Origin: Muribaculaceae bacterium Isolate-110 (HZI)
Lineage (GTDB): Bacteria; Bacteroidota; Bacteroidia; Bacteroidales; Muribaculaceae
DNA length: 64,000 nt
Reading direction: 5' to 3'
NCBI GenBank assembly: GCA_003762875.1
Contig: RIBL01000002.1
Span: forward strand, 62,001-126,000
Shown here: positions 1 through 64,000 of the stretch, piece by piece
Layout: the number at the start of each line of letters is the position of its first letter
How positions within the stretch are numbered: position 1 is the first letter of the stretch
Made by a program: the position numbers and the translations under genes
Notes under the pieces: model-generated
Seen by the model: only the letters and a program-made list of their open reading frames with translations
Database searches by the model: none
What the model was told of the DNA's origin: nothing

Positions 1-1204
1 GGTCGATGTAATAGCGGCGTTCGGGACGAGGGCCTACTATCGACATGTCGCCTTTCAGCACATTCCACAGGTTGGGCAGCTCGTCAAGACGATATTTTCT
101 CATCACACGCCCTATCGGCGTGATGCGGCTGTCGGCGGCCGAGGAAAGCATGGGGTGTCCGTCGGGCTCGGCATGGTCACACATCGAACGGAGTTTATAC
201 AGCCTGAACGGCCGCTTTCGATAGCCGACCCGCTCCTGGGAGTAAAACACAGCTCCCGGCGACTGCTTTTTTATCACTACCGCCAGCACCGCCATGACAG
301 GGAGTGAGACCGCAAGCCCTACCGACGAGATAATTATGTCAGTAAAACGCTTTATGGCCACAATGCTGTCGGAGAGCTCACACCGCGATATGTCGACGAG
401 CGGCTCGGCCAATATCGATTCATAACGCACCGTCCCCATAATCAATGCCTTCAGGTCGGGTGAAACGTAGAGCGGCACGCCAAACGAAAAGAGCCGGTTG
501 ATGACCGCCAGAGCCTTGTCGGCTGACAATGTGTCAGCCACAAGCAGCACACATGACAGTTGGCCTGTCTTAAACATTGATTCGACATCGTCCATAGCCG
601 TCATCTCCACTCCGTCAATCTCCTTACGGCGGCTGTCATCTGAGATGTCGGCCACGGAACGGATTACAAGTCCGTGCTGCGACGCCACGGCACGCAACCG
701 GTCAATGCGTCGGACTATATCGTCCGCATCACCGACCACAACGGCCTTGCGCGCGCCTCCGGGCCTGCGCTGTAGATGCAGAAAATGTGTGGTGATACTG
801 ACACGTGTCACATAGACACACACAAACAGCACTCCGCCAAACATCAGCAATATCTCGTAGTTGAACACTCTTCGCGGCAACACATCGTTGAGCAACACCA
901 CAAGAAAGAATGCAATCGACCCTATGGCTACTCCGACAAAAGTCCTGACCAGCTCGGTAATGCGCGACTTGTTATAGACCTTTATATAATAGCCGGTAAG
1001 ATAATACACCAGCAGCATGAACGGTGGAAACAGCAACATCGACAACACAACGCCATGTGACGACAGAAACTGTAGCAGACCGTGATAGCGCATGGCTATA
1101 TCGGGCACTACCGCAAAGCGCAACACGTCGAATATCACCACTCCGACAAGAGTAGCGACATAGTCGGTCACGACATGGCATATGCGTATTCGGTCCTCCT
1201 GCAT
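1..1204 (-). CDS. Initiating sugar transferase (polyprenyl-phosphate glycosylphosphotransferase), 3' part beyond window
   Basis: Partial gene: about 401 codons are present and the C-terminus lies outside the left edge. The N-terminal half has several hydrophobic membrane segments, followed by a soluble region resembling a CoA-binding-like Rossmann domain (around VVVGDADDIVRRID), then another membrane segment and the catalytic bacterial sugar transferase domain. Signature pieces seen are SQERVGYRKRPFRLYKLRSM, TPIGRVMRKYRLDELPNLWN and GDMSIVGPRPE. The family transfers a sugar phosphate from a UDP-sugar to undecaprenyl phosphate at the inner membrane, the first step of capsule, exopolysaccharide or O-antigen repeat synthesis. 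The exact sugar cannot be told from sequence. Its ATG overlaps the stop of the upstream tsaC-like gene by one base (TAATG), which implies translational coupling. Confidence 0.9.
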   Translation of the reverse strand, partial: MQEDRIRICHVVTDYVATLVGVVIFDVLRFAVVPDIAMRYHGLLQFLSSHGVVLSMLLFPPFMLLVYYLTGYYIKVYNKSRITELVRTFVGVAIGSIAFFLVVLLNDVLPRRVFNYEILLMFGGVLFVCVYVTRVSITTHFLHLQRRPGGARKAVVVGDADDIVRRIDRLRAVASQHGLVIRSVADISDDSRRKEIDGVEMTAMDDVESMFKTGQLSCVLLVADTLSADKALAVINRLFSFGVPLYVSPDLKALIMGTVRYESILAEPLVDISRCELSDSIVAIKRFTDIIISSVGLAVSLPVMAVLAVVIKKQSPGAVFYSQERVGYRKRPFRLYKLRSMCDHAEPDGHPMLSSAADSRITPIGRVMRKYRLDELPNLWNVLKGDMSIVGPRPERRYYID

Positions 1205-1788
1205 TAGTCACGAAGTATGATGATGTCTCCTGTATCCGTAATCTTTACCACCTTCGACGGACGTGACGGTGCGGCATTGTCACGACCTGTCAGGGCCACA
1301 TAATCAAGCCTGGCGAGCAACGCGGGCTCAATCGAGCCATACACCGCCGGGGCCGGCTCTCCGCTGATATTGGCCGATGTCGACACTATCGGGCCACCGA
1401 GAGCCCGGCAGAGGTCCGAGGCAAATCCATCGCGGACTATACGTATGCCGATGCTGCCGTCGGCAGCAAGCAGCTCGGGAGCTACGTCACGGCCACCCGG
1501 ATAGACCACCGTGACTGGTCTGTCGCTCGTCCTGACATACTCAATGCCACACCGGTCTGCGCCGTCGGCTATATGACCGGCAAGCATCTCCTCATCGGCC
1601 ACAAGTGTAATCAGAGCTTTGGAATCGGCACGGTGCTTTATCTCAAAGACCTTTTTCACCGCCTCGCTGCACGTGGCGTCACAGCCTATGCCCCACACCG
1701 TGTCGGTGGGATAGGCGATCACACCTCCCGAGCGCAATGCGGCTACAGCCTTGTGCAAATCGTAAGTATAGTCGTAGTCACTATTCAT
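1204..1788 (-). CDS. tsaC: Threonylcarbamoyl-AMP synthase (Sua5/YrdC/TsaC family)
   Basis: A 194-residue protein made of a single YrdC domain, the short form of the family. It shows the conserved nucleotide-binding stretches AYPTDTVWGIGCDA and KHRADSKALITLV near the N-terminus and STSANISGEPAP further on. The family makes threonylcarbamoyl-AMP from threonine, bicarbonate and ATP for the t6A modification of ANN-decoding tRNAs. The stop overlaps the ATG of the downstream sugar transferase by one base, so the two are probably one transcript although their functions are unrelated. A box matching TAnnTTTG on the minus strand ends only seven bases before the ATG, which suggests a very short or absent 5' leader. 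Confidence 0.93.
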   Translation of the reverse strand: MNSDYDYTYDLHKAVAALRSGGVIAYPTDTVWGIGCDATCSEAVKKVFEIKHRADSKALITLVADEEMLAGHIADGADRCGIEYVRTSDRPVTVVYPGGRDVAPELLAADGSIGIRIVRDGFASDLCRALGGPIVSTSANISGEPAPAVYGSIEPALLARLDYVALTGRDNAAPSRPSKVVKITDTGDIIILRD

Positions 1789-1795
1789 ATTACTG

Positions 1796-1803
1796 CAAAT
1801 TTA
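1796..1803 (-). promoter_or_regulatory. Probable -7 box for tsaC
   Basis: TAAATTTG read on the minus strand matches the Bacteroidetes -7 consensus TAnnTTTG. No clear TTTG was seen at the expected -33 position. The box lies seven bases from the ATG, so transcription would start at or just before the start codon. Confidence 0.4.
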
Positions 1804-1951
1804 ACCTTTTTCGTCGAATCTACCATAACTACCCGCCACTTTATTTTATCAAATCCATACCTGACACATATAACCTCCGGCTCATTTTGACGCCTTCACA
1901 CCGAAAGTATTATCATTTTGCCATCAAATTTCAAATATTTTTGGCAAAATG

Positions 1952-1983
1952 TTTGCATAATTCAAAAACGCATCGTACATTTG
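1952..1983 (+). promoter_or_regulatory. Promoter of asnA
   Basis: TTTG (1952-1955), a 20-base spacer and TACATTTG (1976-1983) match the Bacteroidetes housekeeping promoter. The asnA ATG follows about 55 bases later. Confidence 0.75.
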
Positions 1984-2038
1984 CAACATAATCAAACAAA
2001 AACACTCTTACAACACGTTTAAAACATCCACCAACAGC

Positions 2039-3073
2039 ATGTCACTCATCATCCCCCGAAAATATAGACGCAAACTCCTCCCCGAGACCACCGAAGTAGC
2101 CATCAAGATGATCAAAGACACGTTTCAGGCCACACTGGCCCAGGAACTTAACCTGCGTCGCGTAACAGCCCCGCTCTTCCTGCTCACCGGCACAGGCCTC
2201 AACGATGATCTCAACGGTGTGGAGCACGCCGTGTCGTTCACCATCGACGCAATGGACTCGCGCAAGGCCGAAGTGGTACACTCGCTCGCCAAATGGAAAC
2301 GTTACAAACTCGGAGCCTACGGCATCCCCCCCGGCTACGGACTCTATACCGACATGAACGCCATACGCACCTTCGAGGACCTCGACAACCTCCATTCGCT
2401 CTACGTCGACCAATGGGACTGGGAAAAGACAATACGCGAGGAGGACCGCAATATTTCCTATCTCAAGGACACGGTAAAGAAGATATACGACTCTCTGCGC
2501 AAGGTGGAGCATCTCGTGTATGAACGCTTCCCCCATATCACCCCCACTCTTCCCGAAGAAATCACCTTTATATATGCTGAAGACCTCTCGCGCCAATACC
2601 CCGACCTCACACCCAAAGAACGAGAGGCCGAAGCTACACGAAAATACGGAGCCATATTTCTCATCGGCATCGGGGGCGACCTCTGCGACGGCAAACCACA
2701 CGACGGCCGCGCACCCGACTATGACGACTGGAGCACAATCAACGAAGCAGGATATGCCGGACTCAACGGCGACATCCTCCTCTGGAACCATGTGCTAGAC
2801 ATCCCCTTTGAAATCTCCTCGATGGGCATACGCGTGAGCCCCGAGTCGCTGCGCCACCAGCTTGAACTGCGCGGTTGTCCCGAAAAAGCATCGCTCACAT
2901 TCCATCGCATGCTCCTTGACGGCGAGCTTCCCTACACCATCGGAGGCGGCATCGGTCAGAGCCGACTCTGCATGTTTCTCCTCCACAAAGCCCACATCGG
3001 CGAGGTCCAGGCATCGATATGGCCCGAGCAACAAATCAAAGAATGTGCGGCCGCCGGCATCGAACTACTCTAA
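2039..3073 (+). CDS. asnA: Aspartate--ammonia ligase
   Basis: The 344-residue protein is of standard length for AsnA, which makes asparagine from aspartate and free ammonia with ATP; the fold is related to class II aminoacyl-tRNA synthetases. Recognisable stretches are PLFLLTGTGLNDDLNG near the N-terminus, KWKRYKLGAYG and GLYTDMNAIR in the middle, and SMGIRVSPESL and GGGIGQSRLCMFLL at the C-terminus, the last resembling class II motif 3. It is transcribed alone from its own promoter and is followed by a strong terminator, so it is probably monocistronic. Confidence 0.97.
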   Translation: MSLIIPRKYRRKLLPETTEVAIKMIKDTFQATLAQELNLRRVTAPLFLLTGTGLNDDLNGVEHAVSFTIDAMDSRKAEVVHSLAKWKRYKLGAYGIPPGYGLYTDMNAIRTFEDLDNLHSLYVDQWDWEKTIREEDRNISYLKDTVKKIYDSLRKVEHLVYERFPHITPTLPEEITFIYAEDLSRQYPDLTPKEREAEATRKYGAIFLIGIGGDLCDGKPHDGRAPDYDDWSTINEAGYAGLNGDILLWNHVLDIPFEISSMGIRVSPESLRHQLELRGCPEKASLTFHRMLLDGELPYTIGGGIGQSRLCMFLLHKAHIGEVQASIWPEQQIKECAAAGIELL

Positions 3074-3118
3074 GAAAAAACATCGTCACTGACGTCACGA
3101 CACGTCATTTTTGTCAGC

Positions 3119-3158
3119 AAAATTCGGCCATAATGTCACCATTTGGCCGAATTTTTAT
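3119..3158 (+). terminator. Rho-independent terminator after asnA
   Basis: A 12-base stem (AAAATTCGGCCA, 3119-3130, with TGGCCGAATTTT, 3144-3155) closes a 13-base loop and runs into a T-rich tail. The flanking A run means it could also work on the minus strand. Confidence 0.85.
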
Positions 3159-3316
3159 TTTGTGATTCTTTAATATAAGTACTTCAGAGGGGTGTTCAAC
3201 ATTTTTGGCACGGTATTTGTTTCATTAGTGAACGTCTTGAGGCCGCGTAGCCTGCCGCCACAAGCATAAACAGAAAAAAAATAAAAAAGAAACAAATAAA
3301 TAAAACACTATCAACT

Positions 3317-5236
<1,920 letters not shown>

Positions 5237-5253
5237 GTTTCCAATTCAATAAT

Positions 5254-5295
5254 AAAAAAAGAATGTAACTCAATGTGAGTTACATTCTTTTTTTA
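5254..5295 (+). terminator. Terminator after dnaK
   Basis: A near-perfect stem of about 19 bases with a 3-base loop (A7GAATGTAACTCA, then TGAGTTACATTCT7). The flanking A and T runs make it potentially bidirectional. Confidence 0.9.
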
Positions 5296-5351
5296 TTTGT
5301 ACGCTTTCAAACAAATACTTGTTTCCTTTAATCTGCAAAACAAAAGTAAGG

Positions 5352-5378
5352 TTGATTCAGACTTTTTTCTTAACTTTG
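5352..5378 (+). promoter_or_regulatory. Promoter of the zeta-toxin-like pair
   Basis: TTG (5352-5354), a 16-base spacer and TAACTTTG (5371-5378). The first gene begins 28 bases downstream. The spacer is slightly shorter than usual. Confidence 0.6.
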
Positions 5379-5405
5379 GCGTTGAATAAGAAAAGATTAT
5401 AGATT

Positions 5406-5621
5406 ATGTCGGAAGCAGAAATGAATAGTTATCGACTGACGTCGATGGAGGAGCCGGGCGACGAACGCATGGCACAGATTATGCGTGAAGTTGCCGAGGA
5501 TGCTCGCGAAAGCACCCGCCGGGCTGCCGAGCGTGTGGCTGCCGGGATTGAGGCTGCTACGCATGAGGCCCGCGCAAGAGTTGAAGAAACCTTAAACAGG
5601 CTTCGCTATGACAGCAAGTGA
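5406..5621 (+). CDS. Small coiled-coil protein upstream of zeta-toxin-like kinase
   Basis: A 71-residue charged, alanine-rich protein that looks almost entirely helical from residue 20 onwards, consistent with a short coiled coil or amphipathic helix; no family was recognised. Its last 14 bases overlap the start of the zeta-like gene in another frame, a coupling typical of toxin-antitoxin pairs, and both follow one promoter. By position it could be an antitoxin or accessory factor, but it does not resemble known epsilon or PezA antitoxins and has no visible DNA-binding helix-turn-helix. Coding status rests on the promoter, the overlap and the composition. Confidence 0.65.
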   Translation: MSEAEMNSYRLTSMEEPGDERMAQIMREVAEDARESTRRAAERVAAGIEAATHEARARVEETLNRLRYDSK

Positions 5622-6219
5622 ACATCGACCAGTCCTGATTGTGATTGCCGGGCCTAACGGGTCGGGCAAGACTTCCGTGACCTCCAAGATTCTACATCAT
5701 GAGTGGCTGGAGGATTCGGAGTATATAAACCCCGACAATGTCGCCCGCGATGTATTCGGTGACTGGAACAATCTGGAATCTGTTCTTAAAGCAGCCAACT
5801 ATTGCAATGAATGGAGGGAAAAATGTCTTTCAGAACGCAAGAGCCATATATTTGAGACTGTGATGTCAGCCACCGATAAGGTCGAATACATTCTCAGAGC
5901 AAAAGAAGCGGGATTCTTCATCCGCTTGTTCTTCGTATCCACTGAATCTCCAACCATCAATGCAAAACGTGTCGCTAACCGAGTGCTGAATGGCGGACAT
6001 GATGTGCCAATTCCCAAAATCATATCACGATACGATAAATCTATTGCCAACTGCATGGCGTTGGCCCCATACGTCGACCGGCTTTATGTCTATGACAACT
6101 CAATCGAGGATGCGGAAGCCCGGCTTTTGTTCCGTCTGAGCGACGGAGAGCTTGCCAAACGCTATATAGAAGAGCTTCCCAACTGGGCTTCAACTATCCT
6201 TCCAAGTAAGAAACGATAA
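5608..6219 (+). CDS. Zeta-toxin-family P-loop kinase
   Basis: A 203-residue protein with an N-terminal Walker A motif (IAGPNGSGKTS, residues 13-23) and the zeta/AAA arrangement, including EYINPDNVARDVFG and the Glu-containing stretch SHIFETVMSA. The region around RVANRVLNGGHDVP is also typical of bacterial 'predicted ABC-type ATPase' zeta homologues. Classical zeta toxins phosphorylate UDP-N-acetylglucosamine and block peptidoglycan synthesis; the substrate of these short chromosomal homologues is not established. The gene overlaps the upstream small gene by 14 bases. It stands at the edge of an AT-richer patch that interrupts otherwise GC-rich housekeeping genes, consistent with horizontal gain. 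Confidence 0.82.
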   Translation: MTASEHRPVLIVIAGPNGSGKTSVTSKILHHEWLEDSEYINPDNVARDVFGDWNNLESVLKAANYCNEWREKCLSERKSHIFETVMSATDKVEYILRAKEAGFFIRLFFVSTESPTINAKRVANRVLNGGHDVPIPKIISRYDKSIANCMALAPYVDRLYVYDNSIEDAEARLLFRLSDGELAKRYIEELPNWASTILPSKKR

Positions 6220-6303
6220 AGTAACCGATGTCATTCTCATGAAATTAAATCTCCGTATTTGCGCCATACAATACCAGCACATTGATAATCAAAATAGTCA
6301 CAA

Positions 6304-6765
6304 TCAATATATACGCCTAATCCACCTCTCAGATGATTTTGTACCCCACTGGACATGCCAATTTCTACCTGTTGCTTTATCTAAAAGTATGAATTGATAC
6401 ATGTTTTTTGTGGGGTATAATTCAAATGAATTTAATCCATTATACCAAGATAAATCTTCATTACTTAATATCGCTGAAAATTCGTCTTTAGATTTTAGTG
6501 ACCATTGTATTAGCTCTAATTTGCCAGTTTGAGTATCTAACTTAATGAGAATATAAATATTCTCCGTCGGATAAATCTTATAACGATTGGACTCATACTC
6601 TCTGTCCTGATTATATCTTATATCACTAAGAAGTTCTAATAACGATTCAGAATCCTCCATATTTTTTGGAGATATAGAGTCTACATGGACTGATGAAATA
6701 GAATCCGTTTGAGAGAATATGCAAAAGGGAATAAATAGGAGAATAATTGAAAAAAAGTATTTCAT
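6304..6765 (-). CDS. Secreted protein with an internal repeat, function unknown
   Basis: The ATG at 6765 is preferred because it places a clean signal peptide (hydrophobic residues 4-18, cut near FS-QT) at the N-terminus, giving 153 residues. The mature protein has two copies of a roughly 31-residue unit, residues 61-91 and 113-143, each following the pattern YPTxNxYxxxxLDxxTGxxxxxQW. This resembles a motif in uncharacterised Bacteroides secreted or lipid-anchored proteins, but no function was recognised. The gene is AT-rich relative to the window and is the last of three minus-strand genes, which may form one transcript. Confidence 0.7.
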   Translation of the reverse strand: MKYFFSIILLFIPFCIFSQTDSISSVHVDSISPKNMEDSESLLELLSDIRYNQDREYESNRYKIYPTENIYILIKLDTQTGKLELIQWSLKSKDEFSAILSNEDLSWYNGLNSFELYPTKNMYQFILLDKATGRNWHVQWGTKSSERWIRRIY

Positions 6766-6824
6766 TGCAGTTATTTTAAATATTATAACTAAAAACCGCC
6801 CCACATAGAAAAGCCATTAGGTCC

Positions 6825-7172
6825 TTAGAATCCTTCAGATTCATCAATTGAAAGATTGACCCCTTTGCTCTTTACATCACTTACGATTTTTGAAAAAGCG
6901 TCTTTGTCGTTTTCATACATATACCTGAAGTATGATGATAACTTATTGTAATCTTCAAAACCATAAGCATCTAAAATAATGTCGAGGGATTCCATCCCAT
7001 TCCCGTTCTCAAATGAGCCATCTTCATGTTGGACTTCATAGTCAACATTGAAAAAAAGTTCTCCATCTCCATTTAAGTCTTGTAGATAGATAAAAACTTC
7101 CTTAGTTAATTCTTCTGATTCCTCGGTATAGATCACAACTGTTGTGTCATGTTCAAGTGTTTCTTTTTTCAT
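6825..7172 (-). CDS. Small acidic protein of unknown function
   Basis: A 115-residue, strongly acidic cytoplasmic-type protein with no signal peptide or membrane segment. It mixes predicted strands at the N-terminus (TTVVIYTEESEE, EVFIYLQDLNGDGELFF) with helices in the C-terminal half. The size and acidity are like those of immunity or antitoxin proteins, but no family was recognised and no toxin partner is evident in the neighbours. It lies between two other unrecognised minus-strand genes, with gaps of 78 and 59 bases. Confidence 0.6.
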   Translation of the reverse strand: MKKETLEHDTTVVIYTEESEELTKEVFIYLQDLNGDGELFFNVDYEVQHEDGSFENGNGMESLDIILDAYGFEDYNKLSSYFRYMYENDKDAFSKIVSDVKSKGVNLSIDESEGF

Positions 7173-7250
7173 TGCAATATTTCAGTTTAATAAAAAATGG
7201 GAGCTTGCGATTAAAATCTTCCTGTCAAGACATCAGGTTTAATTTACGAC

Positions 7251-8096
7251 CTAATTTACTTCATCATCTTCTATCTTGGCGTTTCGGTGATAACCATGTC
7301 GGACGAAAGAGTCAACGAAGATAAGTTCTTTGTACCATTCGCCAAGCTCATTCTTCTTGTTCTGCATACGGAAGAAACCACGTACATAGATGTCGTTTTC
7401 GTTGATGATTTTACGAAACCATATGGAATCCATAACAATGACCTCTTGACCTGTCTGATTGAGGACTTTCTTTTTTTCGATATATTCAAGCGGCGTTCCC
7501 TCAATGGCAGTGAACTTGCCGCGTGGGATGACGATTGTTTCCACTTTTATGTATCGTTTGACGGCAACATAGGTAGCGACAAATCCAGCAATAAAAGCTA
7601 ATTTTCGCTGCCGCTCTTGTAAAGACCCTGAAAACAATAAATTATCAGATAACAGTGTATTTGTAATCCCAACACCGATATTCTCGCCATCGCAGACATT
7701 GCATGTATAGAAGTTGAAAACACTCTTTCCGTATAGTTCGGTAAAATGCCAAATATGCAACTGATTACCACCAAAGCTGTATACAATTGTGACATTGCCA
7801 CGACAAAGTAAAATTCCACACTCTTCTCTTTTGCAAAAATCCTCAAACAATTGTGGCATTATATTGTCGAAAGACCGATGGCTCTTATACATGACCTCCC
7901 CAAAAGAAGGCATGAGAAGTTCCGGCAATCCCCATTCGGGAGTTTGCTTACGGATTTTATCTAACTCGATAAAACTGTGCAAAAGGATGGATTGATTTAT
8001 TGGATTCGACACAGGCGCAATCACCAAATTCTCCGGTGCTTGCTTCAAGTCGGGATGTAGCAACCATGTGATTATGGAACGTTCCTTTATTAGCAT
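7251..8096 (-). CDS. Protein of unknown function, 281 residues
   Basis: A 281-residue soluble protein with no signal peptide. It contains two CxxC-like pairs of cysteines in separate places (KREECGILLCRG, residues about 89-100, and FYTCNVCDGENIG near the middle) and a long C-terminal mixed alpha/beta region. No domain was recognised. It is the first gene of an AT-rich minus-strand trio and has a minus-strand TAnnTTTG box upstream. Its composition differs from the housekeeping genes on both sides, which fits an acquired accessory gene. Coding status is supported by length and by the absence of a better frame. Confidence 0.7.
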   Translation of the reverse strand: MLIKERSIITWLLHPDLKQAPENLVIAPVSNPINQSILLHSFIELDKIRKQTPEWGLPELLMPSFGEVMYKSHRSFDNIMPQLFEDFCKREECGILLCRGNVTIVYSFGGNQLHIWHFTELYGKSVFNFYTCNVCDGENIGVGITNTLLSDNLLFSGSLQERQRKLAFIAGFVATYVAVKRYIKVETIVIPRGKFTAIEGTPLEYIEKKKVLNQTGQEVIVMDSIWFRKIINENDIYVRGFFRMQNKKNELGEWYKELIFVDSFVRHGYHRNAKIEDDEVN

Positions 8097-8140
8097 AAAC
8101 TTAAATTGGTGATATTTGTATGCGCTGCGCGTTTATGTTG

Positions 8141-8148
8141 CAAAATTA
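8141..8148 (-). promoter_or_regulatory. Probable -7 box for the accessory trio
   Basis: TAATTTTG on the minus strand, about 45 bases before the ATG at 8096. No convincing -33 element was seen. Confidence 0.4.
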
Positions 8149-8203
8149 AGCAAATATTCTGGAATAAATTGCTTTAACTCCATACCTATGTCTAAAGGCA
8201 TCC

Positions 8204-8947
8204 TCAATCTCTACTTTTTGCCATCTCTCTTGCCCTGGCGAGTGAGGCCGGACGTCCTATGTCAATCCACGTGTAGCTGCCTGACGGGGTATAGGCCCGG
8301 ATATCAAGCTCCCGGCAAGCATCTATATAAAAAGGTGTGATTGAAAATTTACCCTCCGGCATATATTCGGCCATGCTGTCTATGACGCAAGGATTGATTA
8401 TATGCACTCCACCAAACGCCATCTGACGGCTTCCGTCAGTCACTTCTGCGGGAAAAGGCGAACGGGTCTCGCCGGTCAACACATTGCGCCACCCGGTCAT
8501 GCGTCCCGAAGCGTCAAACAACAGATAGCGCGAAGTCTCGCGGCTGTCGGCAAGCAGTGTGACGTCAGCCCCGGATGCACAATGACGCTCCATCATCTCC
8601 CGAAGGGGAAAATCAGTAAATATATCAGCATTATACAGCACCACAGGCCCGTCGCCGCGCAGCATCGTGGCAGCTTTAACCACTCCGCCTCCCGTGTCAA
8701 GCAGACACGAAGACTCGTCACTCACTCTTATGTCCACACCGAAATCGTGCGAGGCAATGTAATCCTTGATCATACAGGCGTGGTGGTGTACATTGACCGT
8801 AATTTCCGACACACCTGCATCGCGCAACCGCTCGATGGCCCGCTGCAACATCGGTTTGCCGCCTACCTCAATCAGAGCCTTGGGACAAGTGTCGGTCAGC
8901 GGAGCGAGACGTGTGCCGAGTCCGGCGGCAAATATCATTGCTTTCAT
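8204..8947 (-). CDS. MurU-like sugar-1-phosphate nucleotidyltransferase
   Basis: Starting at the ATG at 8947, the 247-residue protein begins MKAMIFAAGLGTRLAPLTD, the nucleotide-binding signature of the family, followed by CPKALIEVGGKPML and a metal-site VVLYNADIFTDF. The family joins a sugar-1-phosphate to a nucleoside triphosphate. MurU makes UDP-N-acetylmuramic acid from MurNAc-1-phosphate in cell-wall recycling. The assignment to that reaction rests mainly on context: the ATG overlaps the stop of an AmgK-like kinase by four bases (ATGA). A longer reading from an upstream ATG at 8980 would overlap the kinase gene more and adds residues not seen in the family. Confidence 0.85.
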   Translation of the reverse strand: MKAMIFAAGLGTRLAPLTDTCPKALIEVGGKPMLQRAIERLRDAGVSEITVNVHHHACMIKDYIASHDFGVDIRVSDESSCLLDTGGGVVKAATMLRGDGPVVLYNADIFTDFPLREMMERHCASGADVTLLADSRETSRYLLFDASGRMTGWRNVLTGETRSPFPAEVTDGSRQMAFGGVHIINPCVIDSMAEYMPEGKFSITPFYIDACRELDIRAYTPSGSYTWIDIGRPASLARAREMAKSRD

Positions 8948-10335
8948 AACACCTCGCTTATATTTTGTTCGCGATTCCACAACACCACCCTCACCTGAGG
9001 ATAGCGCGCCTTGATATGCTCAGCCGTATGCTGGGCCGAATACACGCTGCGGTGCTGTCCGCCGGTGCATCCATAGCTTACCATCAGTGACGAGAACCCG
9101 CGGCTCAGATAATTGTCTACAGCCCTGTCGACGAGACTGTAACACGACTCAAGAAACTCGCCTATCTCACCTCGCTCCTCAAGAAAATCTATCACTTCCC
9201 GGTCAAGCCCGGTGAGACGCTTGTATTGTTCATAACGGCCGGGGTTGTCCATGGCACGGCAGTCAAACACATATCCGCCACCGTTGCCCGAAGGGTCATC
9301 CGGTATACCTTTTTTATAAGAAAAACTGCTCACCCTCACGGTCAGACCGTCATAAGGCCCGGCCTCGGCGGCAGTCGCCTCTGTTTTTCCGACAAGCAGC
9401 GAGAGCACCTGCGCAAGATAGGGATAGTCACCGATGCCCTCGGCAAGAAGCACACGCAGATTGGCCAACGCCGGAGGTATGCTCTGCAAAAAATGCGGTT
9501 TGCGCTCAAAACGCCCCCTCAACCCATAGGCACCGAGCACCTGCAGCGTGCGTATAAGAGCCATCTCCCTCACCTGCTCTCTGAGCTTCCGATCATCGAC
9601 CGGCCCGTAACGTCGGGCCTCGTCGATATATACGTCGGTCAGCCGTTCGCGCAGTTCTGCCGGATATGCGGCCTTGGCCTGCCATAGAAACGATGCAAGG
9701 TCATAGGCCGCCGGTCCGCGCCGTCCGCCCTGGTAGTCTATCAGATAGGTCTCGCCATCCTTGACCATGACGTTGCGCGACTGAAAGTCACGCATCATGA
9801 AGCAACCGTGCTCCACACTCAGGCGTTCCACATCGGCGGCCAGCCTTACGAAATCCTCCTCCAGACGGGGTTCGCTGTAAGCTATGCCCGAAGTATTGAG
9901 AAACGAATATTTAAAATAATTGAGGTCCCACATCACAGCCCGGCTGTCAAACGCCTCGACCGGGAAGCAGCGCGCATAATCCAGACCCTCCGACCCTACA
10001 CAATGTAGACGGGCCAGCACACGCATGGCTTTTTCGAGCAACGTGACATTATCTCTTAGCGAAAACAGCGACACATCGCCAAGATCGCTCACCAGATAAG
10101 CCATGACATCATCGCTCACGGCAAGTATCTCCGGGACAGGCAGTCCGCACTCGCCGAAATGACGTGACAGATATATAAAAGCCTCGTTCTCGGCACGGTC
10201 GACACCCTCGACACCCACCACGCTGACAGGGCCTGACAGACGGTAATAACGGCGGTTTGATCCCGCGGGAGTGAGCGGTGTCACCGACTCAGGCTCTACG
10301 CCCGTATATTTCCTGTAAAGTTCTTTCAATATCAT
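8944..10335 (-). CDS. AmgK-like aminosugar kinase fused to RapZ C-terminal domain
   Basis: A 463-residue two-domain protein. Residues about 10-300 form an aminoglycoside-phosphotransferase-type kinase with the catalytic stretch MMRDFQSRNVMV (Asp183, Asn188) and the metal site YLIDYQGG (Asp200). This is the family of AmgK, which phosphorylates MurNAc or GlcNAc at the anomeric carbon. Residues about 331-453 match the C-terminal domain of RapZ, with VSSFSYKKGIP, YVFDCRAMDNPG and GCTGGQHRSV. In Enterobacteria that domain binds RNA and senses glucosamine-6-phosphate; the N-terminal P-loop half of RapZ is absent here. The partner MurU-like gene overlaps by four bases. The fusion suggests that salvage kinase activity is linked to amino-sugar sensing. 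Confidence 0.85.
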   Translation of the reverse strand: MILKELYRKYTGVEPESVTPLTPAGSNRRYYRLSGPVSVVGVEGVDRAENEAFIYLSRHFGECGLPVPEILAVSDDVMAYLVSDLGDVSLFSLRDNVTLLEKAMRVLARLHCVGSEGLDYARCFPVEAFDSRAVMWDLNYFKYSFLNTSGIAYSEPRLEEDFVRLAADVERLSVEHGCFMMRDFQSRNVMVKDGETYLIDYQGGRRGPAAYDLASFLWQAKAAYPAELRERLTDVYIDEARRYGPVDDRKLREQVREMALIRTLQVLGAYGLRGRFERKPHFLQSIPPALANLRVLLAEGIGDYPYLAQVLSLLVGKTEATAAEAGPYDGLTVRVSSFSYKKGIPDDPSGNGGGYVFDCRAMDNPGRYEQYKRLTGLDREVIDFLEERGEIGEFLESCYSLVDRAVDNYLSRGFSSLMVSYGCTGGQHRSVYSAQHTAEHIKARYPQVRVVLWNREQNISEVL

Positions 10336-10339
10336 GGTG

Positions 10340-10347
10340 CAAAAATA
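10340..10347 (-). promoter_or_regulatory. Probable -7 box for the kinase-RapZ gene
   Basis: TATTTTTG on the minus strand ends four bases before the ATG at 10335, implying a leaderless transcript. A TTTG lies upstream but with a spacer of only 14 bases, so the -33 element is uncertain. Confidence 0.45.
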
Positions 10348-10463
10348 ACGAGAAAAGATGACAAATCCTACAGCCCGGCAATCTGTACTGCGGTTTCATA
10401 GGCCTGAGATTTTACCGAGTTATATGTATAATGGCAAATGTACGAAAATTCTATGATTTTTCT

Positions 10464-10471
10464 TATCTTTG
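10464..10471 (+). promoter_or_regulatory. -7 box that sets the start of the SpoU-family gene
   Basis: TATCTTTG matches TAnnTTTG. It lies inside a longer open frame that begins at 10431, so that upstream ATG would be outside the transcript. The first usable in-frame start after the box is GTG at 10476. Confidence 0.6.
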
Positions 10472-10475
10472 CAAT

Positions 10476-11234
10476 GTGGAAACAGTCACTAACAACATAT
10501 GCAAATCGGTGGCATCGCTCGATGAGCGCAAACACCGCCGCCGTGAAGGAGCCTTCAAGGCCGAAGGCTCCAAATGTGTGCTCGACACACTCGGCCATTT
10601 CTCACTGCGCACCCTCTATGCCACACAGGAATGGATGGACGAGCACCCCGACATTGCCCGCCTCCCCCAAGCCGTGACCGCCGGACGCGGTGACCTGCGC
10701 AAGATGTCTTCGCTCACCACTCCGGGACAGGTGATAGCCGTGTATGACATACCCGAACGCACTTTCTCGCCGGCCGAGACTTCGGGCTCGCTCATGCTCG
10801 CCCTCGACACCATACAGGACCCCGGCAATCTCGGCACCATCATACGCGTGGCCGACTGGTATGGCATCACCGACATTCTTGCCTCGCGCGAGACGGCCGA
10901 CTGCTTCGCGCCCAAGGTCATACAGGCCACAATGGGGTCAATCTCACGTGTGGCCGTGCACTACTGCGACCTTCCGGCCACACTCTCCGCGTTGGGCAAC
11001 GTGAAAATCTACGGCACATTTCTTGACGGTGACGACATCGACACCGTGACACTCTCGCCCCAAGGCATCATCGTGATAGGCAACGAGGGCAACGGCATCT
11101 CCGACCCCGTAGCCTCACTCGTCACCGACCGCATCACCCTACCCTCATGGCCGGCCGGACGTCCCACAGGCGAATCACTCAACGCCGCCATAGCCACAGC
11201 CATCACAGTCTCTAAATTCCGTGCAGGAAGATAA
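10476..11234 (+). CDS. SpoU/TrmH-family RNA 2'-O-methyltransferase
   Basis: A 252-residue protein when read from GTG at 10476, a start chosen because a promoter box lies just upstream and because family members begin close to KSVASLDERKHRRREGAFKAEG. The N-terminal part is the L30-like substrate-binding domain. The C-terminal SPOUT domain carries the three signatures LDTIQDPGNLGTIIRVADW, IVIGNEGNGIS and LPSWPAGRPTGESLNAA(IA), which form the SAM-binding knot. The family methylates a ribose 2'-OH in rRNA or tRNA; the site cannot be assigned. The gap to radA is nine bases, so the two are probably cotranscribed. Confidence 0.88.
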   Translation: METVTNNICKSVASLDERKHRRREGAFKAEGSKCVLDTLGHFSLRTLYATQEWMDEHPDIARLPQAVTAGRGDLRKMSSLTTPGQVIAVYDIPERTFSPAETSGSLMLALDTIQDPGNLGTIIRVADWYGITDILASRETADCFAPKVIQATMGSISRVAVHYCDLPATLSALGNVKIYGTFLDGDDIDTVTLSPQGIIVIGNEGNGISDPVASLVTDRITLPSWPAGRPTGESLNAAIATAITVSKFRAGR

Positions 11235-11243
11235 ACGCACCAT

Positions 11244-12617
11244 ATGAAAGCCATCAAGACCGTATGGTTCTGCAACAGTTGCGGAGCCGAATCACCCAAA
11301 TGGGTCGGACGCTGTCCGGCATGCGGAGAATGGAACACCATGGTCGAGGAAAAGGTGCGCCCCGCCTCCAAGAGCCGCATCCTAATCTCCCCGGGGAGCA
11401 ACCACCACATTTCGGCACCCGTAGCGGTCTCGGCTATCGAGACCGCCGACGAGCCGCGTATCAAGATGCCGTCAGAGGAACTCAACCGTGTGCTCGGCGG
11501 AGGACTTGTGCCCGGAAGCATCATACTCATCGGCGGCGAGCCGGGCATAGGCAAGTCGACACTCGTGCTGCAAAACATTCTATCCATCAAATCGCGCACC
11601 ATACTCTATGTGTCGGGCGAGGAGAGCGCGCGCCAGATCAAAATGCGCGCCGACCGCATAGGCCGGCCGAGCGATAACGTGTTTATCGTCTGCGAGACAT
11701 CGCTCCAGAACATTGAGGAACACATCGAGAAGATACAGCCCGGACTCCTGATAGTCGACTCCATACAGACCATCGCCTCCGACGAGCTCGAGTCGGTGGC
11801 CGGCAGCGTCTCACAGGTGCGCGAGTGCGCCTCGCGTCTGCTCAAATATGCCAAAGAGTCGTCGGTCCCCGTAATGCTCATCGGCCATATCACCAAAGAC
11901 GGCAATCTGGCCGGCCCCAAGGTGCTCGAACACATAGTCGACGCAGTGCTCCACTTCGAGGGTGACGGCCAGCACATCTACAGATTGCTGCGTGCCATAA
12001 AAAACCGCTTCGGCTCCACCTCCGAGCTCGGCATCTACGAGATGTGTCAGCGCGGACTGCGCGAGGTCAGAAACCCATCCGAAATGCTCCTCTCCACCCA
12101 CACCGACGAAGACCTCTCGGGCGTAGCCATCGGAGTGACCATGGAGGGCATACGCTCGTTTCTCATCGAAGTCCAGGCTCTCGTCTCAACAGCAGCCTAC
12201 GGCACTCCGCAGCGGTCGGTCAACGGTTTCGACTCCAAACGTATGAACATGCTCCTGGCCGTGCTCGAGAAGCGCGCAGGATTCAAACTCGCGGCCAAAG
12301 ACGTGTTTCTCAACATCGCGGGCGGACTCAAAGTCAACGACCCAGCCATCGACCTTGCCGTAATCAGCGCGATACTCTCGAGCAACATCGACATGCCCAT
12401 CCCCCACTCCACCTGCATCACGGGCGAAGTCGGGCTCTCAGGCGAGATACGTCCGGTAGGCCGCATAGAGCAACGCATACGCGAAGCAGAAAAACTCGGC
12501 ATGGACACCATCCTCATTCCCCGCGGCAACCTCAAGGGCATCGACACCTCATCGTTTGGCATCCGCATAATCGAAATAGCCAAAGTCGAAGAAGCCCTCC
12601 GCACACTCTTTGCCTGA
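11244..12617 (+). CDS. radA: DNA repair protein RadA
   Basis: A 457-residue RadA/Sms of normal length. It has an N-terminal four-cysteine zinc finger (CNSCGAESPKWVGRCPAC), a RecA-like core with Walker A GGEPGIGKST, the RadA-specific KNRFGSTSELGIYEM motif, and a C-terminal Lon-protease-like domain. RadA is a hexameric helicase-like ATPase that promotes branch migration during recombinational repair. It follows the methyltransferase by nine bases. Its 3' end faces the first ECF sigma gene across a large inverted repeat. Confidence 0.97.
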   Translation: MKAIKTVWFCNSCGAESPKWVGRCPACGEWNTMVEEKVRPASKSRILISPGSNHHISAPVAVSAIETADEPRIKMPSEELNRVLGGGLVPGSIILIGGEPGIGKSTLVLQNILSIKSRTILYVSGEESARQIKMRADRIGRPSDNVFIVCETSLQNIEEHIEKIQPGLLIVDSIQTIASDELESVAGSVSQVRECASRLLKYAKESSVPVMLIGHITKDGNLAGPKVLEHIVDAVLHFEGDGQHIYRLLRAIKNRFGSTSELGIYEMCQRGLREVRNPSEMLLSTHTDEDLSGVAIGVTMEGIRSFLIEVQALVSTAAYGTPQRSVNGFDSKRMNMLLAVLEKRAGFKLAAKDVFLNIAGGLKVNDPAIDLAVISAILSSNIDMPIPHSTCITGEVGLSGEIRPVGRIEQRIREAEKLGMDTILIPRGNLKGIDTSSFGIRIIEIAKVEEALRTLFA

Positions 12618-12633
12618 CACCGGGCCAAAAGAA

Positions 12634-12742
12634 GAAGATACAAAAGGACAAAAGATTCAGAAGAAACAAAAGTTTTTTGCCATAAAACCGGCAATATAAA
12701 AAACTTTTGTTTCTTCTGAATCTTTTGTCCTTTTGTATCTTC
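12634..12742. repeat. Convergent-end palindrome, copy 1
   Basis: A perfect 45-base inverted repeat (12634-12678 and 12698-12742) with a 19-base loop. The left arm reads GATACAAAAGGACAAAAG, then ATTCAGAAGAAACAAAAG, then a T run. It lies between the 3' ends of radA and the ECF sigma gene and could act as a bidirectional terminator. The same word set recurs at 23387, 46854 and 48749. Confidence 0.9.
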
Positions 12743-12763
12743 ACGCGCCACGGGCAGTATCAT

Positions 12764-13360
12764 CTACCCGGCCACGCTGTCGGCAAACACCGAGCCGGCC
12801 GCAACTATGACCATCACATAATGCTCGTCGATGTTGCCGCCGAGACGCTCGCGTAACATGTCGAGGAGCTTGGCCTTACGTTTTTTCACCGTAATCTCCG
12901 CGACATTGAGCATCGAGGCCACCTCGACATTTCTGAGTCCCTGCTCAAAACTAAGTTCAAAGACACTCCTGTATTTCTCAGGCAGCGATCTGACCACCGA
13001 AAACAGTGCCACATACACCTCCTGCTCAATCATCGCGAGCGACACATCCTCGGCCTCATCCTCCGAGAGCATTCCGTGCTCCACATACCGGCGGCCAAGA
13101 TCCTCCTTGCGTAGCATCATCAGAGCATTGTTGCGCACAGCCGTCAGCAGCCATGCGCGCCACTTGTTAATGTCAGAGAGTTCGTCGCGTCGCACATAAG
13201 TATTCATCACCGCCTCCTGCACACAATCCTCCGCCATATATGACAGTTTCGGCCCAAGTATGCGTGAGGCATAGCTGAGCAGTCGCGGATAGATCACCGA
13301 ATAAAAAGGTGTCATCCTCCCGGCCAAAAAAGATGTGAATATGTGCTGATAATCCGCCAC
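12764..13360 (-). CDS. ECF RNA polymerase sigma factor (locus 1)
   Basis: A 198-residue sigma-70 family factor of the ECF class. Region 2 includes AEDCVQEAVMNTYVRRDEL. Region 4 includes SLPEKYRSVFELSFEQGLRN and the helix-turn-helix VEVASMLNVAEITVKKRKAK. It is divergent from the FecR anti-sigma gene, which is followed by SusC and SusD genes, so it probably drives that locus when FecR releases it. The C-terminus carries a hydrophobic extension (YVMVIVAAGSVFADSVAG) beyond region 4 that is absent from the sister factor at 51466. A minus-strand TAnnTTTG box at 13388-13381 lies about 21 bases upstream. Confidence 0.93.
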   Translation of the reverse strand: MADYQHIFTSFLAGRMTPFYSVIYPRLLSYASRILGPKLSYMAEDCVQEAVMNTYVRRDELSDINKWRAWLLTAVRNNALMMLRKEDLGRRYVEHGMLSEDEAEDVSLAMIEQEVYVALFSVVRSLPEKYRSVFELSFEQGLRNVEVASMLNVAEITVKKRKAKLLDMLRERLGGNIDEHYVMVIVAAGSVFADSVAG

Positions 13361-13380
13361 GTTGTGTAATGTTGGGGATG

Positions 13381-13388
13381 CAAAGTTA
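13381..13388 (-). promoter_or_regulatory. Probable -7 box for ECF sigma 1
   Basis: TAACTTTG on the minus strand, 21 bases before the ATG. No clear -33 element was found. Confidence 0.45.
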
Positions 13389-13439
13389 AGGTTTTTGAGC
13401 TATTTTTTCGTAAAAAGTATATTTTTCTTCAAAAAAATG

Positions 13440-13449
13440 TATACTTTTT
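13440..13449 (+). promoter_or_regulatory. Motif shared by both fecR upstream regions
   Basis: TATACTTTTT lies 45 bases before the fecR ATG. The same ten bases occur at 52108-52117, 40 bases before the second fecR. It is a candidate element for ECF-sigma-dependent transcription. Confidence 0.35.
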
Positions 13450-13493
13450 GAATCCTTACGCATGTATATACCGACATCACACCTCTAACCGCA

Positions 13494-14666
13494 ATGGATA
13501 GGATCAGCTTACTCATATTAAAGAAAATCACATCATCGCTGTCGACCGACGAGGCCATGGAGCTTGAGACCTGGATAGGAAACAATCCTGCAAGGCGCAA
13601 CCTCATCGACCGTCTCACCGACCCGTCGGCTCTCGACGAAGAGTATGCCGGCGAGCTACGCATACGCCACGAGCGGCCTGCACGCGACATGGCTCTGCGC
13701 ATACGCCACATGCATCGTCAGCATACACGCCGCCGTGTGTTCAGAGTGGCAGCGGCCATCGCTGCGACAACGGTGATCGGAGCGGCCGCATGGCTCTACA
13801 TTACCGGCGACTCCGACAGCTCAGGCAGCGCGACACCGCCCCTGGCCGGAGCCATACTGTCGATCGACGACATAGCTCCCGGCAAGACCGGAGCAGTCTA
13901 TAAGACAGCCAACGGCGACGCCGTTGCCCTCGGCGCGTCCGACACAGCCATCATGGCCAACATACTCCCCATAAGACACCCCGACCGATGCGATGCCAAC
14001 CGGCCGGCCGACAACCTGTGTCTTGAAGTGGCCCGCGGACACGAATTTAAAATCATGCTCGAAGACTCCACCGTGGTGTGGCTCAACTCCGAGTCAACGC
14101 TCAGCTATCCCGAAGTGTTCAGAGCGTCCGAGCGTCGTGTCCACGTGACCGGCGAAGCTTATTTTGCCGTCAAGCCCGACGACTCGCGCCCCTTCTATGT
14201 CGAGACCGACGAGCAGGTGGTGAGAGTCTACGGCACGGCCTTCAACGTCAGGACCTATGCCGACGACCCATGCGTATGCACCACCCTCGAGCACGGCTCC
14301 ATTGCCATCTCGCTCGCCGAGACACCGTCTGGCGAAGTGCGCCTCTCTCCCGGCCATCAGGCCAGGCTAAATCGTCAGGACAGCAAGCTCGACATGCTCG
14401 TGGTAGACCCTCAGGTCATCACCGGCTGGCGCAACGGACGCTTTGTGTTTCAAAACCAGCCTCTCTCCGTAATCATGCGCGACCTCGCACGATGGTATGA
14501 CTTTGAATACGAGTTTGACGACCCCGACCTTCAGAACATAATATTCATGGGCAGCATACCGCGTTACAGCGACTTCTCGGTGGCCAAACGCATCCTCGAA
14601 CGCAGCGGAGGCATCGAACTCAAGGCCTCGGGCAGCAAGATTATCATCACCACGTGCAGTAAATAA
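13494..14666 (+). CDS. FecR-type anti-sigma factor (locus 1)
   Basis: A 390-residue inner-membrane protein. A cytoplasmic N-terminal helical region (residues 1-80), which would bind the sigma factor, is followed by one membrane segment (AAAIAATTVIGAAAWLYI), then a periplasmic FecR domain (EFKIMLEDSTVVWLNSESTL, VTGEAYFAVKPD, VRVYGTAFNVR) and a C-terminal DUF4974/STN-like domain (FVFQNQPLSVIMRDLARWYD). FecR proteins relay ligand occupancy from the STN domain of a TonB-dependent receptor to the ECF sigma factor. It is divergent from that sigma gene and 36 bases upstream of susC. The periplasmic half is very similar to the second FecR at 52157. Confidence 0.94.
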   Translation: MDRISLLILKKITSSLSTDEAMELETWIGNNPARRNLIDRLTDPSALDEEYAGELRIRHERPARDMALRIRHMHRQHTRRRVFRVAAAIAATTVIGAAAWLYITGDSDSSGSATPPLAGAILSIDDIAPGKTGAVYKTANGDAVALGASDTAIMANILPIRHPDRCDANRPADNLCLEVARGHEFKIMLEDSTVVWLNSESTLSYPEVFRASERRVHVTGEAYFAVKPDDSRPFYVETDEQVVRVYGTAFNVRTYADDPCVCTTLEHGSIAISLAETPSGEVRLSPGHQARLNRQDSKLDMLVVDPQVITGWRNGRFVFQNQPLSVIMRDLARWYDFEYEFDDPDLQNIIFMGSIPRYSDFSVAKRILERSGGIELKASGSKIIITTCSK

Positions 14667-14702
14667 ACCAAAACCAATTATTCATCATATTATTATCACG
14701 TC

Positions 14703-17700
14703 ATGAGAAAAAGTTTTTTGATTTTCATTGTGTCGGCCCTGCTGCTAATCCCGTTGGGCGGCTATGCAAGGAGCTTCAATGTAACGTTTCGCAACGATAA
14801 CGTCGAGGCCGCGCTCAACATTCTCCAGAAAGAGACCGGATATGACTTCGTGTATCGCAAAGACCTTATCAACGGCATCTCGACACCCGTCTCGGGCAGC
14901 TACCGCAACGTCGACCTCGACTATCTGCTGCAACATGTCGTGACCGCACAGATGGGCCTCGGCTATGAGGTAATCGACAAGACGGTCATACTGCGCAAAG
15001 GCGAGCCCGCCTCATCGGAAAAGAAAACCGTCTCAGGCACCGTTACCGACGAGCACGGCGACCCCGTGATAGGCGCGAGCGTCATCATAAGCGGCTCCAC
15101 CAAGGGCGTGGCCACCGACATGGACGGACGTTTTACGCTCAATGATGTCCCGGCCAACGGTTCGTTCAACATATCATATATCGGCTACAAGCCTGTGACC
15201 GTCCACGTCAACGGACGCTCATCCTTCAGCCTCTCGCTCATACCCGACCAGCAGAAACTCGACGAAGTGGTAGTGGTAGGCTACGGCACAACCAACATCA
15301 AAGACCTCACCGGCTCGGTATCTTCGATCGGCGAGCGCACACTGAGCCAGCTCAACGTGCCCAACGCCTCGCAGATGCTGCAAAACCTCGCCGCCGGCGT
15401 GCAGGTGTCGTCAGGCACAGGCGTCCCCGGCGAGACTGTCAGAGTGCGTGTGCGCGGTGCCACATCGCTCACGGGCAGCAACGAGCCGCTGTTTGTAATC
15501 GACGGCATACCCGTCACCGACTCGAGCGCGCTCAACGACATACCTCCCAGCGACATCAAGTCGATGGACGTGCTCAAGGACGCATCGGCAGCCGCCATTT
15601 ATGGTTCCCGCGCAGCCAACGGTGTTGTACTCGTGACCACCAAGCGCGGTGAAATTGACCAGAAAGCCACCGTATCGTTCTCCTACAATGTCACAACCGA
15701 CAAACAGATCAACAACTTCCGTATACTCTACGGCGACGAATGGCGCGAGACCATCCGACGCTTTGCCCGCGAGACTCTGGCCATCGACCCCTCCAACTCA
15801 GCCGCCAACAGTATTCTGGCCGAAGGCTCGACCGACCTGGGCTCGGCCAACACCAACTGGTTTGACCTCGTGAAGCAGACCGCCATACGCCACAACGCCA
15901 CAATGAGCGTGTCGGGCGGTGGCAAAAGCTCCAAATATTTTATGTCGCTCTCGCTTATGGATCAGAAAGGCATGGTGATAGGCGACCGCCTCAAACGCTA
16001 CAGCGCGCGCATCTCGGCCGAGGCCTCGGTGCTCCCCATACTGCGTTTCGGCATGAACGCCAACATGACCTACAACGACAGCCATAGTGCCAACACCTCG
16101 CTCTTTACAGCCCAGGGTGTGCGTCCAGACCTCTCACCCTACTATGAGGACGGCTCCTATGACCTCTCCAACTCCAACAACCCCGTGGCGGCTCTCGAAA
16201 AGAAAAACGCCAACGAGAACTCGACCATAATGGGTACAGTCTACGGCGAACTCGACATCATCAATGGACTCCGTTTCCGCACAAGCCTCTCGGGCACATA
16301 TGGCCACACCGACTCCGAGACCTTCACCCCCTCGGTGCTGAGCACCCGCAAGGAAAACTATGGATCGGAAGGACACTCGCGCCGCAGCAAGACCGTGTGG
16401 GACAACACGCTCAACTACAACAATAAGTTTAACGACATCCATTCGATCGACGCCATGGTGGGCGTGTCGTGGGAACGCTACATCTCCAAGACCCAGAGCC
16501 TCAGCGGACAGACCTATCCCGACGATGAGATATTCACCAACATAGGCAGCGCGGCCACCCTCTCCAACTGGAGCAGCGGCTACTCGTCGACAGGCCTCTT
16601 CTCGTCATTCGCACGCGCCAACTACCGATTGTTTGACCGCTATCTCTTCACGTTCACATGCCGCTATGACGGCTCATCGATGTTCGGAGCCAACAACCGC
16701 TACGGCTTCTTCCCCTCGGGAGCCATAGCCTGGCGCATCAACAATGAGCGATTCATGCGCGACCTCACATTTATCGACGACCTCAAACTCCGTGCGAGCG
16801 CGGGTGTGACAGGCGTGCAGAACTTCGGCTCCTACACCAACCGCGACCTCTACTCGTCGGGCAGCTACAACGACGGCAGCACCATCTACCACTCACGTGT
16901 GGGCAATCACGATATACGCTGGGAGAAGTCGACACAGTATGACCTCGGTCTTGACTTCTCATTCCTCAACAGCCGTATACGCGGTTCGCTCTCGGGCTAT
17001 TGGAAAGTCACCAACGACCTCATATGGTCATTCTCATTCCCGTCGAGCGCGACAAGCGGCACCATGTCACGCAACATCGGAGCCGTGCGTAACGCCGGCG
17101 TGGAGCTTAACGTCACAGGCCGCGTCATCGACACCCGCGACTGGAATCTTGAACTGACACTCAACATGTCACACAACCGCAACAAGGTGACCCGTCTCGT
17201 CGAGGAGGGCCGCGCCCAGTCGGCGATGACCGAAGTGGTGCAAGGCTCGGGCAACCAGGTGCTTGTCGAGGGTTATCCCATGGGGGTTTTCTTCGGCTAC
17301 AAATACAACGGCATCATCCAGTCCCAGGCCCGTGTCGACGAGCTCAACGCGTACGCCCAGTCAATGGGCAACTCCTATTATGACAGCAACACGCTCAAGC
17401 CCGGACATCTCGAGATAGCCGACCTCAACGGCGACGGCATCATCAACTACTATGACCGCACCGTCATCGGCAGCCCAGAGCCCGACGTGTATGGAGGTCT
17501 CATCGCCAACCTCGGCTACAAGGACTTCACACTATTCTGCAACTTCGGCTATCAGATAGGCGGTAAAAAACTTTACACCAAGGCTCTCCAGAACCTTCCC
17601 GGCCAGCTCACAGGACTCATCGACTATGGACTCAACGACCGCTGGACACCTCAGAATCCCGATGCCAAATATCCGGCCCTCTACATAGGCGACGGTGTGC

Positions 17701-17957
17701 CCAAGCTCACCGACCACCAGCTCTTTGACTCCTCGTTCTTCCGTCTGCAGGAAGTACGCCTGTCCTACAATCTACCCCTTGGCCGCGTGGCCCGCGGCAG
17801 CCTCTTTGTCTCGGCCACCAACCTCTTCACCATCACTTCCTATCCCGGCACCGACGCCGCCACCGTCAACCAGGCGAGCAACTATGGCGGCAACTACGAG
17901 ACAAGCAACTATCCCGGTCTGCGTTCGTTCTCAGCCGGCGTGCAGATAACACTCTAA
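14703..17957 (+). CDS. SusC/RagA-type TonB-dependent outer membrane receptor (locus 1)
   Basis: A 1084-residue receptor with a signal peptide (residues 1-22), an STN domain (about 24-98), a carboxypeptidase-regulatory-like domain (about 108-190), a TonB box (EVVVVGYGT), a plug (VRVRGATSLTGSNEPLFVID, KDASAAAIYGSRAANGVV) and a C-terminal beta-barrel. The STN domain allows signalling to FecR, so the receptor probably controls its own expression. Its partner SusD starts 23 bases after the stop. No glycoside hydrolase, lyase or peptidase gene accompanies it, so the imported ligand is unknown. Confidence 0.96.
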   Translation: MRKSFLIFIVSALLLIPLGGYARSFNVTFRNDNVEAALNILQKETGYDFVYRKDLINGISTPVSGSYRNVDLDYLLQHVVTAQMGLGYEVIDKTVILRKGEPASSEKKTVSGTVTDEHGDPVIGASVIISGSTKGVATDMDGRFTLNDVPANGSFNISYIGYKPVTVHVNGRSSFSLSLIPDQQKLDEVVVVGYGTTNIKDLTGSVSSIGERTLSQLNVPNASQMLQNLAAGVQVSSGTGVPGETVRVRVRGATSLTGSNEPLFVIDGIPVTDSSALNDIPPSDIKSMDVLKDASAAAIYGSRAANGVVLVTTKRGEIDQKATVSFSYNVTTDKQINNFRILYGDEWRETIRRFARETLAIDPSNSAANSILAEGSTDLGSANTNWFDLVKQTAIRHNATMSVSGGGKSSKYFMSLSLMDQKGMVIGDRLKRYSARISAEASVLPILRFGMNANMTYNDSHSANTSLFTAQGVRPDLSPYYEDGSYDLSNSNNPVAALEKKNANENSTIMGTVYGELDIINGLRFRTSLSGTYGHTDSETFTPSVLSTRKENYGSEGHSRRSKTVWDNTLNYNNKFNDIHSIDAMVGVSWERYISKTQSLSGQTYPDDEIFTNIGSAATLSNWSSGYSSTGLFSSFARANYRLFDRYLFTFTCRYDGSSMFGANNRYGFFPSGAIAWRINNERFMRDLTFIDDLKLRASAGVTGVQNFGSYTNRDLYSSGSYNDGSTIYHSRVGNHDIRWEKSTQYDLGLDFSFLNSRIRGSLSGYWKVTNDLIWSFSFPSSATSGTMSRNIGAVRNAGVELNVTGRVIDTRDWNLELTLNMSHNRNKVTRLVEEGRAQSAMTEVVQGSGNQVLVEGYPMGVFFGYKYNGIIQSQARVDELNAYAQSMGNSYYDSNTLKPGHLEIADLNGDGIINYYDRTVIGSPEPDVYGGLIANLGYKDFTLFCNFGYQIGGKKLYTKALQNLPGQLTGLIDYGLNDRWTPQNPDAKYPALYIGDGVPKLTDHQLFDSSFFRLQEVRLSYNLPLGRVARGSLFVSATNLFTITSYPGTDAATVNQASNYGGNYETSNYPGLRSFSAGVQITL

Positions 17958-17980
17958 CCGATAAATTTGTGTACAAAACG

Positions 17981-19468
17981 ATGAAAAAGATATTATCATT
18001 AGCCCTCATATCGCTGTGCGTATCGTCGTGTGAGCTTACCGACGTTCTGGATCTTCCCCCGAAATATCAGGCCGACCTCGACGGAGCCATCACTACCCCG
18101 GCCGCAGTGGAGCTTGCCCTCAACGGTGTGTATCAGCAGATGCCCGGCTCTGTGGCCAACGTTGTGTATCCCACCGTCAGCGGCTCGTTCAAAGCCGGCA
18201 CCATGACCCGCCCCGACGAAGTGACCGGCACACTCAACTGCGTGTATTACTCCGAGCGCACACTCCCGCTGCTGAGCTTTGCTGATGCAACAGAGTGGAG
18301 TGCCGACTATGCCGTGATCAAGAACGCCAACTTTCTTGAAGTAGCCGTCAACCGAATGGCCGACTCGGAATTCTCCGGCAACCGACGCCGGGAGATACTC
18401 GGCGAACTGGCCTATTTCAAAGCCTTCGCCTACTTCCGTATTCTCTGCCGCTACTGCGAGTTCTGGGACGAGGAGAGCGAGTATGGCGTGGTGTTTCGCA
18501 ACGAAGCTCCCTCGGTCGAGAACGCGCCTATGGCACGAAGCTCGGTAAAGGATTCATATGACTACATACTCTCGCAGCTTGACATCGCCGTAGCCAATAC
18601 ACCGCAGTATACCGACCTGTCAAAAGTCAACGTCAAGGCCGCCGGAGCCCTCCGCGCCAAGGTGCTCTTCTATGCCGGAAGATATGACGAGGCCATCCGG
18701 GCCGTCGACGATGTGGTCGACACCGACGCTCCCCTGGCTGAGACAAGCTATGGCGGCATCTTTGACAACTTCGGCTCCACTCCCGAGATTTATTTCGCAA
18801 GAGTGTTTGACAAGAACGACGCCGGCCGCTCGATGCGCACATCGGCCTTCGGCGACGGCTCCAAGACACAAGGCTACTGGGGTCCGTCAGTCAAGTTTAT
18901 GGATTATGTAGGCGATGACCCGCGCACGACTGCCATATACCGCAACATACCCGAGCTGCTCGTCAACCGCAACACCCAGACTCTCTATGACTATCAGACA
19001 TGCCGCAAGACCTGGAACCAGGCCGACAACATGCCCGTGATATTCAGCCGCGAGGCCGAGCTGTATCTCATTAAGGCCGAGTCGCTCTTCCGCACAGGAG
19101 CCGCCATCGCCGACTGCTACGCGCCCGTCGCCAAGATACGCTCACGTGCCGGCGCGACAGTGGAGGCACCCGCCTCACGCGAAGAACTGGAGGATGCTAT
19201 CTTCCGCGAGTGGATGATCGAGATGTCGTTTGAAAACTGGCACGAATGGTTTGCCATGATTCGCTTCGCCGGATATGAAAACCCCGATTTCAGCCGTCTG
19301 CTGGCCATGAATCGTCATCTGAAAGAAGCTCTCGACAAGGAGTATGAGAAGTCGCAGGCGAGCGGTGACACATATTACAAACGCATCACCGACCGCCGCA
19401 TCGACGCCATCCCGACTTCCGAGACAAGTGCCAATCATCTGTGCAAGCAAAATCCAGGTTACAACTAA
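17981..19468 (+). CDS. RagB/SusD-type surface lipoprotein (locus 1)
   Basis: The start at ATG 17981 is chosen because it gives a clean lipoprotein signal (MKKILSLALISLCVSSC, Cys17). An upstream GTG at 17969 would add four residues. The 495-residue protein has the SusD architecture: an N-terminal TPR-like segment (LALNGVYQQM, RREILGELAYFKAFAYF) and a C-terminal SusD region ending in the typical LIKAESLFRTG and FREWMIEMSFENWHEWFAMIRF. It forms the lid of the SusC transporter on the cell surface and binds the ligand. It is directly followed by a thioredoxin-family gene. Confidence 0.93.
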   Translation: MKKILSLALISLCVSSCELTDVLDLPPKYQADLDGAITTPAAVELALNGVYQQMPGSVANVVYPTVSGSFKAGTMTRPDEVTGTLNCVYYSERTLPLLSFADATEWSADYAVIKNANFLEVAVNRMADSEFSGNRRREILGELAYFKAFAYFRILCRYCEFWDEESEYGVVFRNEAPSVENAPMARSSVKDSYDYILSQLDIAVANTPQYTDLSKVNVKAAGALRAKVLFYAGRYDEAIRAVDDVVDTDAPLAETSYGGIFDNFGSTPEIYFARVFDKNDAGRSMRTSAFGDGSKTQGYWGPSVKFMDYVGDDPRTTAIYRNIPELLVNRNTQTLYDYQTCRKTWNQADNMPVIFSREAELYLIKAESLFRTGAAIADCYAPVAKIRSRAGATVEAPASREELEDAIFREWMIEMSFENWHEWFAMIRFAGYENPDFSRLLAMNRHLKEALDKEYEKSQASGDTYYKRITDRRIDAIPTSETSANHLCKQNPGYN

Positions 19469-19480
19469 TCAGTCCGTCAC

Positions 19481-20635
19481 ATGAAAAGATTATTCACCAT
19501 AATTCTCGCCCTCGGCTGTCTCGCCACAATGTCAGCCAAAGAGCATGGCATAGAGTTTCGTCACGATCTGAAGTGGCAACAGGCACTCGAGGAGGCACGA
19601 AAGTCGGGCCGGCTGGTGTTTGTCGACTTCTACACCCAATGGTGCGGCCCCTGTTACAACATGGCCAAGACCGTCTTCACCCTTCCCGATGTTGCCTATT
19701 TCTACAACAACAACTTCATCAATCTCAAGATTGACTGCGAGGAGCCTGAGGAGGGCGTGGAACTCGCCCGCAAATATGGCGTACGCTCATTTCCCACTTA
19801 TGGATTCATCGACCCTGCAACGGGCGAGATGGTCCACCGCAGCGGCAGCCGTCAGAGCCCCGAACGGTTCATACGCACAGGCCAGGATGCCCTCGACCCC
19901 GCGCTGCGCTCGTTCAGACTCGACTCGCTCTACGAGAGCGGCGACCGTTCGCGCAAACTTCTCGCCGACTACATCCGATATTACGCCTCGGTTTACAAGC
20001 AGGAGAAAGTCAGCAAAGCGTTTGACGAACTCATCGCTTCAGGGGCCCGGCTGTCCGACCCCGACGTGTGGCCGCTGTTTGATGAGCACATCAAGGGTGT
20101 CACCACCTATCTGACCGAAGTCTCCGACAATTATGCCTCATACTGCTCACTCGTGGGCAAAGAGGCTGTCGACAGCAAACTGAACCGCGAGACACAGTAT
20201 GGCGACCCGCAACGCATCGCATCGCTGTGTGACTTTGCCGGCAAGGACTTCAACCTCAGGATGATTGACATCAACCGGCAGCTACAGCAGAAAGATTATG
20301 AAAACGCGGCCGCCACAATCGATGCCATGATAGCCGACAGCTCGGTCGACCGCCAGACGCTCATCGACCGTCTGAAATTCATGGTCCGTCTCAGCTACAA
20401 ATCCGACGAGATGCCCGACTTCTGGTTTGAGAAATGCGTCGGCTACCTTCGCTTTATCGCCTACAACAATCGTGAACGCGATGACGCGCAGGTGCACCAA
20501 CAGTATGCCGACGCCCTCGAACAGTTGATCACACGCCGTCAGTTTGCCGCCCCGACTGTCACCGCCGTGCCGACCGCCGGCAAGACAGTCTATGACATGA
20601 GGCCCGACGACCTCAAGCAGAAACCGCGCAAATAA
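19481..20635 (+). CDS. Secreted thioredoxin-fold protein
   Basis: A 384-residue protein with a signal peptide (about residues 1-19) and a thioredoxin domain carrying the active site WCGPC (residues 54-58) and the cis-proline segment VRSFPTYGF. The remaining 240 residues are helical and not recognised. It starts 12 bases after the SusD stop, so it belongs to the same operon. A periplasmic thiol-disulfide role is likely; reduction or oxidation of a component of this locus or of its ligand is an inference. The second SusC/SusD locus at 53-63 kb also ends in thioredoxin-family genes, of a different type. Confidence 0.9.
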   Translation: MKRLFTIILALGCLATMSAKEHGIEFRHDLKWQQALEEARKSGRLVFVDFYTQWCGPCYNMAKTVFTLPDVAYFYNNNFINLKIDCEEPEEGVELARKYGVRSFPTYGFIDPATGEMVHRSGSRQSPERFIRTGQDALDPALRSFRLDSLYESGDRSRKLLADYIRYYASVYKQEKVSKAFDELIASGARLSDPDVWPLFDEHIKGVTTYLTEVSDNYASYCSLVGKEAVDSKLNRETQYGDPQRIASLCDFAGKDFNLRMIDINRQLQQKDYENAAATIDAMIADSSVDRQTLIDRLKFMVRLSYKSDEMPDFWFEKCVGYLRFIAYNNRERDDAQVHQQYADALEQLITRRQFAAPTVTAVPTAGKTVYDMRPDDLKQKPRK

Positions 20636-20683
20636 CCACGGCCCACCAGCCGCAATCACCCCCCTCGGGTACACATTAAGAAC

Positions 20684-20766
20684 GATAGTCCCGGAAGAGA
20701 CATCAGCTTTCAGTTATGGCTGCCTATCAGCCGTGTAACAAGGCCGATGTCACTCCCGGGACTATT
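20684..20766. repeat. Long imperfect hairpin upstream of tpiA
   Basis: The arms 20684-20707 and 20742-20766 pair almost throughout (GATAGTCCCGG with CCGGGACTAT, and GACATC with GATGTC). A smaller GGCTG...CAGCC hairpin sits inside the loop. It lies between the thioredoxin stop and the tpiA promoter. It could be an operon terminator, although there is no T run, or a structured RNA element. Confidence 0.65.
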
Positions 20767-20825
20767 GTCTCTACAGATCTCAGGCCCGCGGAAAACTCCC
20801 CTGCGCGGCAGGTCGATTTTTATAT

Positions 20826-20856
20826 TTTGCAATCTCGACTAAAATCGCTAATTTTG
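20826..20856 (+). promoter_or_regulatory. Promoter of tpiA
   Basis: TTTG (20826-20829), a 19-base spacer and TAATTTTG (20849-20856), 38 bases before the ATG. Confidence 0.75.
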
Positions 20857-20893
20857 CCGTCGGAAATAATCCCAATATTATAATAAGGTAAAA

Positions 20894-21649
20894 ATGAGAA
20901 AAAACATCGTTGCAGGCAACTGGAAAATGAACACCACCCTGCCCGAAGGTATCAAGCTCGCCGAGGAGGTAAACGCCGCCCTGGCCGGTTGCACCCCCAA
21001 GTGTGACGTGGTTATCTGCGTGCCTTTCACCCACCTGGCATCCATCAACAACGTTATTGACAAGACCCGTCTCGGTCTCGGAGCTGAAAACTGCGCCGAC
21101 CACAAGAGCGGAGCCTATACCGGCGAAGTGTCAGCCCCCATGGTGGCATCGACCGGTGCGACATATGTAATCCTCGGCCACTCGGAGCGTCGTCAGTATT
21201 ATGGCGAAACCGCCGAGACCCTCCGCGAGAAGGTGCGTCTGGCCCTTGACAACAACCTCACCCCCATCTTCTGCATCGGCGAGGTGCTAGAGGAGCGCGA
21301 GAACGGCACATTCTTTGACGTAGTGAAGGCTCAGATCGAGGAAGGCCTCTTCAACCTCTCGGCTGAAGAGTTTGGCAAAATCATTCTCGCCTACGAGCCC
21401 GTATGGGCTATCGGCACCGGCAAGACCGCTACCGACGACCAGGCTCAGGAGATGCACGCCTTCATCCGTCAGACCATCGCCGACAAGTATGGCAAAGAGG
21501 TGGCTGACAACACTTCAATCCTCTACGGCGGTAGCTGCAAGCCCTCCAACGCCAAGGAACTTTTCGCCAAGCCCGACGTTGACGGCGGTCTTATAGGCGG
21601 CGCAGCCCTCGAAGCCGAATCATTCATGGGCATCGTTACAGCTTTCTAA
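20894..21649 (+). CDS. tpiA: Triosephosphate isomerase
   Basis: A 251-residue TIM barrel of normal length. It has the N-terminal substrate-binding NWKMN, the catalytic His in ILGHSERR, and the catalytic Glu with flexible loop in [14 protein letters not shown], followed by [11 protein letters not shown] and GLIGGAALE. It interconverts dihydroxyacetone phosphate and glyceraldehyde-3-phosphate in glycolysis. A strong terminator follows, but the two downstream genes (SPOR protein, folE) keep the same direction; this order is common in Bacteroidetes. Confidence 0.98.
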
Positions 21650-21674
21650 AAAGCCTTGTAAAGCCATAAGTCAC

Positions 21675-21724
21675 AAAAGTTAAGATAATGTCATGAAACA
21701 AGGGATATTATCTTAACTTTTTAA
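21675..21724 (+). terminator. Terminator after tpiA
   Basis: A 15-base perfect stem (21675-21689 AAAAGTTAAGATAAT with 21707-21721) and a 17-base loop, followed by T residues. Confidence 0.85.
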
Positions 21725-21772
21725 ACTTTTTCTCAATCTCCCCACCCCACCACCACAAAATTCTATATCAGC

Positions 21773-22258
21773 ATGCGCGCCTATCACATAGCAATCATAA
21801 CGCTTGCCCTCAGCGGACTCGCCGTCCGGGGCGAGGAAAAGGTTGTGACCATCGTCGACCACATTACCGAGGGAACGACCAACACAGTCACCCAGCCCGG
21901 GGCACTGCTCAAACGCCTCTGCAAGATAGTCGATAACACTGAGGAGGAGGACCGCACAGAAGAGCCCTCCAAGCCCGTTGCAGGACGTCTGGCTGGATAT
22001 AGAGTACAGGTGTTCAGTGACAACAACGTGCGCACCGCCAAAGCCGAAGCCGCCTCCAAGCAACGCGTCATATCGGCACGCTTCCCCCAATATCAGACCT
22101 ATGTGCGCTACACCTCGCCCTACTGGCGACTCAAAGTGGGCGACTTCAGGACTCAACAGGAAGCCAACGCCGCCGCCGAGGAGCTGCGCAAGGCATTTCC
22201 CGCCTACAGCAAAGAGATACGCGTGGTACGCGACCGTATAAGTATGCCCCACGACTGA
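21773..22258 (+). CDS. SPOR-domain periplasmic protein
   Basis: A 161-residue protein with a short N-terminal signal segment (about residues 1-20), a linker rich in acidic residues and a C-terminal SPOR domain (about 84-155: GYRVQVFSDNNVRTAKAEA, YVRYTSPYWRLKVGDFRTQQ, EANAAAEELRKAF). SPOR domains bind denuded glycan strands of septal peptidoglycan. The gene precedes folE by 59 bases, within the tpiA-SPOR-folE order that recurs in Bacteroidetes; no functional link between the three is known. Confidence 0.9.
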   Translation: MRAYHIAIITLALSGLAVRGEEKVVTIVDHITEGTTNTVTQPGALLKRLCKIVDNTEEEDRTEEPSKPVAGRLAGYRVQVFSDNNVRTAKAEAASKQRVISARFPQYQTYVRYTSPYWRLKVGDFRTQQEANAAAEELRKAFPAYSKEIRVVRDRISMPHD

Positions 22259-22317
22259 TAGACACCCCTCTCACCTCCAGATTAGCCCCCTCTCAATCCA
22301 ACCATCAACATCCGACA

Positions 22318-22911
22318 ATGAGCACACAGGTATCCAACATTTCAGACGAGACTATCGCAGAGATCGCGCGCCACTATAAGGCCATAATCACTCTGCTTGG
22401 TGAGGACATAGAACGCGAAGGACTGATCAAGACCCCTATGCGCGCCGCCAAAGCCATGGTATATGCCACACGTGGCTATCGTCAGGATGCCGACACGATT
22501 ATCAACGAGGCCATATTCACCCACGAGGGGTCTGACATGGTGATTGTGCGCGACATTGAGTTTTACTCGCTGTGCGAGCACCACATACTCCCATTCTACG
22601 GCAAAGTGTCGATAGGATACATCCCCGACAGCCGCACCATCGGACTTAGCAAACTCGCCCGCCTGGTCGACTTCTACGCCCGCCGTCTGCAGGTACAGGA
22701 GCGCATGACTGCGCAGATATGTCGAATAGTCATGGAGAAACTCGGAGCAAAGGGCGTGATTGTGGCATGCACAGCCGACCACTTGTGCATGAAGATGCGA
22801 GGTGTAGAAAAACAGATGTCGGCCACCACTACGGTCGAGAGCGCGGGAGCGTTCAAAGAGTCAGCTTCTCTGCGCGAAGAATTCTTCCGCACGCTCGCAC
22901 AAGGACGCTGA
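22318..22911 (+). CDS. folE: GTP cyclohydrolase I
   Basis: A 197-residue FolE. Zinc and catalytic motifs are present: SLCEHHILPFYGKVSIGYIP carries the Cys and His ligands, and ACTADHLCMKMRG carries the third. It converts GTP to 7,8-dihydroneopterin triphosphate, the first step of folate (or queuosine/pterin) synthesis, as a homodecamer. It is the last gene before a 608-base non-coding interval. Confidence 0.98.
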   Translation: MSTQVSNISDETIAEIARHYKAIITLLGEDIEREGLIKTPMRAAKAMVYATRGYRQDADTIINEAIFTHEGSDMVIVRDIEFYSLCEHHILPFYGKVSIGYIPDSRTIGLSKLARLVDFYARRLQVQERMTAQICRIVMEKLGAKGVIVACTADHLCMKMRGVEKQMSATTTVESAGAFKESASLREEFFRTLAQGR

Positions 22912-23066
22912 CGCCGGCTCAGCATCTCAGCCCGGCTGACCGAAGGGCAATCCATACCCCACAACCGTTTTTTACATTATTTTAGTAAATTTACAGCCAA
23001 AATCCACCCCGCCGACGGGGCGGATGTTAAACTGCGCCCCGGTTTAATCAATTAGAGTTAAAGCTC

Positions 23067-23097
23067 TTGCGCATAACCGATTAATGCAGTAATTTTG
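23067..23097 (+). promoter_or_regulatory. Promoter of candidate small RNA
   Basis: TTG (23067-23069), a 20-base spacer and TAATTTTG (23090-23097). No protein start follows, but a terminator lies about 260 bases downstream. Confidence 0.6.
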
Positions 23098-23102
23098 CAT
23101 TA

Positions 23103-23361
23103 GAAAAATAACACGGTACTATCGGAAAACACGCAAGTAATAGTCTACAATTAAATTTTTACTAAAACTACATAGCAAATAATCTTCAGCCATTATCTGA
23201 TACTTTTTTTAAGAAACGTTCATTCCTTTTTTTACCATTAATGTCAAATCTAAGATTGCTGACACCGCCTGATGATCAAGGCTCATAAAAGCATACCGAT
23301 AATTAGAATTGATGATTATAATTACGGGCACTTTCTGCGCGAGGCAGAGGGTGCTTTTTTA
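23103..23361 (+). ncRNA. Candidate small RNA of about 260 nt
   Basis: The region between a Bacteroidetes-type promoter and a strong intrinsic terminator holds no convincing protein gene. Near its 3' end a stem pairs CCGATAATTAGAAT with ATTATAATTACGG (one indel and one mismatch), directly followed by the terminator stem. The rest is AT-rich. Only tiny frames are present (for example a 15-codon one starting near 23240). It is not recognisable as tmRNA, RNase P RNA or a tRNA. The 5' end is inferred from the -7 box. Confidence 0.45.
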
Positions 23362-23362
23362 A
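23328..23362 (+). terminator. Terminator of candidate small RNA
   Basis: GGGCACTTTCTGC and GCAGAGGGTGC pair around a short GCGAG loop, followed by a run of six T residues. Confidence 0.8.
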
Positions 23363-23386
23363 TTGTTTCTGAAATATCATCTTAGG

Positions 23387-23509
23387 GAGATACAAAAGGA
23401 CAAAAGACTCAGAAGAGACAAAAGTTTCATAATTCATAGGCAAAGCAAGTGCTTTATGAAATAAAAAAACTTTTGTCTCTTCTGAGCCTTTTGTCCTTTT
23501 GGATATCCT
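23387..23509. repeat. Convergent-end palindrome, copy 2
   Basis: An imperfect inverted repeat with arms of about 41-46 bases (23387-23427 and 23464-23509). The left arm reads GATACAAAAGGACAAAAG, then ACTCAGAAGAGACAAAAG. An inner TTTCATAA/TTATGAAA pair extends the stem. It lies just beyond the stop of rlmD on the minus strand and faces the folE side, as the other copies face convergent genes. Confidence 0.88.
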
Positions 23510-23519
23510 CCCCCTGTTT

Positions 23520-24929
23520 TTACCGCAAAGTCAGGGCGACGACGTTTTCGACGTGCTGTGTGTGGGGGAACATATCGACAGGCTGCACGGCCTCGATGTC
23601 ATATTTTTCATGAAGCAAGGCGAGGTCGCGGGCCTGTGTGGCCGGATTGCAGCTCACATATACTATGCGGGCCGGAGAGGCTTCGAGTATCACCTTGACT
23701 ACATCTTCATGCATGCCGGCTCGCGGGGGGTCGACTATCATCACGTCGGGACGGCCGTGACGCTCTATAAACTCGGCCGTGAGCACATTTTTCATATCTC
23801 CGGCATAAAACTCGGTATTATCCAGACCGTTGACACGGGCATTGACCTTGGCGTCCTCGATAGCCTCGGGCACATACTCCACACCCACCACATGGCGGCA
23901 TGAGCGCGCGAGGAAGAGCGCGATGGTGCCGGTGCCGGTGTAGAGGTCATAGACGAGTTCATCGCCCGTCAGACGCGCGAAGTCTCGAGCCACGCTGTAC
24001 AGGCGGTAAGCCTGACGTGAGTTGGTCTGATAGAACGACTTGGGACCGATGCGAAACCGCAGCCCTTCCATCTCCTCCTCGATATATTCACGACCTTTCC
24101 ACGTAACGATGTCGAGGTCGCCCACGGTGTCGTTGACCTTGGTGTTGATCACATATTGCAGCGAAGTGATTTCGGGAAACTCCGCGTCGACGGCTTTCAT
24201 CAGTGCCTCGATGGCCTCGGGATTGTCCTCTCCGACGGCCATAAGCACCATCACCTCGCCGGTCGAGGCTATGCGTATCATGAGTGTGCGCAGGAAGCCG
24301 TGGTTGGCGCGTATGTCATAAAACTCCAGATTGTGCTCCTTGCCGTAATTCTTTATAAATGTGCGTATGCGGTTGCCGAGATCGTCCTGAAGATGGCATG
24401 CATTAATGTCGAGCACCTTGTCAAATCCGCCCGGTATGTGAAATCCGGCTGCGCGGCGGTCGGGAAACTCCACGCCTGATCTCATCTGGTCAAATGTGAG
24501 CCACATCTTTGACGAGAAAGTATATTCCATCTTGTTGCGATAGTGCCATATCTCCTCCGACCCGAGTATGGGGGTGATTTCGGGAAACGGCACCTTGGCT
24601 ATCCTCTCGAGCGCGTCCTTGACCTGACGCTGCTTGCATTGCAACTGAAATTCATACGGCAGATGCTGCCAGCGACAGCCGCCACATACGGTGAAGTGCT
24701 CGCAGCGCGGCTCCTCTCTGACAGGCGAAGGCTCGACAAGACGCTCTATATGCCCCTCGGCATATGACTTCTTCTTGCGATCGAGCTTGACGTCAGCTAC
24801 ATCGCCCGGTGCTCCAAACGGAATAAACACTACCATATCATCGACGCGCGCCAGGGCATTGCCCTCGGCGGCCACATCGGTTATCTTGACCCCTTCGAGA
24901 GTGGGGAGCTCTTTGCGTTTTCTGCTCAT
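23520..24929 (-). CDS. rlmD: 23S rRNA (uracil-5-)-methyltransferase, RlmD/TrmA type
   Basis: A 469-residue class I SAM-dependent methyltransferase. It has an N-terminal TRAM RNA-binding domain (residues about 8-68), an iron-sulfur cluster motif (CEHFTVCGGCRWQH, with the fourth Cys in LQCKQ), a SAM-binding VYDLYTGTGTIALFLA, and the catalytic region IVDPPRAGM and IVYVSCNPATQARDL. The family makes 5-methyluridine in 23S rRNA. Which position is modified (RlmD, RlmC or RlmCD type) is not settled by sequence alone, so the symbol is a family-level guess. It is transcribed alone and converges on folE across a palindromic repeat. Confidence 0.88.
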   Translation of the reverse strand: MSRKRKELPTLEGVKITDVAAEGNALARVDDMVVFIPFGAPGDVADVKLDRKKKSYAEGHIERLVEPSPVREEPRCEHFTVCGGCRWQHLPYEFQLQCKQRQVKDALERIAKVPFPEITPILGSEEIWHYRNKMEYTFSSKMWLTFDQMRSGVEFPDRRAAGFHIPGGFDKVLDINACHLQDDLGNRIRTFIKNYGKEHNLEFYDIRANHGFLRTLMIRIASTGEVMVLMAVGEDNPEAIEALMKAVDAEFPEITSLQYVINTKVNDTVGDLDIVTWKGREYIEEEMEGLRFRIGPKSFYQTNSRQAYRLYSVARDFARLTGDELVYDLYTGTGTIALFLARSCRHVVGVEYVPEAIEDAKVNARVNGLDNTEFYAGDMKNVLTAEFIERHGRPDVMIVDPPRAGMHEDVVKVILEASPARIVYVSCNPATQARDLALLHEKYDIEAVQPVDMFPHTQHVENVVALTLR

Positions 24930-25196
24930 TCAGAATTATATGTGATAATATTATTGGCTGTGACAATCGGTTGAGGGTGAGGAGGACCAAACCGAGATTC
25001 AAAATTACGCAATAATTCCGCTCGCGCCCCTTTCTATCACATTTTTTAACATTTGCAAGACTCATCCCGCATCCGTTATACGACTGAAAACCACGTGATT
25101 TCAGCATGATGAATTTCACCACGCGATACCACCAAATAAACTACTTATTAACAACGATTTACAAACGTATTGATGAATATTTTTCAGCTTTGATTT
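24930..25196. other. Non-coding gap between divergent rlmD and lipoprotein genes
   Basis: It holds a minus-strand TAATTTTG box at 25007-25000, likely the -7 element for rlmD, and a 21-base imperfect palindrome centred on CACGTG at 25084-25104. A frame beginning at 25106 lies ahead of the lipoprotein but is outside its predicted transcript. Nothing else was seen. Confidence 0.5.
25084..25104. repeat. Imperfect palindrome with CACGTG core
   Basis: CTGAAA and TTTCAG arms flank a CCACGTGAT core. It could be an operator, or by its core a ParB site, although the flanks do not match the general parS consensus. Confidence 0.35.
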
Positions 25197-25228
25197 TTTG
25201 CAATCATCCACTTCTTCCTATAACTTTG
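25197..25228 (+). promoter_or_regulatory. Promoter of the 25.3-kb lipoprotein gene
   Basis: TTTG (25197-25200), a 20-base spacer and TAACTTTG (25221-25228). This fixes the ATG at 25262 as the start, since an in-frame ATG at 25106 lies upstream of the promoter. Confidence 0.75.
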
Positions 25229-25261
25229 CGACATCATAAACCAACAAAAATCTCACATTTT

Positions 25262-25888
25262 ATGAAACATTTAATCAAACTGCCGTTCATCGCACTGCTC
25301 CTCTCGGTCCTGTGCATAGTGTCTTGCTCATCGGATGCTGATGAAATTCTTGAACAAAATAATGACGTCACAACCATAGAGCCCCAGATTATCTCTTCTG
25401 ACAACTGCTCAGAAGACGAACTTTCAGACACCACTTACTGGAAAAGTATAGATGAAAACTGCGAAGAAGCATCTTTCATACCGATAACGATGCTTGATTC
25501 TGCTGAATTTTTTAATCGAATAAAAAATGTAAATTTTATTAAGCCTGCTATAAGCAGATTTGCATCAGAAGATTATATAAAATTTAGGCCCTACGGCTCT
25601 CTACACGAAGGAAATATCAGCTTTCGGGGCTTTAGAGTAAGATATTACACGTCTTATATATATCAATTCCCAATCGATATGAAAGCATATAGAGCGGGCT
25701 ATCAATGCAGAAAAGATGAACACTATGGAGCATGCTATGGACATGCGAAGAGCGACAGTGAAGTTTATGTATGCCTGGATATCATTCAAAAAGTAGGCGA
25801 TAAAGAATATGAATATGCCTATACTGTTGGATTAGAGGCTTTAATATCAAATAAAAGATTTATTGTTAACCCTCTTGGAGCCTTGTGA
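25262..25888 (+). CDS. Lipoprotein of unknown function
   Basis: A 208-residue protein with a lipoprotein signal (hydrophobic core FIALLLSVLCIVSC, Cys22), then an acidic, Ser/Asp/Glu-rich linker and a mixed domain with several aromatic residues and four cysteines (DNC, ENCEE, YQC, GACYG) that could form disulfides. No family was recognised. Base composition is lower in GC than the flanking housekeeping genes. It has its own promoter and is followed 58 bases later by a TPR lipoprotein gene that has its own promoter too, so they are probably separate units. Confidence 0.72.
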   Translation: MKHLIKLPFIALLLSVLCIVSCSSDADEILEQNNDVTTIEPQIISSDNCSEDELSDTTYWKSIDENCEEASFIPITMLDSAEFFNRIKNVNFIKPAISRFASEDYIKFRPYGSLHEGNISFRGFRVRYYTSYIYQFPIDMKAYRAGYQCRKDEHYGACYGHAKSDSEVYVCLDIIQKVGDKEYEYAYTVGLEALISNKRFIVNPLGAL

Positions 25889-25911
25889 TTTTTCAAAAAC
25901 ATTTGTATTTA

Positions 25912-25942
25912 TTTGATTATCGCTCTTATTTGTGTAAATTTG
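25912..25942 (+). promoter_or_regulatory. Promoter of the TPR regulator gene
   Basis: TTTG (25912-25915), a 19-base spacer and TAAATTTG (25935-25942). The ATG follows four bases after the box, so the transcript is probably leaderless. Confidence 0.72.
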
Positions 25943-25946
25943 CGAC

Positions 25947-27497
25947 ATGCGAATCTTACATATCTACATTTTTCTTATCATATTACTGACAATTTGTTCT
26001 TGCTCTAACCAATCCGCTTCCGAACAAAACAGTATTGCAAGGGCCGAGTCATTGATAAATAATCATTCAGACTCAGTTCTTGCAATTCTTGATAGCATTG
26101 ATATTGAACAACTTGGCCCTCAAAAGGCATACGCCTATTATTTGAAAGGCAAAGCAAAACTCGATCTCCACAACTATCCCGAAGCCATGGATGCGTTTCT
26201 TCATGCCGAGAAATGTGCCGAGCAGACAGGCAACGACAGTGTGCTCGCACTGTCGAGAGTAGGCATGATGAATCTTTGCGACTCGATATGCGACAACAAC
26301 GAGAAGGGTCACTATGCCGTTAAAGCATGCGAGGTATACGAAAAATATCACGACTATGACAATATGTATGCCATACTGTCAGGTTTTACCAATTATCATG
26401 CTCCCGAAGACAGGCCAGCCATTCATGCCGACAAAATAAAGCACTATGCATCAATACTTAACGACAACGACACGACTCGTTGTTATTTCTATGCCGATAC
26501 ACTCGAGCGACGGAGCGAACGGCTGTATCGGCAGTTGGAAAATTTCAATTCTCCTGATGTAACATCATGGCTTATGATTGATGGGCTCAAAGGCTTCAAT
26601 CCATATAATCTTTCCGAAAAAATTAAGAATGACGATGGGTGGCGTGAGTATATTTCCAGCGATTCGGCCAATATATCCGCAAAAAACGCCCATCTTGTAG
26701 CCTGGTTGCTGTGGGAACAAGGCCTTGATGAAAATGCCAATGATTTCATAACCTATTACAGGGAAGAATACCGCGAACCGATCATAAACCAGACATTTGA
26801 CACCATAAACAAGCGGCTTATACCATATGTGTCCTTCCGGCTTAAGGACAGGAGAAGAAAAGAGTTCCGCTCCACATTTCAGGAAGATGTCAGAGCGGTG
26901 GTCGTGCGGTTTAACTATGAAGAGGTGCTTATGCGCGAGCAGACCATCCGCTTTCAGCGCGTAGTGATAATACTCATCTCCGCTCTTGCCATAGCCGTAA
27001 TGTCGGCGATTGCCATATACATACGCACAGCCACCATACGTCGCCGCCGTCGTCAGGAGCAGGACATGCTGACAGCCTCAGAACTGCGCACCGCCCTCCA
27101 CGACCTCGAGGAGCTGCATCTCAACACACTCTCACACCTGTGTGACACTTATTACGAGAATTATGCCAACGAGTCGGTCAAGTCAAAGGCCGCACGCGAC
27201 ACACTCAGAGCCATCTCGGAACTGGCCTCGTCGGACGACTTCGTGACAAGGCTTGAAAAGCATCTCGATGACACCGCCGACGGCCTCATGAGCTGCCTGC
27301 GCGCCGAGATGCCTGACCTCAAGGAGTCAGACACGCGACTGTTTCTCTACAACGCTCTGGGCCTGTCGATTCCCTCAATATGTCTGATGCTCGGCGAACG
27401 CAGAGAGGTAATCTACAACCGCCGTCTGCGTCTTCGCGCACGCATCCGCGAAGTCGCCCCGACTCACATGGAAATATTTCTGAATTATCTGCGCTAA
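25947..27497 (+). CDS. Membrane-anchored TPR regulator-like lipoprotein
   Basis: A 516-residue protein. It begins with a lipoprotein signal (MRILHIYIFLIILLTICSC, Cys19), continues with TPR-like helical repeats (residues about 30-320; QKAYAYYLKGKAKLDLHNYP is a clear one), has one membrane segment (VVIILISALAIAVMSAIAIYI, about 345-365) and ends with a basic, probably cytoplasmic helical region (RRRRRQEQ onward) whose last 60 residues look like a winged or LuxR-like DNA-binding fold (LGLSIPSICLMLGERREVIY). This architecture is common in Bacteroidetes and is presumed to sense at the envelope and act in the cytoplasm; no target is known. The signal fixes the start. Confidence 0.82.
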   Translation: MRILHIYIFLIILLTICSCSNQSASEQNSIARAESLINNHSDSVLAILDSIDIEQLGPQKAYAYYLKGKAKLDLHNYPEAMDAFLHAEKCAEQTGNDSVLALSRVGMMNLCDSICDNNEKGHYAVKACEVYEKYHDYDNMYAILSGFTNYHAPEDRPAIHADKIKHYASILNDNDTTRCYFYADTLERRSERLYRQLENFNSPDVTSWLMIDGLKGFNPYNLSEKIKNDDGWREYISSDSANISAKNAHLVAWLLWEQGLDENANDFITYYREEYREPIINQTFDTINKRLIPYVSFRLKDRRRKEFRSTFQEDVRAVVVRFNYEEVLMREQTIRFQRVVIILISALAIAVMSAIAIYIRTATIRRRRRQEQDMLTASELRTALHDLEELHLNTLSHLCDTYYENYANESVKSKAARDTLRAISELASSDDFVTRLEKHLDDTADGLMSCLRAEMPDLKESDTRLFLYNALGLSIPSICLMLGERREVIYNRRLRLRARIREVAPTHMEIFLNYLR

Positions 27498-27758
27498 GCG
27501 ACATTATCGCACCTTTGCGTGACAAATCATGGCGTAACTTTGCAGCACACAACCTCCACACCCCCGCATCAATCACCCACCCCTCCCCCCCCTTTAATCA
27601 ACCCAACCCCCACACAACACCTCCCCCATCAGCCATCCACCCCACCCATCCCCGCCACGCTCCCGCAAAGTCAACCGACACATGGTCACCCCCCATCGTT
27701 CCGGCAAGCCCCCTGTCGTGATTTTTTCGCCATTTTATTAGCCCAGAAGTAACAATGC
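27498..27758. other. Non-coding gap with C-rich, G-poor tract before gyrA
   Basis: It contains a promoter-like pair (TTTG 27514-27517, 17 bases, TAACTTTG 27535-27542), then an extreme C-rich tract: bases 27551-27660 hold 67 C and 4 G on the plus strand. The tract would make an unstructured, pyrimidine-rich RNA. No protein gene is credible here. Confidence 0.6.
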
Positions 27759-27794
27759 TTTGAAAAAAAATTATTACCTTTGTGGGTAAATTTG
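27759..27794 (+). promoter_or_regulatory. Probable promoter of gyrA
   Basis: TTTG (27759-27762) and TAAATTTG (27787-27794) are separated by 24 bases, slightly long. A second -7-like box, TACCTTTG, is at 27775-27782. The ATG lies 28 bases past the last box. Confidence 0.5.
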
Positions 27795-27822
27795 TCGTAA
27801 AAAATCACATTTCAATTAAACG

Positions 27823-30456
27823 ATGATTGAAGAAGACCGAATAATAAAGATAGACATCGAAAACGAAATGAAGAGTGCCTACATCGACTACTCAATGTCG
27901 GTGATAGTGTCGCGCGCGCTTCCTGATGTGCGCGACGGCCTGAAGCCCGTCCACAGGCGTGTGCTCTTCGGTATGAACGAGATGGGCAACACATCCGACA
28001 AGCCCCACAAGAAGTCGGCCAACTGCGTCGGCGAGGTAATGGGTAAGTATCACCCCCACGGCGACTCGTCGATCTACGGCACCGTAGTGCGTCTGGCACA
28101 GCCCTGGGCCATGAGATACTGCCTGGTCGACGGCCATGGCAACTTCGGCTCGGTCGACGGCGACGGAGCGGCAGCCATGCGTTACACCGAGGTGCGCCTC
28201 GACCGCCTGGGCGAAGAGATGCTCGCCGACATCGAGTCGGACACCGTTGATTTCCAGCCCAACTATGACAACTCGCGTCAGGAACCCGTCGTGCTCCCCA
28301 CCCGCTTCCCCAACCTGCTGGTCAACGGAGCCTCGGGCATCGCCGTCGGCATGGCCACCAACATGCCCACCCACAACCTGGCCGAGTCAATCAACGCCTG
28401 TGTAGCCTATATCGACGACCCCGAGATCGACATCCCCGGTCTGATGAAATACATCCCCGCCCCAGACTTCCCCACCGGCGGCACCATCTACGGCTACAAC
28501 GGAGTCAAGGAAGCCTATGAGACAGGCCGCGGCCGAGTACTCATACGCGCCAAAGCCGAAATAGAAGCCGAGGACAACCACGAGAATATCATCGTAACCG
28601 AGATACCCTATAACGTCAACAAGGCCGAGCTCATCAGCTACATAGCCGACCTCGTGACCGACAAGAAGCTCGACGGCATCGCCGACATCAACGACGAGAG
28701 CAACTACAAGGGCATGCGCATCGTCATCAAGCTCAAGAGCGACGCCAACTCCAACGTGGTGCTCAACAAGCTTTACAAGATGACCCAGATGCAGGCCTCG
28801 TTCAGCGTCAACAACGTGGCCCTCGTCAACGGACGTCCCCGCACACTCAACCTCAAGGAACTTATCAGCGAGTTTGTGGCCCACCGCCACGAAGTGGTGA
28901 TACGCCGCACTAAATATGAGCTGCGCAAGGCTCAGGAGCGCGCCCACATACTCGAGGGTCTCATCATAGCCTCGCAGAACATTGACGAGGTGATACGCAT
29001 CATCCGCGGCGCGGCCGACACCATGGACGCTCGCGAGAAGCTCAAGGAGCGTTTCGCCCTCACCGACCCGCAGACCGCAGCCATCGTCGAGATGCGTCTG
29101 CGTCAGCTCACCGGTCTGGAGCAAGACAAGCTCAAAAACGAGTATGACGAGCTGGAGAAGGAGATAGCCCGCCTCGAACTGATACTCTCAGACGATGACG
29201 TGTGTCGCGCTGTAATCAAAGAGGAGCTAATCGAGATACGCGACAAGTATGGCGACGCGCGCCGCACCGACATAGACTACACCGCCGGCGACTTCAATGC
29301 CGAGGATTTCTATGCCGATGACGACATGATCATCACCATCTCCCACCGCGGATATATCAAGCGCACACAGCTCAGCGAGTTCCGCGCACAAAACCGCGGC
29401 GGCGTCGGTGCAAAGGGCTCCGACACCCGCGACGAGGACTTCATCGAGCACATCTATCCCGCCTCGATGCACAACTACATGCTCTTCTTCACCCAGAAGG
29501 GACGCTGCTACTGGCTCAAAGTCTATGAGATACCCGAAGGAGCGAAAAATTCCAAAGGCCGCGCCATCCAGAACATGCTCAACATCGAGCCCGACGACGC
29601 CATCAAGGCCTTTATCTGCACCAAAAATCTCGGTGACGAAGAGTTTGTCACAAGCCACAACCTCGTGTTTGCCACCAAGAAGGGCATAATCAAGAAAACA
29701 AGTCTCAAAGCCTACTCACGTCCCCGCGCCAAGGGCGTCAACGCCATCATCATCCGCGAGGGCGACGAGCTGCTCAGCGTCGAGATGACCGACGGCAACT
29801 GCGACATACTCATGGCCAACCGCAACGGCCGCGCCATCCGATTCCCCGAAAACAAGGTGCGCGAGATGGGACGTATGTCCACTGGCGTGCGCGGCATGAC
29901 CCTCGACGGCGATGATGACGAAGTGGTAGGCCTCATATGCATGCCCGCCGACACCATAAATAATGTAATGGTGCTCAGCGAGCGCGGATATGGCAAGCGC
30001 ACAGCCCTCGACATCGAGACCGAAGTCGACGGCAAGATGGAGCGTGTGCCCGTCTACCGCATCACCAACCGCGGCGGCAAGGGTGTACGCACCATGAACA
30101 TCACCGAGCGCACCGGCCGCCTCGTAGCCATCGAGAGTGTCAACGACGGCAACGACCTCGTTATTATCAACAAGAGCGGTATCACCCTGCGCATCCACGT
30201 CAGCGACATAAAGGTGCAGGGCCGCTACACCCAAGGCGTGAGAATCATCAACCTCGACAAGCGCAACGACACGATAGCCTCGGTGTGCTGCGTGGATTCC
30301 GACCCCGAAGAGGAAGTGACCGAAGTGGAAGCTCAGACAGAAGCACCCGAAGAGCTGATATTTGACGACCCCGCTGCCGACGAAGCCGACGACGACATCA
30401 TTACCGACGACATCGATGAAGCCGACCAGCCCGCGGCCGATGACGAACTTGATTAA
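27823..30456 (+). CDS. gyrA: DNA gyrase subunit A
   Basis: An 877-residue type II topoisomerase A subunit. The N-terminal breakage-reunion domain has the active-site Tyr121 ([11 protein letters not shown]) and the quinolone-resistance region [20 protein letters not shown] (Ser82, Gly86). The C-terminal half carries the six-bladed DNA-wrapping beta-propeller with a GyrA-box-like QNRGGVG (consensus QRRGGKG) and ends in a long acidic tail. The propeller and tail support GyrA over ParC. With GyrB it introduces negative supercoils. It stands alone, and its 3' region folds into a nested hairpin that ends in a T run. Confidence 0.95.
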
Positions 30457-30467
30457 ACAAAACCAAG

Positions 30468-30578
30468 GAATTTGGAGTTATAAAGATTATAGCATGAAGT
30501 CTCAACTGTCACACCGATCTGACATACGCAGACCCCTTCATCACATGTTTTTTTATCTCCAAATTCTCCCGTTTTTTT
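30468..30578 (+). terminator. Nested hairpin and T run after gyrA
   Basis: GAATTTGGAG (30468-30477) pairs with CTCCAAATTC (30557-30566). Inside it ATGAAG (30494-30499) pairs with CTTCAT (30536-30541), and inside that GTCA (30508-30511) pairs with TGAC (30520-30523). A T run follows at 30572-30578. It could be an unusually large terminator or a processed 3' RNA. Confidence 0.5.
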
Positions 30579-30618
30579 AACTCTACAAATACATTACCAA
30601 TTCTAATAACCCCCGATT

Positions 30619-31842
30619 ATGAAAAAGATCTGCGTCCTGACGCTCGGGCTACTTGCCGCAGCGTCGATGTCAGCCCAGACCGCGACCGTAAAAGAAGCGG
30701 AAAAGGCTTTTAAGAATGTCAATTCTTATAGCAGCTATCAGAATGCCGTAAAGGCCATCACACCTGCGTTTTCCAACGCCGAGACTTCAGCCAACGCCCA
30801 GACCTACTGGATCCCCGGCAAGGCAGGCTTCAAGCTCTATGACGACATGTATGGTCAGAAAGTCATCGGCAAGGATGTCAACCTCGACGAGATGGGCTCC
30901 GCACTGCTCGACGGCTACAACTACTCGCTCAAGGCTCTCAGCCTCGACACCGTGACCGATGCCAAAGGTAAGGTAAAGACCAAATATTCCAAGGATATCG
31001 TAGCCGCTATCGCCTCTCACCACGCCGACTTCGCCAACTCCGGCTCAGGCTTCTGGGATTCCAAAAACTATCCAAAGGCCTATGAAGCGTTCATGGCTTA
31101 CATTAACATTCCCGGCAACGCCAGTCTCGGCCAGTCTGCACCCAAGGCCCTTGCCGACTCCGTAGCCGCCCAGATGGCCTACTATGCAGGTCTCGCCGCA
31201 TGGCAGGCCGAGATGCTCCCCGAAGCCGCAAAGGCTTTCGAGCAGATGATGGCTATCGGCTATGACGAAATGGCAGCCTATGACTATGCCTACTCTGTGG
31301 CCTATCAGATGAACGACGAGGCCAAGAAGCTCCAGTATTCCAAGATTGCCTATGACAAATTCGGCTCTGCAAAGCCCGAATTTCTCCAGCGCATCATCTC
31401 GTCCTACATGGCCGACAAGAAGTATGACGAGGCTATGAACATGCTCGAGACCGCTATAAAGAACGACCCCACCAACGGCACCAACTATTACCTCATCGGC
31501 GTGCTCTACGACGACAAGGGTGAAAAGGAAAAGTCTCAGGAGTCATTCAAGAAGGCTGTGGAAATCGACCCCAACAATGCCATGGCCAACTTCAGCTACG
31601 GCACAGCTCTCATCCAGCAGTATGAGCGTCTCGACGAGAAGACCGGCGAGATGAGCCAGGGCGAATACAACAAGTATAAGGCCGAGAACATGAATCCCCT
31701 TCTCAAAGAAGCCGCCGTATATCTCGAAAAAGCTTACGAGCTTGACAACGAGATGACCAACGCACTCACCAACCTAAAGATTGTATATTACAACCTTAAC
31801 GACGGTGCCAACCTCGACCGCGTAGAGAAGCTTCTTCTTTAA
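30619..31842 (+). CDS. Secreted TPR-repeat protein
   Basis: A 407-residue protein with a signal peptide (about residues 1-19, cut after MSAQ). The mature part is helical with TPR units; YDEAMNMLETAIKNDPTNGTNYYLIGVLYDDKG and the following SQESFKKAVEIDPNNAMANF are the clearest, near residues 270-340. No catalytic motif is seen, so it is probably a periplasmic scaffold. It stands between gyrA and a strong terminator and looks monocistronic. Confidence 0.88.
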   Translation: MKKICVLTLGLLAAASMSAQTATVKEAEKAFKNVNSYSSYQNAVKAITPAFSNAETSANAQTYWIPGKAGFKLYDDMYGQKVIGKDVNLDEMGSALLDGYNYSLKALSLDTVTDAKGKVKTKYSKDIVAAIASHHADFANSGSGFWDSKNYPKAYEAFMAYINIPGNASLGQSAPKALADSVAAQMAYYAGLAAWQAEMLPEAAKAFEQMMAIGYDEMAAYDYAYSVAYQMNDEAKKLQYSKIAYDKFGSAKPEFLQRIISSYMADKKYDEAMNMLETAIKNDPTNGTNYYLIGVLYDDKGEKEKSQESFKKAVEIDPNNAMANFSYGTALIQQYERLDEKTGEMSQGEYNKYKAENMNPLLKEAAVYLEKAYELDNEMTNALTNLKIVYYNLNDGANLDRVEKLLL

Positions 31843-31856
31843 TCAAGTCAGATAAA

Positions 31857-31901
31857 GCCGTCGCAAGAAGCCATCACCGACCTCTTGCGACGGCATTTTT
31901 T
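31857..31901 (+). terminator. Terminator after the TPR gene
   Basis: A 12-base perfect stem (GCCGTCGCAAGA with TCTTGCGACGGC), a 14-base loop and a run of T. Confidence 0.9.
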
Positions 31902-31951
31902 ATTATCTATCTGATTCACACTCACAGATTCAGACCATCCATCACAATCCA

Positions 31952-32491
31952 ATGAGCGACACACTCTCACAATTTGACTCCGCCCTGGCTCTATGCCGTG
32001 ACATCTTTGACAAAAAACTCCGCGACTACGGAGCCTCATGGCGCATAATGCGTCCGCGATCCATCACCGACCAGCTCTACATCAAAGCCAAGCGCATCCG
32101 CACACTCGAGGAAGAGGAAGCTATGGTCGACGAGGGTGTGCTCGGCGAGTTTATGGCTATAATCAACTATGGACTGGTCGGGCTGATACAGCTCCAACTT
32201 GGATATGCCGACAACGCCGACATCACCCCCGACCGGGCCATCACTCTCTATGACGAAAAGATGAAGACCGCGCGCGACCTCATGGCCGCCAAGACCCATG
32301 ACTATGGCGACGCATGGCGCGGAATGAGAGTTAACTCCTACACCGACTTCATACTCACCAAGATACAACGTGTCAAGGAGATTGAAGGCAACTCAGGCCA
32401 CACCATCATCTCGGAAGGCATCGACTCCAACTATCTCGACATCATCAACTATGCAGTCTTCGCAGTCATCAAACTCACCCAGGCCGACTGA
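31952..32491 (+). CDS. DUF1599 family protein
   Basis: A 179-residue protein with two related halves. Each half carries a KxxDYGxxWRxMR motif (DKKLRDYGASWRIMR near residue 22 and KTHDYGDAWRGMR near 118) followed by a lysine- and Arg-containing helix and INYxLVxLI/INYAVFAVI. It matches the DUF1599 family, which has no established function; the repeats look like a duplicated helical domain. The DoxX-family gene overlaps its 3' end by 41 bases. In Bacteroides the DUF1599 and DoxX genes usually sit next to tpiA, SPOR and folE, which here lie 9-11 kb away. Confidence 0.85.
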   Translation: MSDTLSQFDSALALCRDIFDKKLRDYGASWRIMRPRSITDQLYIKAKRIRTLEEEEAMVDEGVLGEFMAIINYGLVGLIQLQLGYADNADITPDRAITLYDEKMKTARDLMAAKTHDYGDAWRGMRVNSYTDFILTKIQRVKEIEGNSGHTIISEGIDSNYLDIINYAVFAVIKLTQAD

Positions 32492-33803
32492 CACCCCTCA
32501 CCGTCTGCTGCGCGAACGGCTCTATCACCCGGCAGCCGTGTGGCTGCTGCGCATACTCATCGGTGCGACCTTCATTATGTCGGGCTTTGTCAAAGGCATC
32601 GACCCGTGGGGCAGTGTAATAAAAATCAGCGAATACTTCACCGTATGGGGCTGGGACGTGCCGCGCTCGCTCGTGACATGCGCTGCCTTTGCCCTCGGAG
32701 CCTACGAATTTGTATGGGGCTTCATGGTATTGCTCGGATGTTACCGCCGCACAGCCGTGTGGCTGCTCTCGGCCATGATGGCCGTGATGCTGCCGCTCAC
32801 ACTCTATATCGCCCTCTATTCGCCGGTCGACGACTGCGGATGTTTCGGCGACTTTCTCATCATCTCCAACACAGCCACGTTTGTCAAAAACATATTCATC
32901 TCGGCGGCACTCATCTATCTCATCCTTTACAATACACGCGTGTCGGGATTGTTTTTCCCTTACACCCAATGGATTGTGGGCGGACTGGTAACCCTCTACA
33001 TTCTGGCCATAGAGTTTTACGGCTATAACGTGCAGCCGCTCATCGACTTCCGCCAGTACACAGCCGGCACCACACTCCTGCCCCCCGACACTGACGACGA
33101 CACGGCTGCCGAGACAGTGTATGAATACACCTACTCCAAGGACGGACTCGAGGAGACCTTCACTATCGACGCTCTGCCCGACTCAACCTGGACTTTCATG
33201 AGCCGCAAACTCGTGAGCGGAGGCGAAATAAATACCGACGGCTTCACCATAATCGAGGACGGCGAGGACATCACGGCCGACATCATCGACAGCGAGGCCG
33301 AACAGTTTCTCGTCACCATCCCCGACATCCATGACGTCGACCTCTCCTACACTTATATCATCAACGAGCTCAACGACTTCATCACCGGCCGCGGCGGCTC
33401 GCTCATAGCCCTCATCAACAGCGATGAGGAGGGCATGGAACACTGGAAAGACATATCCATGGCCTCCTATCCCATCTATCAGGCCGACCCCAAGATGCTC
33501 AAGGAGCTGGCCCGCGGCAATGCCGCTCTCGTATATCTCGACCACGGCACCGTGATGTGGAAGCGGACCCTCTCGTCAATAGGCTATTCATTTATCACCG
33601 AGACTCCCCACGACAGGCTGATACGTTCGCTCAACCCCGAAACTGGCTATGTGCTGAAACTTGTCACCACGCCATTTGTTATAATTTTGCTCATACTGCT
33701 CGCACTCGACCGCAGCGGCAAACTTCTGGCATGGCACCTGGCCCGCCGCCGCAGACTCAAAAAAGCAGCGTCGGCCGACGATGATACCTCAGAAGCCAAA
33801 TAG
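32451..33803 (+). CDS. DoxX-family membrane protein with periplasmic domain
   Basis: About 450 residues if the ATG at 32451 is used; this is the last in-frame ATG before the first membrane segment, and it overlaps the DUF1599 gene by 41 bases. Four hydrophobic segments make a DoxX domain (AVWLLRILIGATFIMSGFVK, GAYEFVWGFMVLLGCY, LYIALYSPVDDCGCFGDFLI). A CGCFGD motif follows the third segment. The middle of the protein (about 200-410) is predicted to be soluble and thioredoxin-like in layout, and a final hydrophobic segment is followed by a basic tail. Family members act in redox or sulfur metabolism; the exact role is unknown. The stop overlaps an alternative start of dgt. Confidence 0.8.
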   Translation: MQSSQSSNSPRPTDTPHRLLRERLYHPAAVWLLRILIGATFIMSGFVKGIDPWGSVIKISEYFTVWGWDVPRSLVTCAAFALGAYEFVWGFMVLLGCYRRTAVWLLSAMMAVMLPLTLYIALYSPVDDCGCFGDFLIISNTATFVKNIFISAALIYLILYNTRVSGLFFPYTQWIVGGLVTLYILAIEFYGYNVQPLIDFRQYTAGTTLLPPDTDDDTAAETVYEYTYSKDGLEETFTIDALPDSTWTFMSRKLVSGGEINTDGFTIIEDGEDITADIIDSEAEQFLVTIPDIHDVDLSYTYIINELNDFITGRGGSLIALINSDEEGMEHWKDISMASYPIYQADPKMLKELARGNAALVYLDHGTVMWKRTLSSIGYSFITETPHDRLIRSLNPETGYVLKLVTTPFVIILLILLALDRSGKLLAWHLARRRRLKKAASADDDTSEAK

Positions 33804-33849
33804 ACACCTGTCAGACTTAACCACCGATAATCCACCCTCAACGACCGCT

Positions 33850-35214
33850 ATGCCTGACTATACTTCCGACACCATGAAATGGGACAAGCTGATTTCCGAC
33901 AAACGGTTCGGGCTTGAACATTACCACGACCCCAAGCCGGGAGCGCGCAACGACTTTCAGCGCGACTTTGACCGGCTCGTGTTTTCCTCACCGTTTCGCC
34001 GCCTGCAGAACAAGACACAGGTCTTCCCACTCCCCGGCAGCATATTTGTACACAACCGCCTGACCCACAGCCTCGAGGTGTCGTGCGTAGGACGCTCGCT
34101 GGCCCATGAGGTGGCCATACGCCTGCGCCCGCGCTATGCCGACACACCCGAAGTGCTCGACTCGCTCAACTATCTCGGCGACATCGTAGCGGCAGCCTGT
34201 CTGGCCCACGACCTGGGCAATCCGCCGTTTGGCCACTCGGGCGAGAAAGCCATACAGGCCTATTTCAGCGAAGGGGCCGGACTGCGGTTCAGAGAGCACC
34301 TGAGCGAGCGCGAATGGAACGACCTGACTCACTTCGAGGGTAACGCCAACGCCTTCCGTCTGCTCACCCATCGCTTCAACGGACGCCGCCAGGGAGGATT
34401 TGCAATGACCTACTCCACACTGGCCTCGATAGTCAAATATCCCTTCGAGTCGACACTTGCCGAAAGCCACGGCAAGTTTGGATTTTTCTCGTCGGAACAT
34501 GCAGACTTCATAAAAGTGGCCGACGAGCTTGGCATGCTGCGTCTCGCATCACCCGACGACACCATCCGCTACTCGCGCCACCCGCTGGTCTATATAGTCG
34601 AGGCGGCCGACGACATCTGTTATGAGATAATGGATATCGAGGACGCCCACAAGCTCAAGATACTCACTACCGGCGAGGTCATCCCCCTGCTGCTGGGCTA
34701 CTTTCCCCAAGAACGGCAGGAACATATGCTCAAGGTGATGAGCCACGTCGACGACCCCAACGAAAAGATAGCTTATCTGCGCTCATGCATCGTAGGGGTA
34801 CTGGTCGACCGTTGCGCCGACGCCTTTGCCGCCCATGAGGAGGAGATACTCGGCGGCACATTCCGCGGCAGTCTGCTCGACCACATAACCCCGCTCGAAA
34901 AGGAGGGCTACAGACGCTGCGAGTCGCTGTCGTGGGAAAAGATTTACTGTGCAAACGATGTGGTCGAAATCGAGCTTGCCGGCACGCGCATCATCTCGTT
35001 TCTGATCGACGAGCTGGTTAAAGCCGTGACCGACCCTATACTCAACTACTCGCGTCTGCTCCTGGCCAAAGTGCCTGAGCAATATGAGATAAACGCCCCT
35101 ACCCTCTACGGCAAGATGCAGGCCGTGCTCGACCACATCTCAGGCATGACCGACGTCTATGCCCTCGACCTCTATCGCCGCCTCAACGGCATGAGTCTCA
35201 AGATCAACAACTGA
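33850..35214 (+). CDS. dgt: Deoxyguanosinetriphosphate triphosphohydrolase (dGTPase)
   Basis: The start at ATG 33850 gives 454 residues; a longer frame from 33781 would overlap the preceding gene and adds non-conserved residues. The HD-domain metal ligands are visible in FVHNRLTHSLEVSCVGR and AACLAHDLGNPPFGHSGE, with a later EAADDICYEIMDIEDAH supplying the second Asp. The enzyme splits dGTP to deoxyguanosine and tripolyphosphate, which controls nucleotide pools. It is followed after seven bases by a TPM-domain gene, suggesting an operon. Confidence 0.93.
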   Translation: MPDYTSDTMKWDKLISDKRFGLEHYHDPKPGARNDFQRDFDRLVFSSPFRRLQNKTQVFPLPGSIFVHNRLTHSLEVSCVGRSLAHEVAIRLRPRYADTPEVLDSLNYLGDIVAAACLAHDLGNPPFGHSGEKAIQAYFSEGAGLRFREHLSEREWNDLTHFEGNANAFRLLTHRFNGRRQGGFAMTYSTLASIVKYPFESTLAESHGKFGFFSSEHADFIKVADELGMLRLASPDDTIRYSRHPLVYIVEAADDICYEIMDIEDAHKLKILTTGEVIPLLLGYFPQERQEHMLKVMSHVDDPNEKIAYLRSCIVGVLVDRCADAFAAHEEEILGGTFRGSLLDHITPLEKEGYRRCESLSWEKIYCANDVVEIELAGTRIISFLIDELVKAVTDPILNYSRLLLAKVPEQYEINAPTLYGKMQAVLDHISGMTDVYALDLYRRLNGMSLKINN

Positions 35215-35221
35215 CACAAGG

Positions 35222-36529
35222 ATGACACATCAGATGATACAACACCCAGCCCGTCTGCTCACACTGTTGGTGAGCTTATTTGTAACAATAGCCTCACAGG
35301 CTATGACAGTTGACGAAGTGCCCAACGTACACGTAGCCTCACGCACACGCTACGTTTCAAATCCCTCAGGAGTGCTCTCGCCACAGACCGAAGCACGTCT
35401 CAACATGGCTATCGCCGACCTGTGGGACAAGAGTTCGGTCGAACTTGTAGTGGTGGCCATCGACAGCATCGACCCCTCGATGACACCCGAAGAGTTTGCC
35501 ACCGCGCTGTTTGAGAAATGGGGCATAGGCAAAAGCGACAAAGACAACGGACTGCTCCTGCTGGTGGCCCGCGATGACAGAAAAGTACAGATACGAACAG
35601 GCTACGGTGTGGAGGGCGCGGTGCCCGACATCATAGCCGGACGCATCATCCGCGAGAACATGTATCCTTATTTCCGTAACGGCGACTATGATGGAGGTGT
35701 CGAGGCCGCCGTGGCCCGACTCTCGGAGGTAATCCTCGACCCGTCGGTGCGCGACGAGCTCATGTCGGGACAGGCCAACGACAGCCGCGTAGCCACGGGC
35801 ATATCGGATTTCAACGGCGAAGAGGTGTTTGCCTTCTTTCTCAAGATAGCCGGCTTCATCGCCGCAATCATGCTTGCGATAGTCATCTACTTCATCATCA
35901 AGACGCGCCATGTCGACGACGTGGAGCGTTGGCGTCGTCTCAACACCCTGTGGCTCCCGGCGGCCATCGTGGCCTTTGTCACGCTCGGACTCGGCGTCAT
36001 CCCGTTTGGTCTGCTCTCATGGAAGATGTATCGCGTAAGACGCCACAAGCGCGTGTGCTCACACTGCGGCACCCGCATGAAACTTATCGATGAGGTGCAC
36101 GACAACGACTACCTCTCCCCCTCGCAGGACCTCGAGGAGCGGCTCAACTCGGTGGACTATGATGTGTGGCACTGCCCGCAGTGTGCCCAGACCGACATCT
36201 ACCCATATGTCAACCGTTCCACACGTTTCATAGAGTGTCCGCGCTGCCATGCCCGCACCATGAGCCTGTCTGACCGCCGCATACTGCGCCCGGCCACCAC
36301 ACGCAGCCAGGGCGAGGGCGTGGACATATATTATTGCCGCAACTGTGGCAACCACACCGAGAAACGATTTAAAATCGAACGCAAACGCGACGACAGCGCG
36401 CTCGCAGCCGGAGCTATACTCGGCAGCACGCTTGGCGGACGCGGAGGCGGCATGGGCGGAGGCTCCTTCGGAGGAGGCTCGTTCGGAGGCGGTCACACCG
36501 GAGGCGGCGGTGCCGGCGGCAGTTGGTAA
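35222..36529 (+). CDS. TPM-domain membrane protein with zinc-ribbon region and Gly-rich tail
   Basis: A 435-residue protein with a signal peptide (about residues 1-28; ATG at 35234 is an alternative start). A TPM domain (about 40-170; NPSGVLSPQTEARLNMAI, VQIRTGYGVEGAVPDIIAG) is followed by two hydrophobic segments (around 205-260), a cysteine-rich region with CSHCG, CPQC, CPRC and CRNCG pairs that look like two zinc ribbons, and a Gly/Ser-rich C-terminus ending in SW. TPM proteins are linked to photosystem repair in plants and are of unknown role in bacteria. The Gly tail is typical of the YgcG subfamily. Confidence 0.88.
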   Translation: MTHQMIQHPARLLTLLVSLFVTIASQAMTVDEVPNVHVASRTRYVSNPSGVLSPQTEARLNMAIADLWDKSSVELVVVAIDSIDPSMTPEEFATALFEKWGIGKSDKDNGLLLLVARDDRKVQIRTGYGVEGAVPDIIAGRIIRENMYPYFRNGDYDGGVEAAVARLSEVILDPSVRDELMSGQANDSRVATGISDFNGEEVFAFFLKIAGFIAAIMLAIVIYFIIKTRHVDDVERWRRLNTLWLPAAIVAFVTLGLGVIPFGLLSWKMYRVRRHKRVCSHCGTRMKLIDEVHDNDYLSPSQDLEERLNSVDYDVWHCPQCAQTDIYPYVNRSTRFIECPRCHARTMSLSDRRILRPATTRSQGEGVDIYYCRNCGNHTEKRFKIERKRDDSALAAGAILGSTLGGRGGGMGGGSFGGGSFGGGHTGGGGAGGSW

Positions 36530-36615
36530 AAAACGCGTCAGCCCAAAAGACATCTGAAAGAGCCGCCACGAAAAAAAGTTTTCAACATTTTAACACGTTT
36601 TGTTACTATCCGGCA

Positions 36616-36645
36616 TTGATTTTCGGCATATTTTTTCTTACTTTG
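36616..36645 (+). promoter_or_regulatory. Promoter of the parA operon
   Basis: TTG (36616-36618), a 19-base spacer and TTACTTTG (36638-36645), one mismatch to TAnnTTTG. ParA begins 64 bases downstream. Confidence 0.5.
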
Positions 36646-36708
36646 CATATTCAAATCACGCGCTCAGAGTCAAATACTTGGCCCAGCGCGGCACGCTAAA
36701 CCGAAGAA

Positions 36709-37473
36709 ATGAGTAAAATCATCGCCATAGCCAATCAGAAAGGCGGAGTGGGTAAAACCACCACCACCATCAATCTCGCGGCCTCACTCGCGGCCGAGGG
36801 TAAACACACACTCATCATCGACGCCGACCCGCAGGCCAACGCCACATCGGGCTACGGCATTGACCCCAAAAAAATGCCGTCGTCAATCTATGAGTGCCTT
36901 GTCGACGACTATCCCATGGACGGCTCGCAGGTGGCCACATGCTGCGAGCGTCTTGATCTGGTGGGCTCACGCATCGACCTGGCCGGAGCCGAGATAGAGC
37001 TTATAAACAAACAGGCACGCGAAAACGTGCTCAAAAAAGCCATCGCCCCGCTGGCGCAGAAATATGACTACATACTCATAGACTGCTCCCCCTCGCTCGG
37101 ACTCATCACCGTCAACGCCCTTACAGCCGCAGACTCTGTGATAATACCCGTGCAGGCCGAATATTTCGCACTCGAAGGCATCACCAAGCTGCTCAACACC
37201 ATCCGCATCATCAAGTCGCGGCTCAACCCGTCGCTCGAAATCGAGGGATTTCTGCTCACGATGTATGACGCACGTCTGCGCCTGGCCAACCAGATATACG
37301 AGGAGCTCAAAGGCCACTTCGGAGCCATGGTGTTCGACACAGTGATACCCCGCAACATACGTCTGAGCGAAGCCCCGAGCCACGGTCTGCCCGTCATACT
37401 CTACGACCCGCTGTCACGCGGAGCCACATCACACATCTCTCTGGCCAAGGAGCTGATAGCCAAAAACTCATGA
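36709..37473 (+). CDS. parA: Chromosome partitioning ATPase ParA (Soj)
   Basis: A 254-residue ParA with the deviant Walker A KGGVGKTTTTINLA near the N-terminus, a DADPQANAT motif, IDCSPSLGLITVNAL (Walker B) and a C-terminal NIRLSEAPSHGLPVILYD. It binds ATP and non-specific DNA and moves ParB-parS complexes to segregate the chromosome. ParB follows 48 bases later. The chromosomal type is indicated by its short N-terminus without a helix-turn-helix. Confidence 0.97.
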   Translation: MSKIIAIANQKGGVGKTTTTINLAASLAAEGKHTLIIDADPQANATSGYGIDPKKMPSSIYECLVDDYPMDGSQVATCCERLDLVGSRIDLAGAEIELINKQARENVLKKAIAPLAQKYDYILIDCSPSLGLITVNALTAADSVIIPVQAEYFALEGITKLLNTIRIIKSRLNPSLEIEGFLLTMYDARLRLANQIYEELKGHFGAMVFDTVIPRNIRLSEAPSHGLPVILYDPLSRGATSHISLAKELIAKNS

Positions 37474-37521
37474 GAGCCTAACGCCTCACATCATTAACAG
37501 AATCTCACCCACGACCGAAAT

Positions 37522-38409
37522 ATGCCACCAAGCAAACGACCCGCCCTCGGACGCGGACTCGACTCACTCATAGCCATGGACGACGCGCCCGCACGCGACG
37601 CCTCGGCAATCAACGAAATCGAAATCTCACGCATCTCGCCCAACCCCGACCAGCCCCGTACGATTTTTGACGAAGAGGCTCTTGAGGAGCTGAGCCGCTC
37701 GGTACGCGAATATGGCATCATACAGCCCATATCGCTGCGCAAGACAGGTCCCGACACCTATCAGATCATAGCCGGCGAACGACGCTACCGTGCCGCCCTC
37801 ATGGCCGGACTCTCCACCGTGCCGGCCTACATACGCACGGCCGACGACGCCACAATGACCGAGATGGCTCTCATCGAAAACATACAGCGCGAGGACCTCA
37901 ACGCCATAGAGATAGCACTGACATTCAAGAAACTCATCGACCGCTACGATCTGACACAGGAGCGACTGAGCGAACGCATAGGCAAAAAGCGCGCCACAGT
38001 GGCCAACTTTCTGCGTCTGCTGCGTCTGCCGGCCGAGGTGCAGCTCGGACTGCGCGACCGCCGCATCGACATGGGCCACGCACGCGCCCTGCTGAGCATC
38101 GACGACCCCAAGCTGCAACTGAAACTCTACAACGAGATACTCGCCCAAGGCCTGTCGGTTAGACGTGTCGAGGAGCTTGCAAAAAAATATCAGCAGACCG
38201 CGCTCAACGGTGAAAATCCCCCCAAAAAGGATGACAAAAGGTTTTCTAACAAAGATTTTGATATTTTAAGAGACCACCTCTCACACCGCTTCTCGACCCC
38301 CGTGAAAGTGTCGTGTGACGCTTCAGGCAAGGGAAAAATCTCCTTCGCGTTTCGCAACGATGATGAACTACAAAGATTAATTGCTATCTTTGACACAGCA
38401 AAACAGTAA
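37522..38409 (+). CDS. parB: Chromosome partitioning protein ParB
   Basis: A 295-residue ParB with the N-terminal ALGRGLDSLI segment, the CTPase/partition domain (IRPNPDQP-like ISPNPDQPRTIFDEEALEEL, then IIAGERRYRAALMAGL), the helix-turn-helix (LTQERLSERIGKKRATVANFLRLLRLP) and a C-terminal dimerisation region. It binds parS. No clear parS with the general consensus was found in this window; a CACGTG palindrome at 25084-25104 was considered. Confidence 0.96.
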   Translation: MPPSKRPALGRGLDSLIAMDDAPARDASAINEIEISRISPNPDQPRTIFDEEALEELSRSVREYGIIQPISLRKTGPDTYQIIAGERRYRAALMAGLSTVPAYIRTADDATMTEMALIENIQREDLNAIEIALTFKKLIDRYDLTQERLSERIGKKRATVANFLRLLRLPAEVQLGLRDRRIDMGHARALLSIDDPKLQLKLYNEILAQGLSVRRVEELAKKYQQTALNGENPPKKDDKRFSNKDFDILRDHLSHRFSTPVKVSCDASGKGKISFAFRNDDELQRLIAIFDTAKQ

Positions 38410-38418
38410 CCCCACACA

Positions 38419-39303
38419 ATGTATCCCTGCAAGGAAACTAAAGCTACATATATACGTCACTCCATAGCGGCTCCGGTCATCGCACTCCTGTTTGCGTTTG
38501 CCGGGTCATTGGGTGTATACGCACAGGCCTCGGAGCCCGAGGCCACCACACCCGAGACACCGGCGGTCACAGCCGACGAGCCCGTAAGCGACACCCCGCG
38601 GAGCAACCGTCCGGTGCGTCCGCAACGCCGCCCCACCTCGCCCATCAGTGAGATGCCCGACTCCATATCGCTTGGCCGGCCTTCGGGAGAGCCCTACATG
38701 ATCGTTGGCGACAGTCTCGCAGTCTCGGGCGACTCGCTTGCCCTGATTCCGGCCGACTCTGTGATGGTAGTCCCGTCGGAGTACGCCGAACGCCGGTTTG
38801 AATTCATGCCCGACCCGACCAAAGCCGTGTGGATGTCGGCACTGTTTCCCGGCCTCGGCCAGCTCTACAACCGCCGCTACTGGAAACTGCCCATCGTCAT
38901 CGGAGCATTCATGGGACTCGGCTACGCCACCTCATGGAACAATACCATGCTCAGCGACTACACCACGGCCTACAGCGACATCATGGACAACGACCCGACT
39001 ACCAAGAGCTACATGGACTTTTTCGCCCCTACCGTCAAGGAAGAGGACCTCGACCATGCATGGCTCACCAGTCTGTTGCGTACCCGCAAAAACTATTTCA
39101 GGCGCAACCGCGACCTGTGTATCATATGTATGGTAGGCGTCTATCTGCTGGCAATGGTCGACGCTTATGTCGACGCACAATTGGCACATTTTGATATAAG
39201 TCCGTCGCTGTCGATGGACGTCGCGCCGGCACTGATGAACAATGACCTGCGCAACGGCTCTACGCGCCCGAGTATCGGGCTATACTGGGCCTTGAATTTC
39301 TGA
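38419..39303 (+). CDS. DUF5683 family envelope protein
   Basis: A 294-residue protein with an N-terminal signal segment (hydrophobic residues about 17-34), a Pro/Thr-rich disordered region (to about 100) and a DUF5683 domain (about 125-285). That domain has the characteristic KAVWMSALFPGLGQLYNRRYWK, a following hydrophobic stretch (LPIVIGAFMGLGYATSW) and the segment FRRNRDLCIICMVGVYLLAMVDAYVDAQL. Its position directly after parB and before a lytic transglycosylase is a recurring order in Bacteroidetes; the function is unknown. Confidence 0.87.
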   Translation: MYPCKETKATYIRHSIAAPVIALLFAFAGSLGVYAQASEPEATTPETPAVTADEPVSDTPRSNRPVRPQRRPTSPISEMPDSISLGRPSGEPYMIVGDSLAVSGDSLALIPADSVMVVPSEYAERRFEFMPDPTKAVWMSALFPGLGQLYNRRYWKLPIVIGAFMGLGYATSWNNTMLSDYTTAYSDIMDNDPTTKSYMDFFAPTVKEEDLDHAWLTSLLRTRKNYFRRNRDLCIICMVGVYLLAMVDAYVDAQLAHFDISPSLSMDVAPALMNNDLRNGSTRPSIGLYWALNF

Positions 39304-39392
39304 AACAATCACCACATCCATTCATCCCCGCTCCCGCATGAGGCAATCATCCGGCAAGAGTGCGGAAAGTCAACATATCACTCCATCCAACG

Positions 39393-41174
39393 ATGAAACA
39401 AACCTTTATAACTCTGATTCTCGGACTGAGCGGCAGCCTTATGGTTTCGGCCGCCTCACTGCCATCAATACTCGAACTTCGTCACTCCATCACCGACGAC
39501 AATATCATAGCCCCCGAGAGTTTCGAGACACAGACACGACTGCTTGAGGAGAACTTCTATCTGAAAAACTACGTGGTGCCCGGCATCGACACCGGCAACT
39601 CAACCACAGCCACCGCCATCGAGTATGAGCAGCGTCTGGCCAAGCTGCCTACAGTGATAGACCTTCCCTACAACTCGATAGTAGGCAACTATATAGACAT
39701 GTATCTCACACGCAAGCGAGGCCTTGTGGCCGACATGCTCGCGCTTCACAATTATTACGGACGTTTCTTTGAGGAGGAGCTACTCAAGGAAGGGATGCCC
39801 CTCGAGCTGGAATATCTTCCCGTCATCGAATCGGCCATCAACCCCAACGCCGTGTCGCGCGCCGGAGCCGTAGGCCTGTGGCAGTTCATGCCCGCGACAG
39901 CCAAAGGACTGGGCATGGAAATCAACTCGCTCGTCGACGAACGCCGCGACCCGCGCATATCCTCGCGCAACGCCGCCCGCTATCTCAAGCAGCTACATGA
40001 CATCTACAACGACTGGTCGCTCGCCATCGCCGCCTATAACTGCGGCCCCGGCAACGTCAACAAAGCCCTGCGCCGTGCAAGCGGTGACAGCGAGGAAATT
40101 AAGGACGAGAAAAAAGATTTCTGGGAGATATACAACTATCTGCCCGCCGAGACACGCGGATATGTGCCAGCATTCATCGCCGCCAACTACGTGATGAACT
40201 ATTACCGCCAGCACGGCATCTCGCCCACAATTGTGAAACGTCATCTCACCACTGACACCGTGCGCATCGACAAGAATGTGCACTTCAACCAGATAGCCTC
40301 GGTGCTCAACATTCCGGTCGAAGAGATAAGGATGCTCAACCCCCAGTTTCTGAAAGACCAGATACCCGGCGCATACCGCCCCTACTATCTCACACTGCCC
40401 ACCCAGCAGTGTCTGAGCTACATCATGAGCGAGAAAAGAATACTCGATTATGACAAGGACCTCTATGCCCGCCGCACTACCGCCGAGCCCGGCGGTAGTG
40501 CGGGCGAAAGCTCGATAATAACCTCTGACGGCGGCAAGGCCAACCTTGCCAACGCAAGCCGCCAGTCGGACAACGCCGAGACCAACCACGAGATAGCCAC
40601 ACAGGCCACCGAGCGCACCGTGATCAAGATCCACGAGGTGCAGCGCGGTGAAAATCTGCGTGACATAGCCAAGATGTATGCCGTATCGGCCACCGACATC
40701 AAACGCTGGAACAAACTGCGCGCCGGCAAGGTCAAGGAGGGCGACCGCCTGACCATCGAGGTCGTGGAGCATATCACTCCCGACGAAGTGCATGTGGTGG
40801 CCGCTCCAGAGGTGGCACAGGTATTCCCCAAGGACAACACCGACACATCAGCAGAAGCCAAAGCCGACTCCAAGGCCGAGACCACCGAGACCAAAGCTGC
40901 TCCGGCAAAGCCAAAAGAAAACACCCAGCGCACCAAGGCCACTCACACCACTACCCACAAGGTGAAAAAGGGTGACACACTCGACCGTATAGCACGCAAA
41001 TACGGCACCACCGTAGCAGCCATTCAGGCTGCCAACGGCATGCAGAAAAACAACACTCGCATACAGATAGGCCAGAGACTGAAGATACCCGCCAAGGGCA
41101 GCGCGGCCTCGACCACAAAAAAATCGACCGCAAAAAAATCGACAAAACGCAAGGCAGCACGCCCCAGAAAGTGA
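39393..41174 (+). CDS. MltD-like lytic transglycosylase with LysM domains
   Basis: The start at ATG 39393 gives 593 residues with a signal peptide (MKQTFITLILGLSGSLMVSA). The lytic transglycosylase domain (about 90-250) carries the catalytic Glu in YLPVIESAINPNAVS, then GAVGLWQFMPATAKGLG and IAAYNCGPGNVNKAL. Two clear LysM units follow near the C-terminus (IHEVQRGENLRDIAKMYAVS and HKVKKGDTLDRIARKYGTTV), with a weaker one before them, and a Lys-rich tail. It cuts peptidoglycan between MurNAc and GlcNAc to form the 1,6-anhydro product, a source of the sugars salvaged by the genes at 8.2-10.3 kb. Confidence 0.93.
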   Translation: MKQTFITLILGLSGSLMVSAASLPSILELRHSITDDNIIAPESFETQTRLLEENFYLKNYVVPGIDTGNSTTATAIEYEQRLAKLPTVIDLPYNSIVGNYIDMYLTRKRGLVADMLALHNYYGRFFEEELLKEGMPLELEYLPVIESAINPNAVSRAGAVGLWQFMPATAKGLGMEINSLVDERRDPRISSRNAARYLKQLHDIYNDWSLAIAAYNCGPGNVNKALRRASGDSEEIKDEKKDFWEIYNYLPAETRGYVPAFIAANYVMNYYRQHGISPTIVKRHLTTDTVRIDKNVHFNQIASVLNIPVEEIRMLNPQFLKDQIPGAYRPYYLTLPTQQCLSYIMSEKRILDYDKDLYARRTTAEPGGSAGESSIITSDGGKANLANASRQSDNAETNHEIATQATERTVIKIHEVQRGENLRDIAKMYAVSATDIKRWNKLRAGKVKEGDRLTIEVVEHITPDEVHVVAAPEVAQVFPKDNTDTSAEAKADSKAETTETKAAPAKPKENTQRTKATHTTTHKVKKGDTLDRIARKYGTTVAAIQAANGMQKNNTRIQIGQRLKIPAKGSAASTTKKSTAKKSTKRKAARPRK

Positions 41175-41191
41175 AAATCCCGACCGATTAG

Positions 41192-42541
41192 ATGAAAGAC
41201 AACCGCACCCAATTTGCCACACGATTAGGAGTAATAGCCACCACCGTAGGCTCGGCCGTAGGGCTGGGAAATATATGGCGATTTCCGTATGAGGCAGGGG
41301 TGCACGGCGGCGGAGCCTTTCTGATAATCGACCTGTTTTTCATATTTATAATAGGTGTTCCGGTGGTGTGTGCCGAGTTTATCATCGGCCGTCACACGGG
41401 GTCAAACATACGCGGAGCCTTCCGCGTTCTCGCGCCCGGCAAGCCTTGGGGACTGGTGAGCTATATCGGACTAGCCGCATCGGTGCTCATACTGAGCTTC
41501 TACTCCGTTGTGGCCGGATGGACCATGCACTACACGGTGAAATCGGCCGGAGGATTTACGGCCAGGATGACCGCCGACGCGCTCCATGCTCAGTTTGACA
41601 CCTTCGCCTCAAGCGATGTGCTGCCGGTGGTGTGGACACTGGTGTTTCTTGCCGTCAATTATTTCATACTCTCACACGGAGTGCGGAAAGGTATCGAACG
41701 CATGAGCAACATATTGATGCCCATGCTGTTTGTGATACTGCTGCTCTTCACCGTCAACTCGCTCACGATGCCAGGAGCGGCCGAGGGCATGAGATTTCTC
41801 TTCATGCCAGACTTCAGCGCAATCACCCCCTCAGTGGTGCTCGGAGCCATGGGACAGGCGTTTTTCTCGCTGAGTCTCGGACTTGGATGCCTCATCACCT
41901 ATTCGAGCTATTTCAAACGCGACACTCCGTTGCTGCGCACCTCGCTCATAACTGCCGGACTCGACACGCTCGTGGCCATATTAGCGGGCATAATTATCTT
42001 TCCGGCGGTGTTTACGTTCGGTCAGGAACCGGCCGCCGGGCCCAAACTGGTGTTTGAGGTCCTGCCGTCGATATTTGTCAACATGAGCGGCGGAGCCGTG
42101 TGGTCAACACTGTTTTTCCTGCTGCTGTTTCTCGCATCACTCACCTCGACCATCTCCATGGCCGAAATCACCATAGCCTATTTTGAAGAAGAGTTTGGGA
42201 TGTCGAGAAAAACGGCCACAGCCCTCAGCATAGGCATAGCCATGACACTCGGCATGCTCTGCGCGCTGTCGTTCGGGGCACTGGACGGGATTAAGATATT
42301 CGGCATGACACTGTTTGACCTGTTTGACTACACATCGTCCAACATATTGCTGCCCGTGGGAGGCATGATAATTTCGGTATTTGTCGGCTGGGTACTTGAC
42401 CGCTCGGTAGTGAAAGGCGAACTCACGGCCGGAGGAGGCCGCATCACAGCCATGGGTGTGAGATGCGTGGTGTTTTGCCTCAGATGGCTCGCCCCCGTAT
42501 GCATCGGGCTCGTATTTCTCTACGGCCTTGGGGTAGTGTGA
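41192..42541 (+). CDS. Sodium-dependent transporter, NSS/SNF family
   Basis: A 449-residue integral membrane protein with about 11-12 hydrophobic segments. It begins with the family signature ATTVGSAVGLGNIWRFPYEA in the first unwound helix, followed by GGGAFLIIDLFFIFIIGVPV. Family members such as LeuT couple sodium to uptake of amino acids; the substrate here is unknown. In related genomes the parAB-DUF5683-MltD series is often followed by relA/spoT, which is not seen here. No regulatory site was recognised. Confidence 0.92.
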   Translation: MKDNRTQFATRLGVIATTVGSAVGLGNIWRFPYEAGVHGGGAFLIIDLFFIFIIGVPVVCAEFIIGRHTGSNIRGAFRVLAPGKPWGLVSYIGLAASVLILSFYSVVAGWTMHYTVKSAGGFTARMTADALHAQFDTFASSDVLPVVWTLVFLAVNYFILSHGVRKGIERMSNILMPMLFVILLLFTVNSLTMPGAAEGMRFLFMPDFSAITPSVVLGAMGQAFFSLSLGLGCLITYSSYFKRDTPLLRTSLITAGLDTLVAILAGIIIFPAVFTFGQEPAAGPKLVFEVLPSIFVNMSGGAVWSTLFFLLLFLASLTSTISMAEITIAYFEEEFGMSRKTATALSIGIAMTLGMLCALSFGALDGIKIFGMTLFDLFDYTSSNILLPVGGMIISVFVGWVLDRSVVKGELTAGGGRITAMGVRCVVFCLRWLAPVCIGLVFLYGLGVV

Positions 42542-42582
42542 CGACATGTCGACTGCCAGCACTTGCAGCCGGACAATATGCA

Positions 42583-42788
42583 ACTCATAATAAATGAGTA
42601 GGTAAATGAGAGCGGGAATGTGGATTGAGGTGTTTTTTACGGAAAAATTTCTTTAATTAGAAAATAATCTTTTATCTTTGCATTTGAAAACTTGCAAGAT
42701 TGGAATGATGCGTCTCTACTCGAGCAAGTGAGTGGGACAATGCAGGATTTCACCTTACATATAAGACTGAGAATTAATACCATAAATC
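42583..42788 (+). other. Leader region of the methylmalonyl-CoA mutase operon
   Basis: A -7-like TATCTTTG lies at 42673-42680, about 108 bases before the mutA ATG, with no clear -33. A small hairpin ACTCAT/ATGAGT occurs at 42583-42599. The roughly 100-base leader shows no recognisable cobalamin riboswitch boxes. Confidence 0.45.
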
Positions 42789-44651
42789 ATGGCAGAAAAA
42801 AAAGAAAAATTGTTTGACCAGTTTCCTCCGATTTCCACTGCAGAATGGAAAGCTAAAGTGGAGGCTGACCTGAAAGGTGCACCCTTTGACAAAAAGCTCG
42901 TGTGGCGCACCAACGAGGGCTTCAATGTACAGCCCATGTACAGGCTCGAAGACATCGAAGACCTTGCCACCACAAATTCACTGCCGGGAGAGTATCCCTA
43001 TCTCCGCGGCACCCGCACCGATAATAACTGGCTTGTGCGCCAGGAAATTATCGCCGAGACACCCGCAGAAGCCAACCGCATAGCACTCGACGTGCTCACC
43101 AAGGGTGTGACTTCGCTCGGATTCAAGGTGCAGGCCCCGACAGCCGAGACAGTGGCCACACTGCTCCACGGCATCGACACCGCCAAGGTCGAAATCAACT
43201 TCAGTTGCTGCCTGAAAAAAGCTCTGCCTCTGGCCGAAGCCCTCGTGGCTTACGTGAAGGAGAACGGCACTGCCGAGACTTTTAAAGGCTCTATCGACTT
43301 CAACCCCTTCAAGAAACCTCTGCGCAAGGGTGCGACTTTTGCAGCCGACGAACTCGTGAAGATGGCCGGCGAACTGCTCGACGCCGTCAAGGACGTGCGC
43401 GGTCTGCGCGTGCTTGCAGTGGACAGCGACATGCTCAGCAACGCCGGTGCATACATATATCAGGAACTCGGATATGCTCTTGCTTGCGGAGCCGACTGGA
43501 TGAGCCTGCTCACCGAGGCCGGACGTAACGCATCGGAAGTGGCCTGCCGCATCAAGTTCAATATGGGCGTATCAAGCAACTTCTTCATGGAACTTGCAAA
43601 ATTCCGTGCCGCCCGCATGCTTTGGGCCCAGATTGTGGCCCAGTACAAGCCCGAGTGTGAGTGTGCCGCCAAGATGAAGGCCCACGCTACCACCTCGCGC
43701 TTCAACCAGACACTCTATGACGCACACGTCAACCTGCTGCGTAGCCAGACCGAATCAATGTCGGCCGCTCTCGCAGGTGTCGACTCGATAACCGTCACTC
43801 CGTTTGACGCACCGTTCAAGACTCCAGACGAATTTTCAGAGCGTATCGCCCGCAACCAGCAGCACCTGCTCAAAGAGGAGAGCCATCTTGACAAGGTAAT
43901 CGACCCCGCCGGCGGTTCGTATTACGTAGAGACCCTCACCGTGGCTATCGCCAAGGAGGCATGGAAGCTCTTCCTTGACGTAGAGGAGAAGGGCGGATTT
44001 CTCGCTTGCTGCAACGACGGAGAAGTACAGAAAGCCGTGCGCGAAAGTGCCGAAAAACGTCACACCGACGTGGCCAAGCGCAAGGAGATACTCCTTGGTA
44101 CCAACCAGTATCCCAACGTCAACGAAATGGCTGCCGACAAGATTGTAGAGCTTCAAGGCTCTGTGCCCTGCACATGCAACGGTGGAAATGGCTGCGAAAA
44201 CGAAGGTGGTCTTCCCACCAAGCGTGCGTCGAGCGACTTTGAGGACCTGCGTCTGGCCACCGAGGCAGCCGCCAAGCGTCCCAAGGTGTTTATGCTCACC
44301 ATCGGCAATCTCGCCATGCGTCTGGCCCGTGCCCAGTTCTCGGGCAACTTCTTCGGCTGTGCCGGCTATGAGATTATCGACAATCTCGGCTTCAACAGTG
44401 TGGAGGAAGGCGTGGACGCCGCTCTTGAGAAGGGTGCCGACATCGTGGTGCTCTGCTCAAGCGATGACGAGTATGCCGAATATGCTCCCGCCGCGTTCAA
44501 GTATCTCGACGGCCGTGCCGAGTTTGTAGTGGCCGGTGCGCCCGCATGCATGGACGATCTCAAGGCCCTGGGCATCAACGACTATGTACACGTGCGCTGC
44601 AATGTGCTCGAGACACTGCGTGACTTCAACAACCGTCTGCTCAACAAGTAA
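42789..44651 (+). CDS. mutA: Methylmalonyl-CoA mutase small (beta) subunit
   Basis: A 620-residue protein related to the large subunit but lacking the cobalamin-ligating DxHxxG sequence in its C-terminal Rossmann-like domain. The N-terminal TIM-barrel region (about 1-450) includes PYLRGTRTDNNWLVRQEI and FNMGVSSNFFMELAKFRAARMLWA; the C-terminal domain begins near KRPKVFMLTIGNLAMR. The subunit is structural and does not bind B12. It pairs with the gene 22 bases downstream, and both are needed for the reversible succinyl-CoA to methylmalonyl-CoA step in propionate formation. Confidence 0.94.
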   Translation: MAEKKEKLFDQFPPISTAEWKAKVEADLKGAPFDKKLVWRTNEGFNVQPMYRLEDIEDLATTNSLPGEYPYLRGTRTDNNWLVRQEIIAETPAEANRIALDVLTKGVTSLGFKVQAPTAETVATLLHGIDTAKVEINFSCCLKKALPLAEALVAYVKENGTAETFKGSIDFNPFKKPLRKGATFAADELVKMAGELLDAVKDVRGLRVLAVDSDMLSNAGAYIYQELGYALACGADWMSLLTEAGRNASEVACRIKFNMGVSSNFFMELAKFRAARMLWAQIVAQYKPECECAAKMKAHATTSRFNQTLYDAHVNLLRSQTESMSAALAGVDSITVTPFDAPFKTPDEFSERIARNQQHLLKEESHLDKVIDPAGGSYYVETLTVAIAKEAWKLFLDVEEKGGFLACCNDGEVQKAVRESAEKRHTDVAKRKEILLGTNQYPNVNEMAADKIVELQGSVPCTCNGGNGCENEGGLPTKRASSDFEDLRLATEAAAKRPKVFMLTIGNLAMRLARAQFSGNFFGCAGYEIIDNLGFNSVEEGVDAALEKGADIVVLCSSDDEYAEYAPAAFKYLDGRAEFVVAGAPACMDDLKALGINDYVHVRCNVLETLRDFNNRLLNK

Positions 44652-44673
44652 ACCATTCCATCCCCTATAAGAT

Positions 44674-46809
44674 ATGAAACCCAATTTCAAAGACATTGAC
44701 ATTGTAAAAGACGCTTTCGGCGACCATCACGTCCCCGAGACACAGGGGGAAGAGTGGCTCACCCCCGAGCTTATCCCCGTCAAGCCCATATATACCAAAG
44801 ATGACCTCGAAGGCCTGGAGCACCTGAACTATGTGTCGGGTATTCCCCCCTTCCTCCGCGGCCCGTACAGCGCGATGTATCCCCTTCGCCCCTGGACCAT
44901 CCGTCAGTATGCCGGATTCTCGACCGCAGCCGAGTCAAACGCCTTCTACCGCCGCAACCTTGCCGCCGGTCAGAAGGGTCTGTCGGTGGCCTTCGACCTT
45001 GCCACTCACCGCGGTTATGACGCCGACCACGAGCGTGTGGTAGGCGACGTGGGCAAGGCAGGTGTGTCAATCTGCTCGCTCGAGGACATGAAGGTGCTCT
45101 TCGAGGGTATACCCTTGAACAAGATGTCCGTCTCCATGACCATGAACGGAGCCGTGCTGCCCGTACTCGCGTTCTACATCAACGCCGGTCTGGAGCAGGG
45201 AGCCAAACTCGAGGAGATGGCCGGTACGATCCAGAACGACATTCTCAAGGAGTTCATGGTGCGTAACACCTATATCTACCCGCCGGAATTTTCGATGCGT
45301 ATCATCGCCGACATCTTTGAGTACACCTCGCAGAACATGCCCAAGTTCAACTCCATCTCCATCTCGGGCTATCACATGCAGGAAGCCGGCGCGACATGCG
45401 ACATCGAGCTTGCCTACACCCTCTGCGACGGTCTGGAATATCTACGCGCAGGTGTCAACGCCGGCATCGACATCGACGCCTTCGCACCCCGCCTGTCGTT
45501 CTTCTGGGCTATCGGCATGAACTACTTCATGGAGGTGGCCAAGATGCGTGCCGCACGTCTGCTGTGGGCCAAGATTGTCAAGCAGTTCAATCCCAAGAAT
45601 CCCAAGTCGCTCGCACTGCGCACCCACTCTCAGACCTCGGGCTGGTCGCTCACCGAGCAGGACCCCTTCAACAACGTAGGCCGTACATGTATCGAGGCCA
45701 TGGGCGCGGCTCTCGGCCACACCCAGAGTCTCCACACCAACGCACTCGACGAGGCTATCGCACTCCCGACCGACTTCTCGGCTCGTATAGCACGTAACAC
45801 CCAGATATATATCCAGGAGGAGACCATGGTGACCAAGCAGGTCGACCCGTGGGGCGGCTCATACTACGTGGAGGCTCTCACCAACGAGATAGCTCACCGC
45901 GCATGGGAGCACATCCAGGAAATCGAGAAGCTCGGCGGCATGGCCAAGGCTATCGAGAGCGGTCTGCCCAAGATGCGTATCGAGGAGGCTTCGGCCCGCA
46001 CCCAGGCCCGCATCGACTCGGGCCGTCAGACCATCGTGGGCATCAACAAGTATCGTCTTGACCACGAAGATCCCATCGATATCCTCGAAATCGACAACAC
46101 CGAGGTGAGAAAAGACCAGGTGGCCCGTCTCGTTGACCTCAAGGAGCACCGCGACGAAGCAGCCGTCAAGAAGGCCCTCGAGGCCATCACCGAATGTGTA
46201 CGCACCAAGGAGGGCAACCTCCTCGACCTTGCAGTCAAGGCAGCCGGCGTGCGCGCAACCCTCGGAGAGATTTCAGATGCCTGCGAAGAAATCGTAGGCC
46301 GTTACAAAGCAGTAATCAGAACTATTTCAGGCGTGTATTCATCAGAGACCAAGCAGGACCCCGACTTTATCAAGGCCCAGCAGATGTGTGAGGAGTTTGC
46401 AAAACGCGAAGGCCGTCAGCCCCGTATCATGATTGCCAAGATGGGTCAGGACGGACACGACCGCGGAGCCAAGGTTGTGGCCACAGGCTATGCCGACTGC
46501 GGCTTTGACGTCGACATGGGCCCGCTGTTCCAGACTCCGGCCGAGGCTGCCCGCATGGCTGTGGAGAATGACGTCCACATCCTCGGAGTGTCGTCGCTCG
46601 CCGCCGGCCACAAGACTCTCATCCCGCAGGTAATCGAGGAGCTCAAGAAACTCGGCCGCGAGGACATCCTCGTGACTGCCGGCGGTGTAATCCCCGCTCA
46701 GGACTATGACTTCCTCTACAAAGCGGGCGTCGCAGCTATCTTCGGTCCCGGCACACGTATTCCCGTGTCGGCCATCAAGATGCTCGAGATACTCTCTGAC
46801 GGAGAATAA
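44674..46809 (+). CDS. mutB: Methylmalonyl-CoA mutase large (alpha) subunit
   Basis: A 711-residue catalytic subunit. The TIM-barrel substrate domain shows [38 protein letters not shown] and [19 protein letters not shown]. The C-terminal domain binds adenosylcobalamin through the lower-ligand motif [10 protein letters not shown] followed by [18 protein letters not shown]. It converts succinyl-CoA to (R)-methylmalonyl-CoA through a radical mechanism. No meaB/argK chaperone or epimerase gene lies next to it. The 3' end faces the DUF4332 gene across a palindromic repeat. Confidence 0.97.
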
Positions 46810-46853
46810 TCCACCGAAGCGTGATGTGAAGAGCAATGCTCCCGCGCCGCGCT

Positions 46854-46932
46854 GACGCATAAAAGATTCAAAAGAGACAAAGGCTGTAACTGTTATAGAC
46901 CATTGTCTCTTTTGAATCTTTTTTTGTGCGTC
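46854..46932. repeat. Convergent-end palindrome, copy 3
   Basis: Arms 46854-46880 and 46903-46932 pair with a few indels (GACGCA with TGCGTC, AAAAGATTCAAAAGAGACAA with TTGTCTCTTTTGAATCTTTT). It sits between mutB and the convergent DUF4332 gene. A poly-T tract on the right arm makes it a probable terminator for both. Confidence 0.85.
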
Positions 46933-46973
46933 ATCCGGGCCGGAAATATCATTCCGGGAAGCCGCACGGGCAA

Positions 46974-47381
46974 TCAATATGTCACTATCGGGGGAAGCTC
47001 CTTGGCCTGCTCTATCATGCCTGCAAGCTCGGTCTCGGAGGGCACACGTCCGCAGAGGTGTTTCTGCCCGTTTACCTCGACAAGCCGTGGATAAAGGTTG
47101 GCGGCCACGCGATGACGAAATTCCTTGACAGTGTCCACGCCGGCAGCCTCGAGGAGTTCGGCAAACTGTCCGGCCACGCCCTTGATGCGGAATAGGTCGG
47201 CGTGATTGGTCCATTTCAGTATCAGTTTTTCGCTGATGCCTGTCTGCTCGCTGACTTTCTCGCGGCCCGACTTCTTAGCACACGCAGTCAGCAACTGTTC
47301 GGTGGTTGAGATACCGATACTTTCGAGTTTGCGGGCATATGACTCGCCTATACCCTCGATTTGTTCTATCTTATAAGCCAT
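46974..47381 (-). CDS. DUF4332 helix-hairpin-helix protein
   Basis: A 135-residue protein with an N-terminal helix-hairpin-helix-like pattern (IEQIEGIGESYARKLESIGI) and a second, weaker one (DLFRIKGVAGQFAELLEAAGV). This matches the DUF4332 family. Such repeats usually contact DNA or act as protein-binding modules; no catalytic residues were seen. It is a single gene between two convergent or divergent neighbours, with its 3' end at copy 3 of the palindrome family. Confidence 0.85.
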   Translation of the reverse strand: MAYKIEQIEGIGESYARKLESIGISTTEQLLTACAKKSGREKVSEQTGISEKLILKWTNHADLFRIKGVAGQFAELLEAAGVDTVKEFRHRVAANLYPRLVEVNGQKHLCGRVPSETELAGMIEQAKELPPIVTY

Positions 47382-47522
47382 AGGAAAGAGGTTTTAGTTA
47401 TTTGGATGCTTACTTGATATATAAACAACCGAGCTGCGAGGGTGGTTGCGGAATGAGAGACCGGAAGTCGGGAAGAAGTGAAAGTTTTTTGTTTTGAGTG
47501 GAGGTGATATGATTATTTTCGC

Positions 47523-47530
47523 TATTTTTG
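47523..47530 (+). promoter_or_regulatory. Probable -7 box of the alcohol dehydrogenase gene
   Basis: TATTTTTG lies about 40 bases before the ATG. An upstream TTTG at 47493-47496 is 26 bases away, which is too long for a confident -33. Confidence 0.45.
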
Positions 47531-47569
47531 CGGGAAACAATCGTGACCGAAAAAACATAATTATTTATC

Positions 47570-48742
47570 ATGAACAATTTCTCATATATCACCCCTACCC
47601 GATATATCTTCGGAAGAAAAGCCGAGGATGAGACCGGACGACAAGCCAAAACCCACGGCATGACCAATGTGCTTCTCGTCTATGGCAAGGGAAGCGTGGT
47701 GCGTAGCGGACTGCTCGACCGCGTGAAAGCTTCACTTGCCGAGGAGGGTATAAAGTTTACCGAACTTGGTGGCGTACAGCCCAATCCCGATGACGAAAAA
47801 GTGTATGAAGGCATCGAGGCGGGACGCTCTGCCGGCGTGGACGGTGTAATAGCCGTTGGCGGAGGTTCGGCCATCGACACAGCCAAAGCCATTGCCGCAG
47901 GCATAGTGTATGACGGAGACTTCTGGGACTTCTATGCGGGCAAGACCGTAGTGGAGAAAGCGTTGCCCATAGGTGTCGTGCTCACCATTCCGGCTGCCGG
48001 AAGCGAGGGAAGCGGCAACTCTGTGATAACTCACCGCAACGGCATGAAAAAGATTTCGCTGCGCACGGATATGGCTCTGCGCCCAAAGTTCTCGTGCCTC
48101 AACCCCGAACTGACATTCACGCTTCCGTCCTATCAGACCGCATGCGGCGTGTGCGACATGATGATTCACATCTTCGAACGCTACTTCTCCCCCACTCCCG
48201 AGGTGGAAGTGACCGACCGTGTGGCCGAAGGGCTGATCAAGGCCATCATGACCGAGGCACCAAAAGCACTCGAGACGCCCGACAACTATGATGCCCGCGC
48301 CAACATAATGTGGAGCGGCACGCTGGCTCATAACGGACTGTGCGGCACTGGACGTGCCGAGGATTGGTCGTCACACTTCATGGAGCATGAGGTGAGCGCG
48401 CTCTATCCCGAGGTGGCCCACGGGGCCGGACTGGCCGTCATGGTACCCGCATGGATGACCTATGTGGCACAACGCAATCCGGCCAAAGTGGCTCAACTGG
48501 CCCGACGCGTGCTCGATGTGACTGCCGACGATGACATGACCGCGGCTATGGAAGGCATAGAGCGTTTGAGAGAATTTTTCACCTCGCTCGGGCTGCCGTC
48601 ACGCCTCAGAAAGTTTGGAGTGAAAGAGGATGATATTCCCGTCATGGTGAAAAAACTGCATGAAAACAAAGGCCCGAAAATCGGAGCATACATACCGCTC
48701 GAGGCCAATGACACTGCGGAAATATATCGTATAGCACTATAA
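47570..48742 (+). CDS. Iron-containing alcohol dehydrogenase (BdhA/YqhD type)
   Basis: A 390-residue group III alcohol dehydrogenase. The N-terminal dinucleotide-binding half has GVIAVGGGSAIDTAKAIAAG and PNPDDEKVYEG. The metal-binding half has DMMIHIFERYF, which supplies His ligands, and LGTGRAED-like LCGTGRAEDWSSHFMEHEVSAL; HGAGLAVMVPAWM supplies the last ligand. Relatives reduce aldehydes such as butyraldehyde or methylglyoxal with NAD(P)H. The physiological substrate is unknown. The 3' end faces the ABC-F gene across copy 4 of the palindrome family. Confidence 0.94.
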   Translation: MNNFSYITPTRYIFGRKAEDETGRQAKTHGMTNVLLVYGKGSVVRSGLLDRVKASLAEEGIKFTELGGVQPNPDDEKVYEGIEAGRSAGVDGVIAVGGGSAIDTAKAIAAGIVYDGDFWDFYAGKTVVEKALPIGVVLTIPAAGSEGSGNSVITHRNGMKKISLRTDMALRPKFSCLNPELTFTLPSYQTACGVCDMMIHIFERYFSPTPEVEVTDRVAEGLIKAIMTEAPKALETPDNYDARANIMWSGTLAHNGLCGTGRAEDWSSHFMEHEVSALYPEVAHGAGLAVMVPAWMTYVAQRNPAKVAQLARRVLDVTADDDMTAAMEGIERLREFFTSLGLPSRLRKFGVKEDDIPVMVKKLHENKGPKIGAYIPLEANDTAEIYRIAL

Positions 48743-48748
48743 TCAGGC

Positions 48749-48841
48749 AGATACAAAACTGACAAAAGTTTCATACGAAACAAAGGCTTAGGCACATTAA
48801 AAGCACTTGTTTCGTTTGAAACTTTTGTCAGTTTTGTATCT
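48749..48841. repeat. Convergent-end palindrome, copy 4
   Basis: Arms 48749-48783 and 48807-48841 pair nearly throughout (GATACAAAACTGACAAAAGT with ACTTTTGTCAGTTTTGTATC, ACGAAACAA with TTGTTTCGT) around a 23-base loop. The sequence differs from copies 1-3 but both arms have changed together. It lies between the convergent alcohol dehydrogenase and ABC-F genes. Confidence 0.88.
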
Positions 48842-48857
48842 CTTTTAAGACAGAGAG

Positions 48858-50594
<1,737 letters not shown>

Positions 50595-50609
50595 CCTCGC
50601 CTCACAATC

Positions 50610-50641
50610 TCATAACCTCATAACCTTATAACCTCATAACC
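50610..50641 (+). repeat. 8-base tandem repeat TCATAACC x4
   Basis: TCATAACC, TCATAACC, TTATAACC, TCATAACC in direct succession, 19 bases from the stop of the ion channel gene. It is a likely slippage-prone tract and lies next to the G-rich repeat. Confidence 0.85.
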
Positions 50642-50659
50642 TTTGCTCGAAGAGCAAAT

Positions 50660-51364
50660 TCAAATGAATTTGGCTTTACGCTGCACGTAGTTAGTGAGAT
50701 AGACGGTGAATAGCGGAAAGATGACCATGCCCATAATTGGGAGCACCACGGCTACGATTTTGCCGGGAACAGTGACGGGCGATATGTCACATCCGACAGT
50801 CGACATGTTCATGAACGACCACCAGAGTGCCGACCAATAGGTCTTGACCTGGGGATTATAGGGCTGCTCCATGTCGAAAAATATGAGTGAGCAGAAGTAG
50901 GTAATCATCAGCAGTATCACGAGATATGACATAAACAGGCTCGTGACGGCGTTGCTCGACAGGTAGCCTATGACTATTGACATGGCCAGGGCTCCGCGCG
51001 CAAGGGGGATGAAACGGACAAAGTATAGCACATCGCCCGACAGGTGCATGCCGGTCATGTTGATGATATTGAGATAGGGGACGGATAGAAGCAGAAACGC
51101 CATGCGCCGCTTGACAAAACAGAGTTTATCGGAGGTATAGGCCAGTTCGACAAAAAAATCTATCATGAAAAATATACACACCCAGAACTGAAACACCATA
51201 TACTGATGGTTTTCCAGAAAGTTGACCTCCTCGAATGTGTCGACCGATATGAAAAAAATAAGTAATCCGGAGAGCACGAGCACCATGAGATTCATGACCG
51301 TGAGAATGCGCGGAGTATGATGCTTGCCGGCCGGCTGAGCTGATGAAACGTGAGAATTGTCCAT
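50660..51364 (-). CDS. Voltage-gated-type ion channel protein with atypical filter
   Basis: A 234-residue membrane protein with about six hydrophobic segments in the layout of a six-helix potassium channel: several helices including a charge-bearing fourth segment (FVRFIPLARGALAMS), a pore helix (YWSALWWSFMNM) and a final helix (IVAVVLPIMGMVIFPLFTVYL). The filter reads STVGCD (residues 188-193) where potassium channels have TVGYGD, with one residue missing and Cys in place of Tyr. Ion selectivity therefore cannot be assumed. No ligand-binding domain follows. The gene stands alone. Confidence 0.8.
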   Translation of the reverse strand: MDNSHVSSAQPAGKHHTPRILTVMNLMVLVLSGLLIFFISVDTFEEVNFLENHQYMVFQFWVCIFFMIDFFVELAYTSDKLCFVKRRMAFLLLSVPYLNIINMTGMHLSGDVLYFVRFIPLARGALAMSIVIGYLSSNAVTSLFMSYLVILLMITYFCSLIFFDMEQPYNPQVKTYWSALWWSFMNMSTVGCDISPVTVPGKIVAVVLPIMGMVIFPLFTVYLTNYVQRKAKFI

Positions 51365-51465
51365 GGCCTTAATTTCTTTAACATAAGTTAAACAATTAAG
51401 TCCGCCTAAAAGTTGACACCTTCCCCTCCCTAATGTCTATCAGGAAGCCATACCAAAATAACATC

Positions 51466-52023
51466 CTAACAATGAATATAATACACAATCGGGGGGGTAA
51501 TTTCACCAAGCTGTTCACGTAACATTACGAGTATGCCGGCTTTCCATTTCTTGACAGTGATTTCAGCCACACCGAGCCGCTCGGCTATCTCTGCATTTTT
51601 AAGTCCGTCGTGATAACTGAGCCTCAACACCTCGCGATAACGTGGCGGAAGCGACTCGATGGCCGCATAGAGCATGTCAAGCGTCTCTTGCTCAAGCATG
51701 GCCACATCCAGACCGGGGGCCACATGTGAAGCCTCTCCGCTGTCAAGATAGTTGTTGCGCGAGCGATGCTTTCTGATCAGAGCTATCGAACTGTGATAAA
51801 TACATTTGAGTATGTAGGCATACCATGCAGGCGACGATTTGAGACGGCGACGCTCGGTGTAAGAACTCATCACGGCATCCTGCACACAATCCTCGGCAAG
51901 ATATGACAACTCATCACCGAGCTGACGCGAGGCATATACGAGCAGACCCGGATACAAATCCTCATAGAACGGTCTGACATTGCCGGCTATGAATGATTTA
52001 TATATGTAATCATAATCATACAC
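51466..52023 (-). CDS. ECF RNA polymerase sigma factor (locus 2)
   Basis: A 185-residue ECF sigma factor. Region 2 has LAEDCVQDAVMSSYTERRRL. Region 4 has SLPPRYREVLRLSYHDGLKN and the helix-turn-helix AEIAERLGVAEITVKKWKAG. It is divergent from the second FecR gene and resembles the factor at 12764. A complete housekeeping promoter (TTTG, 19 bases, TAAATTTG) lies upstream, with the box four bases from the ATG, so the transcript appears leaderless. It would direct RNA polymerase to the SusC/SusD locus to its right. Confidence 0.93.
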   Translation of the reverse strand: MYDYDYIYKSFIAGNVRPFYEDLYPGLLVYASRQLGDELSYLAEDCVQDAVMSSYTERRRLKSSPAWYAYILKCIYHSSIALIRKHRSRNNYLDSGEASHVAPGLDVAMLEQETLDMLYAAIESLPPRYREVLRLSYHDGLKNAEIAERLGVAEITVKKWKAGILVMLREQLGEITPPIVYYIHC

Positions 52024-52027
52024 GCTG

Positions 52028-52058
52028 CAAATTTAACGAAATAATCCCGAAAAGCAAA
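52028..52058 (-). promoter_or_regulatory. Promoter of ECF sigma 2
   Basis: On the minus strand TTTG (52058-52055), a 19-base spacer and TAAATTTG (52035-52028), four bases from the ATG at 52023. Confidence 0.7.
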
Positions 52059-52107
52059 CGTGAAACAACAATTTACCAAAAAATAGAAAAATAATGTAAA
52101 AATTTGA

Positions 52108-52117
52108 TATACTTTTT
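52108..52117 (+). promoter_or_regulatory. Motif shared by both fecR upstream regions
   Basis: TATACTTTTT, 40 bases before the fecR ATG; identical to 13440-13449. Confidence 0.35.
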
Positions 52118-52156
52118 TCACCCTATCGCCTTTTATCAATACAACACGAAAAAACA

Positions 52157-53317
52157 ATGGATCCGATAGCATCTCTACTATACCGTCTTTCGATAGGCCG
52201 CATCACTCCCGAGGAGCGGCAGATTCTTGAACAATGGGCCGGCGATGAGCCCGACCGCCGCGCATTGCTCGCACGCATGGCCGACCCCGACTACGTGTCA
52301 CGCCAGTTGGAACACAGGACACTGGTAAGGACTGAGCGTCCGATGGCCGACATGCAGCAGCGCATCTCGGCCGTGCGCCGCAGTCGCGTCATGCGTATGC
52401 TCTCGATAGCCGCGATGATAGCCGTGATAGCAGGCATTTCCGCCACATATATTATATATGGCCGCTCTGATATCTCCACTTCCGTTCCCACAGAGATAGC
52501 TGCCACAACCGACGGGCCTTCAAGCCTCGGGGAGATAGCCCCAGGCACCACCCGCGCCATGTTGATAGCACCTTCTGGCGAGACGCTCACTCTCTCGGCC
52601 TCCGACACCGCCGGAGTGCATGACGGCAGAATGATACTCGCGAAAAACTGTCAGGTGGAGGCCCCGCGCAGACTGTGTCTCGACGTGCCGCGCGGCGGAG
52701 AGTTTAAAATCATACTTGAGGACAGCACCGAGGTGTGGCTCAACTCCGAATCGACCCTCAGCTATCCCGAAGTGTTCAGCCCTACCGAGCGACGCGTGCA
52801 CGTGACGGGCGAAGCCTATTTTGCCGTAAAGCGTGACGAAAAACGCCCCTTCTATGTCGAGACCGACAAACTTACGGTGAGGGTATACGGCACCGAATTC
52901 AATGTGCGCGCCTATGCCGACGACCCTTATGTCTACACCACACTCGAGCGCGGCTCCATAGCCGTCACCCGGGCCGACATACCATCAGGAGAAGTGCTAC
53001 TTTCACCGGGCCACCAGGCCATGCTCAGCCGCGAGGACAACCGGCTCAACATGCGCACCGTCGACCCGCAGGTAATAGCCGGATGGCGACACGGACGGTT
53101 TGTATTTGAGGAACAGCCTCTATCAAGCATCATGCGCGACCTGAGCCGATGGTATGACTTCGAGTATGAATTTGAGTCACCCGAAGTGGAACAGATAGTC
53201 TTCATGGGCAGCATACCTCGCTATGCCGACTTTGCCTCGGCCATATCCATCATAGAAATGAGCGGAGGACTGCGCTTCACCACCCGCGACGGCAAAGTGA
53301 TAATATCGTCGCAATAA
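52157..53317 (+). CDS. FecR-type anti-sigma factor (locus 2)
   Basis: A 386-residue protein with a cytoplasmic anti-sigma region (residues 1-75), one membrane segment (MLSIAAMIAVIAGISATYIIYG), a FecR domain (GEFKIILEDSTEVWLNSEST, VTGEAYFAVKRD, VRVYGTEFNVRAY) and a DUF4974 domain (FVFEEQPLSSIMRDLSRWYDF). It is closely similar to the FecR at 13494, especially in the periplasmic half, indicating duplication. It is 48 bases upstream of susC and would pass ligand signals from that receptor to the divergent sigma factor. Confidence 0.94.
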   Translation: MDPIASLLYRLSIGRITPEERQILEQWAGDEPDRRALLARMADPDYVSRQLEHRTLVRTERPMADMQQRISAVRRSRVMRMLSIAAMIAVIAGISATYIIYGRSDISTSVPTEIAATTDGPSSLGEIAPGTTRAMLIAPSGETLTLSASDTAGVHDGRMILAKNCQVEAPRRLCLDVPRGGEFKIILEDSTEVWLNSESTLSYPEVFSPTERRVHVTGEAYFAVKRDEKRPFYVETDKLTVRVYGTEFNVRAYADDPYVYTTLERGSIAVTRADIPSGEVLLSPGHQAMLSREDNRLNMRTVDPQVIAGWRHGRFVFEEQPLSSIMRDLSRWYDFEYEFESPEVEQIVFMGSIPRYADFASAISIIEMSGGLRFTTRDGKVIISSQ

Positions 53318-53364
53318 AAACGGAACTAACCTTTACACATTACTCACCAATCATTTTTTACACA

Positions 53365-56300
53365 ATGAAAAAAGTACTATTAGCCCTTCTGCTGGCAGTG
53401 ACGATGCTGGTGCCGCTCGACCTTGCGGCGCGCTCGTACAACGCCAAGTTTGACAAGGCCACTCCCGAGGCGGTAATCAACGCACTCAAACAGGAGACCG
53501 GCATGGACTTCGTGTATCAGAAAGAGCTTCTGAAAGAGGCCAAGAGTCCCGTGACGTGCAACTACACGGGTCTGACACTCGAGCAGCTTCTCAACCGCGT
53601 GCTGTCGGTCAACATGCTGCTCGGCTACGAAGTGGTCGACAAGACCGTGGTGCTCAAACGCCCCAACATCAACGTCGATTATGTGCAGGGCGACATCAAG
53701 GGCATAGTATGGGATGCGGAAGAAAACGAGCCGCTGGTCGGTGCGACCGTCATGATCGACGGCACCACCAACATCACCGTCTCGGATGCCGACGGACACT
53801 TCACTCTCAAGAATGTCCAGGCCCTCAACCCTATGGTATCGGCCATATTTGTCGGCATGAAACCCGCATCAATCAAAGTGACTCCTAAAAACCAGAACAA
53901 TATCCGCTTCAATCTCGAGACCCACGTCACGATGATGAGCGAGGTGGTGGTGACCGGCTATCAGGACATCAAGAAGGAGAAGATGACCGGCTCGGTGACC
54001 ACTGTCAGTGCCGACAAGCTCGACGAACGCTACACACTCAACCTTCTCGATAATCTCGAGGGACGCGTGGCCGGTCTGTCGACCTACGGAGGCAAGCCCA
54101 TTATCCGTGGCGTGGGGACACTCAGCGGATCGACCGCCCCGCTGCTCGTGGTGGACGGTCTGCCCATCGAAGGTGAACTGGAGGACATCAACCCCTACGA
54201 CATCGAGAGCGTCAATGTACTGAAAGACGCATCGGCCTCGGCCATCTACGGCGCACGCGCGGCCAACGGCATTATAGTCGTAACCACCAAAAACGCCAAG
54301 AAAAAAGGTAAAATAGACATCGACTTCTCGGCCAACGTAACATGGTATGAGAACAAGAACATGGACTATCACGACAACTTCTACATGACACCCGAAGAGC
54401 ATATCAAGGCCGAGAGCGAATATCTGGAGTGGAAGTATTTTGTCAACGACCCGGCCTACAACAATGACCCTGTGAGAAATATCGAGAGCTTCGCCACCGA
54501 TATCAAGAAAGGTACCGCTTATTCGATAACTCCTCTTGAATATGCCTACTATCAGTATGCCACCAACAGCATCTCGCGTGAAGAACTCGACCGTCAGAAA
54601 GCAGCCTTCGCACAAAACAATTATGCTCGAGACTATGCCGATAACATCTATCGCCGTCAGGTGATACAGCAATACAACCTTGCCCTGCGCAGCTCGTCGG
54701 ACAAATCGCGTAACAACGTAGTACTCAACTACAAGCGCGACAACAGCGGTATCATCAACCACAAGGAAGAATGGCTCAACGTGTCATATAAGGGAGCGTT
54801 TGACCTGGCCAAATGGCTCACCGCCACAGTGTCAATCAACTCCATCTACTCCTCCTCACGCAAATATGGCTATGACTACAACAGCAGTGCCAGCAATCCC
54901 TGGGCCTATGCCGGTTATTATTCATTCTACAACGAAGACGGCAGCATAGCGAAACAGTATCCCTGGTATAGCGGCACACGTTACTGGGACCCCGGTGAAG
55001 GCATGCATGACCTCGGAGTGGACGCTGTGAGCGAGATGTATGACAACACCCAGACCAACCGCCGTCAGAACATGCGCTATCACGCCGACCTTCTCTTCCG
55101 CATCATATCTGGCCTGACAGCCAACACACAGTTTATCTACGAAGTGGACGAGCGCAACGAGCAGCACCTCGCCAACGAGCAGAGCCACGCCTCGCGCACA
55201 CTGCGCAACGCATTCGCCTACATGAAAGACGGCAAAATTGACTATATGACACCGCGCTCGGGCGGTTTCCTCCAGACAAACGAGAGTACCGGCAACTACT
55301 GGACCGCCAGAGGCCAGCTCAACTACTCGCGCACCTTCGGCCGCCACGACATCGCAGCCATAGCCGGTCTGGAGTTCCGCGAGACCAAATACAAGGGCAC
55401 CAAGTCGCTCGTGCTCGGATATGACGAACAATTGCAATCAAGCTCGACCCACACAGTCGACTTCGGCACCATGAGCCAGATGAGAAACAGCCTTCTGTTC
55501 ATGGCATCGGACGGAGGATTTCCCTGCTCGCAGTTTGCATTCGATCCTTATCTCCGTGATGGCATGGGTCTCGTGCCCGAGGTGTGTCACCGCTATGGCT
55601 CCGGATATGCCAACGCCACTTACACATATGATGAGAAATACAACGTGTTCGGCTCATTCCGTAAGGATTATGCCGACGTGTTCGGCCTCAACTCAAAATT
55701 CCGTGGCAAACCGCTGTGGTCGGTAGGCGCGGGCTGGAACATACACAACGAACAATTCGTACACGACATGGCTCCATGGCTCTCATTCCTCAAGCTGCGC
55801 TTCTCCTACGGTGTGACAGGCAACATCTATCAGGGAGCCACATCGGTAATGACAGCATCAGCCGGCTCGATCAACAGCACCACCAATGTGCCATACAGCA
55901 CCGTGACCTCTCCGGCCAACCCCGACCTGCGCTGGGAGCAGAACCGCACCACCAACGTTGGTCTCGACTTCAGCCTGTTCAACTACCGTCTGCGCGGCAA
56001 CATCGACTTCTACAACAAGATAGGAAAGGACATATTCAACGGCATGAATCTCGACCCGACAACGGGCTTCACCTCCATAGTGGCCAACGCCGCCTCCATC
56101 CGCAACCGCGGTCTTGAAATCGCAGCCTCCTATGACTGGTTTGTACCCCGCTCGCGCAGCGATTTCTCATGGACAACAAGCGTGACATTCACCTACAACA
56201 AGAATGAAGTAATCGATGTGGAAAACGACGCCACCTCAGCCTATCGTCTTATCTCCACTCCCTACAAGAAAGGCTATCCCGTCAACGCATTGTGGAGCTA

Positions 56301-56901
56301 CCGATTTGCCGGCATCTCAAGCGATCCCGGCACTGAGGGCCAGACACTGTTTTATGTAGAGAACGGCGGCACATCCCACAATGCATCCGGCAAAAGCGTT
56401 GATATACTCGAGTTTTCAGGCCAGTCCGATCCCAAATATATCGTAGGTATCGACAATACATTCAAGTGGAACGGCCTGAGCCTCGGATTTGTGCTCGCCT
56501 ACTACGGAGGCCACAAGATGCGTTGTCTGCCGCAGTCCGAAATATTTGAAAGCAGCTTTTATGCACCTATCGCTTCATATTTCAATAACGCCTGGACACC
56601 TGAGAATCCGACATCTACCCCGGGTATCGGCAAATACGCATCGAAATCACTTGGAAGTGAAACTTCATATGCCAACAATGCCGTGCATGATGCCTCGTTC
56701 CTCAAGCTCCGCAACCTCGTCCTGGGCTACACGTTGCCCGAAAGCTGGACCCGTCGGTTCGGCGTCAACCTGCTGACCGTCCGCTTCCAGGTCAACAATC
56801 CCAAGGCCCTCTGGACAGCCAACGACCTTGGCGTAGACCCCGAGACACTGGGCATACGCAATCCCGCCTCCTATATGGTAGGTCTTAACCTTAATCTCTG
56901 A
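53365..56901 (+). CDS. SusC/RagA-type TonB-dependent outer membrane receptor (locus 2)
   Basis: An 1178-residue receptor with a signal peptide (about residues 1-21), an STN domain (about 24-98; EAVINALKQETGMDFVYQKE), a carboxypeptidase-regulatory-like domain (about 112-195), a TonB box (EVVVTGYQD), a plug (KPIIRGVGTLSGSTAPLLVV, DASASAIYGARAANGIIVV) and a long beta-barrel. The STN domain marks it as a signalling receptor for the FecR. It pairs with the SusD gene 30 bases downstream. The ligand is unknown, and no degradative enzymes for polysaccharides are in the locus. Confidence 0.96.
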   Translation: MKKVLLALLLAVTMLVPLDLAARSYNAKFDKATPEAVINALKQETGMDFVYQKELLKEAKSPVTCNYTGLTLEQLLNRVLSVNMLLGYEVVDKTVVLKRPNINVDYVQGDIKGIVWDAEENEPLVGATVMIDGTTNITVSDADGHFTLKNVQALNPMVSAIFVGMKPASIKVTPKNQNNIRFNLETHVTMMSEVVVTGYQDIKKEKMTGSVTTVSADKLDERYTLNLLDNLEGRVAGLSTYGGKPIIRGVGTLSGSTAPLLVVDGLPIEGELEDINPYDIESVNVLKDASASAIYGARAANGIIVVTTKNAKKKGKIDIDFSANVTWYENKNMDYHDNFYMTPEEHIKAESEYLEWKYFVNDPAYNNDPVRNIESFATDIKKGTAYSITPLEYAYYQYATNSISREELDRQKAAFAQNNYARDYADNIYRRQVIQQYNLALRSSSDKSRNNVVLNYKRDNSGIINHKEEWLNVSYKGAFDLAKWLTATVSINSIYSSSRKYGYDYNSSASNPWAYAGYYSFYNEDGSIAKQYPWYSGTRYWDPGEGMHDLGVDAVSEMYDNTQTNRRQNMRYHADLLFRIISGLTANTQFIYEVDERNEQHLANEQSHASRTLRNAFAYMKDGKIDYMTPRSGGFLQTNESTGNYWTARGQLNYSRTFGRHDIAAIAGLEFRETKYKGTKSLVLGYDEQLQSSSTHTVDFGTMSQMRNSLLFMASDGGFPCSQFAFDPYLRDGMGLVPEVCHRYGSGYANATYTYDEKYNVFGSFRKDYADVFGLNSKFRGKPLWSVGAGWNIHNEQFVHDMAPWLSFLKLRFSYGVTGNIYQGATSVMTASAGSINSTTNVPYSTVTSPANPDLRWEQNRTTNVGLDFSLFNYRLRGNIDFYNKIGKDIFNGMNLDPTTGFTSIVANAASIRNRGLEIAASYDWFVPRSRSDFSWTTSVTFTYNKNEVIDVENDATSAYRLISTPYKKGYPVNALWSYRFAGISSDPGTEGQTLFYVENGGTSHNASGKSVDILEFSGQSDPKYIVGIDNTFKWNGLSLGFVLAYYGGHKMRCLPQSEIFESSFYAPIASYFNNAWTPENPTSTPGIGKYASKSLGSETSYANNAVHDASFLKLRNLVLGYTLPESWTRRFGVNLLTVRFQVNNPKALWTANDLGVDPETLGIRNPASYMVGLNLNL

Positions 56902-56931
56902 TCGGGAGTTTACACGTTTAAAGTTTACATT

Positions 56932-58371
56932 ATGAAAATCAAACATATAGCCACAGGCATGCTCGCCGGAGCGATGATGATGACCTCATGCGCCGACTTC
57001 ACCGAGATTGACCCCAAAGGCAAAAATCTACTCTCAAGCACAGCCGACCTCGAGCTGCTGCTCAACGCCGAATATTCGGTCAGTACCACCGACATGCAGC
57101 AAGTGTGCGGTGATGTGATATATGCCACCAGCACTCTGAGTACTCTGCTCCAACCGGTCGTCAAGACCAAATTTTCAATCCTTGTCGGTTGGGATGAAGC
57201 CGGCCACGACAACGATCTGCCCGAGCTCACCGCCTCCGACAGCTACTATGCATCATGTTACGAATACATCGGGCGCATAGCCAACCCCATCCTCGCAAAA
57301 ATCGACGATGCAAGCGGCTCGGACACCGACCGTCTTGCCATAAAGGCCGAGGCTTATGTGGTACGTGCCTACTTCCACTATCTCGCAGTTCAGAAATTCG
57401 CACCCGCTTATGACAAAGCCACGGCAGCCAACACTATGGCTCTCGCCTATGTCAAGGAGGACCAGGACATCAAGCAACCCACGGTGCCTGTGTCGCTCGA
57501 GGAATATTACACCAATATCATCGCCGACATCGATGCGGCCCTGAGCCTCAACGCGCTCTCCGAGATGCCGCTCAACCGCATGCGCTTCGGTCTCGGAAGC
57601 GCGTATGCCGTCAAGGCCCTCGCTCTCATGGCCATGCAAGAGCCTGAGCGTGCGGCTGTAGAGGCTCAGAACGCGCTCAATGTCAACAGCACTGTAGCCA
57701 ACTACAACAATATGCTTGTCGACACAGCCGATCCTGTTGGCGGAAGCTACAAGTCGATATTCCGTAAGAAGATGGAGTGTCCCGAGGACTATTTCAGCAC
57801 CGATGACATCAACTTCTTCACATCCTATCCCACATGGGACTCGATGGAGAACGGACACGCCGTGCGCGACCACTTCAACACCATGAACAAGGCTTACGCT
57901 CCGATGGGCATGGACCCGTCGCTGATGATGATCGGCGTGCCCGGCTACACCATGACCTATGATCTCACCTCGTCATGGCCCACCATCGGCCTGAGCACCC
58001 CGCAGATGTATCTGATACTCGCCGAAAACGCCATCGACAACAACCGTTACGACGATGCCATGGGTTATCTCGACGCCATCCGCGCCAACCGCATCAATCC
58101 CGCCGCATATGCACCGCTCCAAGGGTCTGTAAACGACAAGGCCACAGCAATAACGCATCTCAAGACCACAGCCCATGCCGAGGGCATATTCTCGGTGTGG
58201 AACTTCATCAACCGCAAACGCTGGAACCGCCTCGACGACTATAAGGAGACTTTCACCCGCACCATATGCGGCATCGACATGTCTCTGACTCCCGACTCAA
58301 AACTGTGGGTGTTCCCGATACCTCAGAATGTAATCAACAATAATCCTAACTTTACTCCATATCTGAACTAA
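56932..58371 (+). CDS. RagB/SusD-type surface lipoprotein (locus 2)
   Basis: A 479-residue lipoprotein (signal MKIKHIATGMLAGAMMMTSC, Cys20). It has SusD-type segments: AIKAEAYVVRAYFHYLAVQKFAP and LPLNRMRFGLGSAYAVKALAL in the TPR-like half, and PQMYLILAENAIDNNRYDDA with FSVWNFINRKRWNRL in the C-terminal half. It binds the substrate at the cell surface with SusC. A hairpin 15 bases after the stop (58386-58418) precedes the TlpA gene. Confidence 0.93.
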   Translation: MKIKHIATGMLAGAMMMTSCADFTEIDPKGKNLLSSTADLELLLNAEYSVSTTDMQQVCGDVIYATSTLSTLLQPVVKTKFSILVGWDEAGHDNDLPELTASDSYYASCYEYIGRIANPILAKIDDASGSDTDRLAIKAEAYVVRAYFHYLAVQKFAPAYDKATAANTMALAYVKEDQDIKQPTVPVSLEEYYTNIIADIDAALSLNALSEMPLNRMRFGLGSAYAVKALALMAMQEPERAAVEAQNALNVNSTVANYNNMLVDTADPVGGSYKSIFRKKMECPEDYFSTDDINFFTSYPTWDSMENGHAVRDHFNTMNKAYAPMGMDPSLMMIGVPGYTMTYDLTSSWPTIGLSTPQMYLILAENAIDNNRYDDAMGYLDAIRANRINPAAYAPLQGSVNDKATAITHLKTTAHAEGIFSVWNFINRKRWNRLDDYKETFTRTICGIDMSLTPDSKLWVFPIPQNVINNNPNFTPYLN

Positions 58372-58385
58372 AAAAACGACGGTGT

Positions 58386-58418
58386 GTCGGAGAAAGTGTC
58401 ATCACGACTTTTTCCGAC
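58386..58418 (+). repeat. Intra-operon hairpin between susD and tlpA genes
   Basis: GTCGGAGAAAGT (58386-58397) pairs with ACTTTTTCCGAC (58407-58418) with one mismatch and a 9-base loop. There is no T run, so it may stabilise or process the mRNA rather than terminate it. Confidence 0.5.
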
Positions 58419-58440
58419 CCACCATTTACTATCAATCTTT

Positions 58441-59580
58441 ATGAAAAAGTTATCCATTATTGCCCTCGGCTCGCTCACCGTGCTCGGAGCATGCACTTCT
58501 CGTCCAGCCAACCAGTTTGACCTCAAAGGCGACATCGAGGGGGCAGACGGACGCACCATTTATCTGACTTACTATGCCGGAGACTCGGCCGTGACCGACA
58601 GTACTGTCATAACCGATGGAGCATTTGCTTTCACGGGCTCAATCGACCGCCCCGTGAGAGGTGTTGTGTATTTCGGTGTGCCCGACTGGAACAACAAGGC
58701 CCAGGCAAATGCCTATTTCGAACCGGCCGAGATGACAGTGACTGGTCTTAAAGCCGATGATTTTTCTGACGCGGTGTTCAGTGGTTCCGCGACACAGGAC
58801 GATGTGACGGAGTATGACCGTCTGACCGCCCCGGTCACCGAACGCATCGCCGGCCTACGTGCCGCCATAGCTTCGGCTACCGACGATGCAACCCGAAAGG
58901 CCCTCGCAGCCGAGTCGGACTCGCTGGGGAAAGAGTATGAAAAAATCACGATTGATTTCATTAAGAATCATCCGTCGTCATATCACTCTGCCTCACTTCT
59001 GGTCATGACCTGCGGCCGCATGAACTATCCCGAGCTCAAAGCCGTCTACGAAGGTCTCACCCCCGAAGTGCAGGCCGCGGCCGAGGGTGTCGGCGAGGAG
59101 CTTGCAGCTCTCGAAGCCACACAACCAGGCCACATGGCACCCGACCTCATCGGCATCGACCCCGACGGCAAGGAGATACGTCTCAGCGAACTCAAGGGCA
59201 AAGTGGTACTTGTGGATTTCTGGGCCACATGGTGCGGTCCCTGCCGCGCAGCCCTGCCCCACGTCAGGAAGCTCTATGAGAAATATCACGACAAGGGTTT
59301 TGAAGTGTTTTGCATAGCCGACAACGACTCATCATCCGACGAGTGGAAAAAAGTCATTGTCGAGGAGGGTATGGAAGACTATCACAACATACTCCGCGGC
59401 CTGAAGACACAGACTGACAAAAACGGAAAGATGACAGGCTTTGACCGCTCTGGCGACCAGAGTGCGAAATATGCCGTGCACTATCTTCCGACAAAATATC
59501 TGATAGCGGCCGACGGCACCGTGATAGGCAAAATCGACAAGGACGAAGAGCTCGACAGGATACTCGAGGATTTGTTCTGA
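58441..59580 (+). CDS. TlpA-like thioredoxin lipoprotein with DUF4369 domain (first)
   Basis: The start at ATG 58441 gives 379 residues with a lipoprotein signal (LTVLGAC, Cys18); a frame from 58384 would run through a hairpin and lacks a signal. A DUF4369 domain (about 24-115) is followed by a helical linker and a TlpA/thioredoxin domain (about 235-379) with ELKGKVVLVDFWATWCGPCR (active site WCGPC) and the cis-proline region HYLPTKYLI. It acts in the periplasm or on the membrane as a thiol-disulfide oxidoreductase; the partner is unknown. Compared with the next gene it has an insert rich in Lys/Asp/Gly before the cis-proline segment. Confidence 0.9.
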   Translation: MKKLSIIALGSLTVLGACTSRPANQFDLKGDIEGADGRTIYLTYYAGDSAVTDSTVITDGAFAFTGSIDRPVRGVVYFGVPDWNNKAQANAYFEPAEMTVTGLKADDFSDAVFSGSATQDDVTEYDRLTAPVTERIAGLRAAIASATDDATRKALAAESDSLGKEYEKITIDFIKNHPSSYHSASLLVMTCGRMNYPELKAVYEGLTPEVQAAAEGVGEELAALEATQPGHMAPDLIGIDPDGKEIRLSELKGKVVLVDFWATWCGPCRAALPHVRKLYEKYHDKGFEVFCIADNDSSSDEWKKVIVEEGMEDYHNILRGLKTQTDKNGKMTGFDRSGDQSAKYAVHYLPTKYLIAADGTVIGKIDKDEELDRILEDLF

Positions 59581-59679
59581 AAAGTTATGTTAAAAAGGCG
59601 TTGTGTCAAAAAGGTTTGCAACGAGACCTAATTCTTAAACTTTTAAGCATTTTAAACTCTTTAAACTACAAAGAAGTAC

Positions 59680-59687
59680 TATCTTTG
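59680..59687 (+). promoter_or_regulatory. Probable -7 box of the second TlpA gene
   Basis: TATCTTTG, about 97 bases before the ATG at 59785. The -33 region is AT-rich without a clear TTTG. It suggests that the last two genes can be expressed separately from susCD. Confidence 0.5.
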
Positions 59688-59784
59688 CAGTCAGATAACC
59701 TTATTCAAACAACACAATGTCACTTATGCCCTCACGGACAAGGCTCAACTAAACTATCCAATCATTTTTTTTAACATTATCGTA

Positions 59785-60888
59785 ATGAACAAATTATCAA
59801 TTCTCGGTATGGGTGCGCTCGCCATCATGTGTGCATGCAACTCCAAACCTTCGACCGAGTATACTATCAACGGTACCACCGACATCCCCGACGGCGAGAC
59901 CATCTATTTCGCCTGCATGGTGTCAAACGACTCAACCTACAAGGACAGCTGCGTTGTGGCCAATGGCGCATTCTCATTTGCCGGCTCACTCGCCACCCCC
60001 AAGCTCGGCTACATCAGCCGTGGCCCCATCTCCTACATAAACGAGAAGGTGCGTCAGCTCATGGTAGAGCCCGGCAACATCACCGTAGCCCTCACCGGCG
60101 AGGATTACAGCAACGCCGAAATCACCGGCTCGCCCCTCACTATGGAGATGGACTCGCTCAACGCTATTCAGAAGGAGGTTTACGATCAGCTCATCCCCAT
60201 GCGCGAGCAGTTTGCCGCCGCTCAGGGCGACTCTGTGGCCATGGCCGAACTCGAGCAGAAGTACACCGCCCTGATGAATCAGGTGAAGGACGCTCAGGTC
60301 AACTTTGTAAAGACCCACACCTCTTCGCTCTACGCTCCCGTAGTGATGTCGCGCCTCAAGAGCAACATGAGTCTCGACGAAATCAAGGAAATCTATAACG
60401 CCTGGACTCCCGAAGTGCAGGCTGCCGACGAAGCCACAGCCAAATATATCGCCGCTCTCGAGAATATCCAGCCCGGCGCAAAGGCTCCCGATATCACCGG
60501 CAAAGACCAGGACGGCAATGAGGTAAGCCTCTCGGGCCTCAAGGGTAAAGTGGTGCTCGTTGACTTCTGGGCCACATGGTGCGGTCCCTGCCGCGCTTCG
60601 CTCCCCCACGTCAAGGAGGTTTACGAGAAGTATAACGGCAAGGGCCTCGAGGTGCTCGCCGTGTCGCTCGACCGCAGCGAAGAGCCCTGGAAAGAATATA
60701 TCGCCAACAGCGGTATGGGCATGGAGAAGTATGTCAACATCTACGACCAGCCCGTCAACAACGCCGACAATTACGCCATCCAGTATATCCCCTCCAAGTT
60801 TATCATCGACGCCGAGGGCAACATGGTAGGCCGCTTTGACGGCGAGGAGGAACTTGACGCCAAGCTCGCCGAGATTTTCGCTGAATAA
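59785..60888 (+). CDS. TlpA-like thioredoxin lipoprotein with DUF4369 domain (second)
   Basis: A 367-residue lipoprotein (ALAIMCAC, Cys18) with the same two-domain layout as the preceding gene: DUF4369 (about 25-115), a helical linker and a TlpA domain with LKGKVVLVDFWATWCGPCRA and the cis-proline segment IQYIPSKFIID. The two proteins are paralogues. This one is read from its own promoter-like box and its codon use favours highly expressed genes (abundant CTC, AAG and GCC), although that is only an impression. A thiol-redox role in the envelope is likely. Confidence 0.92.
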   Translation: MNKLSILGMGALAIMCACNSKPSTEYTINGTTDIPDGETIYFACMVSNDSTYKDSCVVANGAFSFAGSLATPKLGYISRGPISYINEKVRQLMVEPGNITVALTGEDYSNAEITGSPLTMEMDSLNAIQKEVYDQLIPMREQFAAAQGDSVAMAELEQKYTALMNQVKDAQVNFVKTHTSSLYAPVVMSRLKSNMSLDEIKEIYNAWTPEVQAADEATAKYIAALENIQPGAKAPDITGKDQDGNEVSLSGLKGKVVLVDFWATWCGPCRASLPHVKEVYEKYNGKGLEVLAVSLDRSEEPWKEYIANSGMGMEKYVNIYDQPVNNADNYAIQYIPSKFIIDAEGNMVGRFDGEEELDAKLAEIFAE

Positions 60889-60937
60889 TACGCTATAATC
60901 AAGTCCGTAAGGACGCATAAGTGACATTGTTATTTTT

Positions 60938-62881
60938 ATGAAAAGGTTTCTATCAGTTTTAATAGCCGTGGTGTGTGCATGTGTCATCGGCATCTCGGCC
61001 AAAGAAAAAGTGAGTGTGCTCTATGTTGGCGGCTCACCCGACTTCAATACAATTGGCGGCATGCCGGCTGATCCGGCCGAAGTAGCCAAATCGGCCAAGG
61101 AGCGCGCTGCCGACTTCACACGCTTTCTCAAACAGCGTTTTACCAAAGTAACCGCCATCGACGGCAAGGATTACAGACCCGAAATGTCAGAGGCCTATGA
61201 TGTGACTGTATTTGACAGCAAGCCGGCTGTGCTCAGGCCCGAAGTGATAGAGCGCGATGAGAACGGACGCGTCATCCGTTATGAAAAAGCTGCCTATCTG
61301 CCCGACGATTTTGACGACGCCGTGATATGTATCGCCGAGGCAAGCGAAAATATCGGCCGCTCGCTGGGAAACAAAAATGACTGGTTTTGTCTCTGTCTCG
61401 ACAATTACGCGCTCGGATGGAAAAAAGACCACCCGGTATTTAACGGCCCCTTCAAAGTAAACATCGTGTCGGAGATGCGTCCCACTCCCGACAACGCCAA
61501 GGAATATGCCCCGATGTATGGCTACACACTCCCCGAACAGACCGAAATGTGGATGGTGAGCAAAAACGGTGGTTTTGAGAACGGCCAGCGCATAGGCATG
61601 GTGTCGCGCCCCTGGGGCTACACCGACTCGCCCGAAGCCGAGGTAATATCGGGCGGACTGTGTGCCAAAAGCATTGATGCCGTTGCCATCGGACGTCACG
61701 GCAACTTCTTCCACTGGGGATTTGCAGCCAAGCCTTCCGACCTCACCGAGCCGGCCAAGGCCGCACTCGCCAACGCAATTGTCTACATGAAGGATTTCAA
61801 AGGCAAACGCATCATAGCCCGCAAACTCAACGAAGGCATAGCCACACGCGACGCTGCAACTGCGTCGAAATACACAATGTCGCGCGACTGCTGGAAAGAA
61901 ATGGAGGCCGTAAACATGAAGTATTATCTCATGATGGACAGTACCATGCGCGCAATCAAGGCAAAACAGGCCGCCGGTGAAGAGCTCTCGCCCGCAGAGA
62001 TGATGCACCTGCAATTTCCGGCAATTCCCAAACCCAAGTCCATACCCTTCTCGGAATACCTCAAGGGCCGCAATCCGGAGCTATACAAAGTGTTTGGCGA
62101 GGATGAGGCCGAGTATGCACGCTATTATGACAAAAATCGGCCCTATTTCCGCGCCGACAGCAACGAGGGCTACAGTCTGGAAATTGACCAGGAGGCCCGT
62201 GCGCTCGGCATTGCCAACAACGATATACGCCTGCTTGACAAGGCTGTCGAACTACTCGAAAAAGGTGGCGATGACGCCGTGACCGGTCGTACACTGCTTG
62301 AACGCTACACACTGTGCCGCTTCGCCACACCCGCCGAGTGGAAGGCGTGGCTCGATGCCAACCGCGACCGTATGTTCTTCAGCGAAAGCGGCGGATGGCT
62401 GTGGCTTGTCGACACACTCGATCCCTCGGTGCCCGGCAACGACTACTCGGTGCTTACCGCTCCTGCACAGCCCGAAAACACTGCTCCAGTCGCTCCGGCC
62501 GGTGACACAGACCGCAACAATCCCGTGGCTCTGAAAGCCGAAATCGTCGATGCTCCCGGCGGCATGAAGGACGTGGTCATCACCATGACCGTACACGAGG
62601 GTTTCCACACCTATGCCTATGTGGCCGATGAAGACCCGTTTATCCCGACCGAAGTGAGCATAGAACTCCCGGAGGGATATGAGAAATCGGGCTCGCTCGT
62701 CACTCCCACCCCAACCCCTTCGTCGACAGCAACGACCTATTACACCGGCAACGGAGCTTTCCGCCAGCGCATAAAAGGCAACGGCGACGGCGAGGTCGTA
62801 TGTAAAGTTAAATATCAGGCATGCGACGCGTCAATGTGTATGCCCCCGGTAACAAAGACTATAACATTAGCTATCCGATAG
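60938..62881 (+). CDS. Secreted protein: ThuA-like N-terminus and DsbD-alpha-like C-terminus
   Basis: A 647-residue protein with a signal peptide (about residues 1-21). Residues about 25-290 resemble a ThuA or amidotransferase-like Rossmann domain: VSVLYVGGSPDF at the start and IGRHGNFFHWGFAAKPSDLT at the end. The middle is helical and unrecognised. Residues about 525-647 match the DsbD N-terminal (alpha) domain, with a Cys-containing VVCKVKYQACDASMCMPPVT at the end. That domain normally takes reducing equivalents from the membrane part of DsbD and passes them to periplasmic partners, but no membrane domain is present here. It follows the TlpA gene by 49 bases. Confidence 0.75.
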   Translation: MKRFLSVLIAVVCACVIGISAKEKVSVLYVGGSPDFNTIGGMPADPAEVAKSAKERAADFTRFLKQRFTKVTAIDGKDYRPEMSEAYDVTVFDSKPAVLRPEVIERDENGRVIRYEKAAYLPDDFDDAVICIAEASENIGRSLGNKNDWFCLCLDNYALGWKKDHPVFNGPFKVNIVSEMRPTPDNAKEYAPMYGYTLPEQTEMWMVSKNGGFENGQRIGMVSRPWGYTDSPEAEVISGGLCAKSIDAVAIGRHGNFFHWGFAAKPSDLTEPAKAALANAIVYMKDFKGKRIIARKLNEGIATRDAATASKYTMSRDCWKEMEAVNMKYYLMMDSTMRAIKAKQAAGEELSPAEMMHLQFPAIPKPKSIPFSEYLKGRNPELYKVFGEDEAEYARYYDKNRPYFRADSNEGYSLEIDQEARALGIANNDIRLLDKAVELLEKGGDDAVTGRTLLERYTLCRFATPAEWKAWLDANRDRMFFSESGGWLWLVDTLDPSVPGNDYSVLTAPAQPENTAPVAPAGDTDRNNPVALKAEIVDAPGGMKDVVITMTVHEGFHTYAYVADEDPFIPTEVSIELPEGYEKSGSLVTPTPTPSSTATTYYTGNGAFRQRIKGNGDGEVVCKVKYQACDASMCMPPVTKTITLAIR

Positions 62882-62903
62882 AGACAATACTGAAAAGACA
62901 CCA

Positions 62904-62950
62904 CGAGGCCGAGTCCTGAATGATAACAACGTCAGGATTCGGCCTCGTCT
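62904..62950 (+). terminator. Hairpin after the DsbD-alpha-like gene
   Basis: CGAGGCCGAGTCCTGA (62904-62919) pairs with TCAGGATTCGGCCTCG (62932-62947) with one G-T pair and a 12-base loop. The tail is only weakly T-rich. Confidence 0.7.
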
Positions 62951-62983
62951 TGTATCGGTGTGCAGGTATCTTTACGGACACAC

Positions 62984-63015
62984 TTTGGCTGTAAGTCAAA
63001 AAAACACTACCTTTG
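62984..63015 (+). promoter_or_regulatory. Promoter of the MFS transporter gene
   Basis: TTTG (62984-62987), a 20-base spacer and TACCTTTG (63008-63015), 23 bases before the ATG. Confidence 0.75.
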
Positions 63016-63038
63016 CAGTCACAAAAATTCATAGTGAT

Positions 63039-64000
63039 ATGGACGAGAAATTAGAGCGGCTGTGGAACCGCGAATACTGCAAGGCGATGGCAGGTAATTT
63101 CATGCTGTTTTTTTCGTTTTACCTACTCACACCTTTACTCCCCATCTATCTCGACTCTCAGTTTAAAGCCGACAAGGATATGATAGGGCTTGTGCTGTCG
63201 GGCTATGTAGTCGCAGCACTCATCATCCGCCCGTTCAGCGGATTTATAGTAGACAGCTTCAACCGCAAGAAAGTGTTGATGCTCTGCTTCTTTACTTTTT
63301 TCATATGTTTTACGGGCTACATCGGAGCCGGCACGCTGCTGATGTTTGCCATCGTGCGCACCATCCACGGTATCCCCTTCGGAGCCACTACGGTGGCCAA
63401 CAGTACGGTGGCTATAGACGTATTACCCTCCTCGCGACGCAACGAAGGCATAGGCTACTATGGACTGAGCAACAATCTGGCCATGGCGATAGCACCTTCG
63501 GCGGGCATATGGATATATGGTGCCACAGGTGATTTCACACTGCTGTTCTGGATTTCGCTCGCTGTGGCTTTCTTAGGTTTTTACTGCTCGACGGCCATCA
63601 GACTCCCGGCCCGCACACCTGTGGAGGGTAAACCTCATCTGAGCATGGACCACTTTTTTCTCACACGCGCATGGCTCATGGCCATCAATATATTCCTGTT
63701 CAGCATCTGCTGGGGCGTAATGAGCAACTATGTGGCCATATATGGTAAAGAAGTGATGGGTATAACCGATGGCACAGGTATATTTTTCGCACTGCTTTCG
63801 GGTGGTCTGTTCGCATCACGTCTGTATGGCGCGAAATCTCTACGCGAAGGTCGCCTGACCGAAAATGCTCTCGAAGGCGCGTGTATCTCGGCTGTAGGTT
63901 TCACACTCTTTGCTCTCGCTCCTGGTGTGTGGGCATTTTATGTGTCGGCCTTGCTCATCGGTCTCGGCAACGGACGAATGTTTCCGGCCTTTCTCAATAT
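63039..64000 (+). CDS. MFS transporter, 5' part
   Basis: Partial gene: 320 codons are present and the frame is open to the right edge. It reads as a polytopic membrane protein with the Major Facilitator pattern: MLFFSFYLLTPLLPIYLDSQ in the first segment, VLSGYVVAALIIRPFSGFIV with the cytoplasmic loop DSFNRKK between segments 2 and 3 (the motif A position), and TIHGIPFGATTVANS in a later segment. Family members export drugs or metabolites; the substrate is unknown. A good promoter directly upstream indicates a separate unit from the redox genes. Confidence 0.9.
   Translation, partial: MDEKLERLWNREYCKAMAGNFMLFFSFYLLTPLLPIYLDSQFKADKDMIGLVLSGYVVAALIIRPFSGFIVDSFNRKKVLMLCFFTFFICFTGYIGAGTLLMFAIVRTIHGIPFGATTVANSTVAIDVLPSSRRNEGIGYYGLSNNLAMAIAPSAGIWIYGATGDFTLLFWISLAVAFLGFYCSTAIRLPARTPVEGKPHLSMDHFFLTRAWLMAINIFLFSICWGVMSNYVAIYGKEVMGITDGTGIFFALLSGGLFASRLYGAKSLREGRLTENALEGACISAVGFTLFALAPGVWAFYVSALLIGLGNGRMFPAFLN

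Follow-up and report, generated by a model that had tools for sequence, protein, structure and literature searches.

A predicted small RNA of Duncaniella with a conserved core complementary to mRNA start regions

Two systems described in Bacteroides come closest to the locus reported here. GibS of Bacteroides thetaiotaomicron is an intergenic, trans-acting sRNA of ~145 nt with a non-canonical promoter and a Rho-independent terminator, in which an extended seed in the single-stranded 5′ part is predicted to pair over start codons; it represses the glucan-branching enzyme BT_0771 (PMC7366714). FopS of Bacteroides comprises fourteen paralogues that have canonical promoters and 5′ seeds directed toward susC-type mRNAs, and pairing at the start codon represses translation (PMC11697453).

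Here we analyse a 64,000-nt stretch of DNA (the window) from Muribaculaceae bacterium Isolate-110 (HZI) and propose, with a probability of roughly 0.82, that the gap after folE encodes a trans-acting sRNA of ~260 nt that is predicted to repress translation initiation. Bacteria of this family are abundant in the gut of mice. Among the matches listed for literature on sRNAs of Muribaculaceae, Duncaniella or Bacteroides, the text available named no Muribaculaceae sRNA; among those listed for sRNAs with era or obg, for GibS or FopS and for RNA sponges with OmpA, no title concerned this Duncaniella RNA. In the proposed mechanism, the sRNA would have a promoter of its own, its transcription would stop at an intrinsic terminator, and a core of ~21–26 nt just upstream of that terminator would pair with its complement in 5′ leaders or over start codons. 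The predicted targets are most often the mRNAs of ribosome-assembly factors (era, obg, der and engB) and, in the window's genome, glgB and engB. Pairing over start regions would most likely block translation initiation, by analogy with GibS and FopS.

Compared by description with GibS, the Duncaniella candidate is likewise an intergenic RNA of the Bacteroidales with predicted start-codon pairing and a terminator, but it differs in the position of its core (at the 3′ end, beside the terminator), in its length of ~260 nt and in its usual TAnnTTTG promoter (PMC7366714). It shares start-codon pairing (here predicted) and a canonical promoter with FopS and is unlike it in being single per genome, in the position of the core and in its targets (PMC11697453).

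The locus between folE and rlmD

The features of the locus are listed in Table 1. TTG (23067–23069) and TAATTTTG (23090–23097) lie 20 bases apart, an arrangement that we take to be the Bacteroidota promoter form; a sigma-70 scan, which looks for a consensus other than the Bacteroidota form, accordingly found no promoter in the region (chance expectation 1.8). The terminator consists of a 13-pair stem (23326–23356) followed by a T run, and a terminator scan reported 3 terminator-like sites in the region against 1.5 expected. The predicted transcript would extend from ~23104, a start placed by reference to the promoter, to 23361. The complete promoter and strong terminator described by the first-pass annotation thus hold, and its limits for the feature are correct to within a few bases (23067–23361). 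The paired stem that it noted near the 3′ end is present, and is the terminator itself rather than a separate element.

Table 1. Coordinates of the features in the window
Feature	Position	Strand	Basis or remark
Bacteroidota-type promoter (TTG, 20-nt spacer, TAATTTTG)	23067..23097	+	sequence; unit kept in 21/23 orthologous loci
Variable 5′ part of predicted transcript	23104..23294	+	start inferred from promoter; no conserved ORF seen
Hyperconserved core	23295..23323	+	antisense to mRNA start regions
Intrinsic terminator	23326..23361	+	two-sided compensatory changes among relatives
folE (GTP cyclohydrolase I), upstream neighbour	22318..22911	+	TIGR00063 above cut-off; context only
rlmD (23S rRNA uracil methyltransferase), convergent downstream neighbour	23520..24929	-	TIGR00479 above cut-off; context only

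When 61 genomes were searched at the DNA level, 25 gave a match. The genus Duncaniella accounts for 24 of these; the one match outside it (G046) covers 41 bases of the A/T-rich middle and does not include the core. The gene was found, as one copy per genome, in 23 of 27 Duncaniella genomes (loci L001–L023), among them every one of the 14 with a completeness of at least 90% and a contamination of at most 5%; the genomes in which it was not found (G007, G016, G021 and G024) are 71–84% complete. folE and/or rlmD lie within the retrieved flanks of 15 of the 23 loci. TTG-N20-TAnnTTTG precedes the core in 21 of them, with a spacer of 20 bases in each, and the TAnnTTTG box alone in 22, at 157–420 bases ahead of the core. 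The length and sequence of the stretch from promoter to core differ widely among species, and 25 consecutive positions (23295–23319) are invariant in all 23 loci. The compensatory changes that an alignment of relatives was meant to reveal were found: 6 of 19 predicted pairs are changed on both sides, all six of them in the terminator.

An exact 15-mer of the core is present in 23 of the 27 Duncaniella genomes; across 29 further genera of the family, 270 genomes were searched for it and 5 matched. Read by eye, these five matches (L173–L177) look like chance, as do two others that lie outside the family by record title (L184 and L196). A core 17-mer is present in 14 viral contigs. Beside rlmD in other genera (28 loci), the longest match to the core is 10, against 11 for the reversed control, and the core is therefore absent there. 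Promoter-like strings occur in 8 of 27 such loci; a terminator scan of 27 reported no counterpart, and is unreliable because it missed a terminator that is visible in L366. These loci may still hold an sRNA unrelated to this one.

Coding capacity is slight. On the + strand, only two ORFs of at least 12 aa start with ATG (15 and 16 aa), and neither has a counterpart in relatives when the 23 loci are compared by eye; the sRNA stretch is overlapped on the - strand by ORFs with GTG/TTG starts, 40 and 46 aa in length. The earlier statement that ~260 bases lack a credible protein gene is borne out, and a small peptide was rejected as a candidate since by eye no ORF is conserved among the 23 loci. 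The 260-nt fold is marginally better than that of shuffled sequences (z = -1.76; 11 of 200 shuffles fold as well), so the evidence is one of conservation and not of global structure. Part of the core is predicted to be base-paired, and the core can form a weak A-U hairpin (23299–23305/23313–23319), which does not vary in any of the 23 loci and therefore says nothing on structure.

Rfam covariance searches gave no match at gathering score in the whole 64 kb. FopS was absent both from that scan and from a scan of the gap at E up to 10, and the 6S family does not appear among the 37 matches of the latter. With no Rfam 6S match, no rod-like fold and a length that varies between species, the suggestion of a 6S-like RNA is not upheld. 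Catalogued RNAs were set aside as well, the best matches at relaxed E being mostly microRNA models placed on a palindrome at 23397–23497, all below gathering scores.

At the level of sequence, the unit has its own promoter and its own terminator, as expected of a trans-acting base-pairing sRNA. The independent non-coding RNA of the first-pass annotation is the best explanation: relatives retain both promoter and terminator, no ORF is conserved in the drifting 5′ part and the antisense core has sites elsewhere; such sites would also explain why the core is under strong constraint. The sequence itself shows the conservation of the gene, the promoter, the terminator covariation and the enrichment of sites at gene starts described below; we infer transcription, pairing in the cell and repression as its outcome.

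Several minor features were observed by eye or in passing. Eight loci (L006, L007, L010, L012, L013, L015, L016 and L020) have a second conserved 5′ block around TTCTTATCCTTTTCTGAATT and TACCGCTAATTTTCC, possibly a second functional region, and four others (L014, L018, L019 and L021) have a different transcript-start block, ATATCCATTAATATATTCCAGTC, in common, with the core unchanged. Between the sRNA terminator and rlmD lies the near-perfect long palindrome mentioned above (23397–23497), whose arm has 8 matches at ≤4 mismatches in 391 kb of the genome, 2 of them the element itself; it looks like a dispersed palindromic repeat.

Sites antisense to the core at gene starts

Sites were searched for with the core 21-mer at ≤3 mismatches and with the 15-mer TTGATGATTATAATT at ≤1 mismatch. 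The 15-mer gave 89 matches in the 27 genomes, compared with 7 for the reversed pattern, and the 66 that lie outside the sRNA genes were all retrieved and tested for an ORF start between -17 and +60 of the site's end. Such a start lies on the antisense strand at 54 of 66 sites and on the sense strand at 10; 46 sites are exclusively antisense and 2 exclusively sense. The corresponding rate at random positions of the same stretches is 21%, a local background because the stretches were retrieved around sites. At the level of the genus, whose species are non-independent samples, the core is complementary to the translation start regions of unlinked genes.

Ribosome-assembly factors account for 19 of the 54 antisense start sites (era 8, obg 4, der 4, engB 2 and rbfA 1). 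Era, Obg, EngB (YsxC) and RbfA score above NCBIfam cut-offs; the names Der, Dxs and GlgB are best matches of partial sequences, below the full-length cut-offs. Other genes with such sites encode GlgB, a DUF4924 protein, Dxs, an IspE-like kinase (named from a Pfam match just below cut-off), a purine nucleoside phosphorylase-like protein and DUF308 proteins. The naming of the L153 target as hemA was dropped because its Pfam matches are weak ones to metallo-beta-lactamase. glgB is a predicted target in four genomes (G000, which is the window's, G004, G013 and G016), a likeness to the GibS target BT_0771 (PMC7366714); the recurrence may reflect shared logic or coincidence.

The sites are unevenly distributed. 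Twelve of the 66 are in genomes in which the sRNA gene was not found, namely G016 (11 sites; 82% complete) and G007 (1 site; 77% complete), and 5 of the 23 sRNA-bearing genomes (G000, G001, G012, G018 and G023) hold no further 15-mer site at ≤1 mismatch; in G012 the longest complement is 4 nt in the obg leader and 5 nt in the era leader. In the start sites with a single mismatch, the mismatches fall at positions 1–5, 9–10 and 13–15 and never at 6–8 or 11–12. Changes that G-U pairing would tolerate are not enriched among them (9 of 37 compared with 8.2 expected, from 37 of the 38 listed sites), and for the loci with a variant core (L009, L022 and L023) the targets read show no matching change.

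Three genes, obg, era and a lipoprotein gene, were tested directly, chosen on the strength of sites that pattern searches had revealed in some of the genomes. In the obg leader (-70 to +6), an exact complement of at least 9 nt is present in 16 of 26 Duncaniella loci and in none of 23 from other genera (Fisher P ~2e-6, species taken as independent). These figures draw on 26 of 27 loci in the genus and on 23 of 27 elsewhere, where the obg search had matched 27 of 29 genomes. Reversed, sense and complemented cores reach 9 nt in 0 of 26 Duncaniella leaders each, and the sense control does so in 2 of 23 leaders of other genera. For era, 9 of 18 readable Duncaniella leaders have at least 9 nt, one of which is reached by 6 of 100 shuffles. 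An analysis of both leaders recognised the start in 18 of the 24 era loci and 23 of the 27 obg loci and was confined to these; most of those left out were viewed by eye and gave an imperfect site in G007 era and another in G004 obg. The obg leaders match different parts of the core, some AATTATAATCATCA, others CATCAATTCTAA or the middle; such a sliding register fits RNA pairing by any core stretch and not a protein reading a fixed site.

That distinction bears on a reading in which a transcription factor binds the shared motif as its operator on the DNA, the sRNA gene counts as just one further site and pairing is irrelevant. The core is indeed an imperfect palindrome, TTAnAAT-N5-ATTnTAA, and a TAnnTTTG box lies within 60 bases upstream at 20 of the 66 sites. 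An operator fits poorly, however, with the strong orientation bias of the sites (46 to 2), with a register that slides so that some sites hold only one half of the motif, with sites that overlap start codons and also occur in 3′UTRs, and with a core that in the sRNA gene adjoins the terminator, 157–420 bases from the promoter box. We regard an operator as very unlikely.

A lipoprotein 3′UTR and the targets in the window's genome

The third gene tested encodes a YiaD-type glycine-zipper/OmpA-like lipoprotein (NF053611, above cut-off). Within 100 nt past the stop codon, 12 of 26 Duncaniella loci have a complement of at least 10 nt; three controls each give 0 of 26, and the loci of other genera 0 of 19 (26 of 27 loci used in the genus and 19 of 20 elsewhere, from a search that matched 20 of 29 genomes). 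In the window's genome, this 3′UTR holds a 19-nt complement, ATCATCAATTCTAATTATC, just upstream of a hairpin that resembles a terminator and has a T run, and the duplex predicted with the sRNA is, at -28.2 kcal/mol, the most stable of the five examined. Exact copies of AATTAGAATTGATGAT in that genome are confined to the lipoprotein 3′UTR and the sRNA gene.

Enterobacterial 3′UTR-derived RNA sponges carry the complement of an sRNA core just before the mRNA terminator. The lipoprotein gene resembles them in having its complement within the mRNA 3′UTR and just before the terminator, a likeness at the level of sequence. We infer that the complement is either a decoy (sponge) or a further target.

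The gene tests also bear on a second alternative, in which the locus yields a structured or coding short transcript (a small-peptide mRNA, a cis-acting leader or a 6S-like RNA) whose core is kept for reasons of its own, the sites elsewhere being effects of UTR composition. The core does lie within a predicted hairpin ahead of the terminator. Composition would nevertheless be hard to reconcile with reversed, sense and complement controls at 0 of 26 in both the obg and lipoprotein tests and with obg leaders of other genera that lack sites (0 of 23); nor is there an ORF conserved by eye or an Rfam match at gathering score, and the downstream gene, rlmD, is convergent. This alternative seems to us less probable still than an operator. 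Least probable of all is that the lipoprotein 3′UTR is the main functional partner and start-codon sites are minor: it holds the only other exact AATTAGAATTGATGAT copy and gives the strongest predicted duplex in the window's genome, but 14 of 26 genomes lack a 3′UTR match of at least 10 nt and start-codon sites are common in the genus.

A trans-acting sRNA predicted to act at start codons remains our preferred reading, and it can be extended, tentatively, to a genus-specific regulator that would coordinately damp Era, Obg, Der, EngB and RbfA through start-codon pairing, with the lipoprotein 3′UTR as a conserved sponge through which envelope expression would tune ribosome assembly. In this extension, which is possible though we would not favour it, the target set would be rewired quickly between species because any core register suffices. 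The Duncaniella sRNA proposes a testable post-transcriptional control of ribosome-assembly factors, and the start-codon sites and drifting register among 27 related species offer a natural experiment on how the regulon of an sRNA is gained and lost.

In the window's own genome, glgB (C1) and engB (C79) carry imperfect sites that lie next to their starts or overlap them, with predicted duplexes of -22.0 and -19.0 kcal/mol, and the longest complement is only 6 nt in the era leader and 7 nt in the obg leader. A 10-nt complement occurs in 4 of 275 leaders in 391 kb (358 kb of the window's contig and 33 kb around two sites already found), which is not significant against shuffled cores (mean 1.2, maximum 6), and the 18-mer at ≤3 mismatches gives 6 matches there compared with 4 for the reversed control. 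In another genome (G005), 11 of 308 leaders have such a complement (shuffled mean 1.7, maximum 5), a partly selected sample because most of the stretches lie on contigs where sites had been found beforehand. The few sites in the window's genome and the larger number elsewhere indicate that the regulon varies strongly between species, and for the window's genome alone the case rests mainly on gene conservation and the 3′UTR site.

In G016, which is 82% complete and in which the sRNA gene was not found, the antisense motif occurs downstream of a gene as three near-copies in tandem, with 0, 2 and 4 mismatches (L073; G016:C11:1639687-1640400).
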